A DNA stretch of 64,000 nt from Bacteroidota bacterium (GTDB lineage Bacteria; Bacteroidota; Bacteroidia; B-17B0; Aurantibacillaceae): positions 62,001 through 126,000 of the forward strand of contig JAQZBQ010000002.1 of the NCBI GenBank assembly GCA_029237825.1, in the 5' to 3' direction. Shown here in pieces: positions 1 to 64,000 of this stretch. The notes under the pieces are model-generated. The model did not search any database. It saw only the letters and a list, made by a program, of their open reading frames with translations, and was not told where the DNA came from. The position numbers were made by a program, and so were the translations under genes. Position 1 is the stretch's first letter; each line of letters starts with the position of its first letter.

Positions 1-2520
1 CAGGCAATAGAAAACGGGCATATCCTTAAAGGAATACTTGAGGTGGACGAAAATGTAACGCCTTTCATTTTAAAAAAACTTGGGGTAAATCAAACTGTTT
101 TTTCCAAGACGGTGGAAGCAATTGTGAACTCTTATCCCAAAGTGAGTGGCGGACAACCTTATTTGTCTAACTCTGCAAACCAGGCAGTAGCTAAAGCTAC
201 CAATTACCTTAAAGAATTCAAGGATGAGTATGTATCGATTGAACATTTGTTGCTGGGAATATTAGCGAGTAACGATTCTGTTTCGCAATTACTAAAAGAT
301 AATGGAATCAAAGAGAAAGAATTGAAAGCTGCTATTAGGGATCTTCGCAAAGGATCGACGGTAACCAGCCAGTCTGCCGAAGAAACCTATAATTCATTAA
401 ACAAGTACGCCATAAATTTAAATACGCAGGCGCGAAATGGTAAGTTAGATCCAGTGATTGGCCGTGACGAGGAGATTCGAAGAGTGTTGCAGATTTTATC
501 ACGTCGAACCAAAAATAATCCAATTCTTGTAGGTGAACCAGGTGTTGGAAAAACTGCCATCGCAGAAGGCCTTGCTCATCGGATCATTTCCGGGGACGTT
601 CCGGACAATTTAAAATCCAAGCAGGTGTATGCGCTCGACATGGGGGCTTTAATTGCTGGAGCGAAGTATAAAGGGGAATTTGAAGAACGACTAAAATCTG
701 TTGTTAAAGAAGTTATCGGAAGCGACGGCGACATTGTTCTTTTTATTGATGAAATTCATACGCTCGTGGGTGCTGGTGGTGGTGGTGAAGGCGCCATGGA
801 TGCAGCTAATATTTTAAAACCTGCCCTGGCGCGTGGTGAATTGCGTGCAATTGGCGCAACGACTTTAAATGAATATCAAAAATATTTTGAAAAGGATAAA
901 GCCCTTGAGCGCAGATTTCAAAAGGTGATGGTGGAAGAACCCTCTGAGGAAGATGCAATTTCGATTCTGAGAGGAATTAAAGAAAAGTATGAAGCGCATC
1001 ACAAAGTTCGGATTAAGGATGAAGCTATTATTGCGGCTGTTGAGTTATCACAACGTTATATAAGCGATCGATTTCTTCCGGATAAAGCCATTGACTTAAT
1101 GGACGAGGCGGCCTCCAAATTAAGGATGCAGATCAATTCAATGCCAATTGAGTTAGATGAGCTTGAAAGAAAGATCATGCAACTGGAAATTGAACGTGAA
1201 GCTATGAAGAGAGAAAATGAAGATGCTAAAGTTGAATCTCTCAACCAGGAACTAGCGAATTATAATGACAAGCGAATTGCTCTTAAAGCAAAGTGGCAGA
1301 GCGAAAAAGAAGCTATTGAAGGCGTTCAAAAGGTTAAAGCTCAGATCGAGGATTACAAACAAGAAGCGTCCAACTATGAAAAGCAGGGTGATTTTGGGAA
1401 AGTCGCGGAGATCAGATACGGCAAAATTCAGGAGGCGGAAGCGAGGTTGAAAGGACTGGAAGAAAAATTAAGCGAGGCTAAAGCCAGTGGTTCCCAGCTA
1501 TTGAAGGAGGAAGTAGATAGTGAAGATATTGCAGATGTAATTGCTGCCTGGACAGGAATACCGGTATCGCGTATGCTGCAAAGTGAACGTGAGAAGCTTT
1601 TATTGCTTGAAGAAGAACTTCACAAACGGGTTGTTGGCCAGCACCAGGCTATTGAAGCGATTGCAGACGCGGTTAGGAGAAGCAGGGCAGGGTTGCAGGA
1701 TGCGAAGAAACCTATTGGTTCATTTATTTTCCTTGGAACAACAGGTGTTGGTAAAACCGAACTAGCAAAGGCACTGGCGGATTACCTGTTTAATAACGAA
1801 AACGCTATGACCAGGATTGATATGAGCGAGTACCAGGAACGCCACGCTGTGAGCAGATTGATTGGTGCCCCTCCAGGATATGTTGGATTTGACGAGGGTG
1901 GTCAGTTAACAGAAGCAGTGAGAAGACGACCTTATTCTGTTATCTTGTTGGATGAAATTGAGAAAGCCCACCCGGATGTTTTCAATATACTGCTTCAGGT
2001 ATTGGACGATGGTCGTTTGACGGATAATAAAGGTAGAACAGTTAATTTTAAAAATACCATCATTATCATGACCTCAAATATAGGGTCTCATTTGATACAG
2101 GAAAATTTCGACACGCTTGACGAGTTTAATAAAGATGAAGTTTTGGCAAAAACAAAATCGGAAGTATTTGAGTTATTGAAGAAAACAATCCGTCCGGAAT
2201 TTTTAAACCGTATCGACGAAGTGATCATGTTTGAACCATTGAACAGGGATGACGTAAATGATATCGTGAAAATTCAATTTAAGCAGATTGCTGATCGTTT
2301 AGCGGATCAAAATATAAGAATCACTGCTACTGACGAAGCTATTGATTGGCTCGCACAGTTGGGATACGATCCGCACTATGGTGCAAGACCCGTGAAAAGG
2401 GTGTTACAGAAGAATTTATTGAATGAATTATCTAAGCAATTATTGGCAAATACCATCAATAAAGAGAAGGAAATTGTCATAGATATGATTGACAATAAAT
2501 TTATATTTCGGAATAAATAA
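1..2520 (+). CDS. clpB: ATP-dependent disaggregase ClpB (5' partial)
   Basis: Hsp100 disaggregase that works with DnaK to pull polypeptides out of aggregates in the cytoplasm. The reading frame is open from base 1, before any start codon; the GTG at 43 is internal because the preceding codons ([11 protein letters not shown]) fit the Clp N-terminal repeat. About 20-30 residues lie off the window. Visible in order: Clp N domain, first AAA+ module with Walker A GEPGVGKT (near nt 535) and Walker [10 protein letters not shown], the charged coiled-coil middle domain (about nt 1130-1500), second AAA+ module with Walker [10 protein letters not shown] (T where P is usual) and Walker [11 protein letters not shown], and a C-terminal small domain with YGARPVKR. 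The long middle domain separates ClpB from ClpA and ClpC. Followed by an intrinsic terminator. Confidence 0.97.
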
Positions 2521-2530
2521 GCAGAATGAA

Positions 2531-2569
2531 AACAGGAGCTTCCATCGTGCGAAGCTCCTGTTTTTTTTC
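2531..2569 (+). terminator. Intrinsic terminator after clpB
   Basis: A 12-bp perfect stem (2531-2542 paired with 2551-2562) with an 8-nt loop runs directly into a row of T residues, 11 nt after the clpB stop. It may also stop leftward transcription from the convergent PrsW-like gene. Confidence 0.9.
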
Positions 2570-2578
2570 TTTAATGAG

Positions 2579-3940
2579 TTAATTAGTTTGACCTGGTAAT
2601 TTTATATACACCAGGTCAATTTTTTTTAGCTGTTGATAGGCAGGCCTTTCGTTGGATTCTGTGTCGGGTGTTTTATTTCCAAGAAGGAAAGCAACCGGAA
2701 ACTTGTGGTTAAGATCGGTAAGTCGAGTGGTTTTTGGTTTCAATATATACATTTCACTTCGCGTATGTTCCTCATCAAAAATTTCAACCAGGTAAGTGAC
2801 AACATCATCCTTCAAAAAATATTTCTTAATGAGTTTTGCAGGTCGCTGTTTTTGTAGAGGCGAATGCGGATCAACCGGACAAATAAATATATCCTTTCCG
2901 ATATACCAGAGAAACCTGAATTCCTTTTCGTTTTCACCTCGGATCTTAATCGGTAAACCAAAAAACAGGATATCTTCATTATCATTTTTAGTAATATGAA
3001 AAGGTAATTGCAGTTTAACGGTAAGGTATTTTCCTTTATTAATACGTAGACGGCTTGTTGTAAGGGCCACAATAATTAGTAGAAATCCTTCGTTCAATAT
3101 GTTTTTGAGAACTACCGTACTAGCATACCATAAGTTTTTGTAATAAAACGCATATCCAAATTCAATTAATAGGATGACGATATACCACGTGAAAATGGTC
3201 GTGTAGAGTTTAGTAGTAGATGCTATTTTTTCATAATTAAAGTAGGGTGAAAAGTTGATGCAATTATTAATCATTTGCATCCAGAAATTAATTCCAATTA
3301 AGTATATGATACTCGATAGTAAGGGAGTTAATGGGCCCAAGAACATTTGCGTAAGAAAGAAATCGAAAAGGCCGTGAGACATTACAGCCAGGCTGATGCC
3401 AATTATTGAATTGGCGTAGGGATTTCCCTTCTTAAAAATTTTCGTTCTGTAAATGCCATACACGCATATACTTGTGTTTATAATGTGTACGAGGCTGCTG
3501 ATGTACGTGCGTCCGGTGATGATTTGTGAGCCGTAGTTATGATAGTAGATATAGTTTTCACGGACTGAAAATCCCAGCGCTACAATGCCTGCAAACACGA
3601 GGTAATCTATGGGTTCATTGATTCTGTTCTTCAGTATTCTTAAAGCAATAAATACACCTGCCAGTTTTGTCAGTTCTTCGGCCAGGCCAACACCAAATAG
3701 CGAATAGAGAAAGTCGTTGGTGAATTCACCATTAAAGTTCAAGCCAGCTCTACCCAATAGATAATAAATCCATAATGTTAATCCCGGCGTTAAAAAGCCA
3801 ATAATAAATGCAATAACAACGTCACGTGTGCGTTCCCCTTCAAGTAAATCTATCCTCTTGAAATAATTAAGCCAAAGCATGGCGCCCGCTACCGAGCCCA
3901 GGATTGGAAATATCAAATAGATCTGAATGGCAGTTAGCAT
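2579..3940 (-). CDS. PrsW-family intramembrane metalloprotease
   Basis: Predicted multi-pass membrane protease of the PrsW/CAAX-protease (ABI) superfamily. The first ~300 residues hold about eight hydrophobic segments. They carry the family signatures in order: EELTK (the EExxK box), GFSVREN in the following helix, a histidine in the next segment, and HGLFD. The last ~150 residues are soluble and strand-rich and match nothing I recognise. At 453 residues it is longer than B. subtilis PrsW, mainly through this tail. Bacillus PrsW cleaves an anti-sigma factor; no sigma or anti-sigma gene is nearby, so the substrate here is unknown. The ATG follows almost directly on the dnaA terminator, so it probably has its own weak promoter or relies on read-through. 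Confidence 0.8.
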   Translation of the reverse strand: MLTAIQIYLIFPILGSVAGAMLWLNYFKRIDLLEGERTRDVVIAFIIGFLTPGLTLWIYYLLGRAGLNFNGEFTNDFLYSLFGVGLAEELTKLAGVFIALRILKNRINEPIDYLVFAGIVALGFSVRENYIYYHNYGSQIITGRTYISSLVHIINTSICVYGIYRTKIFKKGNPYANSIIGISLAVMSHGLFDFFLTQMFLGPLTPLLSSIIYLIGINFWMQMINNCINFSPYFNYEKIASTTKLYTTIFTWYIVILLIEFGYAFYYKNLWYASTVVLKNILNEGFLLIIVALTTSRLRINKGKYLTVKLQLPFHITKNDNEDILFFGLPIKIRGENEKEFRFLWYIGKDIFICPVDPHSPLQKQRPAKLIKKYFLKDDVVTYLVEIFDEEHTRSEMYILKPKTTRLTDLNHKFPVAFLLGNKTPDTESNERPAYQQLKKIDLVYIKLPGQTN

Positions 3941-3946
3941 AGGTTT

Positions 3947-3981
3947 AAAAAAAAATCCCTCAGCTGATAGCTAAGGGATTT
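3947..3981 (-). terminator. Intrinsic terminator after dnaA
   Basis: On the minus strand an 8-bp outer stem (3974-3981 with 3953-3960) and an AGCT/AGCT inner stem with a 3-nt loop lead into nine T residues. It lies 20 nt past the dnaA stop. Confidence 0.88.
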
Positions 3982-4000
3982 AAAGGTTGTCTGGGGAAAA

Positions 4001-5431
4001 TTAGTTATTAATACTGATTTTTTTATCTAATTCCTCGATGTATGCTTTAAAGCGTTTGTCGGTATCCATTAAATTATTTACTGTGCGGCAGGCATGTAAA
4101 ACAGTCGCATGGTCTTTTCCTCCACAATGCATACCAATCGTTGCTAAGGATGACTTAGTCATGCATTTTGCAAAATACATGGCGATTTGACGTGCCTGAA
4201 CTACTTCGCGTTTACGCGTTTTAGATTTCATTAGATCAATATTCAAATCAAAGTAATCGCAAACCACTTTTTGGATATAGTCAATTGAAACTTCGCGAGC
4301 AGTTGATTTAACAAACTTGTCAATCATTTGTTTGGCTAATTCCAATGTAATCGTCTTTTTGTTTAACGATGATTGAGCTAATAATGAAATAAGAGCGCCT
4401 TCTAATTCACGTACGTTAGATGTGATGCTATAGGCCAAATATTCACACACTTCTTTAGGTAACTGAATCCCTTCATTGTACACTTTCTTTTCAAGAATGG
4501 CAATACGGGTTTCTAAGCCAGGTGTTTGTAAATCTGCACTTAAACCCCATTTAAAACGAGATAATAGCCGTTGTTCAATTCCCTGCATTTCAACCGGGGC
4601 ACGGTCGGCTGTTAAGATGATTTGTTTTCCTAACTGATGCAAATGGTTAAAAATATGAAAGAAAACATCCTGGGTTTTTTCTTTTCCTGCCAGGTATTGA
4701 ATATCGTCAATAATTAACGTATCGATCATTTGATAAAAATGAACGAAATCATTTTGATTATTATTTTTAATGGAATCAATGAATTGGGCAATAAATTTTT
4801 CAGACTGAACATAAAGAACCGTTTTGTTTGGAAAATTCTTTTTAATGTCAATACCGATTGCCTGAGCTAAGTGTGTTTTTCCTAAACCAACACCTCCGTA
4901 CAATAACAATGGATTAAATGCTGTTCCTCCTGGTTTTTGCGAAACCGCGTACCCGGCCGAACGGGCTAAACGGTTACAATCACCTTCTACGAAATTATCG
5001 AAACAATAATTTGGATTTAACTGAGATTCAACAGAAACCTTTTTCAGGCCAGGAATAATAAATGGATTTCTGATTGACCCACTATCAATTGGCATCGATA
5101 CAGGGTTGTTTCTTAAATTGGTATTGATGTTTGGAACTTTAAGCATCACAGCCTTTTCAGATTTGCCTGTTCCATTGTCCATCACAATGCTGTATTCAAT
5201 TCTACCTTCCGGGCCTAACTCTTTACGAATTACTTTTTTAATGATGGTAATGTAATGTTCTTCCAGCCATTCATAAAAAAACTGAGAAGGTACTTGAATG
5301 TTTAATACGTTGTCTTGAATTTTGATTGCTTTAATCGGGTCGAACCAGGTAGCAAAGTTTTGAGGACTTACATTATCTTGAATTACTCTTAGGCAATTCT
5401 TCCACACGGTTTCGGCTGTCTTTTCCTTCAT
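4001..5431 (-). CDS. dnaA: Chromosomal replication initiator DnaA
   Basis: AAA+ ATPase that binds DnaA boxes, opens the origin and loads the helicase. 476 residues. Domain I (about 1-85) begins with the VWxxCL-type helix and carries NFxTWFDPI; domain II is a variable linker (about 86-140). Domain III has Walker A GGVGLGKTH (179-187), Walker B LIIDDIQ and the sensor segment LLSRFKWGL. Domain IV (from about 365) ends with the box-recognition helix containing GKDHATVLHACR. A Bacteroidota-type promoter lies about 60 nt upstream and a terminator follows, so it appears monocistronic. The short upstream region shows no cluster of DnaA boxes, and dnaN, recF and gyrB are not adjacent, so dnaA does not by itself mark oriC here. 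Confidence 0.98.
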   Translation of the reverse strand: MKEKTAETVWKNCLRVIQDNVSPQNFATWFDPIKAIKIQDNVLNIQVPSQFFYEWLEEHYITIIKKVIRKELGPEGRIEYSIVMDNGTGKSEKAVMLKVPNINTNLRNNPVSMPIDSGSIRNPFIIPGLKKVSVESQLNPNYCFDNFVEGDCNRLARSAGYAVSQKPGGTAFNPLLLYGGVGLGKTHLAQAIGIDIKKNFPNKTVLYVQSEKFIAQFIDSIKNNNQNDFVHFYQMIDTLIIDDIQYLAGKEKTQDVFFHIFNHLHQLGKQIILTADRAPVEMQGIEQRLLSRFKWGLSADLQTPGLETRIAILEKKVYNEGIQLPKEVCEYLAYSITSNVRELEGALISLLAQSSLNKKTITLELAKQMIDKFVKSTAREVSIDYIQKVVCDYFDLNIDLMKSKTRKREVVQARQIAMYFAKCMTKSSLATIGMHCGGKDHATVLHACRTVNNLMDTDKRFKAYIEELDKKISINN

Positions 5432-5488
5432 AGTATTAAATAAGTTATTAAGTATATAGTGTTTAGTGTTATTAACAAGTTCGAGTTT

Positions 5489-5519
5489 GTAAATATATAC
5501 TGATTATTTAATCTCACAA
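5489..5519 (-). promoter_or_regulatory. Candidate dnaA promoter
   Basis: The minus strand reads TTG, then 19 nt, then TATATTTA, which is 7 of 8 to the Bacteroidota -7 element TAnnTTTG at the canonical spacing. It ends about 58 nt before the dnaA ATG. Assigned by motif only. Confidence 0.6.
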
Positions 5520-5570
5520 GGAAAAATCAGATAATTAATTCAAGAATATTTTCTTTTCACTCTTGCTTTT

Positions 5571-6500
5571 TTAAATTTTTCTATTATCTGAATTATGTGA
5601 AATTTTTTTCTTACCATGAGAGAAATATACATCCAGTTTTCCCAGGCAAATTCCTGCCCATCCTACTTGTGTAATGTGGATTGGTTTACCCGCCCGATTG
5701 GTTAATTTTACAGGGTGTTCGAGAAAGGTGTGCGAATGTCCGCCGATAATCAAATCAATGTTTTCTGTAAGAGGAGCCATGCTGATATCGCTGATTTTTT
5801 TATCGTCTTTAAATCCTAAATGTGATAACGCAATTACATAATCACACATCAAATCATGTTTTAAAAGTTTCGCTGTTGCATTTGCAATCGGTAAAGGATT
5901 TTGATAGATTGTTTCCTGGTACATTTTCTTATCAACAAGTCCCGCAAGTTCAACCCCATACCCTAACACTCCTATTTTAATTCCTTGTTTTTCAAAAATT
6001 TTGTAGGGAATTATTTTATTATGCAAACTGGTGTTTGAGAAATCATAATTGCAATTGATAAATGAAAAACTGGCATGCTCCATTTGTTTGGTAATATTGT
6101 CAATGCCTAAATCAAAGTCATGATTCCCAATTGTAGTAGCATCATATTTCATCAGACTCATCAACTTGTATTCCAGTTCTCCACCGTATAAATTAAAGTA
6201 GGGTGTGCCCTGGAAAATGTCACCAGCATCTAGTAAGAGGACATGATCATTGGCTTTTCTGATTTCTTCTATAACCGCCGAACGCCTTGCAAAACCGCCC
6301 TGATTGGCATATTTGGGATCGTTTTTCGGAAAAGGCTCTATTCGGCTATGAATATCGTTTGTATACAAGATGGTTACTTTTGTGAGGTCTCTGGCACTTA
6401 ACAATTCCTTTGAATAGGCTGGAAATCCGGCTATTACCGCTGAAGTACCTATAAAATATTTTATGAAATCCCGTCTATTTTGAAACTTGAATTCGGCCAT
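5571..6500 (-). CDS. 5'-nucleotidase N-terminal metallophosphatase domain protein
   Basis: Calcineurin-like phosphoesterase corresponding to the catalytic half of UshA/YfkN-type 5'-nucleotidases. Metal-site motifs in order: NDIHSR, DAGDIFQG, GNHDFD, LSHLGF and GGHSHTF. The N-terminus has a twin-arginine pattern (NRRDFIK) followed by a hydrophobic stretch, suggesting Tat export to the periplasm. It stops after ~309 residues, where classical enzymes continue into the substrate-specificity domain; that domain is encoded by the gene just upstream, which overlaps this one by 26 nt. The two products probably assemble into one nucleotidase. Substrate cannot be read from sequence. Confidence 0.88.
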   Translation of the reverse strand: MAEFKFQNRRDFIKYFIGTSAVIAGFPAYSKELLSARDLTKVTILYTNDIHSRIEPFPKNDPKYANQGGFARRSAVIEEIRKANDHVLLLDAGDIFQGTPYFNLYGGELEYKLMSLMKYDATTIGNHDFDLGIDNITKQMEHASFSFINCNYDFSNTSLHNKIIPYKIFEKQGIKIGVLGYGVELAGLVDKKMYQETIYQNPLPIANATAKLLKHDLMCDYVIALSHLGFKDDKKISDISMAPLTENIDLIIGGHSHTFLEHPVKLTNRAGKPIHITQVGWAGICLGKLDVYFSHGKKKISHNSDNRKI

Positions 6501-7227
6501 CTAACTGAGGTTTTATAGTTTGATCCATTTTAGTTATGTCTTCGCAATAGTTAATTATCATATTACGCAGCAACACGTTGGTAATTTTTCGCTCTTTCGC
6601 GTTTTTAAAAAAGGTATAGCTGTCGCCTCCATTGGCTAAATAGTCAGATGTTACCACCCAATAATCTTTGAATTTATCAAAGGGTTTTCCTTTCACTGAA
6701 ATATTACCAGCCTTCGATTCACTGATTGTTAAACGCATTCCTCCAACCGGAATGCCTCCTTTTTCTGCAATTTTATCACACATATCTTCAAATTGAGAAC
6801 CTGATAATTTTAATAAAACTACTTCGTTATCAAAGGGCATTAATTCAAAAATATTCCCGATGGTTATATTTCCTTTTGGCAGAGAATTCCTAAGACCTCC
6901 TTTATTGAATACAGCTACATCCAGCATTGATGAATCATTGCCAAGTAATTTTTTAGTTTCATAAATTACCGCATCACAAAAAAAATTCCCAAGGGTACTT
7001 TCTAAATCTCCTTTCACAAGAGCTTCTTCACTTTTGGCTATTACCGCATACATTTGTTCGTCATGCCTTTTTTTATAGGGAGCCATCATTTTATAAACAG
7101 AACTATCTATCTTATCTGAGTTTACAAGGATGTTAGAATCAGAAAGCGAATAAACAGATGTTTTTTTGGAACAAGCAAATAAACTGATAGCGGCTGAAAA
7201 AAACAGTATTTTTAGGGAGAAATTCAT
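6475..7227 (-). CDS. 5'-nucleotidase C-terminal domain lipoprotein
   Basis: Stand-alone substrate-binding half of a 5'-nucleotidase. A signal peptide ends in the lipobox LFAC, so it should be lipid-anchored. Family features include FFCDAVIYETKK, the segment FNKGGLRNSLPKGNI, FELMPFDNEV and the C-terminal GGDSYTFF. It is the first gene of a two-gene leftward operon and overlaps the metallophosphatase gene by 26 nt, which suggests translational coupling. The gene order (C-terminal domain first) is reversed relative to the single-chain enzyme. Confidence 0.87.
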   Translation of the reverse strand: MNFSLKILFFSAAISLFACSKKTSVYSLSDSNILVNSDKIDSSVYKMMAPYKKRHDEQMYAVIAKSEEALVKGDLESTLGNFFCDAVIYETKKLLGNDSSMLDVAVFNKGGLRNSLPKGNITIGNIFELMPFDNEVVLLKLSGSQFEDMCDKIAEKGGIPVGGMRLTISESKAGNISVKGKPFDKFKDYWVVTSDYLANGGDSYTFFKNAKERKITNVLLRNMIINYCEDITKMDQTIKPQLDGRIQVSK

Positions 7228-7272
7228 GAAGGGAAATAAAAAATCACTCTTTAAAGATAAGATATAATTTGC

Positions 7273-7686
7273 ATGATTAAAACAGAAACAACGTTAAGGG
7301 TGCGTTATGGAGAAACAGACCAGATGGGCTTTGTATATTACGGCGTATACGCCCAATACTATGAGGTAGGCAGAGTGGAAGCTATGCGCACTTTAGGATT
7401 TAGCTATCGTGAAATGGAAGAAAGCGGTGTTTTAATGCCGGTTATTAATTTAACCATTGATTATAAAAAGCCGGCCCGTTATGACGATGAAGTGAGAATT
7501 GTTACTACTGTAAAAGAAATGCCGGGCGTACGGATAACATTTCATTACGAATGTTTTAACCAGGAAAATCAATTATTAAATAGAGGGTCGGTTACGCTAG
7601 TCTTCATTGATAAAAGTAAAAATAAGCCGATGCTCCCGCCTCAATGGTTCATGGACGGTTTTAAAAAAAGATTTGATACGAATTGA
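7273..7686 (+). CDS. Acyl-CoA thioesterase, YbgC/4HBT family
   Basis: Small hotdog-fold thioesterase hydrolysing acyl-CoA or acyl-ACP. 137 residues, the usual length. The active-site segment ETDQMGFVYYGVYAQYYE has the Asp of the YbgC/4-hydroxybenzoyl-CoA thioesterase family, and FxDYxxPARYDD-like spacing follows. It is divergent from the 5'-nucleotidase operon across a 45-nt gap. The natural acyl substrate is not predictable. Confidence 0.88.
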   Translation: MIKTETTLRVRYGETDQMGFVYYGVYAQYYEVGRVEAMRTLGFSYREMEESGVLMPVINLTIDYKKPARYDDEVRIVTTVKEMPGVRITFHYECFNQENQLLNRGSVTLVFIDKSKNKPMLPPQWFMDGFKKRFDTN

Positions 7687-7710
7687 GTTTAGCAGAGTAG
7701 GGATAAAAAT

Positions 7711-8562
7711 TCAATACCTGATTTCACATCCAGGTAGCAAGGCTTTTAATTCTTCCAGATACTCTTTAGAAAAATTGTTACCCCGAACATCAAGCAGAGT
7801 TAGGTTTTCGAGTTGGCAAATGGTATCCGGTAGTTTTTGTAGCTGATTGTTTTTTACGGAAAGCAGCCTTAATTTTTTTGCCTTATAAATTTCAAACGGT
7901 AAAGTTCTCAAATGATTGGCATCCAAAACAAGTACTTCCAGGTTTATGAAACGTTCAAAATGTTTTGTAAGGTAAAAAATGTTTGTATTGGTTAAGTTAA
8001 GATAATTGACATTAGGGATTTTAAAAATTTCTTTCGGAAAACTATCCAGGACGCAATTCTCGATGGTTACGTCTTTTAAATTTTTCAAATATTTAAATGT
8101 ATTAGGGAGTTTCAATGTATCATTGGTAGAAGAAATTTTAAATGTTTTTAGCTTGTTCAGATAAGCAATGTTGGCAGGAATACTATCGATTTTGCTACCG
8201 AAAAATTCGAGGTAGTTTAAGTTTCCAAGTTTTTTGAGATCCGGAAATTCCGCAAATTCATTATTATAGCTGGAAAAATAGACGAGGTTATGCAGGCCCT
8301 CAAATCCTGGCGGGTATGAATTTACTTCATTTCCACTAAGCCGTAACGCTTGTAAATCCTTTAATTTGCCAATTTTTGAATACAATTTAGGTTCCAGTTT
8401 TTTATAACTCAAATCCATTTTATATACGCCGGTTTCGATCTCGAGTGCTTGTTTTAAGTCCGTATATATGCGTGATCCAAAAGGGCCGTACTTATCAAAC
8501 TCGTTAGGTTGCGCATCGGTTAAGTAAAAGGCAAAAATAAAAAGGATGCAAAAACGTATCAT
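7711..8562 (-). CDS. Secreted leucine-rich-repeat protein
   Basis: 283 residues with a cleavable signal peptide (about 1-17) followed by roughly nine leucine-rich repeats of about 23 residues, with patterns such as LQALRLSGNEVNSYPPGF and LRLLSVKNNQLQKLPDTI. No catalytic motif, transmembrane helix or T9SS sorting domain is seen, so it is probably a periplasmic or surface protein-binding scaffold. It converges on the thioesterase with a 24-nt gap. Partner unknown. Confidence 0.8.
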   Translation of the reverse strand: MIRFCILFIFAFYLTDAQPNEFDKYGPFGSRIYTDLKQALEIETGVYKMDLSYKKLEPKLYSKIGKLKDLQALRLSGNEVNSYPPGFEGLHNLVYFSSYNNEFAEFPDLKKLGNLNYLEFFGSKIDSIPANIAYLNKLKTFKISSTNDTLKLPNTFKYLKNLKDVTIENCVLDSFPKEIFKIPNVNYLNLTNTNIFYLTKHFERFINLEVLVLDANHLRTLPFEIYKAKKLRLLSVKNNQLQKLPDTICQLENLTLLDVRGNNFSKEYLEELKALLPGCEIRY

Positions 8563-8672
8563 GTTTCGATTTTAACGAATATACAATTTTTTTATCAGGC
8601 GAGATAGCGTTATGGATTTAAATTAATTTCATTGCCAATTCATTACCTTTACTTTAATTTTTTTTAATACCC

Positions 8673-9848
8673 ATGGGCCCTCTACAGGAATTTATTTCTC
8701 TAATAAAAACGTCTCTTCTCGAAAAAACGTTTGTACGATTGAATTTGGCAAATTATCATGGCGCTATCGATGGGCTAAAAAAGTGTGTGGTAAAAAGAGT
8801 GATTATACAAAATGGTGATAAATTAAGCTTCACGTATAGGCACCAAACAAAGGACATCGTTAAAAATTATTCCTGCAACGAGGGTGCGCATTTGGTTGAA
8901 GATTGGTTGGCGAGAAATGAATTTAAAGCCGCAACCCTTTTCACAATTAACGGGGATACACTTCTTGAAATCCGTGCCGGAAAAGTATTTCTAAAGAGAA
9001 ATCCTGCGACGTTTACAGAAATGCCGTCTTTAGAACATAATTCCATTAAATCCCGATTGATCAATTCAAACGGTAAGCCATACCTGGAAATGCTGAAAAT
9101 TACTGATTCAAAAGGGTTGGTTTTTAATCATTCTCAGGATAAATTCAAACAAATTAACCGTTACGTTGAAATTTTAAGTCCATTGCTAAAAGAACTCAGT
9201 TATGTTGCTCCGCTAAAAGTAGTGGATATGGGGGCAGGAAAAGGTTATTTGACGTTTGCTTTGTATGATTACCTGAATCATGTTTTAAATTACCCAACGC
9301 AGGTTGTTGGAATTGAATACCGGAGCGACCTCGTTGAATTATGTAACGACATTGCTGACAAATGCAGGTTTAAGGATTTGATTTTTAAGCAGGGAACAAT
9401 AGCAGAATATAACATGCAAGCTACCAATGTTCTAATAGCACTTCACGCATGCGATACAGCTACCGATGATGCCATTTTTAAAGGCATTCAATCGGGTGCT
9501 GATCTGATTGTAGTCGCACCTTGCTGTCACAAGCAAATACGAAGGGAAATTGAGAAGAGTAAAACTAAGAATGACCTGGATTTTTTATTGAAGCATGGTA
9601 TTTTTTTAGAGCGTGAAGCAGAAATGCTTACAGACGGATTGCGTGCCTTATTTTTGGAATATGCCGGTTATTCCACCAGGATATTTGAATTTATTTCTGG
9701 TGAGCATACGCCAAAAAATGTGATGATTGTAGGACAGAAGAATCCGAAGACAGAATTGCAAAAGGAGGAAATCCTGGTTAAAATTAAAAAATCGAAAGCG
9801 TATTTCGGAATAAGTCAACACTACCTGGAAAATTTAATGGGTTTGTAA
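8673..9848 (+). CDS. Class I SAM-dependent methyltransferase (Methyltransf_32-like)
   Basis: 391-residue cytoplasmic protein. A poorly conserved N-terminal ~160 residues precedes a Rossmann methyltransferase domain with the SAM-binding motif VVDMGAGKGYLTFAL, an acidic motif II (VGIEYRSDLVE) and the signature LIALHACDTATDD ... VVAPCCHKQI typical of the GSTCD/Methyltransf_32 group. Members are often annotated as possible RNA methyltransferases but the target is not known. Its stop codon directly abuts the stop of the convergent gene at 9849. Confidence 0.8.
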   Translation: MGPLQEFISLIKTSLLEKTFVRLNLANYHGAIDGLKKCVVKRVIIQNGDKLSFTYRHQTKDIVKNYSCNEGAHLVEDWLARNEFKAATLFTINGDTLLEIRAGKVFLKRNPATFTEMPSLEHNSIKSRLINSNGKPYLEMLKITDSKGLVFNHSQDKFKQINRYVEILSPLLKELSYVAPLKVVDMGAGKGYLTFALYDYLNHVLNYPTQVVGIEYRSDLVELCNDIADKCRFKDLIFKQGTIAEYNMQATNVLIALHACDTATDDAIFKGIQSGADLIVVAPCCHKQIRREIEKSKTKNDLDFLLKHGIFLEREAEMLTDGLRALFLEYAGYSTRIFEFISGEHTPKNVMIVGQKNPKTELQKEEILVKIKKSKAYFGISQHYLENLMGL

Positions 9849-10262
9849 TTACAGATCCATTTTTTGCAGCATTTCCATCTTATAATGCATATCCAACGAA
9901 TAGGACATTGTAGCGTGTTGTTTAAGGAAGGAATAAAGGATCAGACTCTTTTTAAAACAATTATTCGCTTTCGTTTCAATCTCATTAATTGACGAATAGT
10001 ATATGCCTTTTTCGTAGACCAAATCAGCAAGCATTTTTAATTGATCATCCGATAATTTTTTTTCTTCAGTAAGAATTTCAATAAGTTTTTGGTTTTCAGT
10101 TGATTCAACAAAGTTAATCTCCGTTGGTGTATATTTCTTTACCGATTCACTTATCAGTTCCGACATCTCCGGGAACTTACCTTCCTTTTTTAATCCAAAA
10201 AGCGAGCCAAGTACTTTTCCAAACTCTTCAAACTGTTTTATCAGATAATCACGCTTAAACAT
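9849..10262 (-). CDS. Small helical protein of unknown function
   Basis: 137 residues, predicted all-helical, charged, without signal peptide or membrane segment. The start (MFKRDYLIKQFEEFG) resembles a family of small uncharacterised proteins (DUF6483-like), but I cannot confirm this by eye. It overlaps the end of coaE by 8 nt, so it is the last gene of the leucine dehydrogenase-nusB-yajC-coaE cluster and is probably translationally coupled to coaE. Confidence 0.6.
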   Translation of the reverse strand: MFKRDYLIKQFEEFGKVLGSLFGLKKEGKFPEMSELISESVKKYTPTEINFVESTENQKLIEILTEEKKLSDDQLKMLADLVYEKGIYYSSINEIETKANNCFKKSLILYSFLKQHATMSYSLDMHYKMEMLQKMDL

Positions 10263-10839
10263 GTTTATTCAATTGCGTTATTAATTGAGTTGCTTGTTGG
10301 ATTAACGAATGACAATTGTCGTTCACAATTACGTAATCCGCTAACGGAATTTTCTTTTCATCCGGCCATTGTGCCGCTATACGCTTTATAATTTCTTCCC
10401 GTTGTAATGAATTGCGTTTCATGACCCTTTCAATTTTAATTTCGAGGGTTGAAGTAACCAGTATCGTAAAATCAAGTTCTTTAAATAGGCCGGTTTCAAA
10501 TAAAAGTGCGCTCTCTTTTATGAGTAAGGTATGATCAGGATATGATTGAATGAATTGATTGAAATCCTGCTTTACCGCGGGATGTAAAATATTATTAAGC
10601 TGGTTTAATAGTGCGTTGTCGGAAAATACTTTATCGGCAACATATTTTCTGTTAAGTTCATTGGAACTTAAGTACGCATTTTCACCCAGCAGCTTTATGA
10701 TTTCAAGTTTTACCGACGAATTTAAATATAACTGTTTGGCTCTTTCGTCGGAGTTGTATACAACGGCACCCATAGTTTCCAACAGTTTTGCTACAGTCGA
10801 TTTTCCGCTGCCAATTCCTCCTGTTAGCCCTATTATCAT
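10255..10839 (-). CDS. coaE: Dephospho-CoA kinase
   Basis: Last step of CoA biosynthesis: ATP-dependent phosphorylation of the 3'-hydroxyl of dephospho-CoA. 194 residues with the P-loop GLTGGIGSGKST at residues 4-15, the VYNSDERAK substrate segment, the VKQDF helix and the RxxxQWPDEKK region. Start ATG overlaps the ybbR stop by one base (TAATG), indicating coupled translation. Confidence 0.96.
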   Translation of the reverse strand: MIIGLTGGIGSGKSTVAKLLETMGAVVYNSDERAKQLYLNSSVKLEIIKLLGENAYLSSNELNRKYVADKVFSDNALLNQLNNILHPAVKQDFNQFIQSYPDHTLLIKESALLFETGLFKELDFTILVTSTLEIKIERVMKRNSLQREEIIKRIAAQWPDEKKIPLADYVIVNDNCHSLIQQATQLITQLNKHV

Positions 10840-11804
10840 TATTTGTAGATTAAATAGGAAATCGTTGCCGGATCTATTTTTTTGATTTTCACCTCGGAAG
10901 GCGACCTTATAATGGCAACCTGAAGTGTTTGTTGTTTTTCCCGTATGTGATCGTAATTCACAATTGCTTTAAAAGAATTTGAGCTTATATTTTCATAGTC
11001 TTTCATCGCCACCAGGTATTTTACAGTAACAAAACCAGGAAGCAATTTTATGGTCTCTCTTCCGGTGTTATTCATAATTGTAATGGGAACCTGGATAGTA
11101 GATTCAGTTAGTTTATCTACTTCAAAACTTAACTGCACATCTTTTGCACTGTAACTTATTGTGGAAAACGGTTTCTTTAAGGGAATTGGCGATGAATAGT
11201 TCTGGTGGATGTCTTTTAAATTTAAAAAATAGGTGTAAACTGTATCCATTTTCTTGAGATCCATGCTATCACCAGTTACCGTAATATAAGCAGGAACGAT
11301 GACAGGTTTTGAAATCATGGAGTACCCTGGGAGACAGGTGACCTTGAGGTTTGCTTTTACAGGCAGTAATTTTGAATTCCCTTTTCCGACAGAAAAAAAT
11401 AAGGTATCGGGACGAATTTTAATGATATCCACGTCGAAATTTAAAACACTTTTCAAATTAAAATTTCCATTGCTAATGGAATAGGCCTGAGATTTCGCGT
11501 TCGTTTTAAGAAGGTTAAAATCTATTACTACTTTTTCGGTAATTTTTTTAAGTGAGATAAAAACCAATTTCAAACCATTAGTTTTTATCTCAACATCAAG
11601 TGTTTCTGGTAATTCACCTACAATCAGCTTGTTTGTAGGCAGGTTTAAAAATGTTACCGGAACTTTAAGATTGTATTTATAGTTTCTATTTAACGCATGC
11701 ACCACCCATAAAAGTGCTGCGATGCCTAAACAGATTAAAAATGTGATTACTTTTTTGCTAATGAGCAAGCGCCTAATGCGTGTAATGGCATTTGACGACC
11801 TCAT
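10839..11804 (-). CDS. YbbR-like domain protein
   Basis: 321 residues. One N-terminal membrane helix (about 18-36, VITFLICLGIAALLW) anchors a long extracytoplasmic region built of YbbR-type beta repeats, with the typical opening LKVPVTFLNLP. Role undefined in Bacteroidota; in Firmicutes CdaR, a YbbR protein, regulates c-di-AMP synthase, but no cdaA gene lies here. It sits between yajC (4-nt gap) and coaE. Confidence 0.85.
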   Translation of the reverse strand: MRSSNAITRIRRLLISKKVITFLICLGIAALLWVVHALNRNYKYNLKVPVTFLNLPTNKLIVGELPETLDVEIKTNGLKLVFISLKKITEKVVIDFNLLKTNAKSQAYSISNGNFNLKSVLNFDVDIIKIRPDTLFFSVGKGNSKLLPVKANLKVTCLPGYSMISKPVIVPAYITVTGDSMDLKKMDTVYTYFLNLKDIHQNYSSPIPLKKPFSTISYSAKDVQLSFEVDKLTESTIQVPITIMNNTGRETIKLLPGFVTVKYLVAMKDYENISSNSFKAIVNYDHIREKQQTLQVAIIRSPSEVKIKKIDPATISYLIYK

Positions 11805-11808
11805 TATA

Positions 11809-12132
11809 TTAAGAAGCTTGATTTAAAGTAGACGTTGCATCCTGAGATACTGCATTTTTTGAAATCTTCATTTTAGATCCGTCTTCTACAGCAATAATGA
11901 TTGTGCCATCATCATTCATCTTACTAATTGTTCCATAAATGCCACCGATCGTAAGGATTTTATCATTTACTTTTAAAGATTCAATGTATTTTTTTGTCTC
12001 TTTTGCTTTTTTCATTTGAGGGCGAATCATGAAAAAATAAAAAACGATTACGATTAAAACTAATGGAATTATCTGTGTGATTGGATTTCCACCCTGCGTG
12101 TTGCCTGCCATTAAAATTACTAAGTTGTTCAT
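11809..12132 (-). CDS. yajC: Preprotein translocase subunit YajC
   Basis: Accessory subunit of the SecDF-YajC complex in the inner membrane. 107 residues with one N-terminal helix (QIIPLVLIVIVFYFFMIRPQ) followed by the family signature RPQMKKAKE and a soluble domain with KVNDKILTIGGIYGTI. An alternative start at MAGNTQ would give the more usual N-terminus. Confidence 0.93.
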   Translation of the reverse strand: MNNLVILMAGNTQGGNPITQIIPLVLIVIVFYFFMIRPQMKKAKETKKYIESLKVNDKILTIGGIYGTISKMNDDGTIIIAVEDGSKMKISKNAVSQDATSTLNQAS

Positions 12133-12165
12133 GTTGTGTGTATAGATTTTGTTTTGGTTTAATTT

Positions 12166-12645
12166 TTAATGTGCTGTTGGCAATTCATTAGGGTTTGCGC
12201 TTGTTGGCACAATGATGTTTGCCTTAATATAGATGATGCGCGTGCTTGGTTCACAGTTCGTAACAACTGTCACCGACTTCTCAACAATTCCCGACTTTCC
12301 TTCGCTCGCAAATACCACATTTATATTTCCTTCCTGTCCAGGTAAAATTGGTTTTTTTGGGTATTCCGGTATCGTACAACCGCAACTTCCACTCGCTGAG
12401 GATATGATCAGGTTAGCACTCCCTGCGTTTTTAAACTTAAAATTATAACTTACTTTTTCTCCTTGCGTAATTCGTCCAAAATCATGCGTTTCTTCTTCAA
12501 ATTTAATTTCCGGAAGACTTGAATTAGAATTTCCATCTGCCGATTTTGTATTCATTACGTCGCTCGTAGAGATATCCGTGCGTTGTTCTTTACAGGAAGA
12601 TGTAAGGATAATCAGGCTTAAAGCTATAACGGATAAGACTCTCAT
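12166..12645 (-). CDS. DUF1573 lipoprotein
   Basis: 159 residues. Signal peptide with lipobox LTSSC, then one DUF1573 immunoglobulin-like domain (EETHDFGRITQGEKVSYNFKF ... GCTIPEYPKKPILPGQEG). DUF1573 proteins are abundant in Bacteroidota and often lie beside yajC, as here; the function is unknown. A good promoter lies directly upstream, so it probably starts a transcript running through yajC, ybbR and coaE. Confidence 0.88.
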   Translation of the reverse strand: MRVLSVIALSLIILTSSCKEQRTDISTSDVMNTKSADGNSNSSLPEIKFEEETHDFGRITQGEKVSYNFKFKNAGSANLIISSASGSCGCTIPEYPKKPILPGQEGNINVVFASEGKSGIVEKSVTVVTNCEPSTRIIYIKANIIVPTSANPNELPTAH

Positions 12646-12661
12646 AATAAAATGTTGCAGG

Positions 12662-12690
12662 CAAATTTAGGATTTTAAACCAATTTTCAA
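12662..12690 (-). promoter_or_regulatory. Candidate promoter of the DUF1573-yajC-ybbR-coaE unit
   Basis: The minus strand reads TTG, 18 nt, then TAAATTTG, a full match to the -7 consensus TAnnTTTG with spacing one short of 19. It ends 16 nt before the DUF1573 ATG. Confidence 0.6.
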
Positions 12691-12747
12691 TAGATAAAAA
12701 ATTATAAAAAAATAACAAAAAAATGAACCTAAGCCGACGTTCCCATT

Positions 12748-13314
12748 TTAGCTATTCAACCAATTATGCATGAGCACTTCGCCATATTGCGACAAAATGG
12801 ATTCGGGATGAAATTGAACACCGCAAACCCGGTCTTTATAATGTCGGCCGGCCATAATATTTCCATTCTCATCTTCTGCGATAACATGTAATTCTTTTGG
12901 TAAACAGTCTTTATCAATTACCCAGGAATGGTATCTTCCAACGTTAAAAGATTCCGGACAGTTTTTAAAAAGAGGGTCGGATTGTAAAACGCGGATTGGA
13001 GTTGCTAAACCATGATAAACTTTTTTTAAATTTTTAAGGCTACCTCCATAGTGTTCACCAATAGCCTGGAATCCCAAACATACTCCAAAAATATCTTTGG
13101 AAGTGCTGTATTGTTTTAGAAGGTCAGGCATGATACCAGCGTCTTTAGGTAGACCCGGCCCGGGTGATAACACAATTTTATCAAAATTATTTGCTTCATC
13201 AAGTGAAATTTTATCATTGAGATACACACTCACTGATGCATCACTTACTTTTTCAATGAGATGAACGAGGTTGTAGGTGAAACTGTCATAATTATCAAGA
13301 ATTAAAATTTTCAC
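12748..13314 (-). CDS. pabA: Aminodeoxychorismate/anthranilate synthase glutaminase subunit
   Basis: Class I glutamine amidotransferase that feeds ammonia to PabB or TrpE. The catalytic triad is visible: Cys in FGVCLGFQAIG, and His and Glu in GVQFHPES; the oxyanion segment SPGPGLPKDAG is also present. The GTG at 13314 gives the family-typical start VKILILDNYDSF; an in-frame TTG at 13323 would add three residues. No pabB, trpE or other trp gene is nearby, so the partner must be elsewhere and PabA and TrpG cannot be told apart. It lies between nusB and DUF1573 in an otherwise typical cluster. Confidence 0.92.
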   Translation of the reverse strand: MKILILDNYDSFTYNLVHLIEKVSDASVSVYLNDKISLDEANNFDKIVLSPGPGLPKDAGIMPDLLKQYSTSKDIFGVCLGFQAIGEHYGGSLKNLKKVYHGLATPIRVLQSDPLFKNCPESFNVGRYHSWVIDKDCLPKELHVIAEDENGNIMAGRHYKDRVCGVQFHPESILSQYGEVLMHNWLNS

Positions 13315-13363
13315 GTCTATCAATCATCAAATTAAATGTATGAATTCAGATTGGCATCTTATT

Positions 13364-14305
13364 CTAATTTCCTTCCATTAAACCGCGTCCTGTTTTCTGA
13401 ATTTTATTATCCCTTTTCAGATCGGCAATAATTTTATCAAGAACACCATTAATGAAGGTTTTGCTATTAGGTGTGCTATATTCCTTCGAGATATCAATGT
13501 ATTCATTTAATGAAACTTTCACAGGAACGTTGCTAACATGCAAAAATTCCGCTAAAGCCATTTTCATTAATAAAATATCCATTGATGCAATGCGTTCCAG
13601 TTCCCAGTTTTTCGTTTTTTGATCAATTAATTTGTCGAATTCCTTATCACCGGCAATTGTCTTCCTGAAAAGCGTTGAAATAAATTGTTGATCATCCTCT
13701 TTATCTTTATAGAGTGGAACCAGTTTTAAAGTGCCTGAAAAATTCTCGAAAGTTTTGGAAACCATTGAGAAAGCACCATAAGTGTCATCTGCCCAATGGA
13801 TATTCTTTTCCTCAAATAAATGGTTTAATAACTCATGTTCGTAAAGAAAATCAGTGGCAACGGAAATTAAAAACAATTTATCTTCCTTTGCTGAGGGATT
13901 TGGTGAAGCCATATAAGTTTTATATAGCTCGGTTGCACGAAGCTCAGCGTATAGTTTTCGAACAAGATCAAAATCATTTTGCCACGAAATTTTACGGTTG
14001 GCAATTTCTCTTTTTAAATCTTCATTGTTTACGAGTGCTACCAACACAGTATTTTCGATAAAACGAAGATTCGGTTCAAGGTCTTCTTTACTTGGGAGAC
14101 GTTTATTTTTGTTTTCTTCGGTTACCAGCAAAGCAGTGTGATGAATGTCGGTAAACAGCACAAGAACGGTAATGTACAAATCATAAATTTTATCCAAACT
14201 CTTAAACAATTCTTTTTCATAAAAACCAATATCAGCCTTTTCATTCTGAAAATAGGAATAAAGGGTTTGCATTGTTTTTATTCGAAGATAGCGTCTGTTT
14301 AACAT
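13364..14305 (-). CDS. nusB: Transcription antitermination factor NusB
   Basis: RNA-binding antitermination factor for rRNA operons. At 313 residues it is about twice the length of E. coli NusB: the last ~140 residues form the NusB fold (LERIASMDILLMKMALAEFL, VSLNEYIDISKEYS, FINGVLDKI), preceded by a long helical N-terminal extension that is usual in Bacteroidota. It starts with MLNRRYLRIKTMQTLYSYF, matching the NusB N-terminal helix. Confidence 0.93.
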   Translation of the reverse strand: MLNRRYLRIKTMQTLYSYFQNEKADIGFYEKELFKSLDKIYDLYITVLVLFTDIHHTALLVTEENKNKRLPSKEDLEPNLRFIENTVLVALVNNEDLKREIANRKISWQNDFDLVRKLYAELRATELYKTYMASPNPSAKEDKLFLISVATDFLYEHELLNHLFEEKNIHWADDTYGAFSMVSKTFENFSGTLKLVPLYKDKEDDQQFISTLFRKTIAGDKEFDKLIDQKTKNWELERIASMDILLMKMALAEFLHVSNVPVKVSLNEYIDISKEYSTPNSKTFINGVLDKIIADLKRDNKIQKTGRGLMEGN

Positions 14306-14392
14306 AAAGAACGATTTTTAGTATTGATTAGGACAGTAATTTATTTGAACTTCAAAAAAGAATTGAGCGTTGTTTTTAGTAGAAAAAAGCGG

Positions 14393-15496
14393 TTAAAGTA
14401 CGGCATTAATTTTTGCGATGCTTTCGATACGCTGTTCGGCAATTTTATTAGCGGCGGCATACGTAGGTATGTTTTGTGTTTTCGCAGTTTGAATTATGTT
14501 CCAGGTTGTGCCATAAATTTTTTCAGCGTGTGCCATAGCCCTTTCCCGGTTATAACCTTCCAATTCATAATAAACATTTATGATTCCACCAGCATTTACA
14601 ACGAAATCAGGAGCATAAAGTATACCTTTCGACATGACTAACTCTCCGTGTTTTTTTTCGTCCGCTAATTGGTTATTAGCAGCGCCGCATATCACGCGGC
14701 ATTTTAATTTTGACAGAGTTTCATCATTTACCGTTGCACCTAATGCACATGGTGCATAAATATCGATGTCCAAGTCAAACATTTTATCAGCAGGCACAAA
14801 TTCTGCATTATATTTTTCAACCGCATTTTTGATACGATCTTCATTAATATCATATACATACACTTTAGCGCCTTCCTTGCTGATGTATTCAACCAAATGC
14901 ATCCCTACATTTCCAATTCCCTGCACAAAAATTTTCTTCCCTTCTAGGCTATCGATTCCAAACGCTTCTTTTGCACTCGCTTTCATACTCACGTATACAC
15001 CATAAGCGGTTACAGGAGAAGGATCCCCGCTTCCTCCCATATTTTCAGGCAAACCACTAACGTAATCCGTTTCCATTTTAATAATTTCCATGTCACGGCT
15101 ATTCATCGCTACATCTTCCGCGGTAATGTATTTACCTCCAAGGCTGTTTACAAATTTGCCGAACCGGCGAAGCAGGGCTTCAGATTTTACTTTAGCGGCA
15201 TCACCGATAATAACTGCTTTTCCTCCTCCTAAGTTTAGTCCGGCAACGGATGATTTATAGGTCATACCTCTTGAAAGACGTAGCACATCAGTTAACGCTT
15301 CCATTTCATTGGTATAATTCCACATACGCGTGCCGCCTAACGATGGTCCTAAAACCGTATTGTGAATGGCAATAATGGCTTTTAACCCAGTGGCATTATC
15401 ATTACAAAATAAAAGCTGCTCATGATTGTTCACGAGCATTTGTCCGATCACCGGATTTTGTGCTAAAGTCGAGTTTTTTATTTCTTTTACTTCCAT
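14393..15496 (-). CDS. Leucine dehydrogenase (Glu/Leu/Phe/Val dehydrogenase family)
   Basis: NAD-dependent oxidative deamination of branched-chain amino acids to 2-oxo acids. 367 residues, the length expected for leucine rather than glutamate dehydrogenase (~450). Visible: LGGTRMWNY, a substrate-binding lysine in MTYKSSVAGLNLGGGK and the catalytic lysine in GGGK, TAEDV, GGSGDPSPVTAYG, and the Rossmann motif QGIGNVGMHL. First gene of the leftward nusB cluster, 87 nt upstream of nusB. Valine or phenylalanine activity cannot be excluded. Confidence 0.93.
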   Translation of the reverse strand: MEVKEIKNSTLAQNPVIGQMLVNNHEQLLFCNDNATGLKAIIAIHNTVLGPSLGGTRMWNYTNEMEALTDVLRLSRGMTYKSSVAGLNLGGGKAVIIGDAAKVKSEALLRRFGKFVNSLGGKYITAEDVAMNSRDMEIIKMETDYVSGLPENMGGSGDPSPVTAYGVYVSMKASAKEAFGIDSLEGKKIFVQGIGNVGMHLVEYISKEGAKVYVYDINEDRIKNAVEKYNAEFVPADKMFDLDIDIYAPCALGATVNDETLSKLKCRVICGAANNQLADEKKHGELVMSKGILYAPDFVVNAGGIINVYYELEGYNRERAMAHAEKIYGTTWNIIQTAKTQNIPTYAAANKIAEQRIESIAKINAVL

Positions 15497-15574
15497 AAAA
15501 AGGAGGGGATTTAATTGGCCGCTAATTTAGTGTTTTTATATGGATTTAGCGTTTTAATTTGGAGAGAAATTGGA

Positions 15575-16729
15575 ATGCAATCCTTAAATTTGGCCCTTAT
15601 TTTGGTAAAATCCCTTAAATATTTATTGCTGTTATTGCCGCTATTTAATGTAGCCCAAAATAGTTTTACTGGCAGTAAAGATTTTTATATTAAAGTTGCT
15701 CCTACCTATGGTTTTGTCTTTGAACATAAAAGCACAATCGGAAACCTTGTAAAAGGGTATATCCCGGGCATTGAAGTAGATTTCGTTAAGCCTACATCGG
15801 GTAATAAACGCTGGCACCGGGAGAACAATTTCCCTGAGGTTGGGATTTCATTTAACTTTATTGATTTTGCGAATCCTAAACAGTTAGGATATTGTTATGC
15901 GCTTTCGCCGTATGTTGAAATCCCTTTAAATAAAAAGGTACGCGCCATACGCCCGATTCTTAGAATTTGTTGGGGCGTTTCATATGTCACTAAAAAATTT
16001 GATATTGATCACAATCCTAAAAACATAGCAATTGCCAGTCATTTGAACACCTTTGTTCAATGGAAAGTTTTATGGCATGTAAAAATGAGTGAAAAACTGC
16101 GTTTAGAACCGGGATTGTCTTTTGCCCATGCTTCCAACGGACGGTCTCAGGTTCCTAATTTGGGCTTAAATGTAGTCTCTCTGAATCTCGGATTAACTTA
16201 CAAATTTAATGGGGAGGTGAATAAATCTGAATTAATCGACTCGTCCCACACATGGCCTTCCAGGCACGAAGTTTTAATTTGGGATGCCGTTGGGTTTAAT
16301 GAACACGAACCGCCGGGAGGACCAAAATATTTTGCAAACACATTTGGCGCGAATTATTATTACAATGTGAGAAACACCCACAAATGGGGCGCGGGTGCGG
16401 ATGTTTGTTATGATACCCAAAATGCTTACCACCTTGAAACTTCCGGAAATCCCGCTAATAGCTGGACTGATGTAATGCAACTGGGAATAAAAGCTTGTTA
16501 TGCCTATAACATCGGAAGAATCAGTTTGCCTATTGAAATGGGCTACTATGCCATTTCCAAACCCAAGGAAGATGGGCCAATTTTTCACCGAATCGGCATC
16601 CGTTATTTCTGTAGAAATGGTTTAATGATTAATTTCACCATGAAGTCACATTGGGCGGTGGCGGCACATTTCGATTACGGGTTAGGTTACCGGTTCAATA
16701 TTAAAAAGAAGAAGGCTCATGCGTTGTAA
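15575..16729 (+). CDS. Acyloxyacyl hydrolase / PagL-like outer-membrane protein
   Basis: Predicted outer-membrane beta-barrel of the lipid A 3-O-deacylase (PagL) family. After a signal peptide it has alternating strands and the signature FAHASNGRSQVPNLGLN, which contains the H-x-S catalytic pair and the PNxG segment of the family. It is longer (384 residues) than PagL (~150), so the C-terminal half is extra barrel or a second domain. I chose ATG 15575; an in-frame TTG at 15515 is preceded by AGGAGG, but such signals are rarely used in this phylum and the longer N-terminus looks less like a signal peptide. Overlaps the next gene by 11 nt. Confidence 0.75.
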   Translation: MQSLNLALILVKSLKYLLLLLPLFNVAQNSFTGSKDFYIKVAPTYGFVFEHKSTIGNLVKGYIPGIEVDFVKPTSGNKRWHRENNFPEVGISFNFIDFANPKQLGYCYALSPYVEIPLNKKVRAIRPILRICWGVSYVTKKFDIDHNPKNIAIASHLNTFVQWKVLWHVKMSEKLRLEPGLSFAHASNGRSQVPNLGLNVVSLNLGLTYKFNGEVNKSELIDSSHTWPSRHEVLIWDAVGFNEHEPPGGPKYFANTFGANYYYNVRNTHKWGAGADVCYDTQNAYHLETSGNPANSWTDVMQLGIKACYAYNIGRISLPIEMGYYAISKPKEDGPIFHRIGIRYFCRNGLMINFTMKSHWAVAAHFDYGLGYRFNIKKKKAHAL

Positions 16730-17459
16730 AATTTGGTGTGTCATACTCTTTGTGATGTTTCTTTTTCATTCCTGCAAAAAGGAAAGCATGTGTGATTGCG
16801 TGAAATCAACCGGACCAACAAACGTAATTTATCATGCGAAAGAGAATTTTAATTGCATTTTCATCAGGGATAAAATGGATTTATACCTTACTCAAGGACC
16901 ACAGTTTGAAATAAAAGTGGAGGCGGGCGAAAACCTTCAGCGTTTAATCAAAACTGAGCTTGATGGAGAAACATTAAAGGTTTTCAATAACAACCGCTGC
17001 AATTGGGTGCGTGGTTACGATCGAAAAATACGCATTTACATTACTGCGCCCTATTTTAAATACATTCAAAATGCCGGTTTGGGTACAATTGAAACCACCA
17101 ATACGATAATACAGGATGAAATTAAATTGAGGACTGAAAATTCAGGCGATTTACGATTATATATGGATGTTCACAAGATTGTTGCGAGTGCACATGGAAA
17201 CGGTGATATGTACCTCGCAGGCACAACTGATATATTTGAACACGACTATACAGGTACTAATTACTTGTATGCCACCGCGCTTTCTATTTCTTCCTATGCC
17301 TATCTTCATAGTGTATCGATTGGACATGCGTATATCAATGCACCCGAAAACGGCCTGATGGATGTGGTAATTGACCGATCCGGTGACGTGCATTATAAAG
17401 GTAATCCTGCAACTATCCGCTTAACAAAAAATGGGAAGGGTAATTTGATTAAAAATTAA
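16719..17459 (+). CDS. GIN/DUF2807 domain lipoprotein
   Basis: 246 residues with a short signal peptide and lipobox FHSC. The rest is a single right-handed beta-helix-like DUF2807 (putative auto-transporter adhesin, head GIN) domain with repeating patterns such as ENFNCIFIRDKMDLYLTQG and SGDLRLYMD. Common and uncharacterised in Bacteroidota. Translationally coupled to the PagL-like gene. Confidence 0.85.
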   Translation: MRCKIWCVILFVMFLFHSCKKESMCDCVKSTGPTNVIYHAKENFNCIFIRDKMDLYLTQGPQFEIKVEAGENLQRLIKTELDGETLKVFNNNRCNWVRGYDRKIRIYITAPYFKYIQNAGLGTIETTNTIIQDEIKLRTENSGDLRLYMDVHKIVASAHGNGDMYLAGTTDIFEHDYTGTNYLYATALSISSYAYLHSVSIGHAYINAPENGLMDVVIDRSGDVHYKGNPATIRLTKNGKGNLIKN

Positions 17460-17500
17460 CTTCTTAATACTAAATTGCTTTATCTTTCGTTTAGGGAATA

Positions 17501-18799
17501 TTGAAGAATATAATTTCTATACTGTTTTTTATTATATGCGTTGCCCGGGGAGTGGCTATTGCTCAGGATGATTATGTGAATGATGGACAAATGCGGTATG
17601 AAGACTGGACATACAAACCCTATATAAAAACAGTGCAGCTGCATGAATCGTCCTTTGATGCAAATCCGGCAATTTTACAGTTTCAGGGAGATGAACAACT
17701 GGAACTTAGTTTTGATGATTTGGAAGGGGACCGGAAAGATTACGCGATTAGTTTTGTGCATTGCGATGCCAACTGGAACCCGTCTAATTTGGTAAGCGCC
17801 GAATACATGACAGGTTTTTTTGAAGCCAATATTTTGAATTTTAATTTCTCTACCAATACCATTCAAAAATTTACGCATTACTCCATTCTTTTTCCTCAGG
17901 CGAATATGCAATTTTCAAAATCGGGAAATTACATTGTATTTGTATACGAGGATAATGATAAAGAGAAACTGGTTATAACAAAACGTTTTATGATCTATGA
18001 GAATAAAGTGAATGTAGTTTCTACTGTCCGTCAGGCGATTGGCAATGACGAACAGTATGAAAAGCAACACATCGATTTTAGTGTGATAAACGGACAATAT
18101 GAATTAACAAATCCGTTCACCGATATGCATGTTATTATTACTCAAAATAACCGCTGGGACAACGCGGTAAATAACATTAAGCCAACTTTTGTGGAACCGC
18201 GGCAATTAACCTATTCTTTAGATTCCAAATCGACTTTTAACGGCGGTAACGAATTTCGGTTTTTTGACACGCGCTCGTTACGAACTTATACGGAACGGGT
18301 TGCGGGAATTAGACGGGATAGTACTTATAAATATCATATAGAATTGAAGACCGATGAACTGCGGACTTTTAAAAGCTATTCGTTCTATAATGATCTTAAT
18401 GGTGGTTTTATCATTAAGAACAGAGATATGGTTGGCAATCCGGATTTAGAATCTGACTACGCATGGGTACACTTTTTTTTACCGTATGATAACGCGCAAG
18501 GAGCAGGAAATTTTTACGTTTTAGGTAAACTTACAGAATGGAGACTAAATAAATCGAACCGAATGACCTACAACTATAAAAAAATGGGTTATGAATGTGC
18601 TATGTATATTAAGCAGGGATATTATAATTATACGTATGTGTACTTAAAAGACGATAAAAAAGGTGGTGATGAAACTTTTACGGAAGGAAACCATTGGGAG
18701 ACGGAAAATGATTATACCATCTATGTGTACCACCGTCAGCGAGGCACCTATTATGACCAATTGGTTGCGGTAAAAAGATTTAATTCCTTAAGAAGGTAA
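17501..18799 (+). CDS. Type IX secretion plug-family protein (DUF5103)
   Basis: 432 residues: signal peptide (MKNIISILFFIICVARGVAIAQ) followed by the DUF5103 / T9SS plug first domain, with conserved stretches DGQMRYEDWTYKPYIKTVQL, ISFVHCDANWNPS and EFRFFDTRSLRTYTERV. In Flavobacterium the Plug protein closes the periplasmic end of the SprA translocon, so this product probably serves the same T9SS that exports the cargo proteins in this window. The start is TTG; no ATG fits the signal peptide. Its stop abuts the stop of convergent mgtE. Confidence 0.82.
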   Translation: MKNIISILFFIICVARGVAIAQDDYVNDGQMRYEDWTYKPYIKTVQLHESSFDANPAILQFQGDEQLELSFDDLEGDRKDYAISFVHCDANWNPSNLVSAEYMTGFFEANILNFNFSTNTIQKFTHYSILFPQANMQFSKSGNYIVFVYEDNDKEKLVITKRFMIYENKVNVVSTVRQAIGNDEQYEKQHIDFSVINGQYELTNPFTDMHVIITQNNRWDNAVNNIKPTFVEPRQLTYSLDSKSTFNGGNEFRFFDTRSLRTYTERVAGIRRDSTYKYHIELKTDELRTFKSYSFYNDLNGGFIIKNRDMVGNPDLESDYAWVHFFLPYDNAQGAGNFYVLGKLTEWRLNKSNRMTYNYKKMGYECAMYIKQGYYNYTYVYLKDDKKGGDETFTEGNHWETENDYTIYVYHRQRGTYYDQLVAVKRFNSLRR

Positions 18800-20020
18800 T
18801 CATAAGATTCCGTAAAGGATTCTACCAACTAAAAAGTAAATTGAAATTCCTATAATGTCGTTGAGTGTGGTTACAAATGGCCCGGTTGCCAGTGCCGGAT
18901 TAATTTTAAACCGATTCATCATTAATATTAGGCCAACTCCCAACTCTTTTAATAATTTCGGTGCAATTTTATCAGTAATTAATGTATTGTTCGCAAGGCC
19001 CTGCACAATAATAGCTGAGGACTGCACACCTACGTTACCACCTGTTGCACCAATAAGAGGTATAAAGAACGCCATTTCAGGTCGTATCTGAATCTGATCT
19101 TCGTATCCACCAATAATTCGGGATCCAATGATTCCACCGCACATGCCAACAAGTAACCAAGGAATACGTGCCCTCGATAACCGCCAAAGATTGTCATTAC
19201 TGTCAACATCATCGGTAATACCACTCATGAGCTGCATATCCTTTTCAGCTTCCTCTCGCATTACATCAACCACATCATCCACTGTAATACGCCCTACAAG
19301 CCTACCCAATTGGTCAATAACGGGTAAAACTACAAGGTCATACTTCCGGATAATTTCCGCTACGTCTTCACTGGATGCAGAAGTTTTCACCGAAATGATA
19401 TCCGCATCAAATATTTCTTCGATGAGGGCCAATGGATGTGAAACAATCAGTTTTTTGAGCGAAAGCATCCCTATAAGTTTTTCATTGCCATCGACTACGT
19501 AAACTGCATACAATGCGTCCACACTTTCTGTTTGTCGCCTGATTTCATCAATACAGGCGCTTACCGTTTCATGGGCGTAAACACTCACCAGCTCTTTTGC
19601 CATAAGCGATCCCGCTGTACCCTCTTCAAAACTCATCAGGTCAGCAATATCACTTGCCTGTTCAATGTCTTCCAGGTGTGATAGAACTTCCTCCTGTATG
19701 TCTTCGGGTAATTCATTGATGACGTCGGCAGCGTCATCAGAATCCATGTTGTCTAACTGTTCGGCAATTTCTTTAGTGGAAAACGTCGCTAACAGAGCTT
19801 CACGCTTTTCATCTTCCATTTCCAATAATACGTCCGACGAAATGTCTTCGTCAATAAGGTCGTATAAGTAAATGGACTCCTCTAAATAAAGCTGATTTAA
19901 GATCAAGGCAATATCAACCGCATACAACTCTTTGAGTTGTTCCTTTATAAAGACATCGTTTTCCTCAGCGATGGCGTTTTTTAACTCGTCAAGGTATTCG
20001 GAGCTAAGTTCGAACTGCAT
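18800..20020 (-). CDS. mgtE: Magnesium transporter MgtE with shortened membrane domain
   Basis: Mg2+ channel/transporter. The N domain of acidic helical repeats (about 1-125) and the CBS pair (about 130-255) are complete. The membrane domain should have five helices but only three are present: TM1 (IPWLLVGMCGGIIGS), TM2 (FFIPLIGATGGNVGVQSSA) and TM5 (PALATGPFVTTLNDIIGISI, with the pore Asp). The LLKELGVGLI start of TM3 joins directly to the end of TM4 (MMNRFKINPALATG), an in-frame loss of about 45 residues; the protein is 406 residues against ~450. A tandem 7-bp repeat sits at the junction (18933-18946). See findings. Gene-edge sequences are otherwise normal. Confidence 0.85.
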   Translation of the reverse strand: MQFELSSEYLDELKNAIAEENDVFIKEQLKELYAVDIALILNQLYLEESIYLYDLIDEDISSDVLLEMEDEKREALLATFSTKEIAEQLDNMDSDDAADVINELPEDIQEEVLSHLEDIEQASDIADLMSFEEGTAGSLMAKELVSVYAHETVSACIDEIRRQTESVDALYAVYVVDGNEKLIGMLSLKKLIVSHPLALIEEIFDADIISVKTSASSEDVAEIIRKYDLVVLPVIDQLGRLVGRITVDDVVDVMREEAEKDMQLMSGITDDVDSNDNLWRLSRARIPWLLVGMCGGIIGSRIIGGYEDQIQIRPEMAFFIPLIGATGGNVGVQSSAIIVQGLANNTLITDKIAPKLLKELGVGLILMMNRFKINPALATGPFVTTLNDIIGISIYFLVGRILYGIL

Positions 20021-20067
20021 TTCCTTAATTTTGGTTCGCTAAAGTAAGGTTTTTATAACGGATTGGG

Positions 20068-20961
20068 TTATGCTTTGCTAAACTTTTGTTTGAGAAAAGC
20101 ATTTAAAAAGATCACAGAAAGGATGATGCAGAATCCTATATAAAATGTAACAGAGAGGTCTTTATTTTCCTGAAACAATAGTCCAGCCAGTATTATCCCA
20201 TACACGCCTTCTAGATTTACAGTTAGATTAATGGTATAGGGAGACAAATGCTTCATCAAATTAACACTGGCTATAAAAGGATATACTGTGCAAACTCCTG
20301 CTAACAGGGTGATAAGCAATATGTCCCGATTAGTAATCTCAAAAAAACCGCTCTCAAAACTTCCATTAATAATGAGAAATATGCTTAGCCCGATTAGTGC
20401 AGCAGAAAGCTCAATAAAAGAAAGTACCGGCGATGTTATTTTTTCTTTTTCGTTCTGAATTAATACACCGTTTAATACACTAAATACCGACGCAGTGAAA
20501 GCCGCTAAAATACCGAGCAAAATGCCAAGTGCGTACTTAATTTCCACAGAAAAGATCAGGCAGATTGCTCCCACAATTATGACACCGATAGCTAACTCGT
20601 ACCAAATGAATTTGCGCTTGTAAATCAGAGGCTCTGTTATTGCAGTAAAAATAGTACCCGTGCTAAAGGCAGCCATGGTTACTGAAACATTCGATACTTT
20701 AATCGCTCCATAAAAACAAAGCCAATGAACACAAATAATCACTCCAACGCCGCTGAGCTGCAATAACTTTTTATAGGAAACTCTTAAACTTGCTTTGATG
20801 TAAAATAAATAGAAAGCCATAAGAAAAAGCGTAATGGCGATGCGAAACCATACTAATTGGAGCGCGTCCGCACTTATCCCTTTTCCCAGAATTGGAGACC
20901 AGCCCCAAATAAATACAATAAGATGAAGCAGGAAATGATGTTTGTTAATATTTTTTAGCAC
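20068..20961 (-). CDS. DMT-superfamily transporter (EamA)
   Basis: 297 residues with ten predicted membrane helices arranged as two EamA repeats; the first begins LIVFIWGWSPILGKG and the second near GILLGILAAFTASVFSVLNG. Family members export amino acids, nucleosides or other metabolites; the substrate cannot be inferred. Starts at GTG 20961. It stands 47 nt upstream of mgtE in the same orientation, possibly on the same transcript. Confidence 0.85.
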   Translation of the reverse strand: MLKNINKHHFLLHLIVFIWGWSPILGKGISADALQLVWFRIAITLFLMAFYLFYIKASLRVSYKKLLQLSGVGVIICVHWLCFYGAIKVSNVSVTMAAFSTGTIFTAITEPLIYKRKFIWYELAIGVIIVGAICLIFSVEIKYALGILLGILAAFTASVFSVLNGVLIQNEKEKITSPVLSFIELSAALIGLSIFLIINGSFESGFFEITNRDILLITLLAGVCTVYPFIASVNLMKHLSPYTINLTVNLEGVYGIILAGLLFQENKDLSVTFYIGFCIILSVIFLNAFLKQKFSKA

Positions 20962-21000
20962 GCGTAAAAGTAATGATTGATATTTAATACCATTTGTTAA

Positions 21001-21034
21001 AACAAAGAAAACCTTGCCGACCTGGCAAGGTTTT
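21001..21034 (-). terminator. Intrinsic terminator after the T9SS cargo gene at 21053
   Basis: An 11-bp perfect stem (21008-21018 with 21024-21034), 5-nt loop, T-rich on the minus side and followed by six T on the plus side, so possibly bidirectional. Confidence 0.85.
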
Positions 21035-21052
21035 TTAGAATGAATATTTTAA

Positions 21053-22987
21053 TTACTGTATGACTATTTTGTCTTCGTAAACAACCTTATCTCCTTTTCG
21101 AATTACCATCAGGTAAACGCCCGCACTCAAGTTGTTAACATCAATTACAGATTCCCCGTAATTTATTTCCGTTCGTTTTTGTTCCGTACCAAGATAATCA
21201 TACATAATGGTAGTAAACGAATTGTCAAGTTCTTTTCCGAAAGGCTTCATGGAAACAACAAAAGAATTTTTTGTTGGATTAGGATAGACCGAACATTCAA
21301 AACAGTTATCCATATTAATTTCAACCCCTACAATGTTAGAGGAAACTTCCACGCCACTGCCATTCACTTTTGTGATCCGATAATAAGAACTGCCGTGTTC
21401 GTTTTTGGATAAACCATCGGTGTAGGAATAATCGTTTAGTTTATGAGCATCAATTTTTGCTATTGTTTCAAAATGGGTGGTGTCTATTCCTTTTTGCACA
21501 AGGTAAATAACACTGTCTGTTTCTTCTGAAGGCGGCCAGTTCAATACCACATTACTTTCAGATAACCGGCCATCCAGTACAAGTATCTCACGATTCGTTT
21601 CCTCACGAGCAATGTAATTGTTTTTTATTCTCGTAACAAAGATGTCTGTTCTGGAGTATGCTGAAAGATATGTACTCCCGAAAGAAGCTCCATTTAACAT
21701 TGCCCCGGTTGCGTATACATTACCGTTTGTTTGCGCACAAACTGCTATTCCGGATTCATAACCCAGGTCTTCAGGTGCGTCAGCTCCGCCCCCGGCAGTA
21801 GTAGTCCATAAAAACTGACCGCTGTTACTTAAACAGGAAACAAAAATGTCGGAGTTATCCGCAGCTGTTTTGGTGGTTGATCCAAATGAGGCGGTACCTC
21901 CATACTGGCCGGTAAGATATATATAGTTTCCATCGGTACCAATACCGCGTGCTATATCGTTTTTATATCCACCTGCTTTCTTCGCCCAAATTGCGTTCCC
22001 ATTCACATCATACGCGGCCACAAAAATATCAGCACTTCCGGTGGTAGATAAATATGTGCTACCAAAACTCATAGATGAATTAAACTGCCCCGACATTAAA
22101 ATCCTATTGTTATTGTCTCGTGTAAGTGACCAGGCCACGTCATCATATTTTCCACCTAAAGGTTTTACCCAGGACAGAGATCCGTTAGTGGTGTACTTGG
22201 CAATATATGCGTTCACATAGCCATCTGTCGTATACAATGTCTGCCAGTCGAACTTAGCACCATTTCCATACATTCCGCAGATATAAACATTTCCCTGAGC
22301 ATCACATTTAATGGATTTAGCTTCGTCACGCCCGGCCCCACCGGCTTTTTTCGCCCATAGCCAGTTACCGTTGCGGTCAAGTTTAGCAATAAATATTTCA
22401 TAGTTTCCACTGCTAGTAAGGGTGGTATTTCCGATCACAGTTGTGTTCTTAAAATACCCACATATAAATACATTTCCATACTGGTCAGAGGTTACACCTA
22501 AAGCTTTTTCACCCGCCCACGAACCAGCACTTTTGGCCCAAATGATATTTCCGTTAAAATCGTATTTTGCTACAAAAATATCGTTATCACCTTTTGGATA
22601 GAGGGTAATGGTTGAACCTAAAAATTTGACCGGGTTGCCTGATCCTTCAATTTCTCCCGCAATATAAACGTAAGAGTTGTCTATGGCCAAACAGTGCGCG
22701 TAGTCACCGGTAAAGCCACCTCCTGTTCGTACCCAGCTTACATCTCCTGAAGGAGTATACTTAGCAAGAAAAATGTCGTGGTTCCCCTGGCACGGAACAG
22801 TTACATTATTAAAAACAGCGTTCATTTCATATTTCCCGGCAACATACACGTTTCCGGCAGGGTCGTTGGCTATACCGTACCCATAATCATAGGCCCATGA
22901 ACCGCCTTTTTTTGCCCAATTTACGGTCTGGCCTTCCATCGTAATAAACCCAAGGCTTATTAGAAGAGTAGTTACTAAATTTTTCAT
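21053..22987 (-). CDS. Secreted SBBP-repeat protein with T9SS type A sorting domain
   Basis: 644 residues. After a signal peptide come about eight SBBP (beta-propeller-like) repeats of ~55 residues with recurring WAKKAGG, GNVYVAGKY and DIFVAKYD patterns (about 25-450), then a fibronectin-III-like segment, then a C-terminal type A T9SS sorting domain beginning CSVYPNPTKNSFVVS and ending with LSAGVYLMVIRKG. It should cross the outer membrane by T9SS and be released or attached to the surface. No catalytic motif. The repeats are near-identical in pattern, so the region may be recombination-prone. Confidence 0.9.
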   Translation of the reverse strand: MKNLVTTLLISLGFITMEGQTVNWAKKGGSWAYDYGYGIANDPAGNVYVAGKYEMNAVFNNVTVPCQGNHDIFLAKYTPSGDVSWVRTGGGFTGDYAHCLAIDNSYVYIAGEIEGSGNPVKFLGSTITLYPKGDNDIFVAKYDFNGNIIWAKSAGSWAGEKALGVTSDQYGNVFICGYFKNTTVIGNTTLTSSGNYEIFIAKLDRNGNWLWAKKAGGAGRDEAKSIKCDAQGNVYICGMYGNGAKFDWQTLYTTDGYVNAYIAKYTTNGSLSWVKPLGGKYDDVAWSLTRDNNNRILMSGQFNSSMSFGSTYLSTTGSADIFVAAYDVNGNAIWAKKAGGYKNDIARGIGTDGNYIYLTGQYGGTASFGSTTKTAADNSDIFVSCLSNSGQFLWTTTAGGGADAPEDLGYESGIAVCAQTNGNVYATGAMLNGASFGSTYLSAYSRTDIFVTRIKNNYIAREETNREILVLDGRLSESNVVLNWPPSEETDSVIYLVQKGIDTTHFETIAKIDAHKLNDYSYTDGLSKNEHGSSYYRITKVNGSGVEVSSNIVGVEINMDNCFECSVYPNPTKNSFVVSMKPFGKELDNSFTTIMYDYLGTEQKRTEINYGESVIDVNNLSAGVYLMVIRKGDKVVYEDKIVIQ

Positions 22988-23334
22988 CTTATATTATTTT
23001 AAAGGTTTCTCTGTGGGTTTGAAAATCAGCGATAGTAGCTGAAAGTGATACAAAGGTAGCGTGATAGAAAAGCGGTAACTGCGCAATTTCGCCAAAGACA
23101 TTTTTTAATTTTTCGAAATGGATGATTGCAGAGGCAGGAGCGAATGGTTGTTTTTATTACCTGTTGCAGATTTTTTAAGTTACATTTACGGCGTGATTGC
23201 TTGTATTTAAGTTGCCGTAAACGAATGAAAATTGATGAGGTTTTTCTTAACCCGATCAATTGGCGTATTCATTAGAACCTTTTCCCTTAGGAAAACATCA
23301 ATGCGTTCGTAGCCCGATATTAAAATATCGAAAG
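22988..23334. other. 347-nt intergenic region
   Basis: No convincing gene. It holds a perfect -7-like element for the gene at 22987 and an 8-bp inverted repeat, TTTACGGC (23185-23192) with GCCGTAAA (23214-23221). A short leftward reading frame at 23026-23259 is basic, cysteine-rich and unlike a protein. Confidence 0.6.
23051..23058 (-). promoter_or_regulatory. Possible -7 element for the T9SS cargo gene at 21053-22987
   Basis: TACCTTTG on the minus strand fully matches TAnnTTTG and lies 64 nt before the ATG. No TTG sits at the expected 19-nt spacing (the nearest is 25 nt), so this is a weak call. Confidence 0.3.
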
Positions 23335-24609
23335 TTACAATGCAGGCAAAAGTTTAGCCTTGCATTCACCAAATCCAATACGTACTTCATTATTTTTGCA
23401 ATAGCCTCTGAGAATCACAGTATCGTTATCATTAATGAATTTACGCTCACTGCCATCTTTTAACTTAATAGGTTTAGTGCCCTTCCAGCTCAATTCCATC
23501 ATGCTGCCGTATTCTGAAACATCCGGGCCACTGATTGTTCCGCTTCCCATCAAGTCGCCCACGTTAACATTGCAGCCGTTAACAGTATGATGAGCAAGTT
23601 GCTGTTCCATCGTCCAGTACATATATTTATAATTTGAACGGCATACAATTGTTTCTTCACCGTTTTCTGGTTGAATAGCAACTTCCAGTTTAATGTCTAC
23701 ATTTTTATTTCCTTTATATTCAAGGTAAGGAAATACTTTCGGTTCCTGAACGTATCCTTCTGTACGAAAAGGCTCTAATGCATCGAGCGTTACCACCCAT
23801 GGTGATACCGTAGAAGCAAAGTTCTTTGATAAAAATGGGCCCAACGGAACGTATTCCCAGGTTTGTATATCCCTTGCACTCCAGTCATTAAACAATACCA
23901 TTCCGAAAATATAATCGTCTGCTTGTTCGGTTGATATGCTCTGCCCTGGACTGCTGCTCTTCCCGATTATGTAACCGGTTTCTAATTCAAAATCCAGTAA
24001 TTTACATGGCCCAAACGTTGGGACTTCTGCGTCGGCTGGTTTCATTTGTCCTTTTGGGCGGTGAAAATTGGAACCGCTCACCATAATGCTGCTGGCCCTT
24101 CCATGGTAACCAACCGGAATGTATTTCCAGTTTGGCATTAAGGCATTTTTGGGATCACGTATCATTGTACCAATATTCGTGGCATGGTCAATACTGCTGT
24201 AAAAATCCGTATAATCGCCCACTTTAACCGGCAACATCAGTTGGACTGAAGATTGTGGTTTAAAAATCGCGTCAAAAGTTTTTTTATCGCCTTGCAATTC
24301 CTGGTTTGTGCTTTCTAATAAATCTGATAACCGCTCGCGTAAAGCGCGGGTTGCTGATTTGCCTAATGCAATTAAATCATTAAGATAAGGGCGATTGAAT
24401 AACTCTTTATTTAGGGTTAACGTTTTAAAGTAGCCCCGATCTGCCAGTTCATATAAATCAATAACATAGTTTCCAATAGCAGAACAAACCCTGTGTTGAT
24501 TAATTGAATCGGAATATATGCCAAACGGCAAATTCTGAATTGGAAAATCGGAATTTTTCTCAACATCAATCCACGACGTAAGGGCTGGATTATTGGCTTT
24601 TATGATCAT
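23335..24609 (-). CDS. fahA: Fumarylacetoacetase
   Basis: Final enzyme of tyrosine/homogentisate catabolism, splitting fumarylacetoacetate into fumarate and acetoacetate. 424 residues, full length. Residues of the known active site are present: Asp in DYTDFYSS (132-139), His in DHATN (142), the ELE metal ligands in LLDFELETGYIIG, and Asp in FNDWSARDIQTWE, plus the RASSIM and GTISGP segments. Other pathway genes (hmgA, hppD) are not in the window, so the gene stands alone. Confidence 0.97.
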   Translation of the reverse strand: MIIKANNPALTSWIDVEKNSDFPIQNLPFGIYSDSINQHRVCSAIGNYVIDLYELADRGYFKTLTLNKELFNRPYLNDLIALGKSATRALRERLSDLLESTNQELQGDKKTFDAIFKPQSSVQLMLPVKVGDYTDFYSSIDHATNIGTMIRDPKNALMPNWKYIPVGYHGRASSIMVSGSNFHRPKGQMKPADAEVPTFGPCKLLDFELETGYIIGKSSSPGQSISTEQADDYIFGMVLFNDWSARDIQTWEYVPLGPFLSKNFASTVSPWVVTLDALEPFRTEGYVQEPKVFPYLEYKGNKNVDIKLEVAIQPENGEETIVCRSNYKYMYWTMEQQLAHHTVNGCNVNVGDLMGSGTISGPDVSEYGSMMELSWKGTKPIKLKDGSERKFINDNDTVILRGYCKNNEVRIGFGECKAKLLPAL

Positions 24610-24713
24610 AATATGTTAGTTAAAAAAAAGTAAAACGACGAATTATGCTGTTTAGTTTTTTTATTTTTAGCAAAATATAAAAATAACATTTCTCGCAAAA
24701 ATAGACATTTGCC

Positions 24714-25388
24714 ATGCAATTTAAGAATCTTATTTTTCTTTTTTTACTGCAGTTTTCATTCAATGTATTTGGTCAGGGCGCAAATGATTTTGCTTTTGTA
24801 TTAAGTGAAAGAGCCGTAAACAAAGTGTTTTCAGCCATCGGAGAAATAAACGGGAAAAGTGCTTACGAGATTTTGGGCATTATCGAGGGAGAGTATAAGT
24901 GGAAGGTGATAAATCCAAAAATTAGTTTTAAGCCTGATAGCAGTGATTTCACCTGCGATGTGAAAGTTGATGTTGGTCCGTTTTCGTACAAATCGCAAGT
25001 TTTAGGTCATGTAAAGATAGGTTATGATAATAGCATCAACCAGATTTCAATTAAAATTGTAGACGCAGTATTTGAGTTGTATACCATGGTATTAAAAAAG
25101 AAGGTGCATATCAAAAATATCCACTTAGAGGACTATTTTAAAGATCCTTTTTTGTTCGACGGGCCGAAGAGTTTCGCCACGGATATGTCATTTACAATGC
25201 CTGACAGTACTGTTAAACAGATCTATGTTCAGCCATCTGATTGTGTGATGAAAGTTATGAAGCAGGCAATTAAAACTTCCTGTGATATTGTGGCCCAGGA
25301 TAAGCCCTTTAAAAAGGAGGTCAAAGTAACGCCGCCCGTACAAGTTGAAAGCAGTAACAAAAATAAGACCCAAAAGAATAATCCGTGA
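24714..25388 (+). CDS. Secreted protein of unknown function
   Basis: 224 residues: a signal peptide (cleavage after FGQ, about residue 21), a ~160-residue domain predicted as alternating strands and helices, and a Lys/Gln/Asn-rich tail. I recognise no family; the opening helix followed by long strands vaguely recalls lipid-binding tubular folds, but this is speculation. The stop overlaps the GTG start of the PAP2 phosphatase by 4 nt, so it is the first gene of an operon with a lipid phosphatase and an ArnT-like transferase. A periplasmic role in envelope lipid or glycan handling is a guess from context. Confidence 0.6.
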   Translation: MQFKNLIFLFLLQFSFNVFGQGANDFAFVLSERAVNKVFSAIGEINGKSAYEILGIIEGEYKWKVINPKISFKPDSSDFTCDVKVDVGPFSYKSQVLGHVKIGYDNSINQISIKIVDAVFELYTMVLKKKVHIKNIHLEDYFKDPFLFDGPKSFATDMSFTMPDSTVKQIYVQPSDCVMKVMKQAIKTSCDIVAQDKPFKKEVKVTPPVQVESSNKNKTQKNNP

Positions 25389-26062
25389 AGCATTTTTTTA
25401 AATCCCATTTCCTTTATCTTGCTATGTATCTCCTGTTGGTTTCCGTTCTTGGATACATTCTGGTCACCAATGACAAATTTGACATTCACCGATGGATCAA
25501 TAAACACGTTACCAATGATGGCGTTGGTTCATTGTTTAGTTACCTTACTCATATTGGCGATGGTGTTTTTGCTGTGTTAATAGTACTGGTACTACTGTTT
25601 TTTAGCATTCGAAACGCGATGTATGTGCTCTTGTCGTTCGTCATTGCAGCCATTACAACTACCGTATTAAAGAATTTTATTTACGCCGATTATTACCGGC
25701 CATATTTTATGTTTAAATATTTTGCCCGGGAACAATTAAACCTGGTTGAGGGGGTTGAGATTCTGAGTAACAATTCATTCCCAAGCGGACATGCAACCGC
25801 AGCCTTTTCTATATTCTTTTGTCTACTTTTTATTACCAAACATCATTTGATTAAGTTACTTTTTTTCTTTGTAGCGTGTATTGCGGCTTTTAGCCGTACT
25901 TACTTGTCTCAACACTGGTTAGTGGATATCTACATTGGGTCATTGATTGGAGTTTGTTCTGCAGTTCTTATGTATATTCTGTTTTTTAATAATATGAAAT
26001 GGGCGCATCTTAACATTACTTTGCAACAATTCCTTGAAAATAGAAAAAGTACACGTGTTTAA
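25385..26062 (+). CDS. PAP2-family lipid phosphatase
   Basis: 225-residue membrane phosphatase with about five or six helices. The three PAP2 motifs are complete: KNFIYADYYRP, NSFPSGHATAAF and SRTYLSQHWLVDIYIG, the histidines being the nucleophile and acid. Candidate substrates are undecaprenyl pyrophosphate, phosphatidic acid or lipid A phosphates. GTG start overlaps the preceding stop (GTGA), and its end overlaps the following glycosyltransferase. Confidence 0.9.
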   Translation: MKHFFKSHFLYLAMYLLLVSVLGYILVTNDKFDIHRWINKHVTNDGVGSLFSYLTHIGDGVFAVLIVLVLLFFSIRNAMYVLLSFVIAAITTTVLKNFIYADYYRPYFMFKYFAREQLNLVEGVEILSNNSFPSGHATAAFSIFFCLLFITKHHLIKLLFFFVACIAAFSRTYLSQHWLVDIYIGSLIGVCSAVLMYILFFNNMKWAHLNITLQQFLENRKSTRV

Positions 26063-27815
26063 ATTACTGAATACTGATTTTAAAGCTTATGCCTTCATTA
26101 CACTGACGGCATCACTTTTATTCATTCCTTTTATTGGAAATATGCCACTGTTTGATTGGGACGAAATCAATTTTGCGGAATGTGCACGAGAAATGATCGT
26201 GTCAAATAATTATTCTGAGGTTCAATTGTATTTTCATCCGTTTTGGGAAAAGCCTCCTATGTTTATATGGCTTCAGGCAATAAGTATGAATTTGTTTGGT
26301 GTGAATGAATTTGCCGCACGCTTCCCAAATGCACTTTGTGGCGTTATCACCCTTTTAGTGCTTTACCGAACAGGAAAAACTTTAAATGATCAAAAATTTG
26401 GGTTGACCTGGGCTTTTGTGTACGCATGTACTTTGCTGCCACACTTATTCTTCAAGAGCGGTATTATCGATCCCTGGTTTAACCTGTTTATCTATATTTC
26501 GGTTTATGAACTAATTTGCCATACTAATAATCCGGTTGGTAGGTTTGGTTTCCGTTCGGCGGTTATTTCGGGTTTTTTTCTTGGTCTCGCACTTCTAACA
26601 AAAGGCCCGGCATCTCTTATTCTTGTTGGGTTAACGGTATCTGTGTTCTTTATCCTGAACAGGTTTCGCAATATTAGTTCATTAAAATTTATGTCTGCTT
26701 TTTTTATGGCTTTTATACTTACAGGGTTAAGTTGGTTTGCAATTATGTATCTTAAAGGGAATGGGCAGGTAATCGCAGAGTTTATCGATTATCAGGTAAG
26801 GTTGTTCAAGACAGAAGATAGTGATCACGGTGGTTTCTTTTTTTATCATTTTGTTGTGTTGTTGATTGGGTGTTTCCCATCTTCAATATTTCTGATTCTC
26901 GCACACAAACGTTCTTCTTCAGATACGCCATTTCAATTGCATTCGAAACGGTGGATGCTAAGTTTATTTTGGGTTGTGCTAATTTTATTCTCGATTGTAC
27001 AAACGAAGATTGTTCATTATTCGTCATTATGCTATTTTCCATTAACTTACCTGGCTACCTACAGTATTCAGAAATTATTGGCTGGCCAATACAATTGGAA
27101 GAAATGGATTACGATTATGTCAATGAGCATCAGTACGCTTCTTGGAATCGCTTTTTTAGTGATTGGCAGCGTTCCATTTTTTAAGGAATGGTTGATATCG
27201 TCCAATTTAATTGCCGATGATTTTGCCCGTGAGAATTTACGGGCAAATGTCTATTGGACAAGATTTGAATGGTTAATTGGCGTAATTTTTTTGATAGCAT
27301 CTATTTTAGCCGTTCTCCAGTTGCGAAAAGGGCGTTTTCAATCTTTATATATACTGTTCTTAGCTTCTCTCTTTTCGGTTTACAGTTTAGTTATGATTAT
27401 TGCACCAAAAGTTGAACAGTATTCTCAACGTGCTGCGATTGAGTTTTACAGGCAATGCGCCATACATGGATTCAATGTGGAATCCATAGGGTTTAAGAGT
27501 TATGCAACGCTTTTTTATGGAAAATTGGAACCTACTTTTAAGCATGATATTTCATTTCTTAATTACCTTACGTTAAAACGGAAAAGTTATGAGGATCAGG
27601 GTATAAATATTGATATTTCTTATGGATTGATTCGAACCAACTGGATGAAGGATATACAATCACCCAAACCTTCCTGTTTTGTAGCGAAGATAACTGATGA
27701 ACCCGTAATTAAAAGGGATTGTCCTTATTTAAAAGAATTGTATCGCCAGAACGGTTTTATATTTTACATACGTGTATTTGATGATCAATACCGAAGCGGT
27801 GATATTTATTTTTAA
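26034..27815 (+). CDS. ArnT-like glycosyltransferase (GT39/PMT family)
   Basis: 593 residues, about twelve membrane helices and a periplasmic C-terminal region. The first periplasmic loop carries MPLFDWDEINFAECAREM, the DWDE-type catalytic acidic motif of ArnT/PMT enzymes that move a sugar from a polyprenyl-phosphate donor. Starts considered: TTG 26034 (29-nt overlap with PAP2) or GTG 26055 (8-nt overlap, protein starting FKLLNT); the latter is equally plausible. An undecaprenyl-phosphate-linked donor would be recycled by a PAP2-type enzyme, which fits the operon, but acceptor and sugar are unknown. Confidence 0.85.
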   Translation: MKIEKVHVFKLLNTDFKAYAFITLTASLLFIPFIGNMPLFDWDEINFAECAREMIVSNNYSEVQLYFHPFWEKPPMFIWLQAISMNLFGVNEFAARFPNALCGVITLLVLYRTGKTLNDQKFGLTWAFVYACTLLPHLFFKSGIIDPWFNLFIYISVYELICHTNNPVGRFGFRSAVISGFFLGLALLTKGPASLILVGLTVSVFFILNRFRNISSLKFMSAFFMAFILTGLSWFAIMYLKGNGQVIAEFIDYQVRLFKTEDSDHGGFFFYHFVVLLIGCFPSSIFLILAHKRSSSDTPFQLHSKRWMLSLFWVVLILFSIVQTKIVHYSSLCYFPLTYLATYSIQKLLAGQYNWKKWITIMSMSISTLLGIAFLVIGSVPFFKEWLISSNLIADDFARENLRANVYWTRFEWLIGVIFLIASILAVLQLRKGRFQSLYILFLASLFSVYSLVMIIAPKVEQYSQRAAIEFYRQCAIHGFNVESIGFKSYATLFYGKLEPTFKHDISFLNYLTLKRKSYEDQGINIDISYGLIRTNWMKDIQSPKPSCFVAKITDEPVIKRDCPYLKELYRQNGFIFYIRVFDDQYRSGDIYF

Positions 27816-27824
27816 AAAAGAATT

Positions 27825-28841
27825 ATGATTATTGACTTAAGAAGTGATACAGTCACCAAACCAACTAAGGAAATGTTGGAAGTAATGATGAGTGCAAATG
27901 TTGGTGATGATGTTTTTTCAGAAGATCCAACGGTGATGGCACTTGAGGAGAAGTCCGCAGCTTTATTCGGAATGCAATCCGCCTTGTTTTGTCCAAGTGG
28001 CACCATGACTAATCAAATTGCTATTAAATGTCATACGCAACCGGGAGACGAATTAATTTGCGATGTAAACTCACATATTTATAATTATGAGGGGGGCGGA
28101 ATTTCATTTAATTCAGGTGTTCAGGCAAAGCTGGTTGCAGGAAACAGAGGAAGAATTACAGCAGACGACGTTGAGAATAATATCAATGGAGGTTACGATT
28201 GGCTCGCAAAAACATCATTGGTCTGCCTGGAAAATACAGTAAATAGGGCAGGAGGTAGCTGTTATGACCTCGGGGATTTAGCTGCTATAAAAAATAAATG
28301 TCGTGAGCAAAAGCTGGCACTTCATCTCGATGGTGCCCGTATTTTTAACGCTGTTGTACGGAAAGGCTATTCAACAATTGAGATTGGAAATCAGTTTGAT
28401 TCTGTTTCCATTTGTTTAAGTAAAGGTTTAGGTGCTCCTGTTGGATCATTGCTTATCGGTAATGCAGAATTTATAAGAAAAGCAAGACGTTTGAGGAAGG
28501 TTTTTGGTGGAGGAATGCGACAAGCTGGTTTTTTAGCGGCCGCGGGTATATATGCGCTTGATCACCATGTTGCACGTTTAAAGGACGATCATGATAAAGC
28601 AACAATTTTGGGCGAAGAACTAAAACGGTTACCGTATGTTAAATCGGTGATGCCGGTTGATACCAATATTGTGATTTTTGATCTAACAGAAAAATATACT
28701 GCTGCGGGTTTTGAAGAAGCCTTAAAATCCTTTGGAATCCGCGCTGCCGCATTTGGGAAACAAACGATCAGGTTTGTAACCCACCTTGATTTTACGAGCG
28801 CGATGCTAAATCAAACCGTAGAGGTTTTGAGAAAATTGTAG
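27825..28841 (+). CDS. ltaE: Low-specificity L-threonine aldolase
   Basis: PLP enzyme splitting threonine or allo-threonine into glycine and acetaldehyde. 338 residues. Family signatures: IIDLRSDTVTKPT at the start, GDDVFSEDPTV, SGTMTNQIA, ENT, the LHLDGARIFNA segment holding the PLP-binding Asp, and the PLP lysine in CLSKGLGAPVGSLL. The ATG lies 9 nt after the glycosyltransferase stop, so they may be co-transcribed although functionally unrelated. Confidence 0.95.
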   Translation: MIIDLRSDTVTKPTKEMLEVMMSANVGDDVFSEDPTVMALEEKSAALFGMQSALFCPSGTMTNQIAIKCHTQPGDELICDVNSHIYNYEGGGISFNSGVQAKLVAGNRGRITADDVENNINGGYDWLAKTSLVCLENTVNRAGGSCYDLGDLAAIKNKCREQKLALHLDGARIFNAVVRKGYSTIEIGNQFDSVSICLSKGLGAPVGSLLIGNAEFIRKARRLRKVFGGGMRQAGFLAAAGIYALDHHVARLKDDHDKATILGEELKRLPYVKSVMPVDTNIVIFDLTEKYTAAGFEEALKSFGIRAAAFGKQTIRFVTHLDFTSAMLNQTVEVLRKL

Positions 28842-28867
28842 AGAAAGCGAGGGATTGCTTTTCCTTC

Positions 28868-28987
28868 TTAACTACATTGGCCCAGCAACATCCATAACAG
28901 GAAGAAAACCAAAACTGTTCCCAGGCATCCGCCGCCTAATTTTTTTGCCCCATAGCCCGCAAGGAGCCCTCTGAATAAATTGTTCAT
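28868..28987 (-). CDS. 39-residue membrane protein
   Basis: ATG at 28987, stop at 28868, 39 codons plus stop. The product has an N-terminal amphipathic part (MNNLFRGLLAGYGAKKLGGG) and one membrane helix (CLGTVLVFFLLWMLLGQ). The glycine-rich GYGAKKLGGGC turn and the organisation look like a small-protein family I associate with Bacteroidota genomes, although no search was run. It converges on ltaE with a 26-nt gap. Function unknown. Confidence 0.65.
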   Translation of the reverse strand: MNNLFRGLLAGYGAKKLGGGCLGTVLVFFLLWMLLGQCS

Positions 28988-29092
28988 ATAAAAGAAAGAT
29001 TGTTCAGATGCAAATTAGTATTAACGGTTTCCAGGAACGTTGCAACAATTTTTAAATGAGTTGTATTTTATACATTTTGAAGATTAAAAATC

Positions 29093-29440
29093 CTATGCCA
29101 TTGCAATGTTTTGATTGAATTGAAAAATTTCATAATAGCGATTAAATGAACCCAGTGCAAATTGTGTGATGGCATTGTACTTCGATGTAATGTTGTTGGT
29201 ACAATAATTAGCAGTCATTACATACTTGAGGTAATTAAGATTATGGTTAATTTTAATCTTGAGCTTTAACTCCTCTAAATTGGAATAATTATTGTTTCTG
29301 TAAGTATCGGTTAACTGCGTTACAAGAGTTGCAGCATCAAGGAAAAATTTGCTAAGATCAGAATTTCCGATCTTTTGGTAATCATTACCATACTGAAGTA
29401 ACTCATTTTTGATTTCTTCAAATTTGTCAAATTGTTTCAT
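29093..29440 (-). CDS. Small helical protein of unknown function, paralogue A
   Basis: 115 residues, predicted three or four helices, no signal peptide. The N-terminal half shares a pattern with the neighbour at 29578 (xExIKxEL..xG....... L...F..AA....L...Y), so the two are probably diverged duplicates. No domain recognised. Transcribed leftward with a 137-nt gap to its paralogue. Confidence 0.6.
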   Translation of the reverse strand: MKQFDKFEEIKNELLQYGNDYQKIGNSDLSKFFLDAATLVTQLTDTYRNNNYSNLEELKLKIKINHNLNYLKYVMTANYCTNNITSKYNAITQFALGSFNRYYEIFQFNQNIAMA

Positions 29441-29549
29441 AACCTAGATTTTTATTTAATTAAAAATAAAAAGATTCAGGTTAGAGGACATTGTACATTC
29501 TTCTGATTTTACATTAGTCCTTACAAATCAACTCAATACATTATAAACT

Positions 29550-29568
29550 ATCGAAATTGTCTTTCGAT
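29550..29568. repeat. Inverted repeat between the paralogues
   Basis: Perfect 7-bp arms ATCGAAA / TTTCGAT around a 5-nt loop, 9 nt past the stop of paralogue B. No T-run follows on the minus strand, so it may be a weak terminator, an mRNA stabiliser or an operator for paralogue A. Confidence 0.35.
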
Positions 29569-29577
29569 TAATGTAAG

Positions 29578-29892
29578 TTAATTAATGTGTTTAATTGTGT
29601 TTTCATAGCCGGTTAAGGCGCCCAGGATGGATTCTCTAGGAATGGTTTGTGTTTGAGAGGATTTTACTTTGATAACCCGTTTGAGGGAACTCAATTTTTG
29701 AGAAATATGTTTGTTCCAAATGTCAATTTCATAGCCTTCGTAGCCGTAATTATAGACATTTGCCAGGTACTGGATAGCCTCAGCGGTTTCTTCAAACTCT
29801 GCACCGAGCCCTATTTCGTTTTGTTCTTTTAAATTTTTCCCAAACAGGTTAAGCTCTTTTTTAATTGATTCGAGTTCGTGTATAGATTTCAT
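29578..29892 (-). CDS. Small helical protein of unknown function, paralogue B
   Basis: 104 residues from ATG 29892 (MKSIHELESIKKELN); an in-frame TTG at 29925 would add 11 residues but places the start of the duplicated region unusually far in. All-helical, cytoplasmic, charged. The N-terminal half (ESIKKEL..FG....... LGAEFEETAEAIQYLANVY) mirrors paralogue A. Function unknown. Confidence 0.6.
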   Translation of the reverse strand: MKSIHELESIKKELNLFGKNLKEQNEIGLGAEFEETAEAIQYLANVYNYGYEGYEIDIWNKHISQKLSSLKRVIKVKSSQTQTIPRESILGALTGYENTIKHIN

Positions 29893-30000
29893 AATTTTTT
29901 TATGCAAATTTAATTTTGCAAGCAATGGATATCTTACACAATTTTCAGAATTTCGGTTTAATTTATAACAACAGGTTAATTGTGTAAGCCACTAACTTTT

Positions 30001-32493
30001 TTAAAATTTAACCTGCAATTTAAGGTTAAGTGTGCGACGGGTTAAATAGTTAGGCACCGCGTATTGTCTGTTGGTCACATCGGTAATCCAGGTATAAGAA
30101 ACGGTATTGTTAACCTGCAACAGGTTAAATATTTCCACACTGATAAACATGCCTTTTATAGAATGAAAGATGTTGGTTTTGGGTAATGGTTTATCTTCCT
30201 TAATGATTTGATAAGCAAAACCGATATCTACCCTCCGATATGGCGGCATGCGGAATACCTGTTTCCAGCGTTCATGGTCGGGCGGACCAAACGGAAGTCC
30301 TGTTCCGAATTGCATGTTTAAATACATTTTACACGAAGGTAATTTAGGAATGTAGTCCTGAAAAAACATGCCAAACGTAACGCGCTGGTCGGTGGGGCGT
30401 GGTATATAGCCAGGATATACGACAGTACTGTCTACCGGTTTGTTATTAAATGTAAATCCATTTACAATGGTATCCCCATCACTGTTGAAATATGTGACTT
30501 TCCTGTCGCCGGAAATATTTTCCATGGTTTTTAAGATTCCAATGGTTGCCCAGGATTCAATTCCTTTGATAAATTCACCATTGATTCTTAAATCAATACC
30601 CTGAGTAAACCCAACAGAATTGTTTTTGGCGAAATAACGAATGCGGGTATTATCTATCTCATATGGGATCAGGTCTTTCATTTCCTTATAATAACCGGCT
30701 AAAATAATCTTGAATGGCCGGTGCCAAAGCCTGAAATTATAATCACCTGAAATCAGATAGTGAATGGATTGTTGTGCTTGTATGTTTGGATTCAGTTTTC
30801 CGTCAAAGCCACGCATCTCGCGGTAAAAAGGCGGCTGGTAATAATATCCCCATGAGGCTTTAAAAACCATGTCCTTTTTCCAGTTTGGTTTGTATGATAA
30901 GGTAACTCGCGGAGATATGACTGTTTGCTTATTGAAGTCCCAATAGTTTGCTCTCACTCCGCCTGTAAATGTCATCAACGATGAATCTCTTAGTTGTTTA
31001 CTGTAAACGTATTGAAGGTAACCTTGCGCGCGGTTTGTTTCTAAATTTATCTTTGATTTAACTACATCAATCAGATTGATTTCTGTAGCACTGTAGGGTG
31101 CAACATAACCTGCCGAATCGATCGTTCGCCATTCACTGAGTTTATCAGTAATACGTTCATGCTGATACCGAGCTCCCCATAGCACTTCACTGCTGCTGCC
31201 ATACCGGTGAGTTCCTTTGTGTTCCAGGTTAAGTACGGTAGCATCAATTCGGTTACGGCCATTGTTTATGAAAGTACCAATTCCGCGGTTAAATGCTACC
31301 TGCCCGAAATTGTCTTTCCCGAAATCTGCTTCTAACTGATCTATGTAATATTGTCCCTGAACGGTAAATTTTTCTTCTTCTTGTGCTTTGTATGCGGATG
31401 TAATTAATTTAAGTTTTGTGCGATTGTTAGGTTTATAGATAGTGGACAGGCCGCCCATCATTGTGGTGTACTGCGTGAGTTCCTGGCCATCGAAATAGAT
31501 GCTAAGTTTCACGGCGTTATTTACTGTGCCAAACGTTGTTTCGCGATTGGCTGGGATAACCAGATACTGGTTGTTGGATACATTTCCTAAAAATTCAATG
31601 CTCCATTTTTCGTTTAAAGTAAAGGTGATGAATGATTGAACGTCGTAGAAACGTGGGCGGTATTCGCCTTTGGTATCCATACCTTTCAATAAATACGCGT
31701 TGGATTTATAACGGGAACCTAAGCTCCAGGCTACCACCATGCTTTTTGAAACACCCTGAAGGTGCAAGCTGCCACCCAAAAAACCACCACTCGCGGTACT
31801 TGCGAATTTAAGCGGTTTCTTATAAGTGATATCTAGTACAGACGACATTTTATCGCCGTACTTAGCTTCAAAACCACCTGCAGAAAAATTTATATTACTT
31901 ACCATATCCGGGTTTGCAAAGCTAAGACCCTCCTGTTGTCCACTCCTGGCTAAAAATGGACGGTACACTTCAATGTCATTCACGTAAACTAAATTTTCAT
32001 CAAAGTTTCCTCCCCGAACAGAGTAGCCGCTGCTTAATTCATTGTTGCTACTAACACCAATTTGCGTTTTAATGATATCTTCAATGTTCCCGCTGGGGCT
32101 TGGAATATAAAAGACGTTTTTTGGATCGATTCGTGAGATTTCCTGATTCCGGTTTTCGGAAACCACATTGACCTCGCCAATGTTATTTTTTGCCGCTAAA
32201 CGGGGGCTAAGTGTTTTTGTATCGCCTTCCTTAAGCTTTAATTTTTGATTTACCGGTTTATAACTGATGTTATAGATGGAAATCGTAATTTCTTTGCCTG
32301 CTGGAACGATTAATGAATAAAATCCGTTGGCATCACTGGTTGTTAGTCGGGAACCGTCTTCTAAAACGGCAATCTGGACGCCCGGTATACTTACGCCATC
32401 ATCATCTTTGATTATTCCCGAAATTGTCGCTGTTTGTCCAAAAGAAACTGTAATCAACAGAAGGGTGAATAAGGTATAGAGTTTTTGCAGCAC
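30001..32493 (-). CDS. TonB-dependent outer-membrane receptor
   Basis: 830 residues. Signal peptide; carboxypeptidase-like regulatory domain (about 22-105, ATISGIIKDDDGVSIPGVQI); plug domain (about 120-225, with GYSVRGGNFDENLVYVND); then a long 22-strand-type barrel ending in LKLQVKF with a terminal Phe. No SusD gene follows, so this is a stand-alone receptor rather than a polysaccharide utilisation locus; the substrate may be a siderophore, vitamin or peptide. The start is GTG 32493. Confidence 0.92.
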   Translation of the reverse strand: MLQKLYTLFTLLLITVSFGQTATISGIIKDDDGVSIPGVQIAVLEDGSRLTTSDANGFYSLIVPAGKEITISIYNISYKPVNQKLKLKEGDTKTLSPRLAAKNNIGEVNVVSENRNQEISRIDPKNVFYIPSPSGNIEDIIKTQIGVSSNNELSSGYSVRGGNFDENLVYVNDIEVYRPFLARSGQQEGLSFANPDMVSNINFSAGGFEAKYGDKMSSVLDITYKKPLKFASTASGGFLGGSLHLQGVSKSMVVAWSLGSRYKSNAYLLKGMDTKGEYRPRFYDVQSFITFTLNEKWSIEFLGNVSNNQYLVIPANRETTFGTVNNAVKLSIYFDGQELTQYTTMMGGLSTIYKPNNRTKLKLITSAYKAQEEEKFTVQGQYYIDQLEADFGKDNFGQVAFNRGIGTFINNGRNRIDATVLNLEHKGTHRYGSSSEVLWGARYQHERITDKLSEWRTIDSAGYVAPYSATEINLIDVVKSKINLETNRAQGYLQYVYSKQLRDSSLMTFTGGVRANYWDFNKQTVISPRVTLSYKPNWKKDMVFKASWGYYYQPPFYREMRGFDGKLNPNIQAQQSIHYLISGDYNFRLWHRPFKIILAGYYKEMKDLIPYEIDNTRIRYFAKNNSVGFTQGIDLRINGEFIKGIESWATIGILKTMENISGDRKVTYFNSDGDTIVNGFTFNNKPVDSTVVYPGYIPRPTDQRVTFGMFFQDYIPKLPSCKMYLNMQFGTGLPFGPPDHERWKQVFRMPPYRRVDIGFAYQIIKEDKPLPKTNIFHSIKGMFISVEIFNLLQVNNTVSYTWITDVTNRQYAVPNYLTRRTLNLKLQVKF

Positions 32494-32791
32494 AGGTTAA
32501 ATAACGGGTGTTTCCTGCAAATATTGTAAAAAGTTATGAAATTGAAGCAATGGCTAACCGTTTATTCTACCGAATTAAAGTCAGGAACCCTGTGATTTTT
32601 GTTTTTACATTTTCAATGGATTTTATTTCAGCCAGGTTGAAGTAATTGAAGGCTAAGATACCTTCTGGTAATGTCACTTTTTAAGCTAGATTACTATTCA
32701 ACGTTTTTTTAACTAATAAAAGGCGATGACAGGACGGTATGTATTCCGTCATTTGCCTTCTTTTCGTACCTTTAAAGTTCAACTACAATAT
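32494..32791. other. 298-nt intergenic region between divergent genes
   Basis: Upstream regions of the TonB receptor (leftward) and the SRAP peptidase (rightward). No RNA gene or repeat seen. TACCTTTA at 32770-32777 could be a -7 element for the peptidase gene, but there is no matching TTG. Confidence 0.4.
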
Positions 32792-33517
32792 ATGTGTTAT
32801 TCGGGTTCTAACCATAATGCCGCCAAGAAAATTGGCGAGAAACTGAAGAAAAGCATACAGGTTAGCGAGCCGGTGACAGAAGCACACTTTATCAGTGGCT
32901 TCATGCATCCAAACATGCACATCATTCAACAGGATCAGCCCGATATCGTAAAATCTGCTAAATGGGGTTTGGTGCCTGCATTCATCACCGATCCTATAAA
33001 GGCCAAAGTGTATTTGGTGAATACGCTGAATGCTAAGGCCGAAACTGTATTTGAGAAAGTATCATTTAAAAACACCATCCATTCCCAACGTTGTTTAATT
33101 CCCGCAGCCGGGTTTTACGAATGGCGTTGTGTTAATAAAGAGAAGTATCCCTATTTCATTAGCCTCAGGAACACTGATTTTTTTTTATTTGGCGGCATTT
33201 ACGATTCATGGAGGAACAAGATTACTGGAGAAGTATCTAACACCTTTAGTATCATTACAACAGAAGCAAACCCATTAATGGCCAAAATTCATAACCAGAA
33301 GATGCGGCAGCCATTAATCTTCACTGCTGAAACCGCGCAGGAATGGCTTAATCCAAATCTTTCCGAAAAAGGCATTACCGAACTCATGCAACCGCTAAAT
33401 GAGTTACACATGCGCGCACATACAATTAAGAAAATCGATCCCAAAAAGACGGATGTCTTTTCAGATGAATTAGTGAAAGCATTTGAATACCCTGAACTTG
33501 TATTTTATGATTTGTGA
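32792..33517 (+). CDS. SRAP-domain protein (YedK/HMCES family)
   Basis: SOS-response-associated peptidase family protein that forms a thiazolidine cross-link with abasic sites in single-stranded DNA. 241 residues from ATG 32792. This start is required because the catalytic Cys must be residue 2 (MCYSGS); an upstream in-frame ATG at 32726 would bury it. Other signatures: NTLNAKAETV, RCLIPAAGFYEWR, and TTEANPLMAKIHNQKMRQPLI, which carries the catalytic His. Confidence 0.94.
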   Translation: MCYSGSNHNAAKKIGEKLKKSIQVSEPVTEAHFISGFMHPNMHIIQQDQPDIVKSAKWGLVPAFITDPIKAKVYLVNTLNAKAETVFEKVSFKNTIHSQRCLIPAAGFYEWRCVNKEKYPYFISLRNTDFFLFGGIYDSWRNKITGEVSNTFSIITTEANPLMAKIHNQKMRQPLIFTAETAQEWLNPNLSEKGITELMQPLNELHMRAHTIKKIDPKKTDVFSDELVKAFEYPELVFYDL

Positions 33518-33604
33518 GAATAGTAAATACGAACTTAATCTAAACTCGTTGGTTGGGAATCCTAAATAGCTATCCAACACCGATTACTGATGGAAAACGA
33601 AAAA

Positions 33605-34234
33605 TTATTTGATTTTTAACTTGCCTTTTCTCCAGGCATCGATAAATTGAGCCCAGGCAACAGGGTTTAACAAACTCACGCTTGGGTATTGCCCTACTTG
33701 GTAAAGTCGCGTATATTGTTGTTGCATTCTGACACGATAATTCGCAGCAGCATCCATTGTACCACCTTTTATAGAAGCGCGAACGTCTTCATTGTCCATA
33801 TTTTTATAGGCACGCTCAATATCCGAGTCGCTCAAATCCAGATTTAGAATTGCCCGTTTAAACTGCTCTTTACTTGGCCACGGAAATACATTGACCTGTT
33901 CGAGCTGAATCGTATCCTTCGTCAATATTTGAATAATGGAGTAATGTTTACCGGTTAGCGTATCTGCTAAATTATAGGATTTGCTTTTATGGTTTACCGA
34001 AAAAAATTGCATTTCATCGCCCGGACGAGCAACAATAGTAAAGAAGCCGTAAAAATCACTTACTGTTCCTGATCGGGTACCTTTAAGCATTATCGAAACA
34101 AAAGGTAGAGGCTGTAAACTGTCATCCAACACCACTCCGGAAATTTGCATATATTTTTCGGGCGTAGCTGATTTTTCTTGCGCAAAGCTCAGACTAGAAA
34201 TTAAAAAAAATAACAGAATATAAACGTGTTTCAT
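33605..34234 (-). CDS. Secreted protein with carboxypeptidase-like regulatory domain
   Basis: 209 residues from ATG 34234 (in-frame TTG 34243 adds three). Signal peptide ending SFAQ, then a CarboxypepD_reg-like beta-sandwich (MQISGVVLDDSLQPLPFVSI ... SGTVSDFYGFFTIVARPGD) and a C-terminal helical part with PWPSKEQFKRAILNL. Similar small proteins are frequent in Bacteroidota with unknown role. No TonB barrel is attached. Confidence 0.75.
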   Translation of the reverse strand: MKHVYILLFFLISSLSFAQEKSATPEKYMQISGVVLDDSLQPLPFVSIMLKGTRSGTVSDFYGFFTIVARPGDEMQFFSVNHKSKSYNLADTLTGKHYSIIQILTKDTIQLEQVNVFPWPSKEQFKRAILNLDLSDSDIERAYKNMDNEDVRASIKGGTMDAAANYRVRMQQQYTRLYQVGQYPSVSLLNPVAWAQFIDAWRKGKLKIK

Positions 34235-34351
34235 TAGAATCAATTATCTTAAGGTAAAAATACACTTTATAACCGCATGCCCATCAAATAAACATAAATT
34301 AACAACCTCCACGGCTAACAGGTATTTTAAAAAATCCGTTCGCACTTTCAA

Positions 34352-34936
34352 TTAATTTTTCTGTAACCATTTATCGATTTGGAATATCAAAAGAGACGAC
34401 CCGATTCCGAGAACCATACCTCCTAATACATCGCTTGGGAAATGCACACCTAGCCGCATCCGTGAATACCCTACCGCACAGGCATAAGCATAAGATGGAA
34501 GCGCGACGTACCATTTTTTTGTAGAGAGAGAGAGAGCCGTGGCCGTGGCAAACGCCGTAGACGTATGACCCGATGGGAATGAATAGATGCCACCGTCAGC
34601 GCGGCGGACAATATCATTTGGATATTGCACAAACGGTCTCGGACGGTTTACGGCGTATTTTAACCCTGACGTCATTAATACGTTTAACCCAATAGCTAAT
34701 CCAGTTTTTACACCGTTTTTCGTCATGGCTTCATCCTTGGTTATAAGACCTGTCATAACCAACGTGCCTGGAGTAGCTACCATCACGGGGTAAATAGAGC
34801 CAGATGTTATGCGCATGGTTTTGTCCCATTGAGGATACTCATTCCGATTGATTTTTTGAAGCATTGAAAAATCCGCATTTTGCGCATGGCAGAAAACGTT
34901 TAACGTAAACAAGAATATGAACGCAAACCGTTTCAA
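34352..34936 (-). CDS. PAP2-family phosphatase, exported
   Basis: 194 residues with a signal peptide (cleaved near CHAQ) and hydrophobic helices. Motifs: KYAVNRPRPFVQ, YSFPSGHTSTAFA and YSRMRLGVHFPSDVLGG. Differs from the PAP2 at 25385 in having a cleavable signal, as in periplasmic or outer-membrane PAP2 enzymes. Its ATG overlaps the M50 protease stop by 4 nt. Confidence 0.88.
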   Translation of the reverse strand: MKRFAFIFLFTLNVFCHAQNADFSMLQKINRNEYPQWDKTMRITSGSIYPVMVATPGTLVMTGLITKDEAMTKNGVKTGLAIGLNVLMTSGLKYAVNRPRPFVQYPNDIVRRADGGIYSFPSGHTSTAFATATALSLSTKKWYVALPSYAYACAVGYSRMRLGVHFPSDVLGGMVLGIGSSLLIFQIDKWLQKN

Positions 34937-35913
34937 TTCATGTATTTAATTAATGCGTATCCAACAGGCAAAATTACCATAAAGAAAATATAAAGCATTA
35001 CCATGAGGATTTTTCCAAGAAGTTTGATGTCCTTGATAAAGGGAATTTCAAGGATGCTGATTACATGCTGCATGAGGCTCCCTTCCAGAATACTGTATTT
35101 GTGTACACCGGCAGGAACAGAGGCATATCGTTTATTAAATGATAAAATAATACCATCACGAATGATCCAGTAATTGGTATCCGGTAAATCCGTGTAATCT
35201 GCTACGTAGTTTATTTTTTCCTGGTCGAGGTACTCTTTAATTTTTTGGTTTTTTACTTTCATAATTAAATCAAAAACCATGAATGCTGGAAGTATTAATA
35301 AGATGATGCTTTGTGAAAGAATCGCAAGGATCGTCATCATGATGATAGAGATCACTGTAAATATTACCCTGATCGTATAATTTTGGTTCACGAACAAAGT
35401 TTCAAGCAAACGACCTCCATCCAGTGGAACAAAGGGTAATAGGTTGAAAAGGTTTAATACAAAAAAAATGTTTCCAAGCATTTCAATTCTTTCGTTCGGA
35501 TAATAAATGGTACTTAACAATAAACAGAATCCTATAATGATACCCGGAATCGGGCCTGCTAAAATAACGGCGCACATTTGTTTCTGAGAAATCTTGGATT
35601 TGTTTCCCGTAACGTATGCACCGAGCATTGGTAACACGAAAAGTTTCACGTCGTTATACCGGTAGACTTTCATGGCGAAAAAATGACCGAGTTCATGGAT
35701 CATTAAAACTACCAGAACCGCTGCGATGTAAATGATGTCCTGGTCAAACACCATATAAAATAATACTGCATATATAGCAAGACTAATCAACGAACGGCGT
35801 ACCCAATTCTTTTTATCCTGTATGAATACAGGTTTTGGTAAAACTGGTTGGGATGTGTGATGGTCCGTATTTTCAGGCGGTTGATTTGTATTTTCAGGCT
35901 CAAGAGGTTCCAC
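34933..35913 (-). CDS. Site-2-type M50 membrane metalloprotease
   Basis: 326 residues with about six membrane helices. Zinc site HELGH at residues 73-77 in the second helix and the third ligand in LLPFVPLDGGRLL (158-170). The N-terminal 30 residues are Pro/Glu/Asn-rich and probably disordered. No PDZ domain, unlike RseP, so it belongs to the compact S2P group. Substrate unknown; it is co-transcribed with a PAP2 phosphatase. Confidence 0.88.
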   Translation of the reverse strand: MEPLEPENTNQPPENTDHHTSQPVLPKPVFIQDKKNWVRRSLISLAIYAVLFYMVFDQDIIYIAAVLVVLMIHELGHFFAMKVYRYNDVKLFVLPMLGAYVTGNKSKISQKQMCAVILAGPIPGIIIGFCLLLSTIYYPNERIEMLGNIFFVLNLFNLLPFVPLDGGRLLETLFVNQNYTIRVIFTVISIIMMTILAILSQSIILLILPAFMVFDLIMKVKNQKIKEYLDQEKINYVADYTDLPDTNYWIIRDGIILSFNKRYASVPAGVHKYSILEGSLMQHVISILEIPFIKDIKLLGKILMVMLYIFFMVILPVGYALIKYMN

Positions 35914-36054
35914 AGGAAATGCGTTATGTGATATTTTGGGTAAATATAAAAGTAATATCCATTTGAAATTTTACTCCTGTCTAAATTAAAGTTAATCGGT
36001 AGTTGAATTTATCAATGGCAAAGAGTGTTCATGATATTATTGATAAGTCTGATT

Positions 36055-36083
36055 TTGCTATTAAATAATATTATATATATTTG
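36055..36083 (+). promoter_or_regulatory. Promoter of the APC permease at 36125
   Basis: TTG, 18 nt, then TATATTTG, a full match to the Bacteroidota -7 element. It leaves a leader of roughly 35 nt. Confidence 0.65.
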
Positions 36084-36124
36084 AATAATTCGATTCATAT
36101 AATAAATAACTACTATTACATAAT

Positions 36125-37603
36125 ATGTCTGTTTGGAGAGTAAAGCCGGTATCCGCATTTGAGGCGGATATGAAAAGAAGTGATCTAAAAAGAGTGCTGA
36201 CAAAGTGGGGATTAACATCTCTTGGAATTGGTGCCATTATTGGTGGCGGTATTTTTACGCTGACAGGCATTGCTGCCCATGATTACGCAGGTCCGGCCTT
36301 AGCCCTAGCTTTTGTAATTGCCGGTATTGGTTGTTTGTTTGCCTCCCTTTGCTATGCGGAGTTCGCCTCGGTATTACCCGTAGAGGGTTCTGCATATGCT
36401 TATGCCTACGGAACTGTCGGTGAATTATTTGCCTGGTTTATCGGTTGGAACCTGATTTTAGAGTATATGATGGGCGCCACCACCGTAGCAGTTGCCTGGA
36501 GTGGTTATTTTGTAAAACTCCTGCATTTGTTTGGAATAGATTTTCCATTGTGGTTATGCAATGATCTGTCTACCGCAACTGAAAAGAGTCTCGAGATGGG
36601 TCTTGCGGCTCCAACATTTGCTTTTAATTTACCTGCGTTTTTAATTACCTGGATTGTTACTGCTGTACTTGTGAAAGGTATTAAAGAGGCTGCTAAAACA
36701 AACAACATCATCGTAGTGGTTAAAATTGCGGTTGTATTGTTCGTTATTATTGTGGGTGCCTTCTACATTAAAACAGAGAACTGGGTTCCGTTTATTCCTA
36801 ATGAGGTGCCTGCGGTTGACGAGTTAGGGAATCTAACTGGAAAAATGAATTTTGGTTTCGGTGGTGTATTGACAGCTGCAACTATCGTATTCTTTGCTTA
36901 TATCGGTTTTGATGCCGTATCGACGCAGGCTGGAGAAGCCATCAATCCGAAAAAAGATGTACCTTTTGCTATTGTCGCTTCCCTGATAATTTGTACCATT
37001 CTTTATATTTTAGTTTCCCTTGTGTTAACAGGGATGGTTAAATATGACCAGCTGGATAAAGCGGCACCTGTTGCTTCAGCATTTTCAGGTATTGGTATCA
37101 ATTGGGCCGTGTTTATTATTACAATAGCCGCAACAGCTGGTTTAACTTCTGTGATGCTTGTAATGATGCTTGGGCAAACACGTATTTTCCTTGGAATGGC
37201 TAAAGATGGGTTAATGCCTGGATTTTTTAAAGCGTTACATCCAACTTTCCGTACCCCACACAAAAGTACAGTATTGGTTGGGGCCATCATTTCCATTGTA
37301 GCAGCCTTAACGCCCATCGACAAAGTGAGTGAGATGTGCAGTATGGGAACTCTTCTTGCTTTTGCAATGGTGTGTGTAGCGGTTATGATATTGCGTTATA
37401 AAAAACCGGAATTGGAACGGCCATATAAAACACCTGCAGTTTACCTGGTTGGAACGCTCGGGGTTGCTTTTAATATATTTTTAATGACCCAAGTACGTGC
37501 TGCTACCTGGAATTTTTTCATGCTTTGGGGCATCATAGGCATCATTGTTTATTTTGTTTACGGAAAACGTAACAGTAACCTCGAAAAACAGGGTATTTTG
37601 TAG
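36125..37603 (+). CDS. APC-superfamily amino-acid permease (CAT-like)
   Basis: 492 residues, about 12-14 membrane helices. The unwound-helix substrate motif GIGAIIGGGIF is near the N-terminus, followed by the family segments YAEFASVLPVEGSAYAYAY and FFAYIGFDAVSTQAGEAINPKKDVP, typical of cationic amino-acid (CAT/YfnA-like) transporters. A start at an internal ATG (MKRSDLKRV) is possible. The substrate is not certain. Confidence 0.9.
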   Translation: MSVWRVKPVSAFEADMKRSDLKRVLTKWGLTSLGIGAIIGGGIFTLTGIAAHDYAGPALALAFVIAGIGCLFASLCYAEFASVLPVEGSAYAYAYGTVGELFAWFIGWNLILEYMMGATTVAVAWSGYFVKLLHLFGIDFPLWLCNDLSTATEKSLEMGLAAPTFAFNLPAFLITWIVTAVLVKGIKEAAKTNNIIVVVKIAVVLFVIIVGAFYIKTENWVPFIPNEVPAVDELGNLTGKMNFGFGGVLTAATIVFFAYIGFDAVSTQAGEAINPKKDVPFAIVASLIICTILYILVSLVLTGMVKYDQLDKAAPVASAFSGIGINWAVFIITIAATAGLTSVMLVMMLGQTRIFLGMAKDGLMPGFFKALHPTFRTPHKSTVLVGAIISIVAALTPIDKVSEMCSMGTLLAFAMVCVAVMILRYKKPELERPYKTPAVYLVGTLGVAFNIFLMTQVRAATWNFFMLWGIIGIIVYFVYGKRNSNLEKQGIL

Positions 37604-37639
37604 ATCTTTAAAAAGACTGTTTATCATCTTTTTTTTGAT

Positions 37640-37661
37640 CCTCTTGTAATGATACAAGAGG
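37640..37661. repeat. Stem-loop between permease and giant T9SS protein gene
   Basis: Perfect 9-bp arms CCTCTTGTA / TACAAGAGG around the 4-nt loop ATGA, 36 nt after the permease stop and 8 nt before the -33 element of the next gene. It is preceded, not followed, by a T-run, so it is a poor terminator for the permease; it could equally be an operator. Confidence 0.5.
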
Positions 37662-37668
37662 GAACTGT

Positions 37669-37698
37669 TTGTATATCAGCCAAATAATTTTATATTTG
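37669..37698 (+). promoter_or_regulatory. Promoter of the giant T9SS protein gene
   Basis: Perfect Bacteroidota promoter: TTG, exactly 19 nt, TATATTTG. It ends 20 nt before the GTG start at 37718. Confidence 0.75.
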
Positions 37699-37717
37699 GT
37701 ATGCTATAAAATCAAAA

Positions 37718-40700
37718 GTGTACATATCATTTTTTGTTTTGTTATCCCTAATAGGATATTCTCAACCATTCAATGATTCGCCTGTTGATCTTTCTCTCCC
37801 TTCACAGATACTTTTTGCAGAGAATAAAGGCCAGTGGAACGAGAAGGTTCTATACGAAGGCAAATTCAGAGGTGGAAAAGTTTTTTTGGAGAAAAATGCG
37901 TTTACCTATCTTTTTTATCCTGATGAAGGGTTGAAGACGTTGCAGCATCGTGTTCAACACGATTCGTCAGTAACAGTTGGTGCATTTTATCATGCTGTAA
38001 AAATGCGTTTTTTAAATTGCGTTGATCAACCAAACCTTTTGAAGGAAGATTCAAATGCATTTTACGAGAATTATTTTCTGGGAAAAGATCCGTCAAAATG
38101 GGCGGCTCATGTGAAATCTTACAAAAAAATTGAATATAGCCACTTATATCCACGTATACATTTAAAGTGTTTTAGCGATAGAAATAATTTTCGATATGAT
38201 TTTAGGGTTGATCCCGGAGCTGATCCAAAACAGATCCTGATGCAGTTTGAAGGTCAGAACAGCTTAAGTATTTTGGAGGAGCAATTAGTAATTCATACAC
38301 AGGGTGGCAATATCATGCAACGCCCGCCCTATGCCTATCAAATAGTTGGAGGGCATCAGAAAAAGATACAATGTTCATATATCTTAAAAAATGATCTGGT
38401 TTCTCTTAAACTTGGTGACTATGACAGGAATCTCCCTCTCATTATTGATCCTACCCTTGTTTTTGCAACGTATACGGGATCACTCTCTGATAATTTTGGT
38501 ATGACTGCCACTTACGACGTTCATGGAAATGCCTATACAGCAGGAGTGTGTTTTGGCCCTCAATACCCTTTATCACTTGGAGCCATCCAGGTTAATTTTA
38601 TGGGAGTGCGGGATATTTCGGTTTCTAAATTCGATCCCCTCGGTTTCAATTTGCTCTATTCTTCCTATCTCGGTGGTGCTGATACAGAATCTCCTCAAAG
38701 CATTGTGGTTAATGGGAATGATGAACTTATTGTATTTGGACAGACAAATTCAAATGATTTTCCTACGACTGCAGGTTCGTTTCAGCATCTTTACGGCGGC
38801 CTGTCTGATTTTATAATTTCTAAATTTAATTCCACTGGAACAACACTTTCAGCAAGCACATACCTGGGTGGCTCTTTTACCGATGGTGTAAATTCTGCTT
38901 TCTTAAAATACAACTATTCTGATAACCTGAGAGGTAGTGTAATTGTTGACGATTCCAATTATGTGTATGTGACAGGCTGCACTTTCTCAGGCGATTTCCC
39001 TGTAACCAGTGGCTGTCTGCAAAGCTCAATAGGCGGGACACAGGATGCGTGTTTTTCAAAGCTGAAACCCAACCTTTCCGGCCTTGTCTTTAGTTCATTC
39101 CTTGGAGGTTCGGGATATGACGGCATTTATAATATTGCCCTGGATGAAAGTAATAACCTGTATGTTACCGGTGGGACAGAAAGTTCTAATTTTCCCACAA
39201 CACCCAACGCGCTTCATGTTGCAACCAATGGTCCGGTAGATGGGTTTGTTAGCCGGATTTCAAAAGCCGGAAACGTTTTAATTGCGTCTACGTACCTTGG
39301 TACAGATGCATACGACCAATGTTATTTTATCCAGTTGGATAAACAAGGAAAGGTATATGTATACGGTCAAACAGAAGGTCTGTATCCAGTGACTTCAGGT
39401 GTTTATTCCAATCCAAATAGTGGGCAGTTTATTCATTGTCTCAATCCGGGTTTATCGTCAACTTTGTTTTCAACAGTTATTGGTTCCGGTGACGGAAACC
39501 CTGATATTGTGCCTTCCGCATTTTTAGTTGACGTATGCGGAAATATCTATCTGTCGGGATGGGCAGGTTTTAATCCCACAAATGGTACAACCGGGCTTCC
39601 AGTTACATCCAATGCTTTTTTGAACGTGACGGATGGAAGGGACTTTTATTTCATGGTGCTTAATAAGAACGCTGCCTCCCTGCAATATGCGACCTTTTTT
39701 GGCGGAGACATGAGTCACGAGCATGTAGACGGCGGTACTAGCCGATTTGATAAATCAGGAATTATTTACCAGGCAATTTGCGAAAGTTGTGGCGGCAATG
39801 ACGATATGCCGGCTACACCAAGCGCCTGGTCTACTCAAAATGGTTCAACGAACTGTAACAACGCAATCGTAAAATTTGCTTTCAATGCAAACCTCACTGC
39901 GGCAAATGTATCTGCACCAACAAAAGGTTGCGTGCCGTTTTCAGTTAGCTTTATTAACAACAGTGTTAATGGGCTTACCTATTCATGGGATTTTGGTGAT
40001 GGAACTACTTCTACGGCAATTAGTCCATCTCATACATATACAAATGCTGGTATTTACACAGTTCGTTTAATTTCGAAAAATGTTTCCACATGTAACGTTT
40101 CAGACACTACCTACGTTACTATTACAGTTACCTCTCCACCAAGTTTTTCTTCAATTCAATATAACACGTCCGGTTGCACGCCACTTTTTGTTGACTTTAT
40201 CAATACAAATACCGTCACTGCCTCCTATCACTGGAATTTCGGGGATGGGGGTATGTCATCACTGGCGGCACCTTCGCATACATTTGTTGGTATTGGTTCG
40301 TATACGGTTCAGTTAATTGTTTCCACCACGGGGCTTTGTGGCGCTGTGGATACACTCTATTCAGTTATTCCCGTAGTTTCTCAGCTCACTCTGACAACAG
40401 TCCCTGAACTCACTATTTGTAAAGGAGATTCTGTTACACTCCCGCTTCAAAGCAATTTGCCAAACTGTAGTTATACCTGGTCCCCTTCAGCCAGTTTAAA
40501 TCATTCAAATATTCAGCAACCCAAAGCCTCACCTATTTTAACAACGGTGTACAAAGTGATTGCTGGCGCCAATGGTTGTCTTGATGATGATTCAGTAAAA
40601 GTAATTGTAAATCAAAACGGAGTGAAAATCATCATGGATTCGCTGCATACCTGTATGGATGATACGGTTATTTTAAAAGCCAGTCATCCTTGTTCCGGAT

Positions 40701-41548
40701 ACAACTGGAGTAATGGACAAAATAGTTCGCAGATCAATGTTATTAATCCCGGGTGGTATTATCTAACCACAATTGAAAATAATTGTATTGCAACGGATAG
40801 TGTCCGGGTCGATTCTTTTTATCATGTACCCATTCCGCGTTTAACTTATACTTTGTGCAGTAAGGATGTTACCGAGTTGATTGCACCATACGGGGATTTT
40901 GCTTACCACTGGGAGCCCGATTATCGTATAAAAGGTATTTCTGAATATAACCCGAAAGTGGACCCTCTTCATAATACCACTTATTCGTTAACGTTGGCAA
41001 ATGGGCCCTGTTTATCGTACGGTTTATTTAGTGTAACGGTTTTGCCCCTGCCTTCCTTAACTGTTTCGCCAAGACTAGTAGAAGTATTTTCAGGCGAAAT
41101 GGTTGAGCTGAATTGTTTGTCAGATACCATTTGTACCTGGAGCAGCGCCTATTTATTAAGCTGCAGTTTTTGCAATAACCCTACTGCAACCGTTGAATCC
41201 GATATAACCTACTATGCCACTGTTCAAAATGAATTTGGTTGTAGAGCTAGGGATTCTGTTGACATTCGTGTCACACCTACACTATACATCCCTAATAGCT
41301 TTTCTCCTAACGGTGACCTTATTAATGATGTGTTTAAACCGGAGTATACAGGATTTAAAGAAGTGGAACTGTTAATATTTGATAGATGGGGTGCACTCAT
41401 TTTTAGAACCAATGAATTGCTCGGCGGGTGGAATGGTAAATACAAAGAAGGAAATTGCGAATTGGGTGTATACATTTATAAATTAAATGCCACCGATCTT
41501 TACGACCGTAAAGTTGAAAAAGTTGGTCATGTAACCTTATTACGGTAG
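37718..41548 (+). CDS. Giant secreted protein: DUF7948, SBBP, PKD domains and type B T9SS sorting domain
   Basis: 1276 residues. Signal peptide; a DUF7948-type start (FAENKGQWNEKVLYEGKF, about 33-245); SBBP beta-propeller repeats (about 255-700) with repeated FSSFLGGSGYDG-like motifs; two PKD domains (about 730-815 and 816-895) with YSWDFGDGTTS and YHWNFGDGGMS; further Ig-like segments; and a gliding-motility-associated type B sorting domain (about 1187-1276) with IPNSFSPNGDLINDVF, IFDRWGALIF and GVYIYKL. It should be exported by T9SS and kept on the surface, probably as an adhesin. The start is GTG, confirmed by the promoter 20 nt upstream. Confidence 0.93.
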   Translation: MYISFFVLLSLIGYSQPFNDSPVDLSLPSQILFAENKGQWNEKVLYEGKFRGGKVFLEKNAFTYLFYPDEGLKTLQHRVQHDSSVTVGAFYHAVKMRFLNCVDQPNLLKEDSNAFYENYFLGKDPSKWAAHVKSYKKIEYSHLYPRIHLKCFSDRNNFRYDFRVDPGADPKQILMQFEGQNSLSILEEQLVIHTQGGNIMQRPPYAYQIVGGHQKKIQCSYILKNDLVSLKLGDYDRNLPLIIDPTLVFATYTGSLSDNFGMTATYDVHGNAYTAGVCFGPQYPLSLGAIQVNFMGVRDISVSKFDPLGFNLLYSSYLGGADTESPQSIVVNGNDELIVFGQTNSNDFPTTAGSFQHLYGGLSDFIISKFNSTGTTLSASTYLGGSFTDGVNSAFLKYNYSDNLRGSVIVDDSNYVYVTGCTFSGDFPVTSGCLQSSIGGTQDACFSKLKPNLSGLVFSSFLGGSGYDGIYNIALDESNNLYVTGGTESSNFPTTPNALHVATNGPVDGFVSRISKAGNVLIASTYLGTDAYDQCYFIQLDKQGKVYVYGQTEGLYPVTSGVYSNPNSGQFIHCLNPGLSSTLFSTVIGSGDGNPDIVPSAFLVDVCGNIYLSGWAGFNPTNGTTGLPVTSNAFLNVTDGRDFYFMVLNKNAASLQYATFFGGDMSHEHVDGGTSRFDKSGIIYQAICESCGGNDDMPATPSAWSTQNGSTNCNNAIVKFAFNANLTAANVSAPTKGCVPFSVSFINNSVNGLTYSWDFGDGTTSTAISPSHTYTNAGIYTVRLISKNVSTCNVSDTTYVTITVTSPPSFSSIQYNTSGCTPLFVDFINTNTVTASYHWNFGDGGMSSLAAPSHTFVGIGSYTVQLIVSTTGLCGAVDTLYSVIPVVSQLTLTTVPELTICKGDSVTLPLQSNLPNCSYTWSPSASLNHSNIQQPKASPILTTVYKVIAGANGCLDDDSVKVIVNQNGVKIIMDSLHTCMDDTVILKASHPCSGYNWSNGQNSSQINVINPGWYYLTTIENNCIATDSVRVDSFYHVPIPRLTYTLCSKDVTELIAPYGDFAYHWEPDYRIKGISEYNPKVDPLHNTTYSLTLANGPCLSYGLFSVTVLPLPSLTVSPRLVEVFSGEMVELNCLSDTICTWSSAYLLSCSFCNNPTATVESDITYYATVQNEFGCRARDSVDIRVTPTLYIPNSFSPNGDLINDVFKPEYTGFKEVELLIFDRWGALIFRTNELLGGWNGKYKEGNCELGVYIYKLNATDLYDRKVEKVGHVTLLR

Positions 41549-41569
41549 CAGATTATTTTTGTACATTTG
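41540..41569 (+). promoter_or_regulatory. Possible promoter of the APC permease at 41575
   Basis: TTA (for TTG), 19 nt, TACATTTG (full -7 match). It ends only 5 nt before the ATG, so the transcript would be almost leaderless. A second full -7 match, TATTTTTG, lies at 41554-41561. Confidence 0.4.
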
Positions 41570-41574
41570 ATTTT

Positions 41575-43017
41575 ATGAAAAAGTCCCTGAACTTATTTGA
41601 TACCACGCTCCTTGTGGCAGGTTCAATGATTGGTTCAGGGATTTTTATTGTAAGTGCTGATATTGCGCGAGTTGTCGGTTCCGCCGGATGGTTGTTAGTT
41701 GTGTGGATTTTATCCGGTGTGATCACGTTATTTGCTGCATTGAGTTACGGGGAATTGGCCGGAATGATGCCACAGGCAGGCGGGCAGTTTGTTTACATTA
41801 AAAAAGCTTTTGGCGACCTGGTCGCATTTGTATATGGCTGGACTGTCTTTCTGGTGATTCAGACAGGCGTCATTGCCGCAGTTGCCGTTGCGTTCGCTAA
41901 GTTTACCGGCGTTTTTATTCCATTTTTTGAAGAAGGGAATGTCCTTTTTAAAGTCGCAGGTTTGAAAATTACCAGCGCCCAGATACTCGCTATTTTTATC
42001 ATATCACTTTTAACTTTCATTAATACCCGTGGTATTGAAAATGGAAAAGTAATACAGCGGATATTCACGTCCGCTAAATTAATTGCTTTGTTTGCACTGA
42101 TTATCGTTGGAATCTACTACGGTTTTAAGGCAGATGTCCTTAATGTAAATATGAATGATGCCTGGAATGCAAAGGGAGTAGTTACCTCTGATGACGGAAT
42201 GTTTAATGGGTTTGAATCTCTTTCGGGAATTTCCTTAGCAACCGCTCTTGGCTTAGCAATGATTGGTTCGTTGTTCAGTAGTGATGCTTGGAATAATGTT
42301 ACATTCATTGCTGGTGAAGTAGAGAACCCTAAACGCAATATTCCGCTTGGTTTATTTTTCGGTGTTTGCATCGTAACCCTTATTTATGTTCTTGCGAACG
42401 TCGCTTACCTCTGCCTGCTGCCTCTCGAGGGAACACCTGGTGGCATAACAGTACAAGAAGAAGGAATCATGTTTGCCTATAAGGACAGGGTTGGTACCGC
42501 AGCTTTACACATAGTGTTTGGCGATATTGCACAATATTTAATGGCTGCTTTGATAATGGTGTCTACTTTTGGCTGCAACAATGGTTTAATTTTGGCGGGC
42601 TCACGGTTGTTTCAGTCCATGGCAAAAGACGGTTTGTTTTTTAAAAGCACAGCAACGTTAAACAAATTTCGTGTTCCTGCCCGGGCTATGACACTTCAGG
42701 CCATCTGGGCATCTGTTTTATGCTTGAGCGGTTCGTATGGAGATCTTTTAGATTACTGCACGTTTTCTTCATTGGTTTTTTATATCATTACAATTGCCGG
42801 TTTATTTGTTTTACGAGAAAAAATGCCAAATGCCGAACGTCCTTACAAAGCATTTGGGTACCCGGTTATTCCGGCCATGTATATAATTCTCACAACATTA
42901 ATTTGTGTCGATCTCCTTGTTTACAAAACCTTTAATTGCGGTATGGGCTTGTTAATTATGGCTTTGGGCGTTCCTGTTTATTTTATGTTTAAGAAGTCGG
43001 AACATGGTGTTTCATAA
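41575..43017 (+). CDS. APC-superfamily amino-acid permease (LAT/SteT-like)
   Basis: 480 residues, about 12 helices. It begins LNLFDTTLLVAGSMIGSGIFIV, the substrate-binding GSGIF motif, with YGELAGMMPQAGGQFVYIKKAFG and AGEVENPKRNIPLGLFFG further on. It resembles LAT-type exchangers (neutral amino acids) more than the CAT-like permease at 36125. Overlaps the following HHH-protein gene by 14 nt. Confidence 0.9.
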   Translation: MKKSLNLFDTTLLVAGSMIGSGIFIVSADIARVVGSAGWLLVVWILSGVITLFAALSYGELAGMMPQAGGQFVYIKKAFGDLVAFVYGWTVFLVIQTGVIAAVAVAFAKFTGVFIPFFEEGNVLFKVAGLKITSAQILAIFIISLLTFINTRGIENGKVIQRIFTSAKLIALFALIIVGIYYGFKADVLNVNMNDAWNAKGVVTSDDGMFNGFESLSGISLATALGLAMIGSLFSSDAWNNVTFIAGEVENPKRNIPLGLFFGVCIVTLIYVLANVAYLCLLPLEGTPGGITVQEEGIMFAYKDRVGTAALHIVFGDIAQYLMAALIMVSTFGCNNGLILAGSRLFQSMAKDGLFFKSTATLNKFRVPARAMTLQAIWASVLCLSGSYGDLLDYCTFSSLVFYIITIAGLFVLREKMPNAERPYKAFGYPVIPAMYIILTTLICVDLLVYKTFNCGMGLLIMALGVPVYFMFKKSEHGVS

Positions 43018-43915
43018 ATTAAAGGCTTTCATTCATAGTTTTTTCCATTTCAATAAGCAGGAACGAAATGGTGTTTTTATTTTGATTGTTATAATTGTTG
43101 TGTTATTAATTTTCAGACAGTTAATGCCCTGGCTTGTCGGAAATGCCAATCCGATCGAATTCATTCAATTACAATCACAGGAAGCACAGTTGATCCCATC
43201 GATTTCAGATTCCATAAACCAATCTGAAGATCGTCATCGTGAGGATATTTCAGAAGGAAAATTTGTCTTTAATCCGAACACCGTTACTCAGGAAGAAGCG
43301 GTGGAATTGGGTTTTCCCAAAAAGCTCAGCGCCACCCTTATTAAATATAGAAGTAAAGGTGGAAGGTTCTATAAGGCAGAAGACTTATTGAAATTGTATG
43401 GAATGCCCAAAAGTTTATATGAAAAACTGGAACCGTATATTCTCATACCCATGGAAAACATATCCTTTAAAAAAGATTCTGCGTTTCCCCGACCGGCCTT
43501 TGAAAAGAAAGTTTTTCAGAAGGAAGTTCTTGAACTGAACACGGCCGATAGTTTATCAATCGTTTATCTGAAAGGTATTGGTCCTGGATTCACCAAACGA
43601 ATTTTGAAGTACAGAAGCCTGCTCGGTGGTTTCCATTCGTTAAGTCAGCTCAAAGAAGTATATGGTATGACGGATAGTTTGTATTTGTCGTTGTCGTCAC
43701 AGGTTAAACTTGACGAAAGCCTCGTTACTAAAATTCCGATTAACGCCATTGATTTTAATTCGTTAAGGAAGCATCCTTATTTTAATTTTCAATCGGCACA
43801 GGCCATTGTTAATTACAGGTTTAAACACGGCAAGTTGAACGAAACTAGCATGAAAGATCTGGGGATTTTTAGCGAAGAAAAACTAGCGTTAATATTACCT
43901 TACCTGGTCTATTGA
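43004..43915 (+). CDS. Membrane-anchored helix-hairpin-helix protein (ComEA-like)
   Basis: 303 residues: one N-terminal membrane helix (about 24-40), a spacer, then at least two HHH units, FNPNTVTQEEAVELGFPKKLSATLIKYR (split here only for description) and LNTADSLSIVYLKGIGPGFTKRILKYR, and a degenerate third near the end. HHH repeats of this kind bind DNA non-specifically; ComEA receives transforming DNA. No other competence gene is adjacent (cinA is 10 kb away). Overlaps the permease gene by 14 nt. Confidence 0.8.
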   Translation: MVFHKLKAFIHSFFHFNKQERNGVFILIVIIVVLLIFRQLMPWLVGNANPIEFIQLQSQEAQLIPSISDSINQSEDRHREDISEGKFVFNPNTVTQEEAVELGFPKKLSATLIKYRSKGGRFYKAEDLLKLYGMPKSLYEKLEPYILIPMENISFKKDSAFPRPAFEKKVFQKEVLELNTADSLSIVYLKGIGPGFTKRILKYRSLLGGFHSLSQLKEVYGMTDSLYLSLSSQVKLDESLVTKIPINAIDFNSLRKHPYFNFQSAQAIVNYRFKHGKLNETSMKDLGIFSEEKLALILPYLVY

Positions 43916-44059
43916 TATTCTCATAAATTTCATCGCACATGCATTTTCTTCGTAAGCCGTTGATTTATAACGATCACAGTGCTCTATTGTCTTAATTGTC
44001 TAGCCGTTTTTTCTTTAAATGGTTTGGCAAGAATTCCGTTAGATCTACCAAATTCAATT

Positions 44060-44089
44060 TTGCGCGTTCCTCTTAAAAATGTATTTTTA
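44060..44089 (+). promoter_or_regulatory. Promoter of the nucleotide-sugar dehydratase gene
   Basis: TTG, 19 nt, TATTTTTA (7 of 8 to TAnnTTTG), ending 5 nt before the ATG at 44095; the transcript should be nearly leaderless. Confidence 0.5.
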
Positions 44090-44094
44090 CGTAA

Positions 44095-45981
44095 ATGCAT
44101 AAGATACTCGAATTCTTTTGGAAGTATAATCTCCCACGATGGTCAATATTGATCATTGACTTATTGATTTGCGCGTTTTCCCTTACACTTGCATTTTTTC
44201 TGAGGTTTAATTTTAAGTCCATCCCGCCTAATGAACTCGAAAATTTTCCGATTGTTTATGGGCTGGTATTGATTGTTCGTTTCATCGCATTCTTTATTTC
44301 GAAAACCTATAAGGGTGTAGTGCGATATACCGGTGCAAAGGATGCCAGTCGTATTTTTTTCATTGTTTTATTAAGTAGTTTTTTTCTTTTTATCGTAAAC
44401 CTTTTCACCAGGCAAATTTATTTTGGATACTATATCATTCCGCATTCAGTGATTGTAATTGATGGCTTAGTCACTATTTTTATCATGATCAGTTCGCGGC
44501 TCGCTATAAAGGCAATTTATTTTGAGAATAAAAATCCTGAGAGGCAAAAGACGCAGGTAATAATCTATGGAGCGGGGGAAAGTGGCATCATTACAAAACG
44601 GACACTCGATCGGGATGCAGCTGTTCGATATAAAGTTGTTGGCTTTATTGATGATGATGAAAAGAAAAAAGGACGGAGCCTCGAAGGCGTTTTTGTGTAT
44701 CCAACTTCAAAGCTTGGCGATCTTATTAAGGACAATGAAGTAGAATCGGTAATCATCAGTATTCAAAACCTGGCTCCTCAAAAAAAGAATGCGATAATTG
44801 ACGAGTGCCTGCAGCATGGAGTCAGGGTGCTTAACGTTCCTCCAGTGGCGAAATGGATTAATGGAGAACTTAGCTTTAATCAAATCAAAAGTATCAACAT
44901 TGAGGAATTGTTGGAAAGAGAACCTATCAAACTTGACAACGCGCTCATTAATCAACAAATAAATGGGAAGGTGATTCTCATAACCGGAGCTGCCGGATCC
45001 ATAGGGAGTGAATTGGCCAGACAATGTGCCAAATTCAGTCCCTCCTTACTTGTTCTTTTAGATCAGGCGGAAAGTCCTTTGCACGAACTAGACCTTGAAT
45101 TTAAAGAAAAAATGAATTCCTGTAAATACGAAGTCGTTATTGGTGATGTCCGGAATTCGGAGCGTATGCGGAATGTTTACAATACTTTTAGACCACATTT
45201 CGTATTCCATGCGGCTGCTTATAAACATGTTCCCATGATGGAAAATAATCCGTCAGAGTCAATCCTGACCAATATTTTAGGTACTAAAACTGTTGCAGAT
45301 CTGGCTGTAGAATTTAAGGTAGAAAAATTTGTTATGGTTTCAACTGATAAAGCGGTTAATCCAACAAATGTAATGGGCGCATCAAAACGCATTGCCGAAA
45401 TTTATATACAAAGTTTGGGAAAAACCGCAACAACTAAGTTTATTACAACACGGTTTGGAAATGTCTTAGGGTCTAATGGTTCTGTAATCCCGCGCTTTAA
45501 AAAACAGATTGAAGAAGGCGGCCCAATTACCATTACTCATCCGGAAATTACGCGGTTTTTTATGACGATTCCGGAGTCATGCCAGTTAGTATTGGAAGCA
45601 GGGTGCATGGGGAATGGAGGTGAAATTTTTGTTTTTGATATGGGACAGTCAGTAAAAATTATTGATCTTGCCCGGAAGATGATTAAATTGTCCGGTTTGA
45701 AAGAAGATAAGGATATTAAAATTGTATTTACTGGGCTAAGGCCTGGAGAGAAATTATACGAAGAGTTACTGGCCAGTACAGAAAATACTTTGCCGACACA
45801 TCATAAGCAAATATTAGTTGGTAAAGTGCGCGAGTACGAATTTTCAACCGTGATGCGATTTATTGATGAATTAATTTTACTGTTTAATACTCAGAATAAC
45901 GTTCGTATAGTTTCCAAAATGAAAGAGATTGTCCCTGAATTTGTGAGTAATAATTCTGTATTCCAAACCCTTGATAAATGA
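44095..45981 (+). CDS. Membrane-bound nucleotide-sugar 4,6-dehydratase (WbpM/CapD/PglF type)
   Basis: 628 residues: four N-terminal membrane helices (about 15-140), a first Rossmann-like domain (VIIYGAGESGIITKR, about 155-270) and a catalytic SDR domain (ITGAAGSIGSELARQ, from about 298). The active-site signature has Met replacing the usual SDR Tyr (PTNVMGASKRIAE), a hallmark of inverting UDP-GlcNAc 4,6-dehydratases. It supplies deoxy-amino sugars for capsule, O-antigen or glycoprotein synthesis; no glycosyltransferase cluster is attached. pafA follows with a 4-nt overlap. Confidence 0.92.
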   Translation: MHKILEFFWKYNLPRWSILIIDLLICAFSLTLAFFLRFNFKSIPPNELENFPIVYGLVLIVRFIAFFISKTYKGVVRYTGAKDASRIFFIVLLSSFFLFIVNLFTRQIYFGYYIIPHSVIVIDGLVTIFIMISSRLAIKAIYFENKNPERQKTQVIIYGAGESGIITKRTLDRDAAVRYKVVGFIDDDEKKKGRSLEGVFVYPTSKLGDLIKDNEVESVIISIQNLAPQKKNAIIDECLQHGVRVLNVPPVAKWINGELSFNQIKSINIEELLEREPIKLDNALINQQINGKVILITGAAGSIGSELARQCAKFSPSLLVLLDQAESPLHELDLEFKEKMNSCKYEVVIGDVRNSERMRNVYNTFRPHFVFHAAAYKHVPMMENNPSESILTNILGTKTVADLAVEFKVEKFVMVSTDKAVNPTNVMGASKRIAEIYIQSLGKTATTKFITTRFGNVLGSNGSVIPRFKKQIEEGGPITITHPEITRFFMTIPESCQLVLEAGCMGNGGEIFVFDMGQSVKIIDLARKMIKLSGLKEDKDIKIVFTGLRPGEKLYEELLASTENTLPTHHKQILVGKVREYEFSTVMRFIDELILLFNTQNNVRIVSKMKEIVPEFVSNNSVFQTLDK

Positions 45982-47618
45982 TGAAGAACCTATTAATTAC
46001 TTGCCTGTTTGTATCAGGCACTTTATTTTCACAGCCTAAACCAGGTGCGCCGGAACTTAAGCAACCCAAACTTGTGGTTGGTATTGTTGTCGATCAGATG
46101 AGGCAAGACTACATTTACCGTTACTGGAATAAATTTGGAAACGGGGGCTTCAAGAAACTTATCAATGAAGGATTTTTGTATCGCAACGCACATTATAATT
46201 ATGTTCCTACTTATACCGGGCCTGGTCATGCTTCAATTTACACCGGAACGAGCCCAGCAACACACGGTATAATAGGGAACGACTGGTTTGTAAAGGAAAT
46301 CGGGAGGATGACTTACTGCACTTATGACGAAAATGTGAAACCTGTTGGGACAGAAAATGGTGCCGGAGCTATGTCTCCTAAATACTTATTGGTGACAACC
46401 ATCGGTGATGAACTAAAATTAAATACTAACCAGCAATCGAAAGTATTTTCAGTGTCTTTTAAAGACCGCAGTTCTATTTTACCGGCTGGCCATAGTGCTA
46501 ACGGTGCTTTCTGGTTCGACGGAAGTACCGGCAGATTTATTTCGAGCACACACTACATGAATCAATTGCCGGAATGGGTGAACACGTTCAATAAATTAGA
46601 ACTGGCAAAGAAATATTTAGCTACCGGATGGAATACGTTATACCCGATATCAGATTATGTAGAAAGCATTGGCGATCAGAATAATTATGAAGAAGCACCT
46701 AATAAAAAGGATAAGCCCGTTTTTCCTTACGACTATAAAACACAATTAGATCAGGGCGATTTCTCTATTTTAAAAGCCACGCCGTATGGGAATACCATTG
46801 TAAAAGATATGGCACTGGCTTGTTTAAAATCTGAACAACTAGGGAAAGGAAAAGTAAGTGACATGTTATGTGTGAGTTTCTCGTCGACCGATTATGTAGG
46901 CCATTCTTATGGTCCGAGAAGCGTAGAAGTCGAAGATGTATACCTGCGTTTGGACAAAGATTTAGAAGAGATAATTAATGCACTAAATACATCTGTAGGA
47001 AAAGATAATTATGTTCTTTTTTTAACAGCAGATCATGGAGCATGTGATGTTCCTGCACATTTAAGGGATTTGAAGATTCCGGGCGGTTACATTTATGAGG
47101 ATGGACTGGAAAAAAATATTAAGGCTTTTTGTAAAAATTTGTATGGAGACAGCCTTGTACTCACTCTTGAAAATCAGCAAATTTATTTAAACGAAAACAA
47201 TATTTATGAATTAAAACTTAATAAACATACAGTTGAACAAACCCTCGCTAATTATCTTTTATCGATAAAGGGAGTTGCTGAAGCCTATCCTTCCGAAGTC
47301 TTGAGAAATGAAAATTACACGGATGACTCCTTTAAATACCTTATCCAAAAAGGGTACAATCATGTCAGAAGCGGGAATGTTGTGTTTTCTTATAATCCTG
47401 CCTGGATGGAATACCATGATAAAGGGACCACGCATGGCGCCTCGTATAGTTATGATACGCATGTACCGGTTTTATTTTATGGAATGGGAATTTCAAAAGG
47501 GAGTACCGTAAGGAAAGTTCATGTGGTAGATATTGCGCCAACTATCTCGATGATGTTGCATACTTCTTTTCCGAATGGGACAACCGGAAAGCCCCTTGAA
47601 GAGGTGATTTCAAAATAA
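45978..47618 (+). CDS. pafA: Alkaline phosphatase PafA
   Basis: Zn-dependent phosphomonoesterase of the PafA type, exported (signal peptide about 1-19). 546 residues. Active-site residues line up with Elizabethkingia PafA: nucleophilic Thr in PTYTGPGHASIYTG (T80), Asn in IIGNDWF (N101), the K-x-R pair in SVSFKDRSS (K162/R164), and zinc ligands in VVDQMRQD, SSTDYVGHSYG, TADHG and GTTHGASYSYDTH. It releases phosphate in the periplasm and, in characterised relatives, is active without phosphate starvation. The ATG overlaps the previous stop (ATGA). Confidence 0.95.
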   Translation: MMKNLLITCLFVSGTLFSQPKPGAPELKQPKLVVGIVVDQMRQDYIYRYWNKFGNGGFKKLINEGFLYRNAHYNYVPTYTGPGHASIYTGTSPATHGIIGNDWFVKEIGRMTYCTYDENVKPVGTENGAGAMSPKYLLVTTIGDELKLNTNQQSKVFSVSFKDRSSILPAGHSANGAFWFDGSTGRFISSTHYMNQLPEWVNTFNKLELAKKYLATGWNTLYPISDYVESIGDQNNYEEAPNKKDKPVFPYDYKTQLDQGDFSILKATPYGNTIVKDMALACLKSEQLGKGKVSDMLCVSFSSTDYVGHSYGPRSVEVEDVYLRLDKDLEEIINALNTSVGKDNYVLFLTADHGACDVPAHLRDLKIPGGYIYEDGLEKNIKAFCKNLYGDSLVLTLENQQIYLNENNIYELKLNKHTVEQTLANYLLSIKGVAEAYPSEVLRNENYTDDSFKYLIQKGYNHVRSGNVVFSYNPAWMEYHDKGTTHGASYSYDTHVPVLFYGMGISKGSTVRKVHVVDIAPTISMMLHTSFPNGTTGKPLEEVISK

Positions 47619-47718
47619 GTGTAGTTTGATAAAAGTTTCATTGCATAACTGGAAATCGACAGCACTCAATTCAATATAACACTTCTGTTTTTTAATTGCT
47701 TAACTTTATAACTTTACT

Positions 47719-48342
47719 ATGCTGCTTCGGTTAAACTACGACAAGCCCCATCCCAAAGATATACAGTATGTCATTGACTGTTTAAGAAATGGTGGAATTA
47801 TTATTTATCCAACCGATACAGTGTATTCAATCGGGTGTGATATTACTAATCAAAAGGCAATCGAAAAATTGTGCCGCCTCAAAAATATTAAGCCGGAGAA
47901 AGCAAACTTTTCGTTTGTATGCAGTGATTTAAGTCAGTTGGCTAATTATGCCAAGCCAATTTCTAATACATTATTCCGCGTGATGAAAAAAGCATTACCC
48001 GGCCCGTATACATTTATCCTGGAGGCCAATAATAATGTTCCAAAATTACTGAAACAAAATAAAAAAACAGTTGGTATAAGGGTACCTGATAATACCATTT
48101 GTAAAGCGTTGATAGAGGAACTGGGCAATCCGATCATTACCACAAGTTTGCACAACCAGGATGATGAAATCATGGAGTATTTCGTGGATCCTGAAGTCAT
48201 ACACCGGGAATACGAAAAAAAAGTTGATATTGTTATTGATGGTGGTTTTGGAAACTTATATGCTTCAACTGTGCTCGATTGTTCAGAGGATGAAATTGTG
48301 GTTGTGCGTGAAGGTTTAGGCAGCCTGGATGTCGTGAATTGA
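47719..48342 (+). CDS. tsaC: L-threonylcarbamoyladenylate synthase (Sua5/YrdC family)
   Basis: Makes the threonylcarbamoyl-AMP needed for the t6A37 tRNA modification. 207 residues, single YrdC domain without the Sua5 C-terminal extension. Signatures: GGIIIYPTDTVYSIGCD, the CRLKNIKPEKANFSFVCS region, ALPGPYTFIL, and VGIRVPDN ... PIITTSLH. mtaB at the right edge acts later on the same nucleotide. Confidence 0.92.
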   Translation: MLLRLNYDKPHPKDIQYVIDCLRNGGIIIYPTDTVYSIGCDITNQKAIEKLCRLKNIKPEKANFSFVCSDLSQLANYAKPISNTLFRVMKKALPGPYTFILEANNNVPKLLKQNKKTVGIRVPDNTICKALIEELGNPIITTSLHNQDDEIMEYFVDPEVIHREYEKKVDIVIDGGFGNLYASTVLDCSEDEIVVVREGLGSLDVVN

Positions 48343-48406
48343 TTTTTTCTTTACGTTGGCACAATCCTTTTTTGTAACTTTAGGTTCTACGCTTAAATTG
48401 TTACTT

Positions 48407-50491
48407 ATGCTTCAAAAGCTTTTTTTCTTTTTCATATTAGCCGGGATAGTTTCGGGAACCTTATCCTCGCAAACCACCAATACTAAAAAATGGCGGAAAT
48501 CTGAAAATGATTCCATGCAAAGCGCCTTAATGATGCTCGATGATGGTAATTACCTCTTGGCACTTCCATTTTATGAAAATCTTTACACCAATCATCCTAA
48601 GGAAGAATTTTTGAAATATTGCTACGGTAAATGTGCACTTTACAGAAGTGATAAACATGAAATTGCTCTTCAGCTATTAAGCGAAATATATCAGAAGAAC
48701 AAAAAGGTAGATGATATCGAATACGACCTGGCCAGGGCTAATCATCTTAATTATAAATTTGATGAAGCTCTTGGATTTATTGAAAAGGCAATCGCAAACC
48801 GCCGTGTGTCACCGGAATCGAAAAAGAAAGCTGTACAATTAAAAGAGTATTGTTTAAATGGTAAAGAGTTGTACGCAAAGCCAACGGGTGCAAAAATCGA
48901 AAACATGGGTAGTGTGATAAACTCTCCCTACGAAGAATATGTTCCTGTAATATCCGCCGATGAATCGATTATGATATATACCTACCGTGGTATTGAAAGT
49001 ACAGGAGGGTTGCAAAACGAATTTTTAATGCCGGATAAGTTTGGAAGATTTTATGAAGACGTTTTTCAGTCAGTTAGAATTGATGGAGAATGGAAGAAGC
49101 CGATGCCAGTTACAAATGTGAATACAAATACCCATGACGGCGCAATTGCATTAAGTGTTGATGGATTCTATCTTTTCGTTTACAGGGATAGTGGTGATGA
49201 TCATGGAGATATCTATTTGAGCAATTCCCTAAACGGTGAATGGACGGTTCCTGAAAAGCTAAAAGGCGAGGTGAATTCCTATTCATGGGAAGGAAGTTGT
49301 TCACTCACTTCGGATGGAAAATTTTTGTATTTCAGCAGCGAACGCGGTGGCGGATTTGGGGGAAAGGACATTTACCGGGCAACCTTAATGCCAGACAGTA
49401 CCTGGGGAAATGTTATAAACCTTGGTGATTCCATTAATACTGCGTTGGATGAAGATGCACCATTCATACATCCGGATGGCGTAACTTTATTTTATAGTTC
49501 ACAAGGAAAAAATAGTATGGGAGGATATGATATTTTTCAATCCAGGTTAAATTGGCGTGATTCAACATTTAGTAAACCGGAAAACCTCGGATACCCGATC
49601 AATACAACCGATGATGATATTTATTATGTGTTGTCAGCCAATGGCGATCGTGGGTACTATGCATCTGGTAAGGCCGGTGGCCAGGGTTTAAAAGATATTT
49701 ATACAGTGTACCCCGGTTATGTTGGTAAAAAGCCTTCAACCTTTCTGGTAAAGGGTAAAATTACAGAGAAAGCAATTCCGGTTGGTGGATCGATTACTGT
49801 TGAAATTGTTGATCAGAATAATAAGAAGTACGGCGATTTTGTAAGTAATGCTTCTTCTGGAAATTATTTAATATCCTTGCCGGTTGGTGGACAGTTCAAG
49901 GTCACTTACAAGTTAAAAGACTATGCAGCGAAAACGTTGGATGTAAATACGTTAAATGTGGTTGGCTACGAAGAAAAAGTATTTGATGTCAGCTTCGACA
50001 CAGTAATTCCGCTCGCATCCGAAGAACCAAAAAAGGACACTGTAATAGTTACGGCAGAACCAGTTGTGGTTGCAAATGAAAAGGCGCCTGAACCTGTTAA
50101 AGTTCCGGAAGTTAAGAAAGAGCCTGCGAGAAAGGTGGTACTTAAGCCTAACAGTTCATTGCAGGAAAAAACTAAATACTTCAGTGAACTCTATGGGGAT
50201 ATTACGGCCGAAGATCTGGTATTCAGAGTACAGATTGCCGCATATAAGTTTCCTAAAAATTACACGTATGCACATTTAAAAGGACTCGGAGATGTTGAGA
50301 ACTTATTGCTTGATGATGGCATAACGAGGATAACGATAGGAGGGAATTTCAACTCCCTTGGAGCTGCGTATAGCCATAATCTTAAAGTGATAAAAGCCGG
50401 ACAAAAAGACGCGTTTGTAACCGTACTTTACAAAGGAAAAAGAATTTATCTGGAAGACCTCGAAAAGATGGGGATTTTCGTTAAAAAGTAA
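48407..50491 (+). CDS. Exported TPR-PD40-SPOR envelope protein
   Basis: 694 residues from ATG 48407 (an in-frame TTG at 48356 lacks a signal-peptide start). Order: signal peptide; TPR-like helices (about 30-150); PD40/WD40-like beta-propeller blades with repeated LTSDGKFLYFSSERGGG-type motifs (about 175-435); a carboxypeptidase-regulatory-like beta domain (about 445-545); a Pro/Glu/Lys-rich linker; and a C-terminal SPOR-like domain (about 605-694, VFRVQIAAYKFPKNYTY ... GITRITIGG). It resembles PorE/OmpA-PD40 proteins of T9SS but carries SPOR in place of OmpA, so it may bind peptidoglycan through SPOR. Confidence 0.8.
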   Translation: MLQKLFFFFILAGIVSGTLSSQTTNTKKWRKSENDSMQSALMMLDDGNYLLALPFYENLYTNHPKEEFLKYCYGKCALYRSDKHEIALQLLSEIYQKNKKVDDIEYDLARANHLNYKFDEALGFIEKAIANRRVSPESKKKAVQLKEYCLNGKELYAKPTGAKIENMGSVINSPYEEYVPVISADESIMIYTYRGIESTGGLQNEFLMPDKFGRFYEDVFQSVRIDGEWKKPMPVTNVNTNTHDGAIALSVDGFYLFVYRDSGDDHGDIYLSNSLNGEWTVPEKLKGEVNSYSWEGSCSLTSDGKFLYFSSERGGGFGGKDIYRATLMPDSTWGNVINLGDSINTALDEDAPFIHPDGVTLFYSSQGKNSMGGYDIFQSRLNWRDSTFSKPENLGYPINTTDDDIYYVLSANGDRGYYASGKAGGQGLKDIYTVYPGYVGKKPSTFLVKGKITEKAIPVGGSITVEIVDQNNKKYGDFVSNASSGNYLISLPVGGQFKVTYKLKDYAAKTLDVNTLNVVGYEEKVFDVSFDTVIPLASEEPKKDTVIVTAEPVVVANEKAPEPVKVPEVKKEPARKVVLKPNSSLQEKTKYFSELYGDITAEDLVFRVQIAAYKFPKNYTYAHLKGLGDVENLLLDDGITRITIGGNFNSLGAAYSHNLKVIKAGQKDAFVTVLYKGKRIYLEDLEKMGIFVKK

Positions 50492-50514
50492 TTGGAACCA
50501 TTTAGTCCTTATTT

Positions 50515-51774
50515 CTAATTTAGGTTCAGGATCTGTTTCCCATGTTCTTTGCTTTTCACATCTGTAATAATATGGGAAATAATTCCTTTTGGATTGATAA
50601 TAAAGGTGGTGCGGATTATTCCGTCATAAATTCTCCCCATAAATTGTTTGGTTCCCCACACGTCGTAAGCTTTAATGATTGACATATCAGTATCCGCTAT
50701 TAATGAAAATGGTAATTCAAATTTCGATGCGAATTTCAAATGGGTTTTTTCATCATCAGCGCTAACTCCTATTACGGTATAGTTTTTCTTACTAAGAAAT
50801 TGGTGTTCATCCCGTAAGCTACAGGCTTCCAAAGTGCAGGTTGGAGTATTATCTTTCGGATAGAAATAAAGGACCACATTATTTCCTTTCAGTTCTTTTA
50901 AAGAAATCACTTTTCCATTTTGGTCGCGTCCTGAAAATGCAGGGGCCTTATCACCAACTTTTAAAGATGTGGAATGGGCCTGGAATTTCTTTGAAGAAGG
51001 TGTAGGGCGTGGTGATCCCTTTGCTGAAGTTTTAGTCGTTGCTTTCTTTTGAAGTAAGTGCGGGGTTTTATCTGATATCTTTTTATTCATTTGGATGTTA
51101 TTAGCAGTTGATATATTTTTTTCATTAGCGAAGACTAGACTCTTTACATAAAAAAGGCACCACTTTGTTAAGGGACATATTTCGCATTTTGGCGTTCTCG
51201 CAATGCAAACATAGCGTCCATGAAGTATGAGCCAATGGTGAGCTGATGCAATATATTGTTCAGGAATGTGTTTAATAAGCTGCAATTCACTTTGGAGCGG
51301 ATTTTTTGCTTTAGTTAAGCCAAGCCTGTTTGCAACACGGAAAACATGTGTGTCTACTGCCATCGCTGGTTTATCGTATATCACAGAAGCAACCACGTTA
51401 GCAGTTTTTCGGCCAACGCCCGGAAGTTTAACAAGCTGGGTGATATCACTCGGAATTACGCCGCCAAAATCTTTCAAAAGCATATTAGCCATGTTCACAA
51501 GATGCTTAGCTTTATTATTCGGGTAGCTCACGCTTCTGATCAGGCTAAACACAGCATCGGGTGAAGCTTCGGCCAATGTTTCTGCATTAGGGAAGTGTTT
51601 AAATAATTTTGGAGTAACCTGGTTGATGCGTTTATCGGTACATTGAGCAGAAAGAATAACAGCAACAATCAGTTCAAAAGGATTTGAATAGTTCAGTTCA
51701 GTCTCCGCAACAGGTACGTTTTTGATAAAATAATCTATAACGCCGGCATAGCGCTCTTTTAATGTCATAATCAA
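50515..51774 (-). CDS. Endonuclease III - peroxiredoxin (Bcp) fusion
   Basis: 419-residue single frame. Residues 1-~215 are complete endonuclease III: ILSAQCTDK, the HhH LPGVGRKTANVV with the catalytic Lys, the catalytic Asp in VDTHVFRVANRLGL, and a 4Fe-4S cluster C-x6-C-x2-C-x5-C (CIARTPKCEICPLTKWC). A Lys/Ser/Thr-rich linker (~216-272) follows. Residues ~273-419 are a Bcp-type peroxiredoxin with the peroxidatic and resolving Cys in PKDNTPTCTLEAC. These are normally two proteins. An internal ATG at 51090 could start a free 191-residue peroxiredoxin, and a six-A run at 51150-51155 lies at the end of the Nth part, where a one-base indel in either direction would stop Nth at once. Confidence 0.88.
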   Translation of the reverse strand: MIMTLKERYAGVIDYFIKNVPVAETELNYSNPFELIVAVILSAQCTDKRINQVTPKLFKHFPNAETLAEASPDAVFSLIRSVSYPNNKAKHLVNMANMLLKDFGGVIPSDITQLVKLPGVGRKTANVVASVIYDKPAMAVDTHVFRVANRLGLTKAKNPLQSELQLIKHIPEQYIASAHHWLILHGRYVCIARTPKCEICPLTKWCLFYVKSLVFANEKNISTANNIQMNKKISDKTPHLLQKKATTKTSAKGSPRPTPSSKKFQAHSTSLKVGDKAPAFSGRDQNGKVISLKELKGNNVVLYFYPKDNTPTCTLEACSLRDEHQFLSKKNYTVIGVSADDEKTHLKFASKFELPFSLIADTDMSIIKAYDVWGTKQFMGRIYDGIIRTTFIINPKGIISHIITDVKSKEHGKQILNLN

Positions 51775-51803
51775 AATTACTTAAATTCATTTGGAGTTAA
51801 AAT

Positions 51804-51837
51804 AAGAAAGTCACCCAAATTAATGGGTGACTTTCTT
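51804..51837 (-). terminator. Terminator-like hairpin after the DUF4197 pair
   Basis: Perfect 14-bp stem (51804-51817 with 51824-51837) and 6-nt loop, 26 nt past the stop at 51863, followed on the minus strand by a short T-rich tract. Confidence 0.75.
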
Positions 51838-51862
51838 AAATCCGAAAAAGGAATATTATTTT

Positions 51863-52681
51863 TTAAAATCCGAATACCTTTTTCAATAAATCAGTTACAC
51901 GAGCCATAGGGTCTTTTCTGATTTTAGCTTCTTCTTCTAATATCAAAAGCATTAAACCATTAATGGCTTTGGTGGCCACATAATCATTCAGATCAGGATT
52001 TTGTTTTTTCACGCCAGGTAATTTATTGTAGGCGGTCGCCAAAGGAGTCCAGTAGCTGGTAACTTTAACTTTATTAATAGCTTCTTTCACCACAGGCATA
52101 AACTGTGCTTTTAATGGAGCAAATGTTTTCTCTCGTAAGTAGTGCGTAGCTGCCGAATCAGCTCCATTTAAAATGGCAAAACCATCAGAGATACTCATGC
52201 CTTTAACGGCATCAATAAATACAGGGGCTGCTTTTTTAGCGGCTTCTTCTGCTGCACGGTTCAACGAGGTTTCAAATTCGGTTACTTTTTTTTGCATACC
52301 GAGGCTAATGAGTTTCGAACGCATTTCTTTTGCTTCTGCTGGCCAGGGAATAAACAACTTTGGATTTTTTAAATAACCATCTACTTTGGCAGCTTTCCCG
52401 GATGAGTTATTTGTTCCTACCGTTAACGCTTCCTTTAATGCGCGGATCACTTCATCATTTGTAAGCGAGGGCGCAGCATTGGTTTTACCTCCGCCTAAAA
52501 CCGTTTCGGCCTGGTTAATAACACCAGCAGCGGCAGTGTTTGTCTTTGCAGTTTCTATAATGGTAGTTGAATTTGTTACAGCGGCGTTCTTAGCTGAATT
52601 TAAAACACTCCCCCAGTTCTGTGCATTTGTTATAACTGCTCCGGAGATAAACGTGATTATGTAAATTGCTTTTTGTTTCAT
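51863..52681 (-). CDS. DUF4197 protein, secreted
   Basis: 272 residues: signal peptide without lipobox (cleaved near ITNA), an Ala/Asn/Thr-rich spacer (about 22-75), then one DUF4197 domain (NDEVIRALKEALTVGTNN to the C-terminal DLLKKVFGF). Mostly helical; conserved FETSLNRAAEEAAKKAAP, DGFAILNGADSAATHYLREKT and INKVKVTSYWTPL. Function unknown. Tandem paralogue of 52702-53448, 20 nt downstream of it, on one transcript. Confidence 0.88.
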   Translation of the reverse strand: MKQKAIYIITFISGAVITNAQNWGSVLNSAKNAAVTNSTTIIETAKTNTAAAGVINQAETVLGGGKTNAAPSLTNDEVIRALKEALTVGTNNSSGKAAKVDGYLKNPKLFIPWPAEAKEMRSKLISLGMQKKVTEFETSLNRAAEEAAKKAAPVFIDAVKGMSISDGFAILNGADSAATHYLREKTFAPLKAQFMPVVKEAINKVKVTSYWTPLATAYNKLPGVKKQNPDLNDYVATKAINGLMLLILEEEAKIRKDPMARVTDLLKKVFGF

Positions 52682-52701
52682 AATATTAAACTTTTAAAAA
52701 A

Positions 52702-53448
52702 TTATTTGGCACCAAAAACTTTCTTTAGGATATCTGTTACCCGTGCCGCAGGATCTTTCCTGATTTTTATTTCTTCCTGGGCAATTAAGGTCATTAAACC
52801 ATTGATTGCTCTATCAGTAACATAATTATTCAGATTAGGATTTTGTTTTTGTACTCCCGGAATCTTGTTATAATTTGTAATTAATGGCGACCAATAAGAA
52901 GTAACTTTTACCTTGTTAATTGCGTCGGTAACAGTAGGTAAAAAACGCTCTTTTAATGAAGCGTAGGTCTTTTCACGAAGATAATGAGTAGCAGCGGTAT
53001 CATTTCCATTTAATATCGCAAAACCATCTCCAATTGTCATCTGCGTAATTGCGTTCACGAACACAGGTACTGCATTTTTTGTAGCTTCTTCTGCGGCCCG
53101 GTTTAACGATGTTTCAAAATCGTTTATTTGTGATTGAAATCCGAGTTGCGATAAACGTTCTTTCATTACAATTGCCTCCTGTGGCCACGGAATATAAATA
53201 AGAGGATTTTTATTAAAACCATCAAATTTTGAACTCAGTGCAACAGAATTATTAGTGCCAACAGTCAGTGCTTCTTTTAAGCCTTTAATTACATCGGCGT
53301 TTGATAAAGTTGAGGAAGTTGTATTAGAGGTGGTTGCGTTCAGGATGTCATTTCCCGTTTTAATTATCGCTTCCTGTGTTTTAGGGTCACAACCAGTAAG
53401 ATGTAAAACCAAAGCCGCCAAGGCTGCTAATAAAAAAAAGTGTTTCAT
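52702..53448 (-). CDS. DUF4197 lipoprotein
   Basis: 248 residues: signal peptide with lipobox LTGC, short spacer, and a DUF4197 domain strongly similar to the adjacent paralogue (LKEALTVGTNN, FETSLNRAAEEA, DGFAILNGNDTAATHYLREKT, VTDILKKVFG). The pair thus has one lipid-anchored and one soluble exported copy. Function unknown. Confidence 0.88.
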   Translation of the reverse strand: MKHFFLLAALAALVLHLTGCDPKTQEAIIKTGNDILNATTSNTTSSTLSNADVIKGLKEALTVGTNNSVALSSKFDGFNKNPLIYIPWPQEAIVMKERLSQLGFQSQINDFETSLNRAAEEATKNAVPVFVNAITQMTIGDGFAILNGNDTAATHYLREKTYASLKERFLPTVTDAINKVKVTSYWSPLITNYNKIPGVQKQNPNLNNYVTDRAINGLMTLIAQEEIKIRKDPAARVTDILKKVFGAK

Positions 53449-53508
53449 ATTGATTACTTAAATGTAATTTTAAATCTTAAATATAAGACATTAATACATT
53501 TTAATTAA

Positions 53509-54774
53509 ATGAGGGCAGAACTTTTAACAATAGGTAACGAAATTTTAATAGGGCAGATCACCAATACGAACGTGGTGTGGATGGCTCAGCAATTAAATTT
53601 AATTGGTGTAAATGTAATTCACATGAGTTCAGTAGCCGATGATTCACAGGCCATTTTATTGGCATTAGATAATGCAAAATCACGGGCAGATATTGTATTG
53701 ATTACTGGCGGACTTGGTCCCACAAAAGACGATATCACTAAGAAAACGCTTTGTGAATATTTTGGAACCAACTTGATTTTAAATGAAGATGTATTAAAAG
53801 ATGTTACAAACTTTTTTCTAAAGAGAAATAGAGAAGTGACAGAGATAAATAGGAAGCAAGCTGAGGTCCCGAAAGGATGTATGGTATTGAGGAATAAGCA
53901 GGGAACAGCCCCGGGTATGTGGATAGAGAAGGATGGCGTTATTTTTATCTCAATGCCTGGTGTGCCCTACGAAATGCAGGGCATCATGACTGATTTGGTT
54001 TTACCAGAAATCAAAAAGCGTTTTAAGTTACCGTTTATTTACCATAAAACCATTCTTACACAGGGCATCGGGGAAAGTATTTTATCTGAATTAATAAGCG
54101 ACTGGGAAGACAACCTGACAAAAATGAATTTAAGTCTTGCATACCTACCTGCGCCGGGAATGGTAAGTTTAAGAATCAGTAGCCTTGGTGAAAATGAAGA
54201 TGCGTTGAGAAATACGATTGATGCTGAGGTTGAGAAAGTAAAGCCAATCATAGAAAAATACATTTATGGTTATGAAGAATATGGCACGGAGCAGCCTAAG
54301 ATGGAAGAAATACTTGGACAGTTATTATCGGAAAAAGGCTTAAAACTTGCTTTAGCAGAAAGCTGTACAGGCGGATACATTTCCCATCTGATAACTAGTG
54401 TGCCCGGAAGTTCAGCTTATTTCAACGGGTGTATTGTACCCTACCATAATGAATTTAAAAATTCTTTATTGAAGGTGAATTTCGCTGTTTTTGAACAACA
54501 TGGAGCCGTGAGCGAGGCATGTGTTACTGCAATGGTTAAAGAAGTTCAGAATGTTTTTAATGCGGATGTCGCCATTGCGGTGTCAGGAATTGCAGGGCCT
54601 GGAGGTGCTACCGCCGATAAACCTGTAGGTTCAACATGGATTGCGGTGGCTTATGGCGATCGCGTTGTTCAGAAATATTTTGTATTCGGCGACAACCGCC
54701 AACGGAACATCCAGATGGCTGCTATGAATGCAATGAATATGTTGAGGAAATTAATTTTAGGCGTAGAAGAATAA
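53509..54774 (+). CDS. cinA: CinA-family protein (ADP-ribose pyrophosphatase / NMN deamidase)
   Basis: 421 residues with both CinA domains. The N-terminal MoCF-like domain (about 1-165) begins MRAELLTIGNEILIGQITNTN and carries ITGGLGPTKDDITK; the C-terminal deamidase domain (about 260-421) has LAESCTGGYISHLITSVPGSS and AVSGIAGPGGATADKPVG. Likely recycles nicotinamide mononucleotide released by DNA ligase; called competence/damage-inducible in Gram-positives. A NadR-like kinase of the same NAD branch lies 1.3 kb away. Confidence 0.95.
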   Translation: MRAELLTIGNEILIGQITNTNVVWMAQQLNLIGVNVIHMSSVADDSQAILLALDNAKSRADIVLITGGLGPTKDDITKKTLCEYFGTNLILNEDVLKDVTNFFLKRNREVTEINRKQAEVPKGCMVLRNKQGTAPGMWIEKDGVIFISMPGVPYEMQGIMTDLVLPEIKKRFKLPFIYHKTILTQGIGESILSELISDWEDNLTKMNLSLAYLPAPGMVSLRISSLGENEDALRNTIDAEVEKVKPIIEKYIYGYEEYGTEQPKMEEILGQLLSEKGLKLALAESCTGGYISHLITSVPGSSAYFNGCIVPYHNEFKNSLLKVNFAVFEQHGAVSEACVTAMVKEVQNVFNADVAIAVSGIAGPGGATADKPVGSTWIAVAYGDRVVQKYFVFGDNRQRNIQMAAMNAMNMLRKLILGVEE

Positions 54775-54824
54775 TAGTGGCCTTTTAATAGTATCTTGGA
54801 ATTAACAACAGATTAATCAGATTT

Positions 54825-55592
54825 ATGAAGCTTGCATACAGAGAATTTGGACAAGGGCAACCTTTGATCATCTTACATGGCCTTTTCGGACAAAGCGACA
54901 ATTGGAACACGCTCGCAAAGCGTTTTGGTGACAGCGGGTTTCATGTTTTCACGCCTGACCTCAGAAATCATGGGCTTTCACCGCATAGTGAGGAATGGAA
55001 TTATGAGGTAATGGCAAATGACATTAGTGAATTTATTAAGGATCATGGAATACTTAATCCAGTTCTCCTTGGTCACAGTATGGGCGGTAAAACCGTCATT
55101 TTTTTCGAAAAGCTATTTCCTGGAATTGCGAAAAAGTTAGTGGTAGCAGATATAGCACCGCGGGCTTATGAGCCACACCATGAGCTAGTTCTGAAAGCGT
55201 TGAATGCGGTTGATTTTTCTGATATTAATTCCAGAAAAGATGCAGAAGTTATTCTCAGCCAATTTATTCCTGATTTTGGTACCAAACAGTTCTTGCTCAA
55301 GAACATTTATTGGAAAGAGAACGAAACAAAACAAATGGCATGGCGGTTTAACCTTAGTGTCATTTCAAGTCATTATGACTCAATTGGCGTTGCTGTACCA
55401 GCTTTTAAAAGTTTAATTCCTGTACTATTTATCAAAGGTGAAAAATCAAATTACATAAATTCTCAGGACGAAAAAGATATTCTAAATTACTTTCCAAATT
55501 ACGAATTGGAAATAATTCCGAATAGTGGTCACTGGGTGCATGCTGAGCAGCCAGAAATTTTTTTTAATACAGTTTTAGATTTTATTAGTTAA
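54825..55592 (+). CDS. Alpha/beta hydrolase (YbfF-like esterase)
   Basis: 255-residue cytoplasmic serine hydrolase. Oxyanion segment HGLFGQSDNW, nucleophile elbow GHSMGG, and His in NSGHWVHAEQPE; DLRNHGLSPHS resembles the YbfF family. Acyl-CoA or short-ester hydrolysis is plausible. Its 3' end overlaps the convergent kinase gene by 8 nt. Confidence 0.88.
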   Translation: MKLAYREFGQGQPLIILHGLFGQSDNWNTLAKRFGDSGFHVFTPDLRNHGLSPHSEEWNYEVMANDISEFIKDHGILNPVLLGHSMGGKTVIFFEKLFPGIAKKLVVADIAPRAYEPHHELVLKALNAVDFSDINSRKDAEVILSQFIPDFGTKQFLLKNIYWKENETKQMAWRFNLSVISSHYDSIGVAVPAFKSLIPVLFIKGEKSNYINSQDEKDILNYFPNYELEIIPNSGHWVHAEQPEIFFNTVLDFIS

Positions 55593-56118
55593 AGGCTTCG
55601 TTAATTAATTGAATTGCGCACTTTAATCTTTCTTCCCCAACTCCTTTAATAATTTTATAGTCCACATTTAATTTTTGAAGTTCATGTTTATTCCATTTAA
55701 ATAAATGGTCTCGTAACCCTTCATTTCGCCGTTGAGGATCTTCAACCCAGGAAACGTCGTTATTTGCTACCAGGTAAAGTTGATAATCGGTTGGCTTAAT
55801 AGCGTTTGTAATGAACGTTGGAACTTTATTAAATTTATGAGTAGACCAGATTTTTACCGTAATTAAAGAGGTATCGCAGAAAAGATATTTATTGGATTTT
55901 GGAATAAACTCTTTTTCTAATTCTAACTGATTTTTAGCGATTGTTTCGAGATCATCCACGGTATAATTATTGATATCATGCGAATCAAAATATGTACGGG
56001 CATATTCCGGCACAAAAACCGTTTTATAATGTTCAGCCAGTTGTTCACACAGGACTGTTTTTCCGGTACTTTCTGCACCCAGAATAACGACTTTCGGTAC
56101 TAAATGTTTCGATTCCAT
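55585..56118 (-). CDS. NadR-like ATPase / nicotinamide riboside kinase
   Basis: 177 residues from ATG 56118 (TTG 56124 adds two). P-loop GAESTGKTVLCEQLA, then FVPEYARTYFD and CDTSLITVKIWS, matching the AAA_28/NadR C-terminal kinase that phosphorylates nicotinamide riboside to NMN. The nucleotidyltransferase half of NadR is absent, and the PnuC transporter often found beside such genes in Bacteroidota is also missing. Converges on the hydrolase with an 8-nt overlap. Confidence 0.8.
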   Translation of the reverse strand: MESKHLVPKVVILGAESTGKTVLCEQLAEHYKTVFVPEYARTYFDSHDINNYTVDDLETIAKNQLELEKEFIPKSNKYLFCDTSLITVKIWSTHKFNKVPTFITNAIKPTDYQLYLVANNDVSWVEDPQRRNEGLRDHLFKWNKHELQKLNVDYKIIKGVGEERLKCAIQLINEAFN

Positions 56119-56197
56119 AAACAAAGCTTTTCGTGTAGAATTTAAAGGGTTAGAATTTCGGCAATATAAAAGTATCAGTTAAAAACAGAACTGCAAA

Positions 56198-56830
56198 TTA
56201 TTCCAACGGGATATTCTTTTCTTTACAAAACCTGATAAACTCGAGGTAACGCGTATACGGTGATTGGCTTTTCCATAAATGTCCATATAAGGCGATTCCA
56301 TGAAAGCCCAATTGATAAGCAAGTTCAACACTTTTTTCATTTACTCCGCCACGTGCATATATTTTTTTTCCTGACTTTTCAATCGCAGCTTTTACAGTTT
56401 CAGGATAAAATCCACTATATAATTCACCGGAAACATTGTGAAACATTGTTCCCAGAAAACAATAGTCGGTTTTTACTTTTTGTAGTTCATATAGCTCCGA
56501 AATTTTTTTATACGAAATTGATTTTATCAAACGCGGTTTCCTGAGGTATATCATTTTCGTATTCCACCATAATTTAAATTTCTGCTTAAGATGTGTTGAT
56601 GTAAAATGGAAACCTTTTAACTCATATTTCAATGCAAGTTTATGGTGGGAATGGATTATTATACGGTTATGAAAATGGGCCGGAATTTCTTTTATATACT
56701 CATCAAGCTCTTTGGTTGAGAACCTGTTTTTCCTTACATGCAAAGTGTCTAATCCTGCTTCAAACATTTGAACAATGGAAGCGATTTCATTATCGCTTTT
56801 TTTTGATTGAGTTATTACAACAAGTTTCAT
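56198..56830 (-). CDS. Thiamine-phosphate synthase-like (ThiE/TenI) protein
   Basis: 210 residues with the TIM-barrel pattern of ThiE/TenI: LVVITQ at strand 1, DTLHVRKNRFS (QLRxK region altered to LHVRK), IIIHSHHKLA, GFHFTSTHL, FLGTMFHN, and KIYARGGVNEKS. The altered substrate segment suggests TenI (aminase-partner) rather than full ThiE. No thi gene is nearby. Overlaps the GGGPS gene by 4 nt and ends the operon. Confidence 0.78.
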   Translation of the reverse strand: MKLVVITQSKKSDNEIASIVQMFEAGLDTLHVRKNRFSTKELDEYIKEIPAHFHNRIIIHSHHKLALKYELKGFHFTSTHLKQKFKLWWNTKMIYLRKPRLIKSISYKKISELYELQKVKTDYCFLGTMFHNVSGELYSGFYPETVKAAIEKSGKKIYARGGVNEKSVELAYQLGFHGIALYGHLWKSQSPYTRYLEFIRFCKEKNIPLE

Positions 56831-57516
56831 TCAAATAAATGGCTAATTTCAATTAATAATTCAGGGTTTTTCTCAAATGCATTCCCGATGACTATGTAAT
56901 CAGGCTGTGATGCCAGGATTTTTTTTGCCTTTGCCACAGTATCAATCCCACCCCCAACAATCAAGGGAAGTGAACAGTTTTTTTTCACAGACCTTATTAG
57001 CGACGGCGTTAATGGTTCTCGTGCGCCGCTTCCCGCTTCAAGGTAGATTGCTTTTTTGCCGATAAGTTCGGCGGCAATACATGTGTTGATAATTTCTTTA
57101 CGATCGTTAAGCGGTAAAGTTTTAGTTACTTTCTGTGTGGTCGATTTTTTAAATCCCTGAATTAATATATATCCGACAGGGACGGTTTGGAGTTTAGAGG
57201 ATTTGATCTTTGAAGCTACTTTAACCACTTTTCCAATAAGGTATTCAGGGTTCCTTCCTGATAATAGAGAAAGGATGAGGATACCGTCAGCTGATTTTGA
57301 AACTTGGTTTTCATCGCCGGGGAAAATAATAACCGGGATATCGGTTAAGGATTTAATTGATTTAATGGTTTTTTCAAAAGTATTACCATGAAGGGCACTG
57401 CCGCCAACAAAGATGGTTGAAACAGTGCTTTGGCTGGCAATTTTTACAAGGTCCGGATTGTATTTATCCGGGTCGATGAGTACAACGAGTTGAGTATGCT
57501 TATTTTTTTTTAGCAA
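56827..57516 (-). CDS. Geranylgeranylglyceryl / heptaprenylglyceryl phosphate synthase
   Basis: 229-residue TIM-barrel prenyltransferase of the PcrB/GGGPS family, joining a polyprenyl diphosphate to glycerol 1-phosphate. Signatures: VVLIDPDKYNPD, FVGGSALHG, IIFPGDENQVS, YLEAGSGAREP and VGGGIDTVAKAKK. These are archaeal-lipid enzymes, but bacterial members are known in Bacteroidota and Bacillota; the bacterial ether lipid product in Bacteroidota is not settled. It overlaps the PPTase gene by 7 nt and TenI by 4 nt. Confidence 0.9.
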   Translation of the reverse strand: MLKKNKHTQLVVLIDPDKYNPDLVKIASQSTVSTIFVGGSALHGNTFEKTIKSIKSLTDIPVIIFPGDENQVSKSADGILILSLLSGRNPEYLIGKVVKVASKIKSSKLQTVPVGYILIQGFKKSTTQKVTKTLPLNDRKEIINTCIAAELIGKKAIYLEAGSGAREPLTPSLIRSVKKNCSLPLIVGGGIDTVAKAKKILASQPDYIVIGNAFEKNPELLIEISHLFE

Positions 57517-58097
57517 AGTTGTAATTTTGTATGTGCATAAACCAATACGTATTCTGGAAGCACCTGATAATGTAATTGATAAGCCTCCCTGAAATTTGCA
57601 AGGTTAATCATTCCGGAAATAACGCCTTGCTGTTGTTTATTAAACGCTTTTACAAACAGATGTTCAATAAAATCAACTTCTTTTAAGCCGTAAATTTTAT
57701 AAAGGGTTTCTTTTGCCGCCCAATAAATCAATAATTTTTCAATGTCGTCTTGCGCATCAACCAGTTCTTCCTGGCTTAAAAATTTATGTTTTATTCTGAG
57801 TACCTTGTTCCGAATCAACTCAATGTCAATTCCGGTGGGTTCGTTATTATTAACAATAATGGCCAAACGATCATGCGAATGTGAAATAGAAATATGCCTG
57901 GAGTCGTTTACAAGGTGCGGTTTCCCTTTTTCATCATAAAAAATACTGCAGTCTGGGTCGATGAGTTCTGCCAGCAGGAAATTACGGCCCCTGGTTTCAA
58001 TGTCTCTTTTGGTGGAAAGTGCTCCCTGAATGGAATAAGCCTTCAGGTCTAAAAGACCCAATTTCAAATCGTTAGTTATGTTAAAAATCTCTGTCAA
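57510..58097 (-). CDS. 4'-phosphopantetheinyl transferase superfamily protein
   Basis: Transfers phosphopantetheine from CoA to carrier proteins. 195 residues, Sfp/AcpT-like. Mg2+ and CoA site: ISISHSHDRLAI, GIDIELIRNKV, and WAAKETLYKIYG. TTG start at 58097; no ATG precedes the first domain. First gene of the PPTase-GGGPS-TenI operon, divergent from ahcY. No fatty-acid or polyketide genes are adjacent, so the target is probably the housekeeping ACP. Confidence 0.9.
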   Translation of the reverse strand: MTEIFNITNDLKLGLLDLKAYSIQGALSTKRDIETRGRNFLLAELIDPDCSIFYDEKGKPHLVNDSRHISISHSHDRLAIIVNNNEPTGIDIELIRNKVLRIKHKFLSQEELVDAQDDIEKLLIYWAAKETLYKIYGLKEVDFIEHLFVKAFNKQQQGVISGMINLANFREAYQLHYQVLPEYVLVYAHTKLQLC

Positions 58098-58124
58098 TTA
58101 TCGTTAAATAACTGGTTTTATAGT

Positions 58125-58155
58125 TTGAGTGTTACAAACTTATGTCTTATCTTTG
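58125..58155 (+). promoter_or_regulatory. Promoter of ahcY
   Basis: TTG, 20 nt, TATCTTTG (full -7 match), ending 38 nt before the ATG. No SAH or SAM riboswitch structure is evident in the short leader. Confidence 0.65.
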
Positions 58156-58193
58156 CATAATTACTAAAAAAACAAATAATTTAATAAATAAAC

Positions 58194-59513
58194 ATGTCAG
58201 CAGTTGCAACAGGAAAGTACTTAGCGTACAAAGTAAAAGATATCTCATTAGCAGAGTGGGGTCGTAAAGAAATTAAATTAGCGGAAGAAGAAATGCCAGG
58301 ACTAATGGCACTCCGCGCTGAATATGGAGCATCTCAACCTTTAAAAGGCGCGCGTATTGCTGGTTGTTTACACATGACCATTCAAACTGCAGTTTTAATT
58401 GAAACATTAACTGCATTAGGTGCTGAAGTAACCTGGAGTTCTTGCAATATCTTTTCAACTCAGGATCACGCAGCAGCTGCAATTGCTGCAGCTGGGATTC
58501 AGGTGTATGCGTGGAAAGGCATGACAGCTGAAGAATTTGACTGGTGTATAGAGCAAACTTTATGGTTTGGTGAGGATCGTCAGCCTTTGAATATGATTCT
58601 TGATGATGGTGGTGATTTAACAAATTTAGTATTTGATAAATATCCTGAATTGGCAGCCGGTATCAAAGGGCTATCTGAGGAAACGACAACAGGGGTTCAC
58701 CGTTTGTACGAGCGTATGAAAAACGGAACTTTATTGTTGCCTGCGATTAACGTGAATGATTCTGTAACCAAATCAAAATTTGATAATAAATATGGTTGCC
58801 GTGAATCTTTAGTTGACGCTATTCGCCGTGCAACAGATGTGATGATGGCCGGTAAGATTGCCGTTGTTGCTGGTTATGGCGATGTAGGTAAAGGTTCAGC
58901 ACAGTCTTTATCATCTCAGGGCGTTCGTGTAATTGTAACCGAGATCGATCCAATTTGTGCGTTACAAGCAGCAATGGATGGTTATCAGGTAATGAAGATG
59001 GATGACGCCGCTAAAATTGCCGATATTTTAGTAACAACCACAGGTAATAAAGATATTATTGTTGGGCGTCATTTCGAATCAATGAAACATGGTGCTATTG
59101 TTTGTAACATCGGTCACTTTGATACTGAAATCGATATGGCCTGGTTAAACAAAACCTATGGTTCAACAAAAGATACCATTAAGCCACAGGTGGATCAGTA
59201 TACCATTAAAGGTAAAAACATCATTGTATTAGCTGAAGGTCGTTTGGTGAATTTAGGATGTGCTACTGGTCATCCAAGCTTTGTAATGAGTAACTCATTT
59301 ACAAACCAAACACTTGCTCAAATTGAATTATGGACAAACACTGCTGCTTATGAGAAAAAAGTGTACGTGTTACCAAAAATTTTAGATGAAAAAGTAGCTC
59401 GTTTGCATTTAGCAAAGATTGGCGTTGAACTGGATACGTTAAACCAGGAACAGGCTGATTATATTGGTGTGAAAGTGGAAGGTCCTTTTAAAGGAGACGC
59501 TTACAGGTACTAA
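58194..59513 (+). CDS. ahcY: Adenosylhomocysteinase
   Basis: NAD-dependent hydrolysis of S-adenosylhomocysteine to homocysteine and adenosine, keeping methyltransferases active. 439 residues, the length of the short bacterial form. [33 protein letters not shown], the NAD motif [24 protein letters not shown]-like segment NIGHFDTE, and the C-terminal [13 protein letters not shown] are all present. Flanked by its own promoter and terminator, so monocistronic. Confidence 0.98.
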
Positions 59514-59535
59514 TATCATACCGTTTAAGAATAAG

Positions 59536-59563
59536 AAGGCTACCGTAATAGGTAGCCTTTTTT
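59536..59563 (+). terminator. Intrinsic terminator after ahcY
   Basis: 9-bp stem (59536-59544 with 59551-59559), 6-nt loop, followed by a T-run, 22 nt past the ahcY stop. Confidence 0.9.
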
Positions 59564-59606
59564 AATTTGAACGTGTTTTACTCCTGGTTGAAAAATGTAA
59601 TTGGTT

Positions 59607-59637
59607 TTGATCAGGAAAAAGAAGATGGTTATATTTA
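59607..59637 (+). promoter_or_regulatory. Promoter of the small lipoprotein gene
   Basis: TTG, 20 nt, TATATTTA (7 of 8), ending 14 nt before ATG 59652. Its position rules out the in-frame TTG at 59601 as the start. Confidence 0.55.
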
Positions 59638-59651
59638 TAAAAAACAAAAAA

Positions 59652-60149
59652 ATGACAAAAATATTTTTTACTACGCTCTTAATTTTAACCTTAATATTTA
59701 TATCATGCGGCCCCACTTCAAAAAGTGCTCTTGAGTATAATGACAGAATTATGGGAATCGTTAACCTTGCCACACTCGCACAAAATAATTTTTTTGATCA
59801 AACGGATGGTCATAACCTGGATTCGCTTATCATTAATCAGAAACATTATGCAGAGGCATCAAAAAAATGCGTGGATGATATTTCAAAGCTGGCAGCGTTT
59901 GCCGACAATAATGATTACCTGGAAGCAGCAACACGTTATGTTGAAAAACTTAATGAAATGGCAAATAATGAAGCAAAAGAAATGGTGACGATTATGACTA
60001 AAGCGTCAGATGACATCACTGAAGCCGATATTTCAAAAGTAGAACAGCTGGTTAATAAACTGGATTCGAAAACTAAAGAGGCCACAGATGACGTAGAAAA
60101 AGCTCAAAGGAAATTTTCGGAAGAATGGAAATTTGAAATCAATCGATAA
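59652..60149 (+). CDS. Small helical lipoprotein of unknown function
   Basis: 165 residues from ATG 59652: signal peptide with lipobox FISC, followed by a helical domain rich in Lys/Glu/Asp, with a four-helix-bundle look (LEYNDRIMGIVNLATLAQ, YVEKLNEMANNEAK, VEQLVNKLDSKTKEATDD). No recognisable family. Converges on ftsK with a 42-nt gap. Confidence 0.7.
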   Translation: MTKIFFTTLLILTLIFISCGPTSKSALEYNDRIMGIVNLATLAQNNFFDQTDGHNLDSLIINQKHYAEASKKCVDDISKLAAFADNNDYLEAATRYVEKLNEMANNEAKEMVTIMTKASDDITEADISKVEQLVNKLDSKTKEATDDVEKAQRKFSEEWKFEINR

Positions 60150-60191
60150 TTTTCTATTTGCATCTTGTTTTGATAGATCACTAACGTTGGA

Positions 60192-62852
60192 TTATCCTTT
60201 AATGCTCCTGATAATTTCATCCAATTGCGCAATGTCCTTGCATTTTACCTCCCTGGCTTTTGATCCTTCAAACTGACCAATAATTCCTGCCGCTTCGAGT
60301 TGATCTACAATTCGGCCGGCACGGTTATACCCAAGTTTCAGTTTCCGTTGCAGGAATGAGGCTGAGCCTTGCTGAAACTGAACAACAAGTTTTGCTGCTT
60401 CATCAAACATTTTGTCGCGTTCACTCAGGTCGATTTCTTCTTTTCCTCCTTCACCGTCTTCGCCTACATATTCAGGCAAAAGGAAAGCAGATGGATAGGC
60501 ACGCTGTGACCCGATAAATTCAGTTATTTTTTCCGCCTCTGGCGTGTCTACAAAGGCGCACTGGATGCGTATCAGGTCATTGCCGGTACTTAGTAACATG
60601 TCGCCTCGTCCAATTAATTGTTCAGCGCCACCTGCATCTAAAATAGTTCGCGAATCAATTTTACTTGTCACGCGGAAAGCGATACGGGCAGGGAAGTTAG
60701 CTTTAATGGTGCCGGTAATAATATTTACAGAAGGGCGCTGTGTGGCAATGATCAAATGTATTCCTATGGCGCGTGCTAATTGCGCTAATCGGGCTATAGG
60801 TGTTTCTACCTCTTTTCCTGCAGTCATGATTAAGTCTGCAAATTCGTCCACAACTAAAACAATATATGGTAAATATTTATGGCCTTCGTTTGGATTGAGT
60901 TTTCTGTTAATAAACTTTACATTGTATTCTTTAATGTTTCTTACCTGCGCGTCCTGAAGCAAAGCATAACGGTTATCCATCTCAATACATAATGAATTCA
61001 GAGTATGAATTACTTTTGTGTTATCTGTAATAATTGCGTCTTCTGAATTTGGCAGCTTCGCTAAAAAATGACGTTCAATTTTGTTGAACAAGGTTAATTC
61101 GACTTTTTTCGGATCTACCAAAACAAATTTAATTTGTGCCGGATGTTTTTTGTATAACAGTGATACAAGGATCGCGTTCAAACCCACCGATTTTCCCTGA
61201 CCGGTAGCACCGGCCATTAATAAGTGCGGCATTTTGGCTAAATCTGCAATAAAAATTTCATTGTTAATGGTTTTGCCTAATGCAATTGGTAAATCATGAG
61301 TTGTATTCTGAAACTTATCAGAAGCGATGATATTCCTCATCGGAACCATCTCCGGAGTTTGATTTGGCACCTCGATTCCGATTGTTCCTCTTCCTGGAAT
61401 TGGCGCAATGATTCTGATTCCCAATGCGGCTAAACTCAAGGCAATATCATCTTCCAGGTTTTTGATTTTGGAAATACGTACTCCTGCAGCCGGAACAATC
61501 TCGTATAACGTTACGGTTGGGCCAACGGTAGCAGAAATTCGGTCAATCTCAATACCATAATTTTTAAGTGTATTAACGATACGGTCTTTATTGGCTGTTA
61601 ATTCTTCATTACTTACCCGGGCATTTCCTGTACCATAATCAATTAATAATTCATGACTTGGAAATTGGTAATGTCCAAGATCTAATGTTGGATCGTACTG
61701 TCCGAATTCTTCAACTAACTGTGCCGCTTTTACTTCCTCGTCTAATGATATGGAATTCTGTTTAGGTTCTTCTTTCACAAATTCAGGCACCTGAACAATT
61801 TCTTCCGCACTTGGGTTGTTTATTTCAAAACCAATCGACTTTTGTTCTGAAGCGGGTTTAATTTCCTCCGGTTTCTGCAACACCTCCAGATGAATGGGTT
61901 CCGATTTCGATTCCTCAATTGGATCTGCTGGCGATGTTGTAGTTACTACTTCGAAATTTAAAAGCTCTGCCTCTTCCTCCTTGCTTAAAACTGGGTCTTT
62001 CGTTGTATCATAAACAGTTGATGCATGAGGATTAATAACAGTGTTTTCTGCCGCTAATTCTTGATCTATTACGTCATCATTCTGTAAATCTGGTAACACA
62101 TCCTTCTTGATGTTGAAATTTAAGTTAATACTCAATACTAAAAAAGCTAATAAACTAAATGCGAAGATTGCCAGTGTGCCTATGCTTCCTACATAGTTTG
62201 CAAGCTGAATGTTTAGCACGTAACCATATCCACCACCGAGATAAAATAATTTATCATGAAAAAAGAACGAAGCAACAAGACTTGTCCATACCAGGAAAAA
62301 CAGCCATTTTGCAGTGAAGGAAGGGGGTTTAGTTATTTTTCGATTAAGAATTTTTTGTAATCCATAAATAATTAAAACCGGTACCAGAATAAAGGATGCT
62401 ACACCAAAACCTTTATACATAAACCAATAGGAAACTAAAGCACCGGATTTACCAAGCCAGTTAAACACCTTCGTGTCCAGAGCGAACAACTCCGACATTG
62501 GTCCTAAAACCTTATCCTGATCTTTTTCCCAGGTGAAAATATATGACAGCAGAGCAATGAATAAATAAACACCGGCCATCATTAAAACCAGGCCAATCAG
62601 TTTTTGCGTACGTTCATTTCGGTAGAGGATAAGTGTTTTATTCCATCGATCCAGCAAAGATTCTTTAGATTGATTACCCGGATTTTTTGACTCCGGTTTT
62701 TTTACAGTAGAAGTCGCACTTTTGCTGGTCGGTTTACTCTTGTTTTTAGATGAATTTATTTTTTCTTCAATATCATTTTTACTAATCTCCGAATCCTCAA
62801 CGATAGCGTCATCTGTCTTTTTCTCCCTGAATTTATTTTTTGTTGTTGCCAT
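60192..62852 (-). CDS. ftsK: DNA translocase FtsK
   Basis: Septal DNA pump for chromosome dimer resolution and segregation. 886 residues from ATG 62852 (MATTKNKF); an in-frame TTG at 62888 is less likely. Order: Lys/Ser-rich cytoplasmic tail, four or five membrane helices (about 75-265), an acidic Glu/Pro-rich linker, the alpha/beta motor with Walker A GATGQGKSVGLN and Walker B IVLVVDEFADL, and the gamma winged-helix (SFLQRKLKLGYNRAGRIVDQLE) that reads KOPS-type sequences. Full length. Confidence 0.97.
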   Translation of the reverse strand: MATTKNKFREKKTDDAIVEDSEISKNDIEEKINSSKNKSKPTSKSATSTVKKPESKNPGNQSKESLLDRWNKTLILYRNERTQKLIGLVLMMAGVYLFIALLSYIFTWEKDQDKVLGPMSELFALDTKVFNWLGKSGALVSYWFMYKGFGVASFILVPVLIIYGLQKILNRKITKPPSFTAKWLFFLVWTSLVASFFFHDKLFYLGGGYGYVLNIQLANYVGSIGTLAIFAFSLLAFLVLSINLNFNIKKDVLPDLQNDDVIDQELAAENTVINPHASTVYDTTKDPVLSKEEEAELLNFEVVTTTSPADPIEESKSEPIHLEVLQKPEEIKPASEQKSIGFEINNPSAEEIVQVPEFVKEEPKQNSISLDEEVKAAQLVEEFGQYDPTLDLGHYQFPSHELLIDYGTGNARVSNEELTANKDRIVNTLKNYGIEIDRISATVGPTVTLYEIVPAAGVRISKIKNLEDDIALSLAALGIRIIAPIPGRGTIGIEVPNQTPEMVPMRNIIASDKFQNTTHDLPIALGKTINNEIFIADLAKMPHLLMAGATGQGKSVGLNAILVSLLYKKHPAQIKFVLVDPKKVELTLFNKIERHFLAKLPNSEDAIITDNTKVIHTLNSLCIEMDNRYALLQDAQVRNIKEYNVKFINRKLNPNEGHKYLPYIVLVVDEFADLIMTAGKEVETPIARLAQLARAIGIHLIIATQRPSVNIITGTIKANFPARIAFRVTSKIDSRTILDAGGAEQLIGRGDMLLSTGNDLIRIQCAFVDTPEAEKITEFIGSQRAYPSAFLLPEYVGEDGEGGKEEIDLSERDKMFDEAAKLVVQFQQGSASFLQRKLKLGYNRAGRIVDQLEAAGIIGQFEGSKAREVKCKDIAQLDEIIRSIKG

Positions 62853-63028
62853 GATTTTCCGTATTAAATTTAAGCCTGAGCAAGCCAAAAACGGAAGAAT
62901 AAGAGAAATGTTTTAAACCCTGAATTGTTTACTATTTCAGAGCATTTTTAACAAAATCGTGAAGTATTCGAATATGAAAAGAAACAGATCGTTCCATTTT
63001 TGTGAACTAGAAATATTGGGAAAGTGTA

Positions 63029-64000
63029 TTAAACGGTTTCCGTCACTAAATTACAGGTTACAATGCCTTCTTCGTTAAGACCTTCCAGAGTAATCGCAAT
63101 GGATTTGTTTACAAGGCCATCGTCAAACGGATGCGAAATTTTAATATAATTTTCCGTGAATCCATGCATGAAGCCATTTTTATTTTCATGCTCAAATAAA
63201 ACACTGTAATTTTTTTTGAGATGAGTTTCGTAAAATGAACGAAGTTTTTTCGCGGAAAGGATTCTAAGCATTTTATTTCGTCTTTTTCGTTCAGATAATT
63301 CAACCTTTCCGTTTAACAGGATCGCCTCTGTATTATCTCTTTCGCTATAAGTGAACACATGTAAATAAGAAACCTCGAGGGAATTTAAAAAATTGTATGT
63401 GTCTAAAAAATGCTCCGCTGTTTCACCCGGAAATCCAACAATTACATCAACGCCAATACAACAATCGGGCATCAATTGTTTAATCTTTGATACACGGTCC
63501 TGATACAATTCGCGTTTATACCGACGTTTCATTTTTGCTAAAACTTCATTACTTCCACTCTGGAGTGGAATATGAAAATGTGGCATAAACTTTTTGGACG
63601 ATGCAACAAACTCAATGACTTCATTAGTTAAAAGATTGGGTTCAATTGACGAAATGCGTATCCTTTCCACGCCCTCAACTTTATCAAGCTCCCTAATCAA
63701 ATCAATGAATGTATATTCTTTTCTCTTGCGGGTTATTGGATCAATGTCAACACCGTATCCAAAATCGCCCAGATTTACACCCGTTAAAACGATTTCTTTC
63801 ACGCCACTCTCCGCAATTCGTTTGGCATTGGCTACAGCGTTTTCAATGGTGTCACTTCTACTTTTACCACGTGCTAAAGGAATAGTGCAAAACGTGCAGC
63901 TATAGTCGCATCCATCCTGTACCTTCAAGAACGATCGCGTGCGGTCGCCAATCGAAAATGAACCAACAAAAGTATGCACATCTGAAATGTCACAATTATG
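63029..64000 (-). CDS. mtaB: tRNA t6A37 methylthiotransferase MtaB (5' partial)
   Basis: Radical-SAM enzyme converting t6A37 to ms2t6A37. The frame is open to the window edge; the GTG at 63979 is internal, preceded by codons HNCDISD. The N-terminal UPF0004 cluster domain (~120 residues) is off the window. Visible: the radical-SAM motif QDGCDYSCTFCTIPLARG, LTGVNLGDFG, HIPLQSGSNEVLAKMKR, VGFPGETAEHF, and a C-terminal TRAM domain. RTRSFLKVQDGC favours MtaB over MiaB or RimO. Confidence 0.92.
   Translation of the reverse strand, partial: HNCDISDVHTFVGSFSIGDRTRSFLKVQDGCDYSCTFCTIPLARGKSRSDTIENAVANAKRIAESGVKEIVLTGVNLGDFGYGVDIDPITRKRKEYTFIDLIRELDKVEGVERIRISSIEPNLLTNEVIEFVASSKKFMPHFHIPLQSGSNEVLAKMKRRYKRELYQDRVSKIKQLMPDCCIGVDVIVGFPGETAEHFLDTYNFLNSLEVSYLHVFTYSERDNTEAILLNGKVELSERKRRNKMLRILSAKKLRSFYETHLKKNYSVLFEHENKNGFMHGFTENYIKISHPFDDGLVNKSIAITLEGLNEEGIVTCNLVTETV

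Follow-up and report, generated by a model that had tools for sequence, protein, structure and literature searches.

Endonuclease III fused to a Bcp peroxiredoxin: a conserved gene in a genus of Aurantibacillaceae that most likely makes two proteins

We analysed a stretch of 64,000 nucleotides (hereafter the window) from a member of the Bacteroidota family Aurantibacillaceae (contig JAQZBQ010000002.1 of assembly GCA_029237825.1, positions 62,001 to 126,000), in which a DNA repair gene, nth, runs in one frame into a peroxiredoxin gene, bcp. The locus raises two questions, namely whether this frame is a genuine gene and, if so, what it makes. The stop-free stretch covers 50515..51774 on the minus strand and would encode 419 aa if counted from TTG 51774; ATG 51768 is the better start, because the Nth of relatives begins there. 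The features referred to below are the following, and the six-A run (51150-51155) and the internal ATG (51090-51088) lie where the first-pass annotation of this DNA had put them.

50518..51768, minus strand: the whole Nth-Bcp coding frame, which starts at ATG 51768, encodes 417 aa and ends at a stop codon (50515-50517)
51157..51768, minus strand: endonuclease III core, with HhH (K121, D139) and the C-X6-C-X2-C-X5-C cluster ligands, the last of which is C204
51091..51156, minus strand: 22-codon extension from the last cluster Cys to the internal ATG, open, its sequence diverged in the window's genome
51150..51155, minus strand: six-T run (A6 on the plus strand); the stretch from Cys204 to the ATG is as long here as in 9 of the 15 other fused genomes of the genus
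51088..51090, minus strand: conserved internal ATG, at the site where the stand-alone Bcp of unfused relatives begins; Bcp alone would have 191 aa
50983..51090, minus strand: Lys/Ser/Thr-rich linker, equivalent to the basic N-terminal tail of the family's unfused Bcp and predicted to be disordered
50518..50982, minus strand: Bcp/PrxQ thiol peroxidase core, with C311 and C316 (PRK09437; PDB 3drn, 5enu)

Both halves of the frame score as full-length enzymes. The nth model TIGR01083 (NCBIfam) reaches 242.8 bits (cut-off 211.7) over residues 9-197 of the 419-aa frame, and PRK09437, thioredoxin-dependent thiol peroxidase, reaches 165 bits (cut-off 140) over residues 270-417; the Pfam families HhH-GPD, EndIII_4Fe-2S, and AhpC-TSA are all above cut-off in the fused protein. 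The nearest solved structures by sequence are E. coli Nth (2abk, E 3.1e-50) for the Nth half and the Bcp homologues 3drn and 5enu for the Bcp half. Among the 11 fused proteins that were aligned out of 16 in the genus, K121, D139, and the cluster cysteines C188, C195, C198, and C204 are invariant, as are, in the Bcp half, the presumed peroxidatic and resolving cysteines C311 and C316 and the presumed active-site arginine R386. We take the catalytic roles of all these residues to be those of their counterparts in E. coli Nth and Bcp, and the distance between C311 and C316 (five apart) to be the E. coli Bcp spacing. Judged by equivalog score and residues, the Nth half is a complete endonuclease III, with predicted glycosylase/AP-lyase activity, and the Bcp half a complete Bcp/PrxQ, with predicted peroxidase activity, which bears out the first-pass description of two complete enzymes in one uninterrupted frame. 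The window's genome was found to be without a close second nth or bcp, the next best matches having 34% and 31% identity. Two tandem DUF4197 paralogues (51863-52681 and 52702-53448, both minus strand; Pfam PF13852, 232 and 239 bits) immediately precede the fused gene and share its strand.

Relatives, where the first-pass annotation had proposed to look for the same fusion, do carry it. The locus was recovered at E 1e-50 or better in 17 of 20 genomes of the genus (missing in G002, G008, and G019), and reading the DNA showed nth and bcp in one frame in 16 of these 17, the exception being G006. One of the 16 (G011, locus L025) has a contig that ends inside Bcp; L083, which its length, place and frame suggest to be the L011 contig again, was left out of all fused counts. 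Both genes were read at 42 loci from the family's other genera, and at 40 of these they occupy separate frames, in some cases at contig ends. The two fused loci (G035 and G084) both belong to one sister genus, which gives 18 fused rows overall (16 genus genomes and two of the sister genus). Outside the family, zero fusions were found among 395 sampled genomes of the class (cut-off 1e-90, 109 matching) and 395 of the phylum (cut-off 1e-100, 27 matching), a survey that is not exhaustive because the samples overlap and the cut-offs are strict. Every class row with an open frame of at least 400 aa was read as DNA or was G000, and G000 was also the only exception in the phylum sample to an upper limit of 277 aa for open frames. 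Frames listed at 419-582 aa in G023 and in six class genomes (G270, G170, G116, G390, G418, and G300) were rejected as fusions since stops lie between nth and bcp, and G250 (539 aa listed) was rejected since the stretch read contains no bcp match.

We mapped the fused state on a 71-row tree of both cores that holds 17 of the 18 fused rows, and four changes are needed. The tree was made by a quick method with SH-aLRT support only (26 of 68 inner branches below 80), and rows with partial Nth or Bcp coverage were left out, L025 among the fused. Because G006 is placed inside the fused genus, and because the sister of that genus on the tree, G024, keeps the two genes in frame with only one TAA separating them, we read the four changes as three gains and one reversal: an old genus-wide fusion that was split again in G006, and two fusions in the sister genus. 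At the G006 locus (L026), an apparent reversal of the fusion, the TGA of nth stands four bases before the Bcp ATG.

The divergence of the cores bears on the age of the fusion. Silent differences over both cores amount to 0.65-0.92 per site in 8 of 10 compared pairs, which is near saturation, and to 0.41-0.47 in the close pairs L016/L017 and L011/L012, with replacement differences of 0.01-0.12 in the compared pairs. Each of the other two frames of the stretch from the last Cys to the ATG is interrupted by stops in 17 of the 18 genomes, frame 0 being open by definition. As silent sites of the cores are near-saturated and the alternative frames of the extension carry stops, we take the open joined frame to be kept by selection. 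From the DNA read, the single frame has persisted through the genus, and a ribosome completing Nth must run on into Bcp because the two lie in one frame with no stop between them; the Nth-Bcp fusion is then the expected unprocessed product of the nth start.

Such a frame could in principle be neutral, the nth stop codon having been lost by accident and without benefit, with the two domains working as before on a floppy tether. The gene neighborhood is consistent with this (nth and bcp are adjacent on one strand in other Bacteroidia and overlap in different frames in sister genera), and the re-split G006, where separate Nth and Bcp products are viable, agrees with neutrality and counts against the explanation that we prefer. 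Only one loss was detected in 17 genus genomes, however, despite the near-saturated silent sites in 8 of 10 pairs, and three separate gains are needed on the simplest reading of the tree, so that neutral read-through strikes us as a rather unlikely, though serious, alternative to a fusion maintained for its products.

What joins the two cores in the fusion is the basic tail of Bcp plus an extension of Nth. The linker is hypervariable, and little of it aligns besides the ends adjoining both cores and the ATG. Tails that reach 25 aa in length and 20% in Lys content are present on 38 of 53 unfused Bcps read from the family's other genera and on 0 of 20 Bcps outside the family (L084, L089, and L138 being counted as outside, from the tree); these tail lengths are approximate because the start was taken as the first in-frame Met. 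Up to 195 aa precede the Bcp core within the family, and none of the 20 outside Bcps has 25 aa or more there. Six unfused Bcps (L028, L029, L034, L175, L176, and L177) have very long Lys/Ala-rich tails that resemble histone H1 in composition only. From composition we infer that the Lys-rich tails may bind DNA. In an AlphaFold model, the Nth half is mostly of high confidence, residues 220-278 all stay under a pLDDT of 50 (ten-residue means 27-47), and the Bcp half has a mean pLDDT of 66 (model pTM 0.46). With only two alignment rows to cover the Bcp half, that half is poorly modelled, and the model therefore says nothing on contacts between the domains; its alignment (A4) replaced another (A3) whose Bcp-only rows (21-27% identity) seemed misplaced.

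Within this variable stretch, every one of the 18 fused frames retains an in-frame ATG at the ancestral Bcp start (MAKK...-like). Linkers have hardly any other Met: of the 19 that occur in 1396 linker residues, 18 are the conserved internal ATG and one lies elsewhere. In the re-split G006, the corresponding ATG is the sole ATG of the Bcp frame ahead of the core. We scored start contexts with a model trained on 85 clear starts vs. 624 internal in-frame ATGs, all from the window's genome and hence from one genome (AUC 0.93). In none of the fused genomes does the conserved ATG fall below the 94th percentile of the 624 ordinary in-frame ATGs, and the 19 linker ATGs have a mean score of 4.5, compared with 3.0 for the reference starts. 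The internal ATG of the window, which has C at -3, falls at the 28th percentile of reference starts and at the 94th of internal ATGs. Start-context scores are raised generally because the linker is A-rich: ordinary ATGs average -4.9 but the other linker codons -0.6, and 8% of these codons score at least as high as the linker ATGs do on average. Bacteroidota are without Shine-Dalgarno sequences; PMC6847099 names A at -3, -6, -12, and -13 as positive determinants of starts in Flavobacterium johnsoniae and gives TAHHTTTG as the Bacteroidota -7 element. Of the 18 fused frames, 17 have A at -12 and 13 have A at -3; A at -6 is hardly enriched (39% of linker ATGs vs. 35% of reference starts). The -7 element occurs within 300 nt upstream of the ATG in 3 of 18 genomes (L011, L012, and L023), the window's not among them, and no sigma-70-type promoter was found in L009 1900-2400. 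The same L009 region has four terminator-like sites on the opposite strand, in the A-rich linker, where 0.8 were expected.

The first-pass annotation had suggested ATG 51090 as a start for the peroxiredoxin alone and had offered it as an alternative to a fusion. The first part is probably right, given the conservation of this ATG and its start-like context; as to the second, an ATG that is kept in every fused frame suggests that fusion and internal start both hold. The internal ATG probably also makes a free, Lys-tailed Bcp of 191 aa. The opposite view, that Nth-Bcp is the sole product and the linker Met a relic or an ordinary residue, can appeal to the fairly high start scores that basic, A-rich linkers have regardless, but it leaves unexplained why the ATG was kept without exception through three fusion events (as we read the tree) in a stretch that otherwise aligns poorly, why A stands at -12 in all but one frame, and why silent sites upstream are constrained in 13 genomes. 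We consider it unlikely.

In 13 of the genus's 16 fused genomes, this constraint takes the form of a block of ~30 nt, with a consensus of about ATAAACAAAAAYNNYCCTCATTCGTTATC, inside the extension that precedes the internal ATG (the extension is L009 2116-2181, for example). Over the 22 codons after the last Cys in these genomes, the commonest-codon fraction is 0.87 (13 qualifying codons); the 169 Nth-core codons give 0.64, and none of 157 runs of equal length exceeds 0.73. Once codon usage was allowed for, the ten highest of 394 nine-codon windows along the gene all fell within the Cys-to-ATG stretch (maximum 1.78, with a median of 1.09), followed by a cluster at 1.46 towards the N-terminus of Bcp. 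Pairwise silent differences in the extension are uneven: L014/L015 differ by 0.12 (nth: 0.79), L016/L017 by 0.16 (nth: 0.47), three further pairs by 0.34-0.49 (nth: 0.73-0.79), and L008/L009, where the block of L008 has decayed, by 0.85 (nth: 0.73). The block is not recognisable in the window's genome (L001), L011, and L012, which the silent-site tests did not include, as the extensions of these three could not be aligned with the others; between the window's extension and that of its nearest relative, replacement differences are 0.60.

With up to 2 mismatches, a 25-base pattern of the block matches at the nth-bcp locus in 11 of 20 genomes, and a reversed control pattern gave two matches in all. 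We rejected a repeat element since the block is locus-specific, with one off-locus match only (G009, 2 mismatches). An RNA structure was also rejected: RNAalifold pairs the block with the LTEW codons at a total energy of -2.7 kcal/mol, two-sided change is seen in only 1 of 18 pairs and in another helix than that of the block, and in L013 the partner arm is altered while the block itself is intact. No Rfam match was obtained in the five loci searched. From Cys to ATG the 13 block-bearing genomes span 22 to 38 codons; the block therefore stands at no constant distance from the ATG, and this speaks against a fixed position for ribosome binding. As a guess, the block is a putative control element for free Bcp.

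Separate Nth and Bcp could also come from a fusion that is made and then cleaved in the disordered basic linker. A long, Lys-rich linker with predicted disorder speaks for this, but by eye no peptide site is common to all linkers, and the sequence before the ATG is constrained as nucleotides in the 13 genomes with the block (it is not recognisable in the window's genome), so we hold cleavage to be quite improbable. An error of sequencing or assembly at the six-A run, where a one-base change would halt Nth quickly, is extremely improbable as the link between the two genes, for the fused frame is shared by 15 further genomes of the genus, and the Cys-to-ATG distance of 66 nt in the window's genome recurs in 9 of them (10 of 16 in all), which implies that the run has not shifted the frame. 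The remaining six fused genus genomes have distances of 45, 45, 93, 96, 96, and 114 nt, and all the distances are multiples of three, as a fused frame demands. The first-pass alternative of two adjacent genes artificially joined thus fails.

We therefore return to the reading of a real and conserved fusion gene with, in all likelihood, two protein products, an explanation that we regard as likely on the comparative evidence. In this scenario, nth and bcp would have begun as neighbors on the same strand, the family's Bcp would have acquired a basic N-terminal tail, and the stop codon of nth would then have been lost. If ATG 51090 is still used, one mRNA would yield both the Nth-Bcp fusion and free Bcp. 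The Nth domain and the basic linker might hold the thiol peroxidase on DNA, where it would remove peroxides near the nucleoid and the 4Fe-4S cluster, with free Bcp serving the rest of the cell. A putative peroxide shield for the 4Fe-4S cluster, along the lines of the first-pass annotation, is plausible and fits the fusion. It is possible, and we put it forward tentatively, that the two-product gene is genus-wide, that the ~30-nt element within the coding sequence of the Nth C-terminus sets the balance of free Bcp and DNA-bound fusion, and that repeated fusion after the basic tail had arisen reflects selection for a DNA-held peroxidase.

If the two-product reading is true, a single mRNA supplies a nucleoid-tethered and a free peroxidase. 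The locus would represent a natural, long-kept, and repeatedly evolved link between an iron-sulphur DNA glycosylase and a peroxidase, and would make the role of peroxide removal at DNA in base-excision repair directly testable. It would also be a case of a gene fusion that keeps the downstream start, with the reversal in G006 visible within the same genus.

Compared with known systems, the Nth half is like endonuclease III (TIGR01083; 2abk) in its HhH-GPD family, its catalytic Lys and Asp, and its four-Cys cluster loop, but it has no stop past that loop and runs into a peroxiredoxin. The Bcp half is like Bcp/PrxQ (PRK09437; 3drn, 5enu) in its AhpC/TSA family and in having both Cys, and differs in its Lys-rich N-terminal tail and in being joined to Nth. 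Fusions of peroxiredoxins with other domains exist, e.g., Prx-glutaredoxin hybrids; the partner here is a DNA glycosylase and not a redox partner. In-frame nested genes that give N-terminal proteoforms (cf. PMC11005335) share the single frame, the second start, and the shorter C-terminal product, whereas here two complete neighboring genes would have fused with the downstream start kept, as judged from conservation only. In the open-licence literature (titles, opening abstracts), we found no description of an nth-bcp or Nth-peroxiredoxin fusion. The gene thus appears to be a new architecture built from known parts; it is the architecture and not its components that would be new, because both enzymes and the principle of the internal start are already known.
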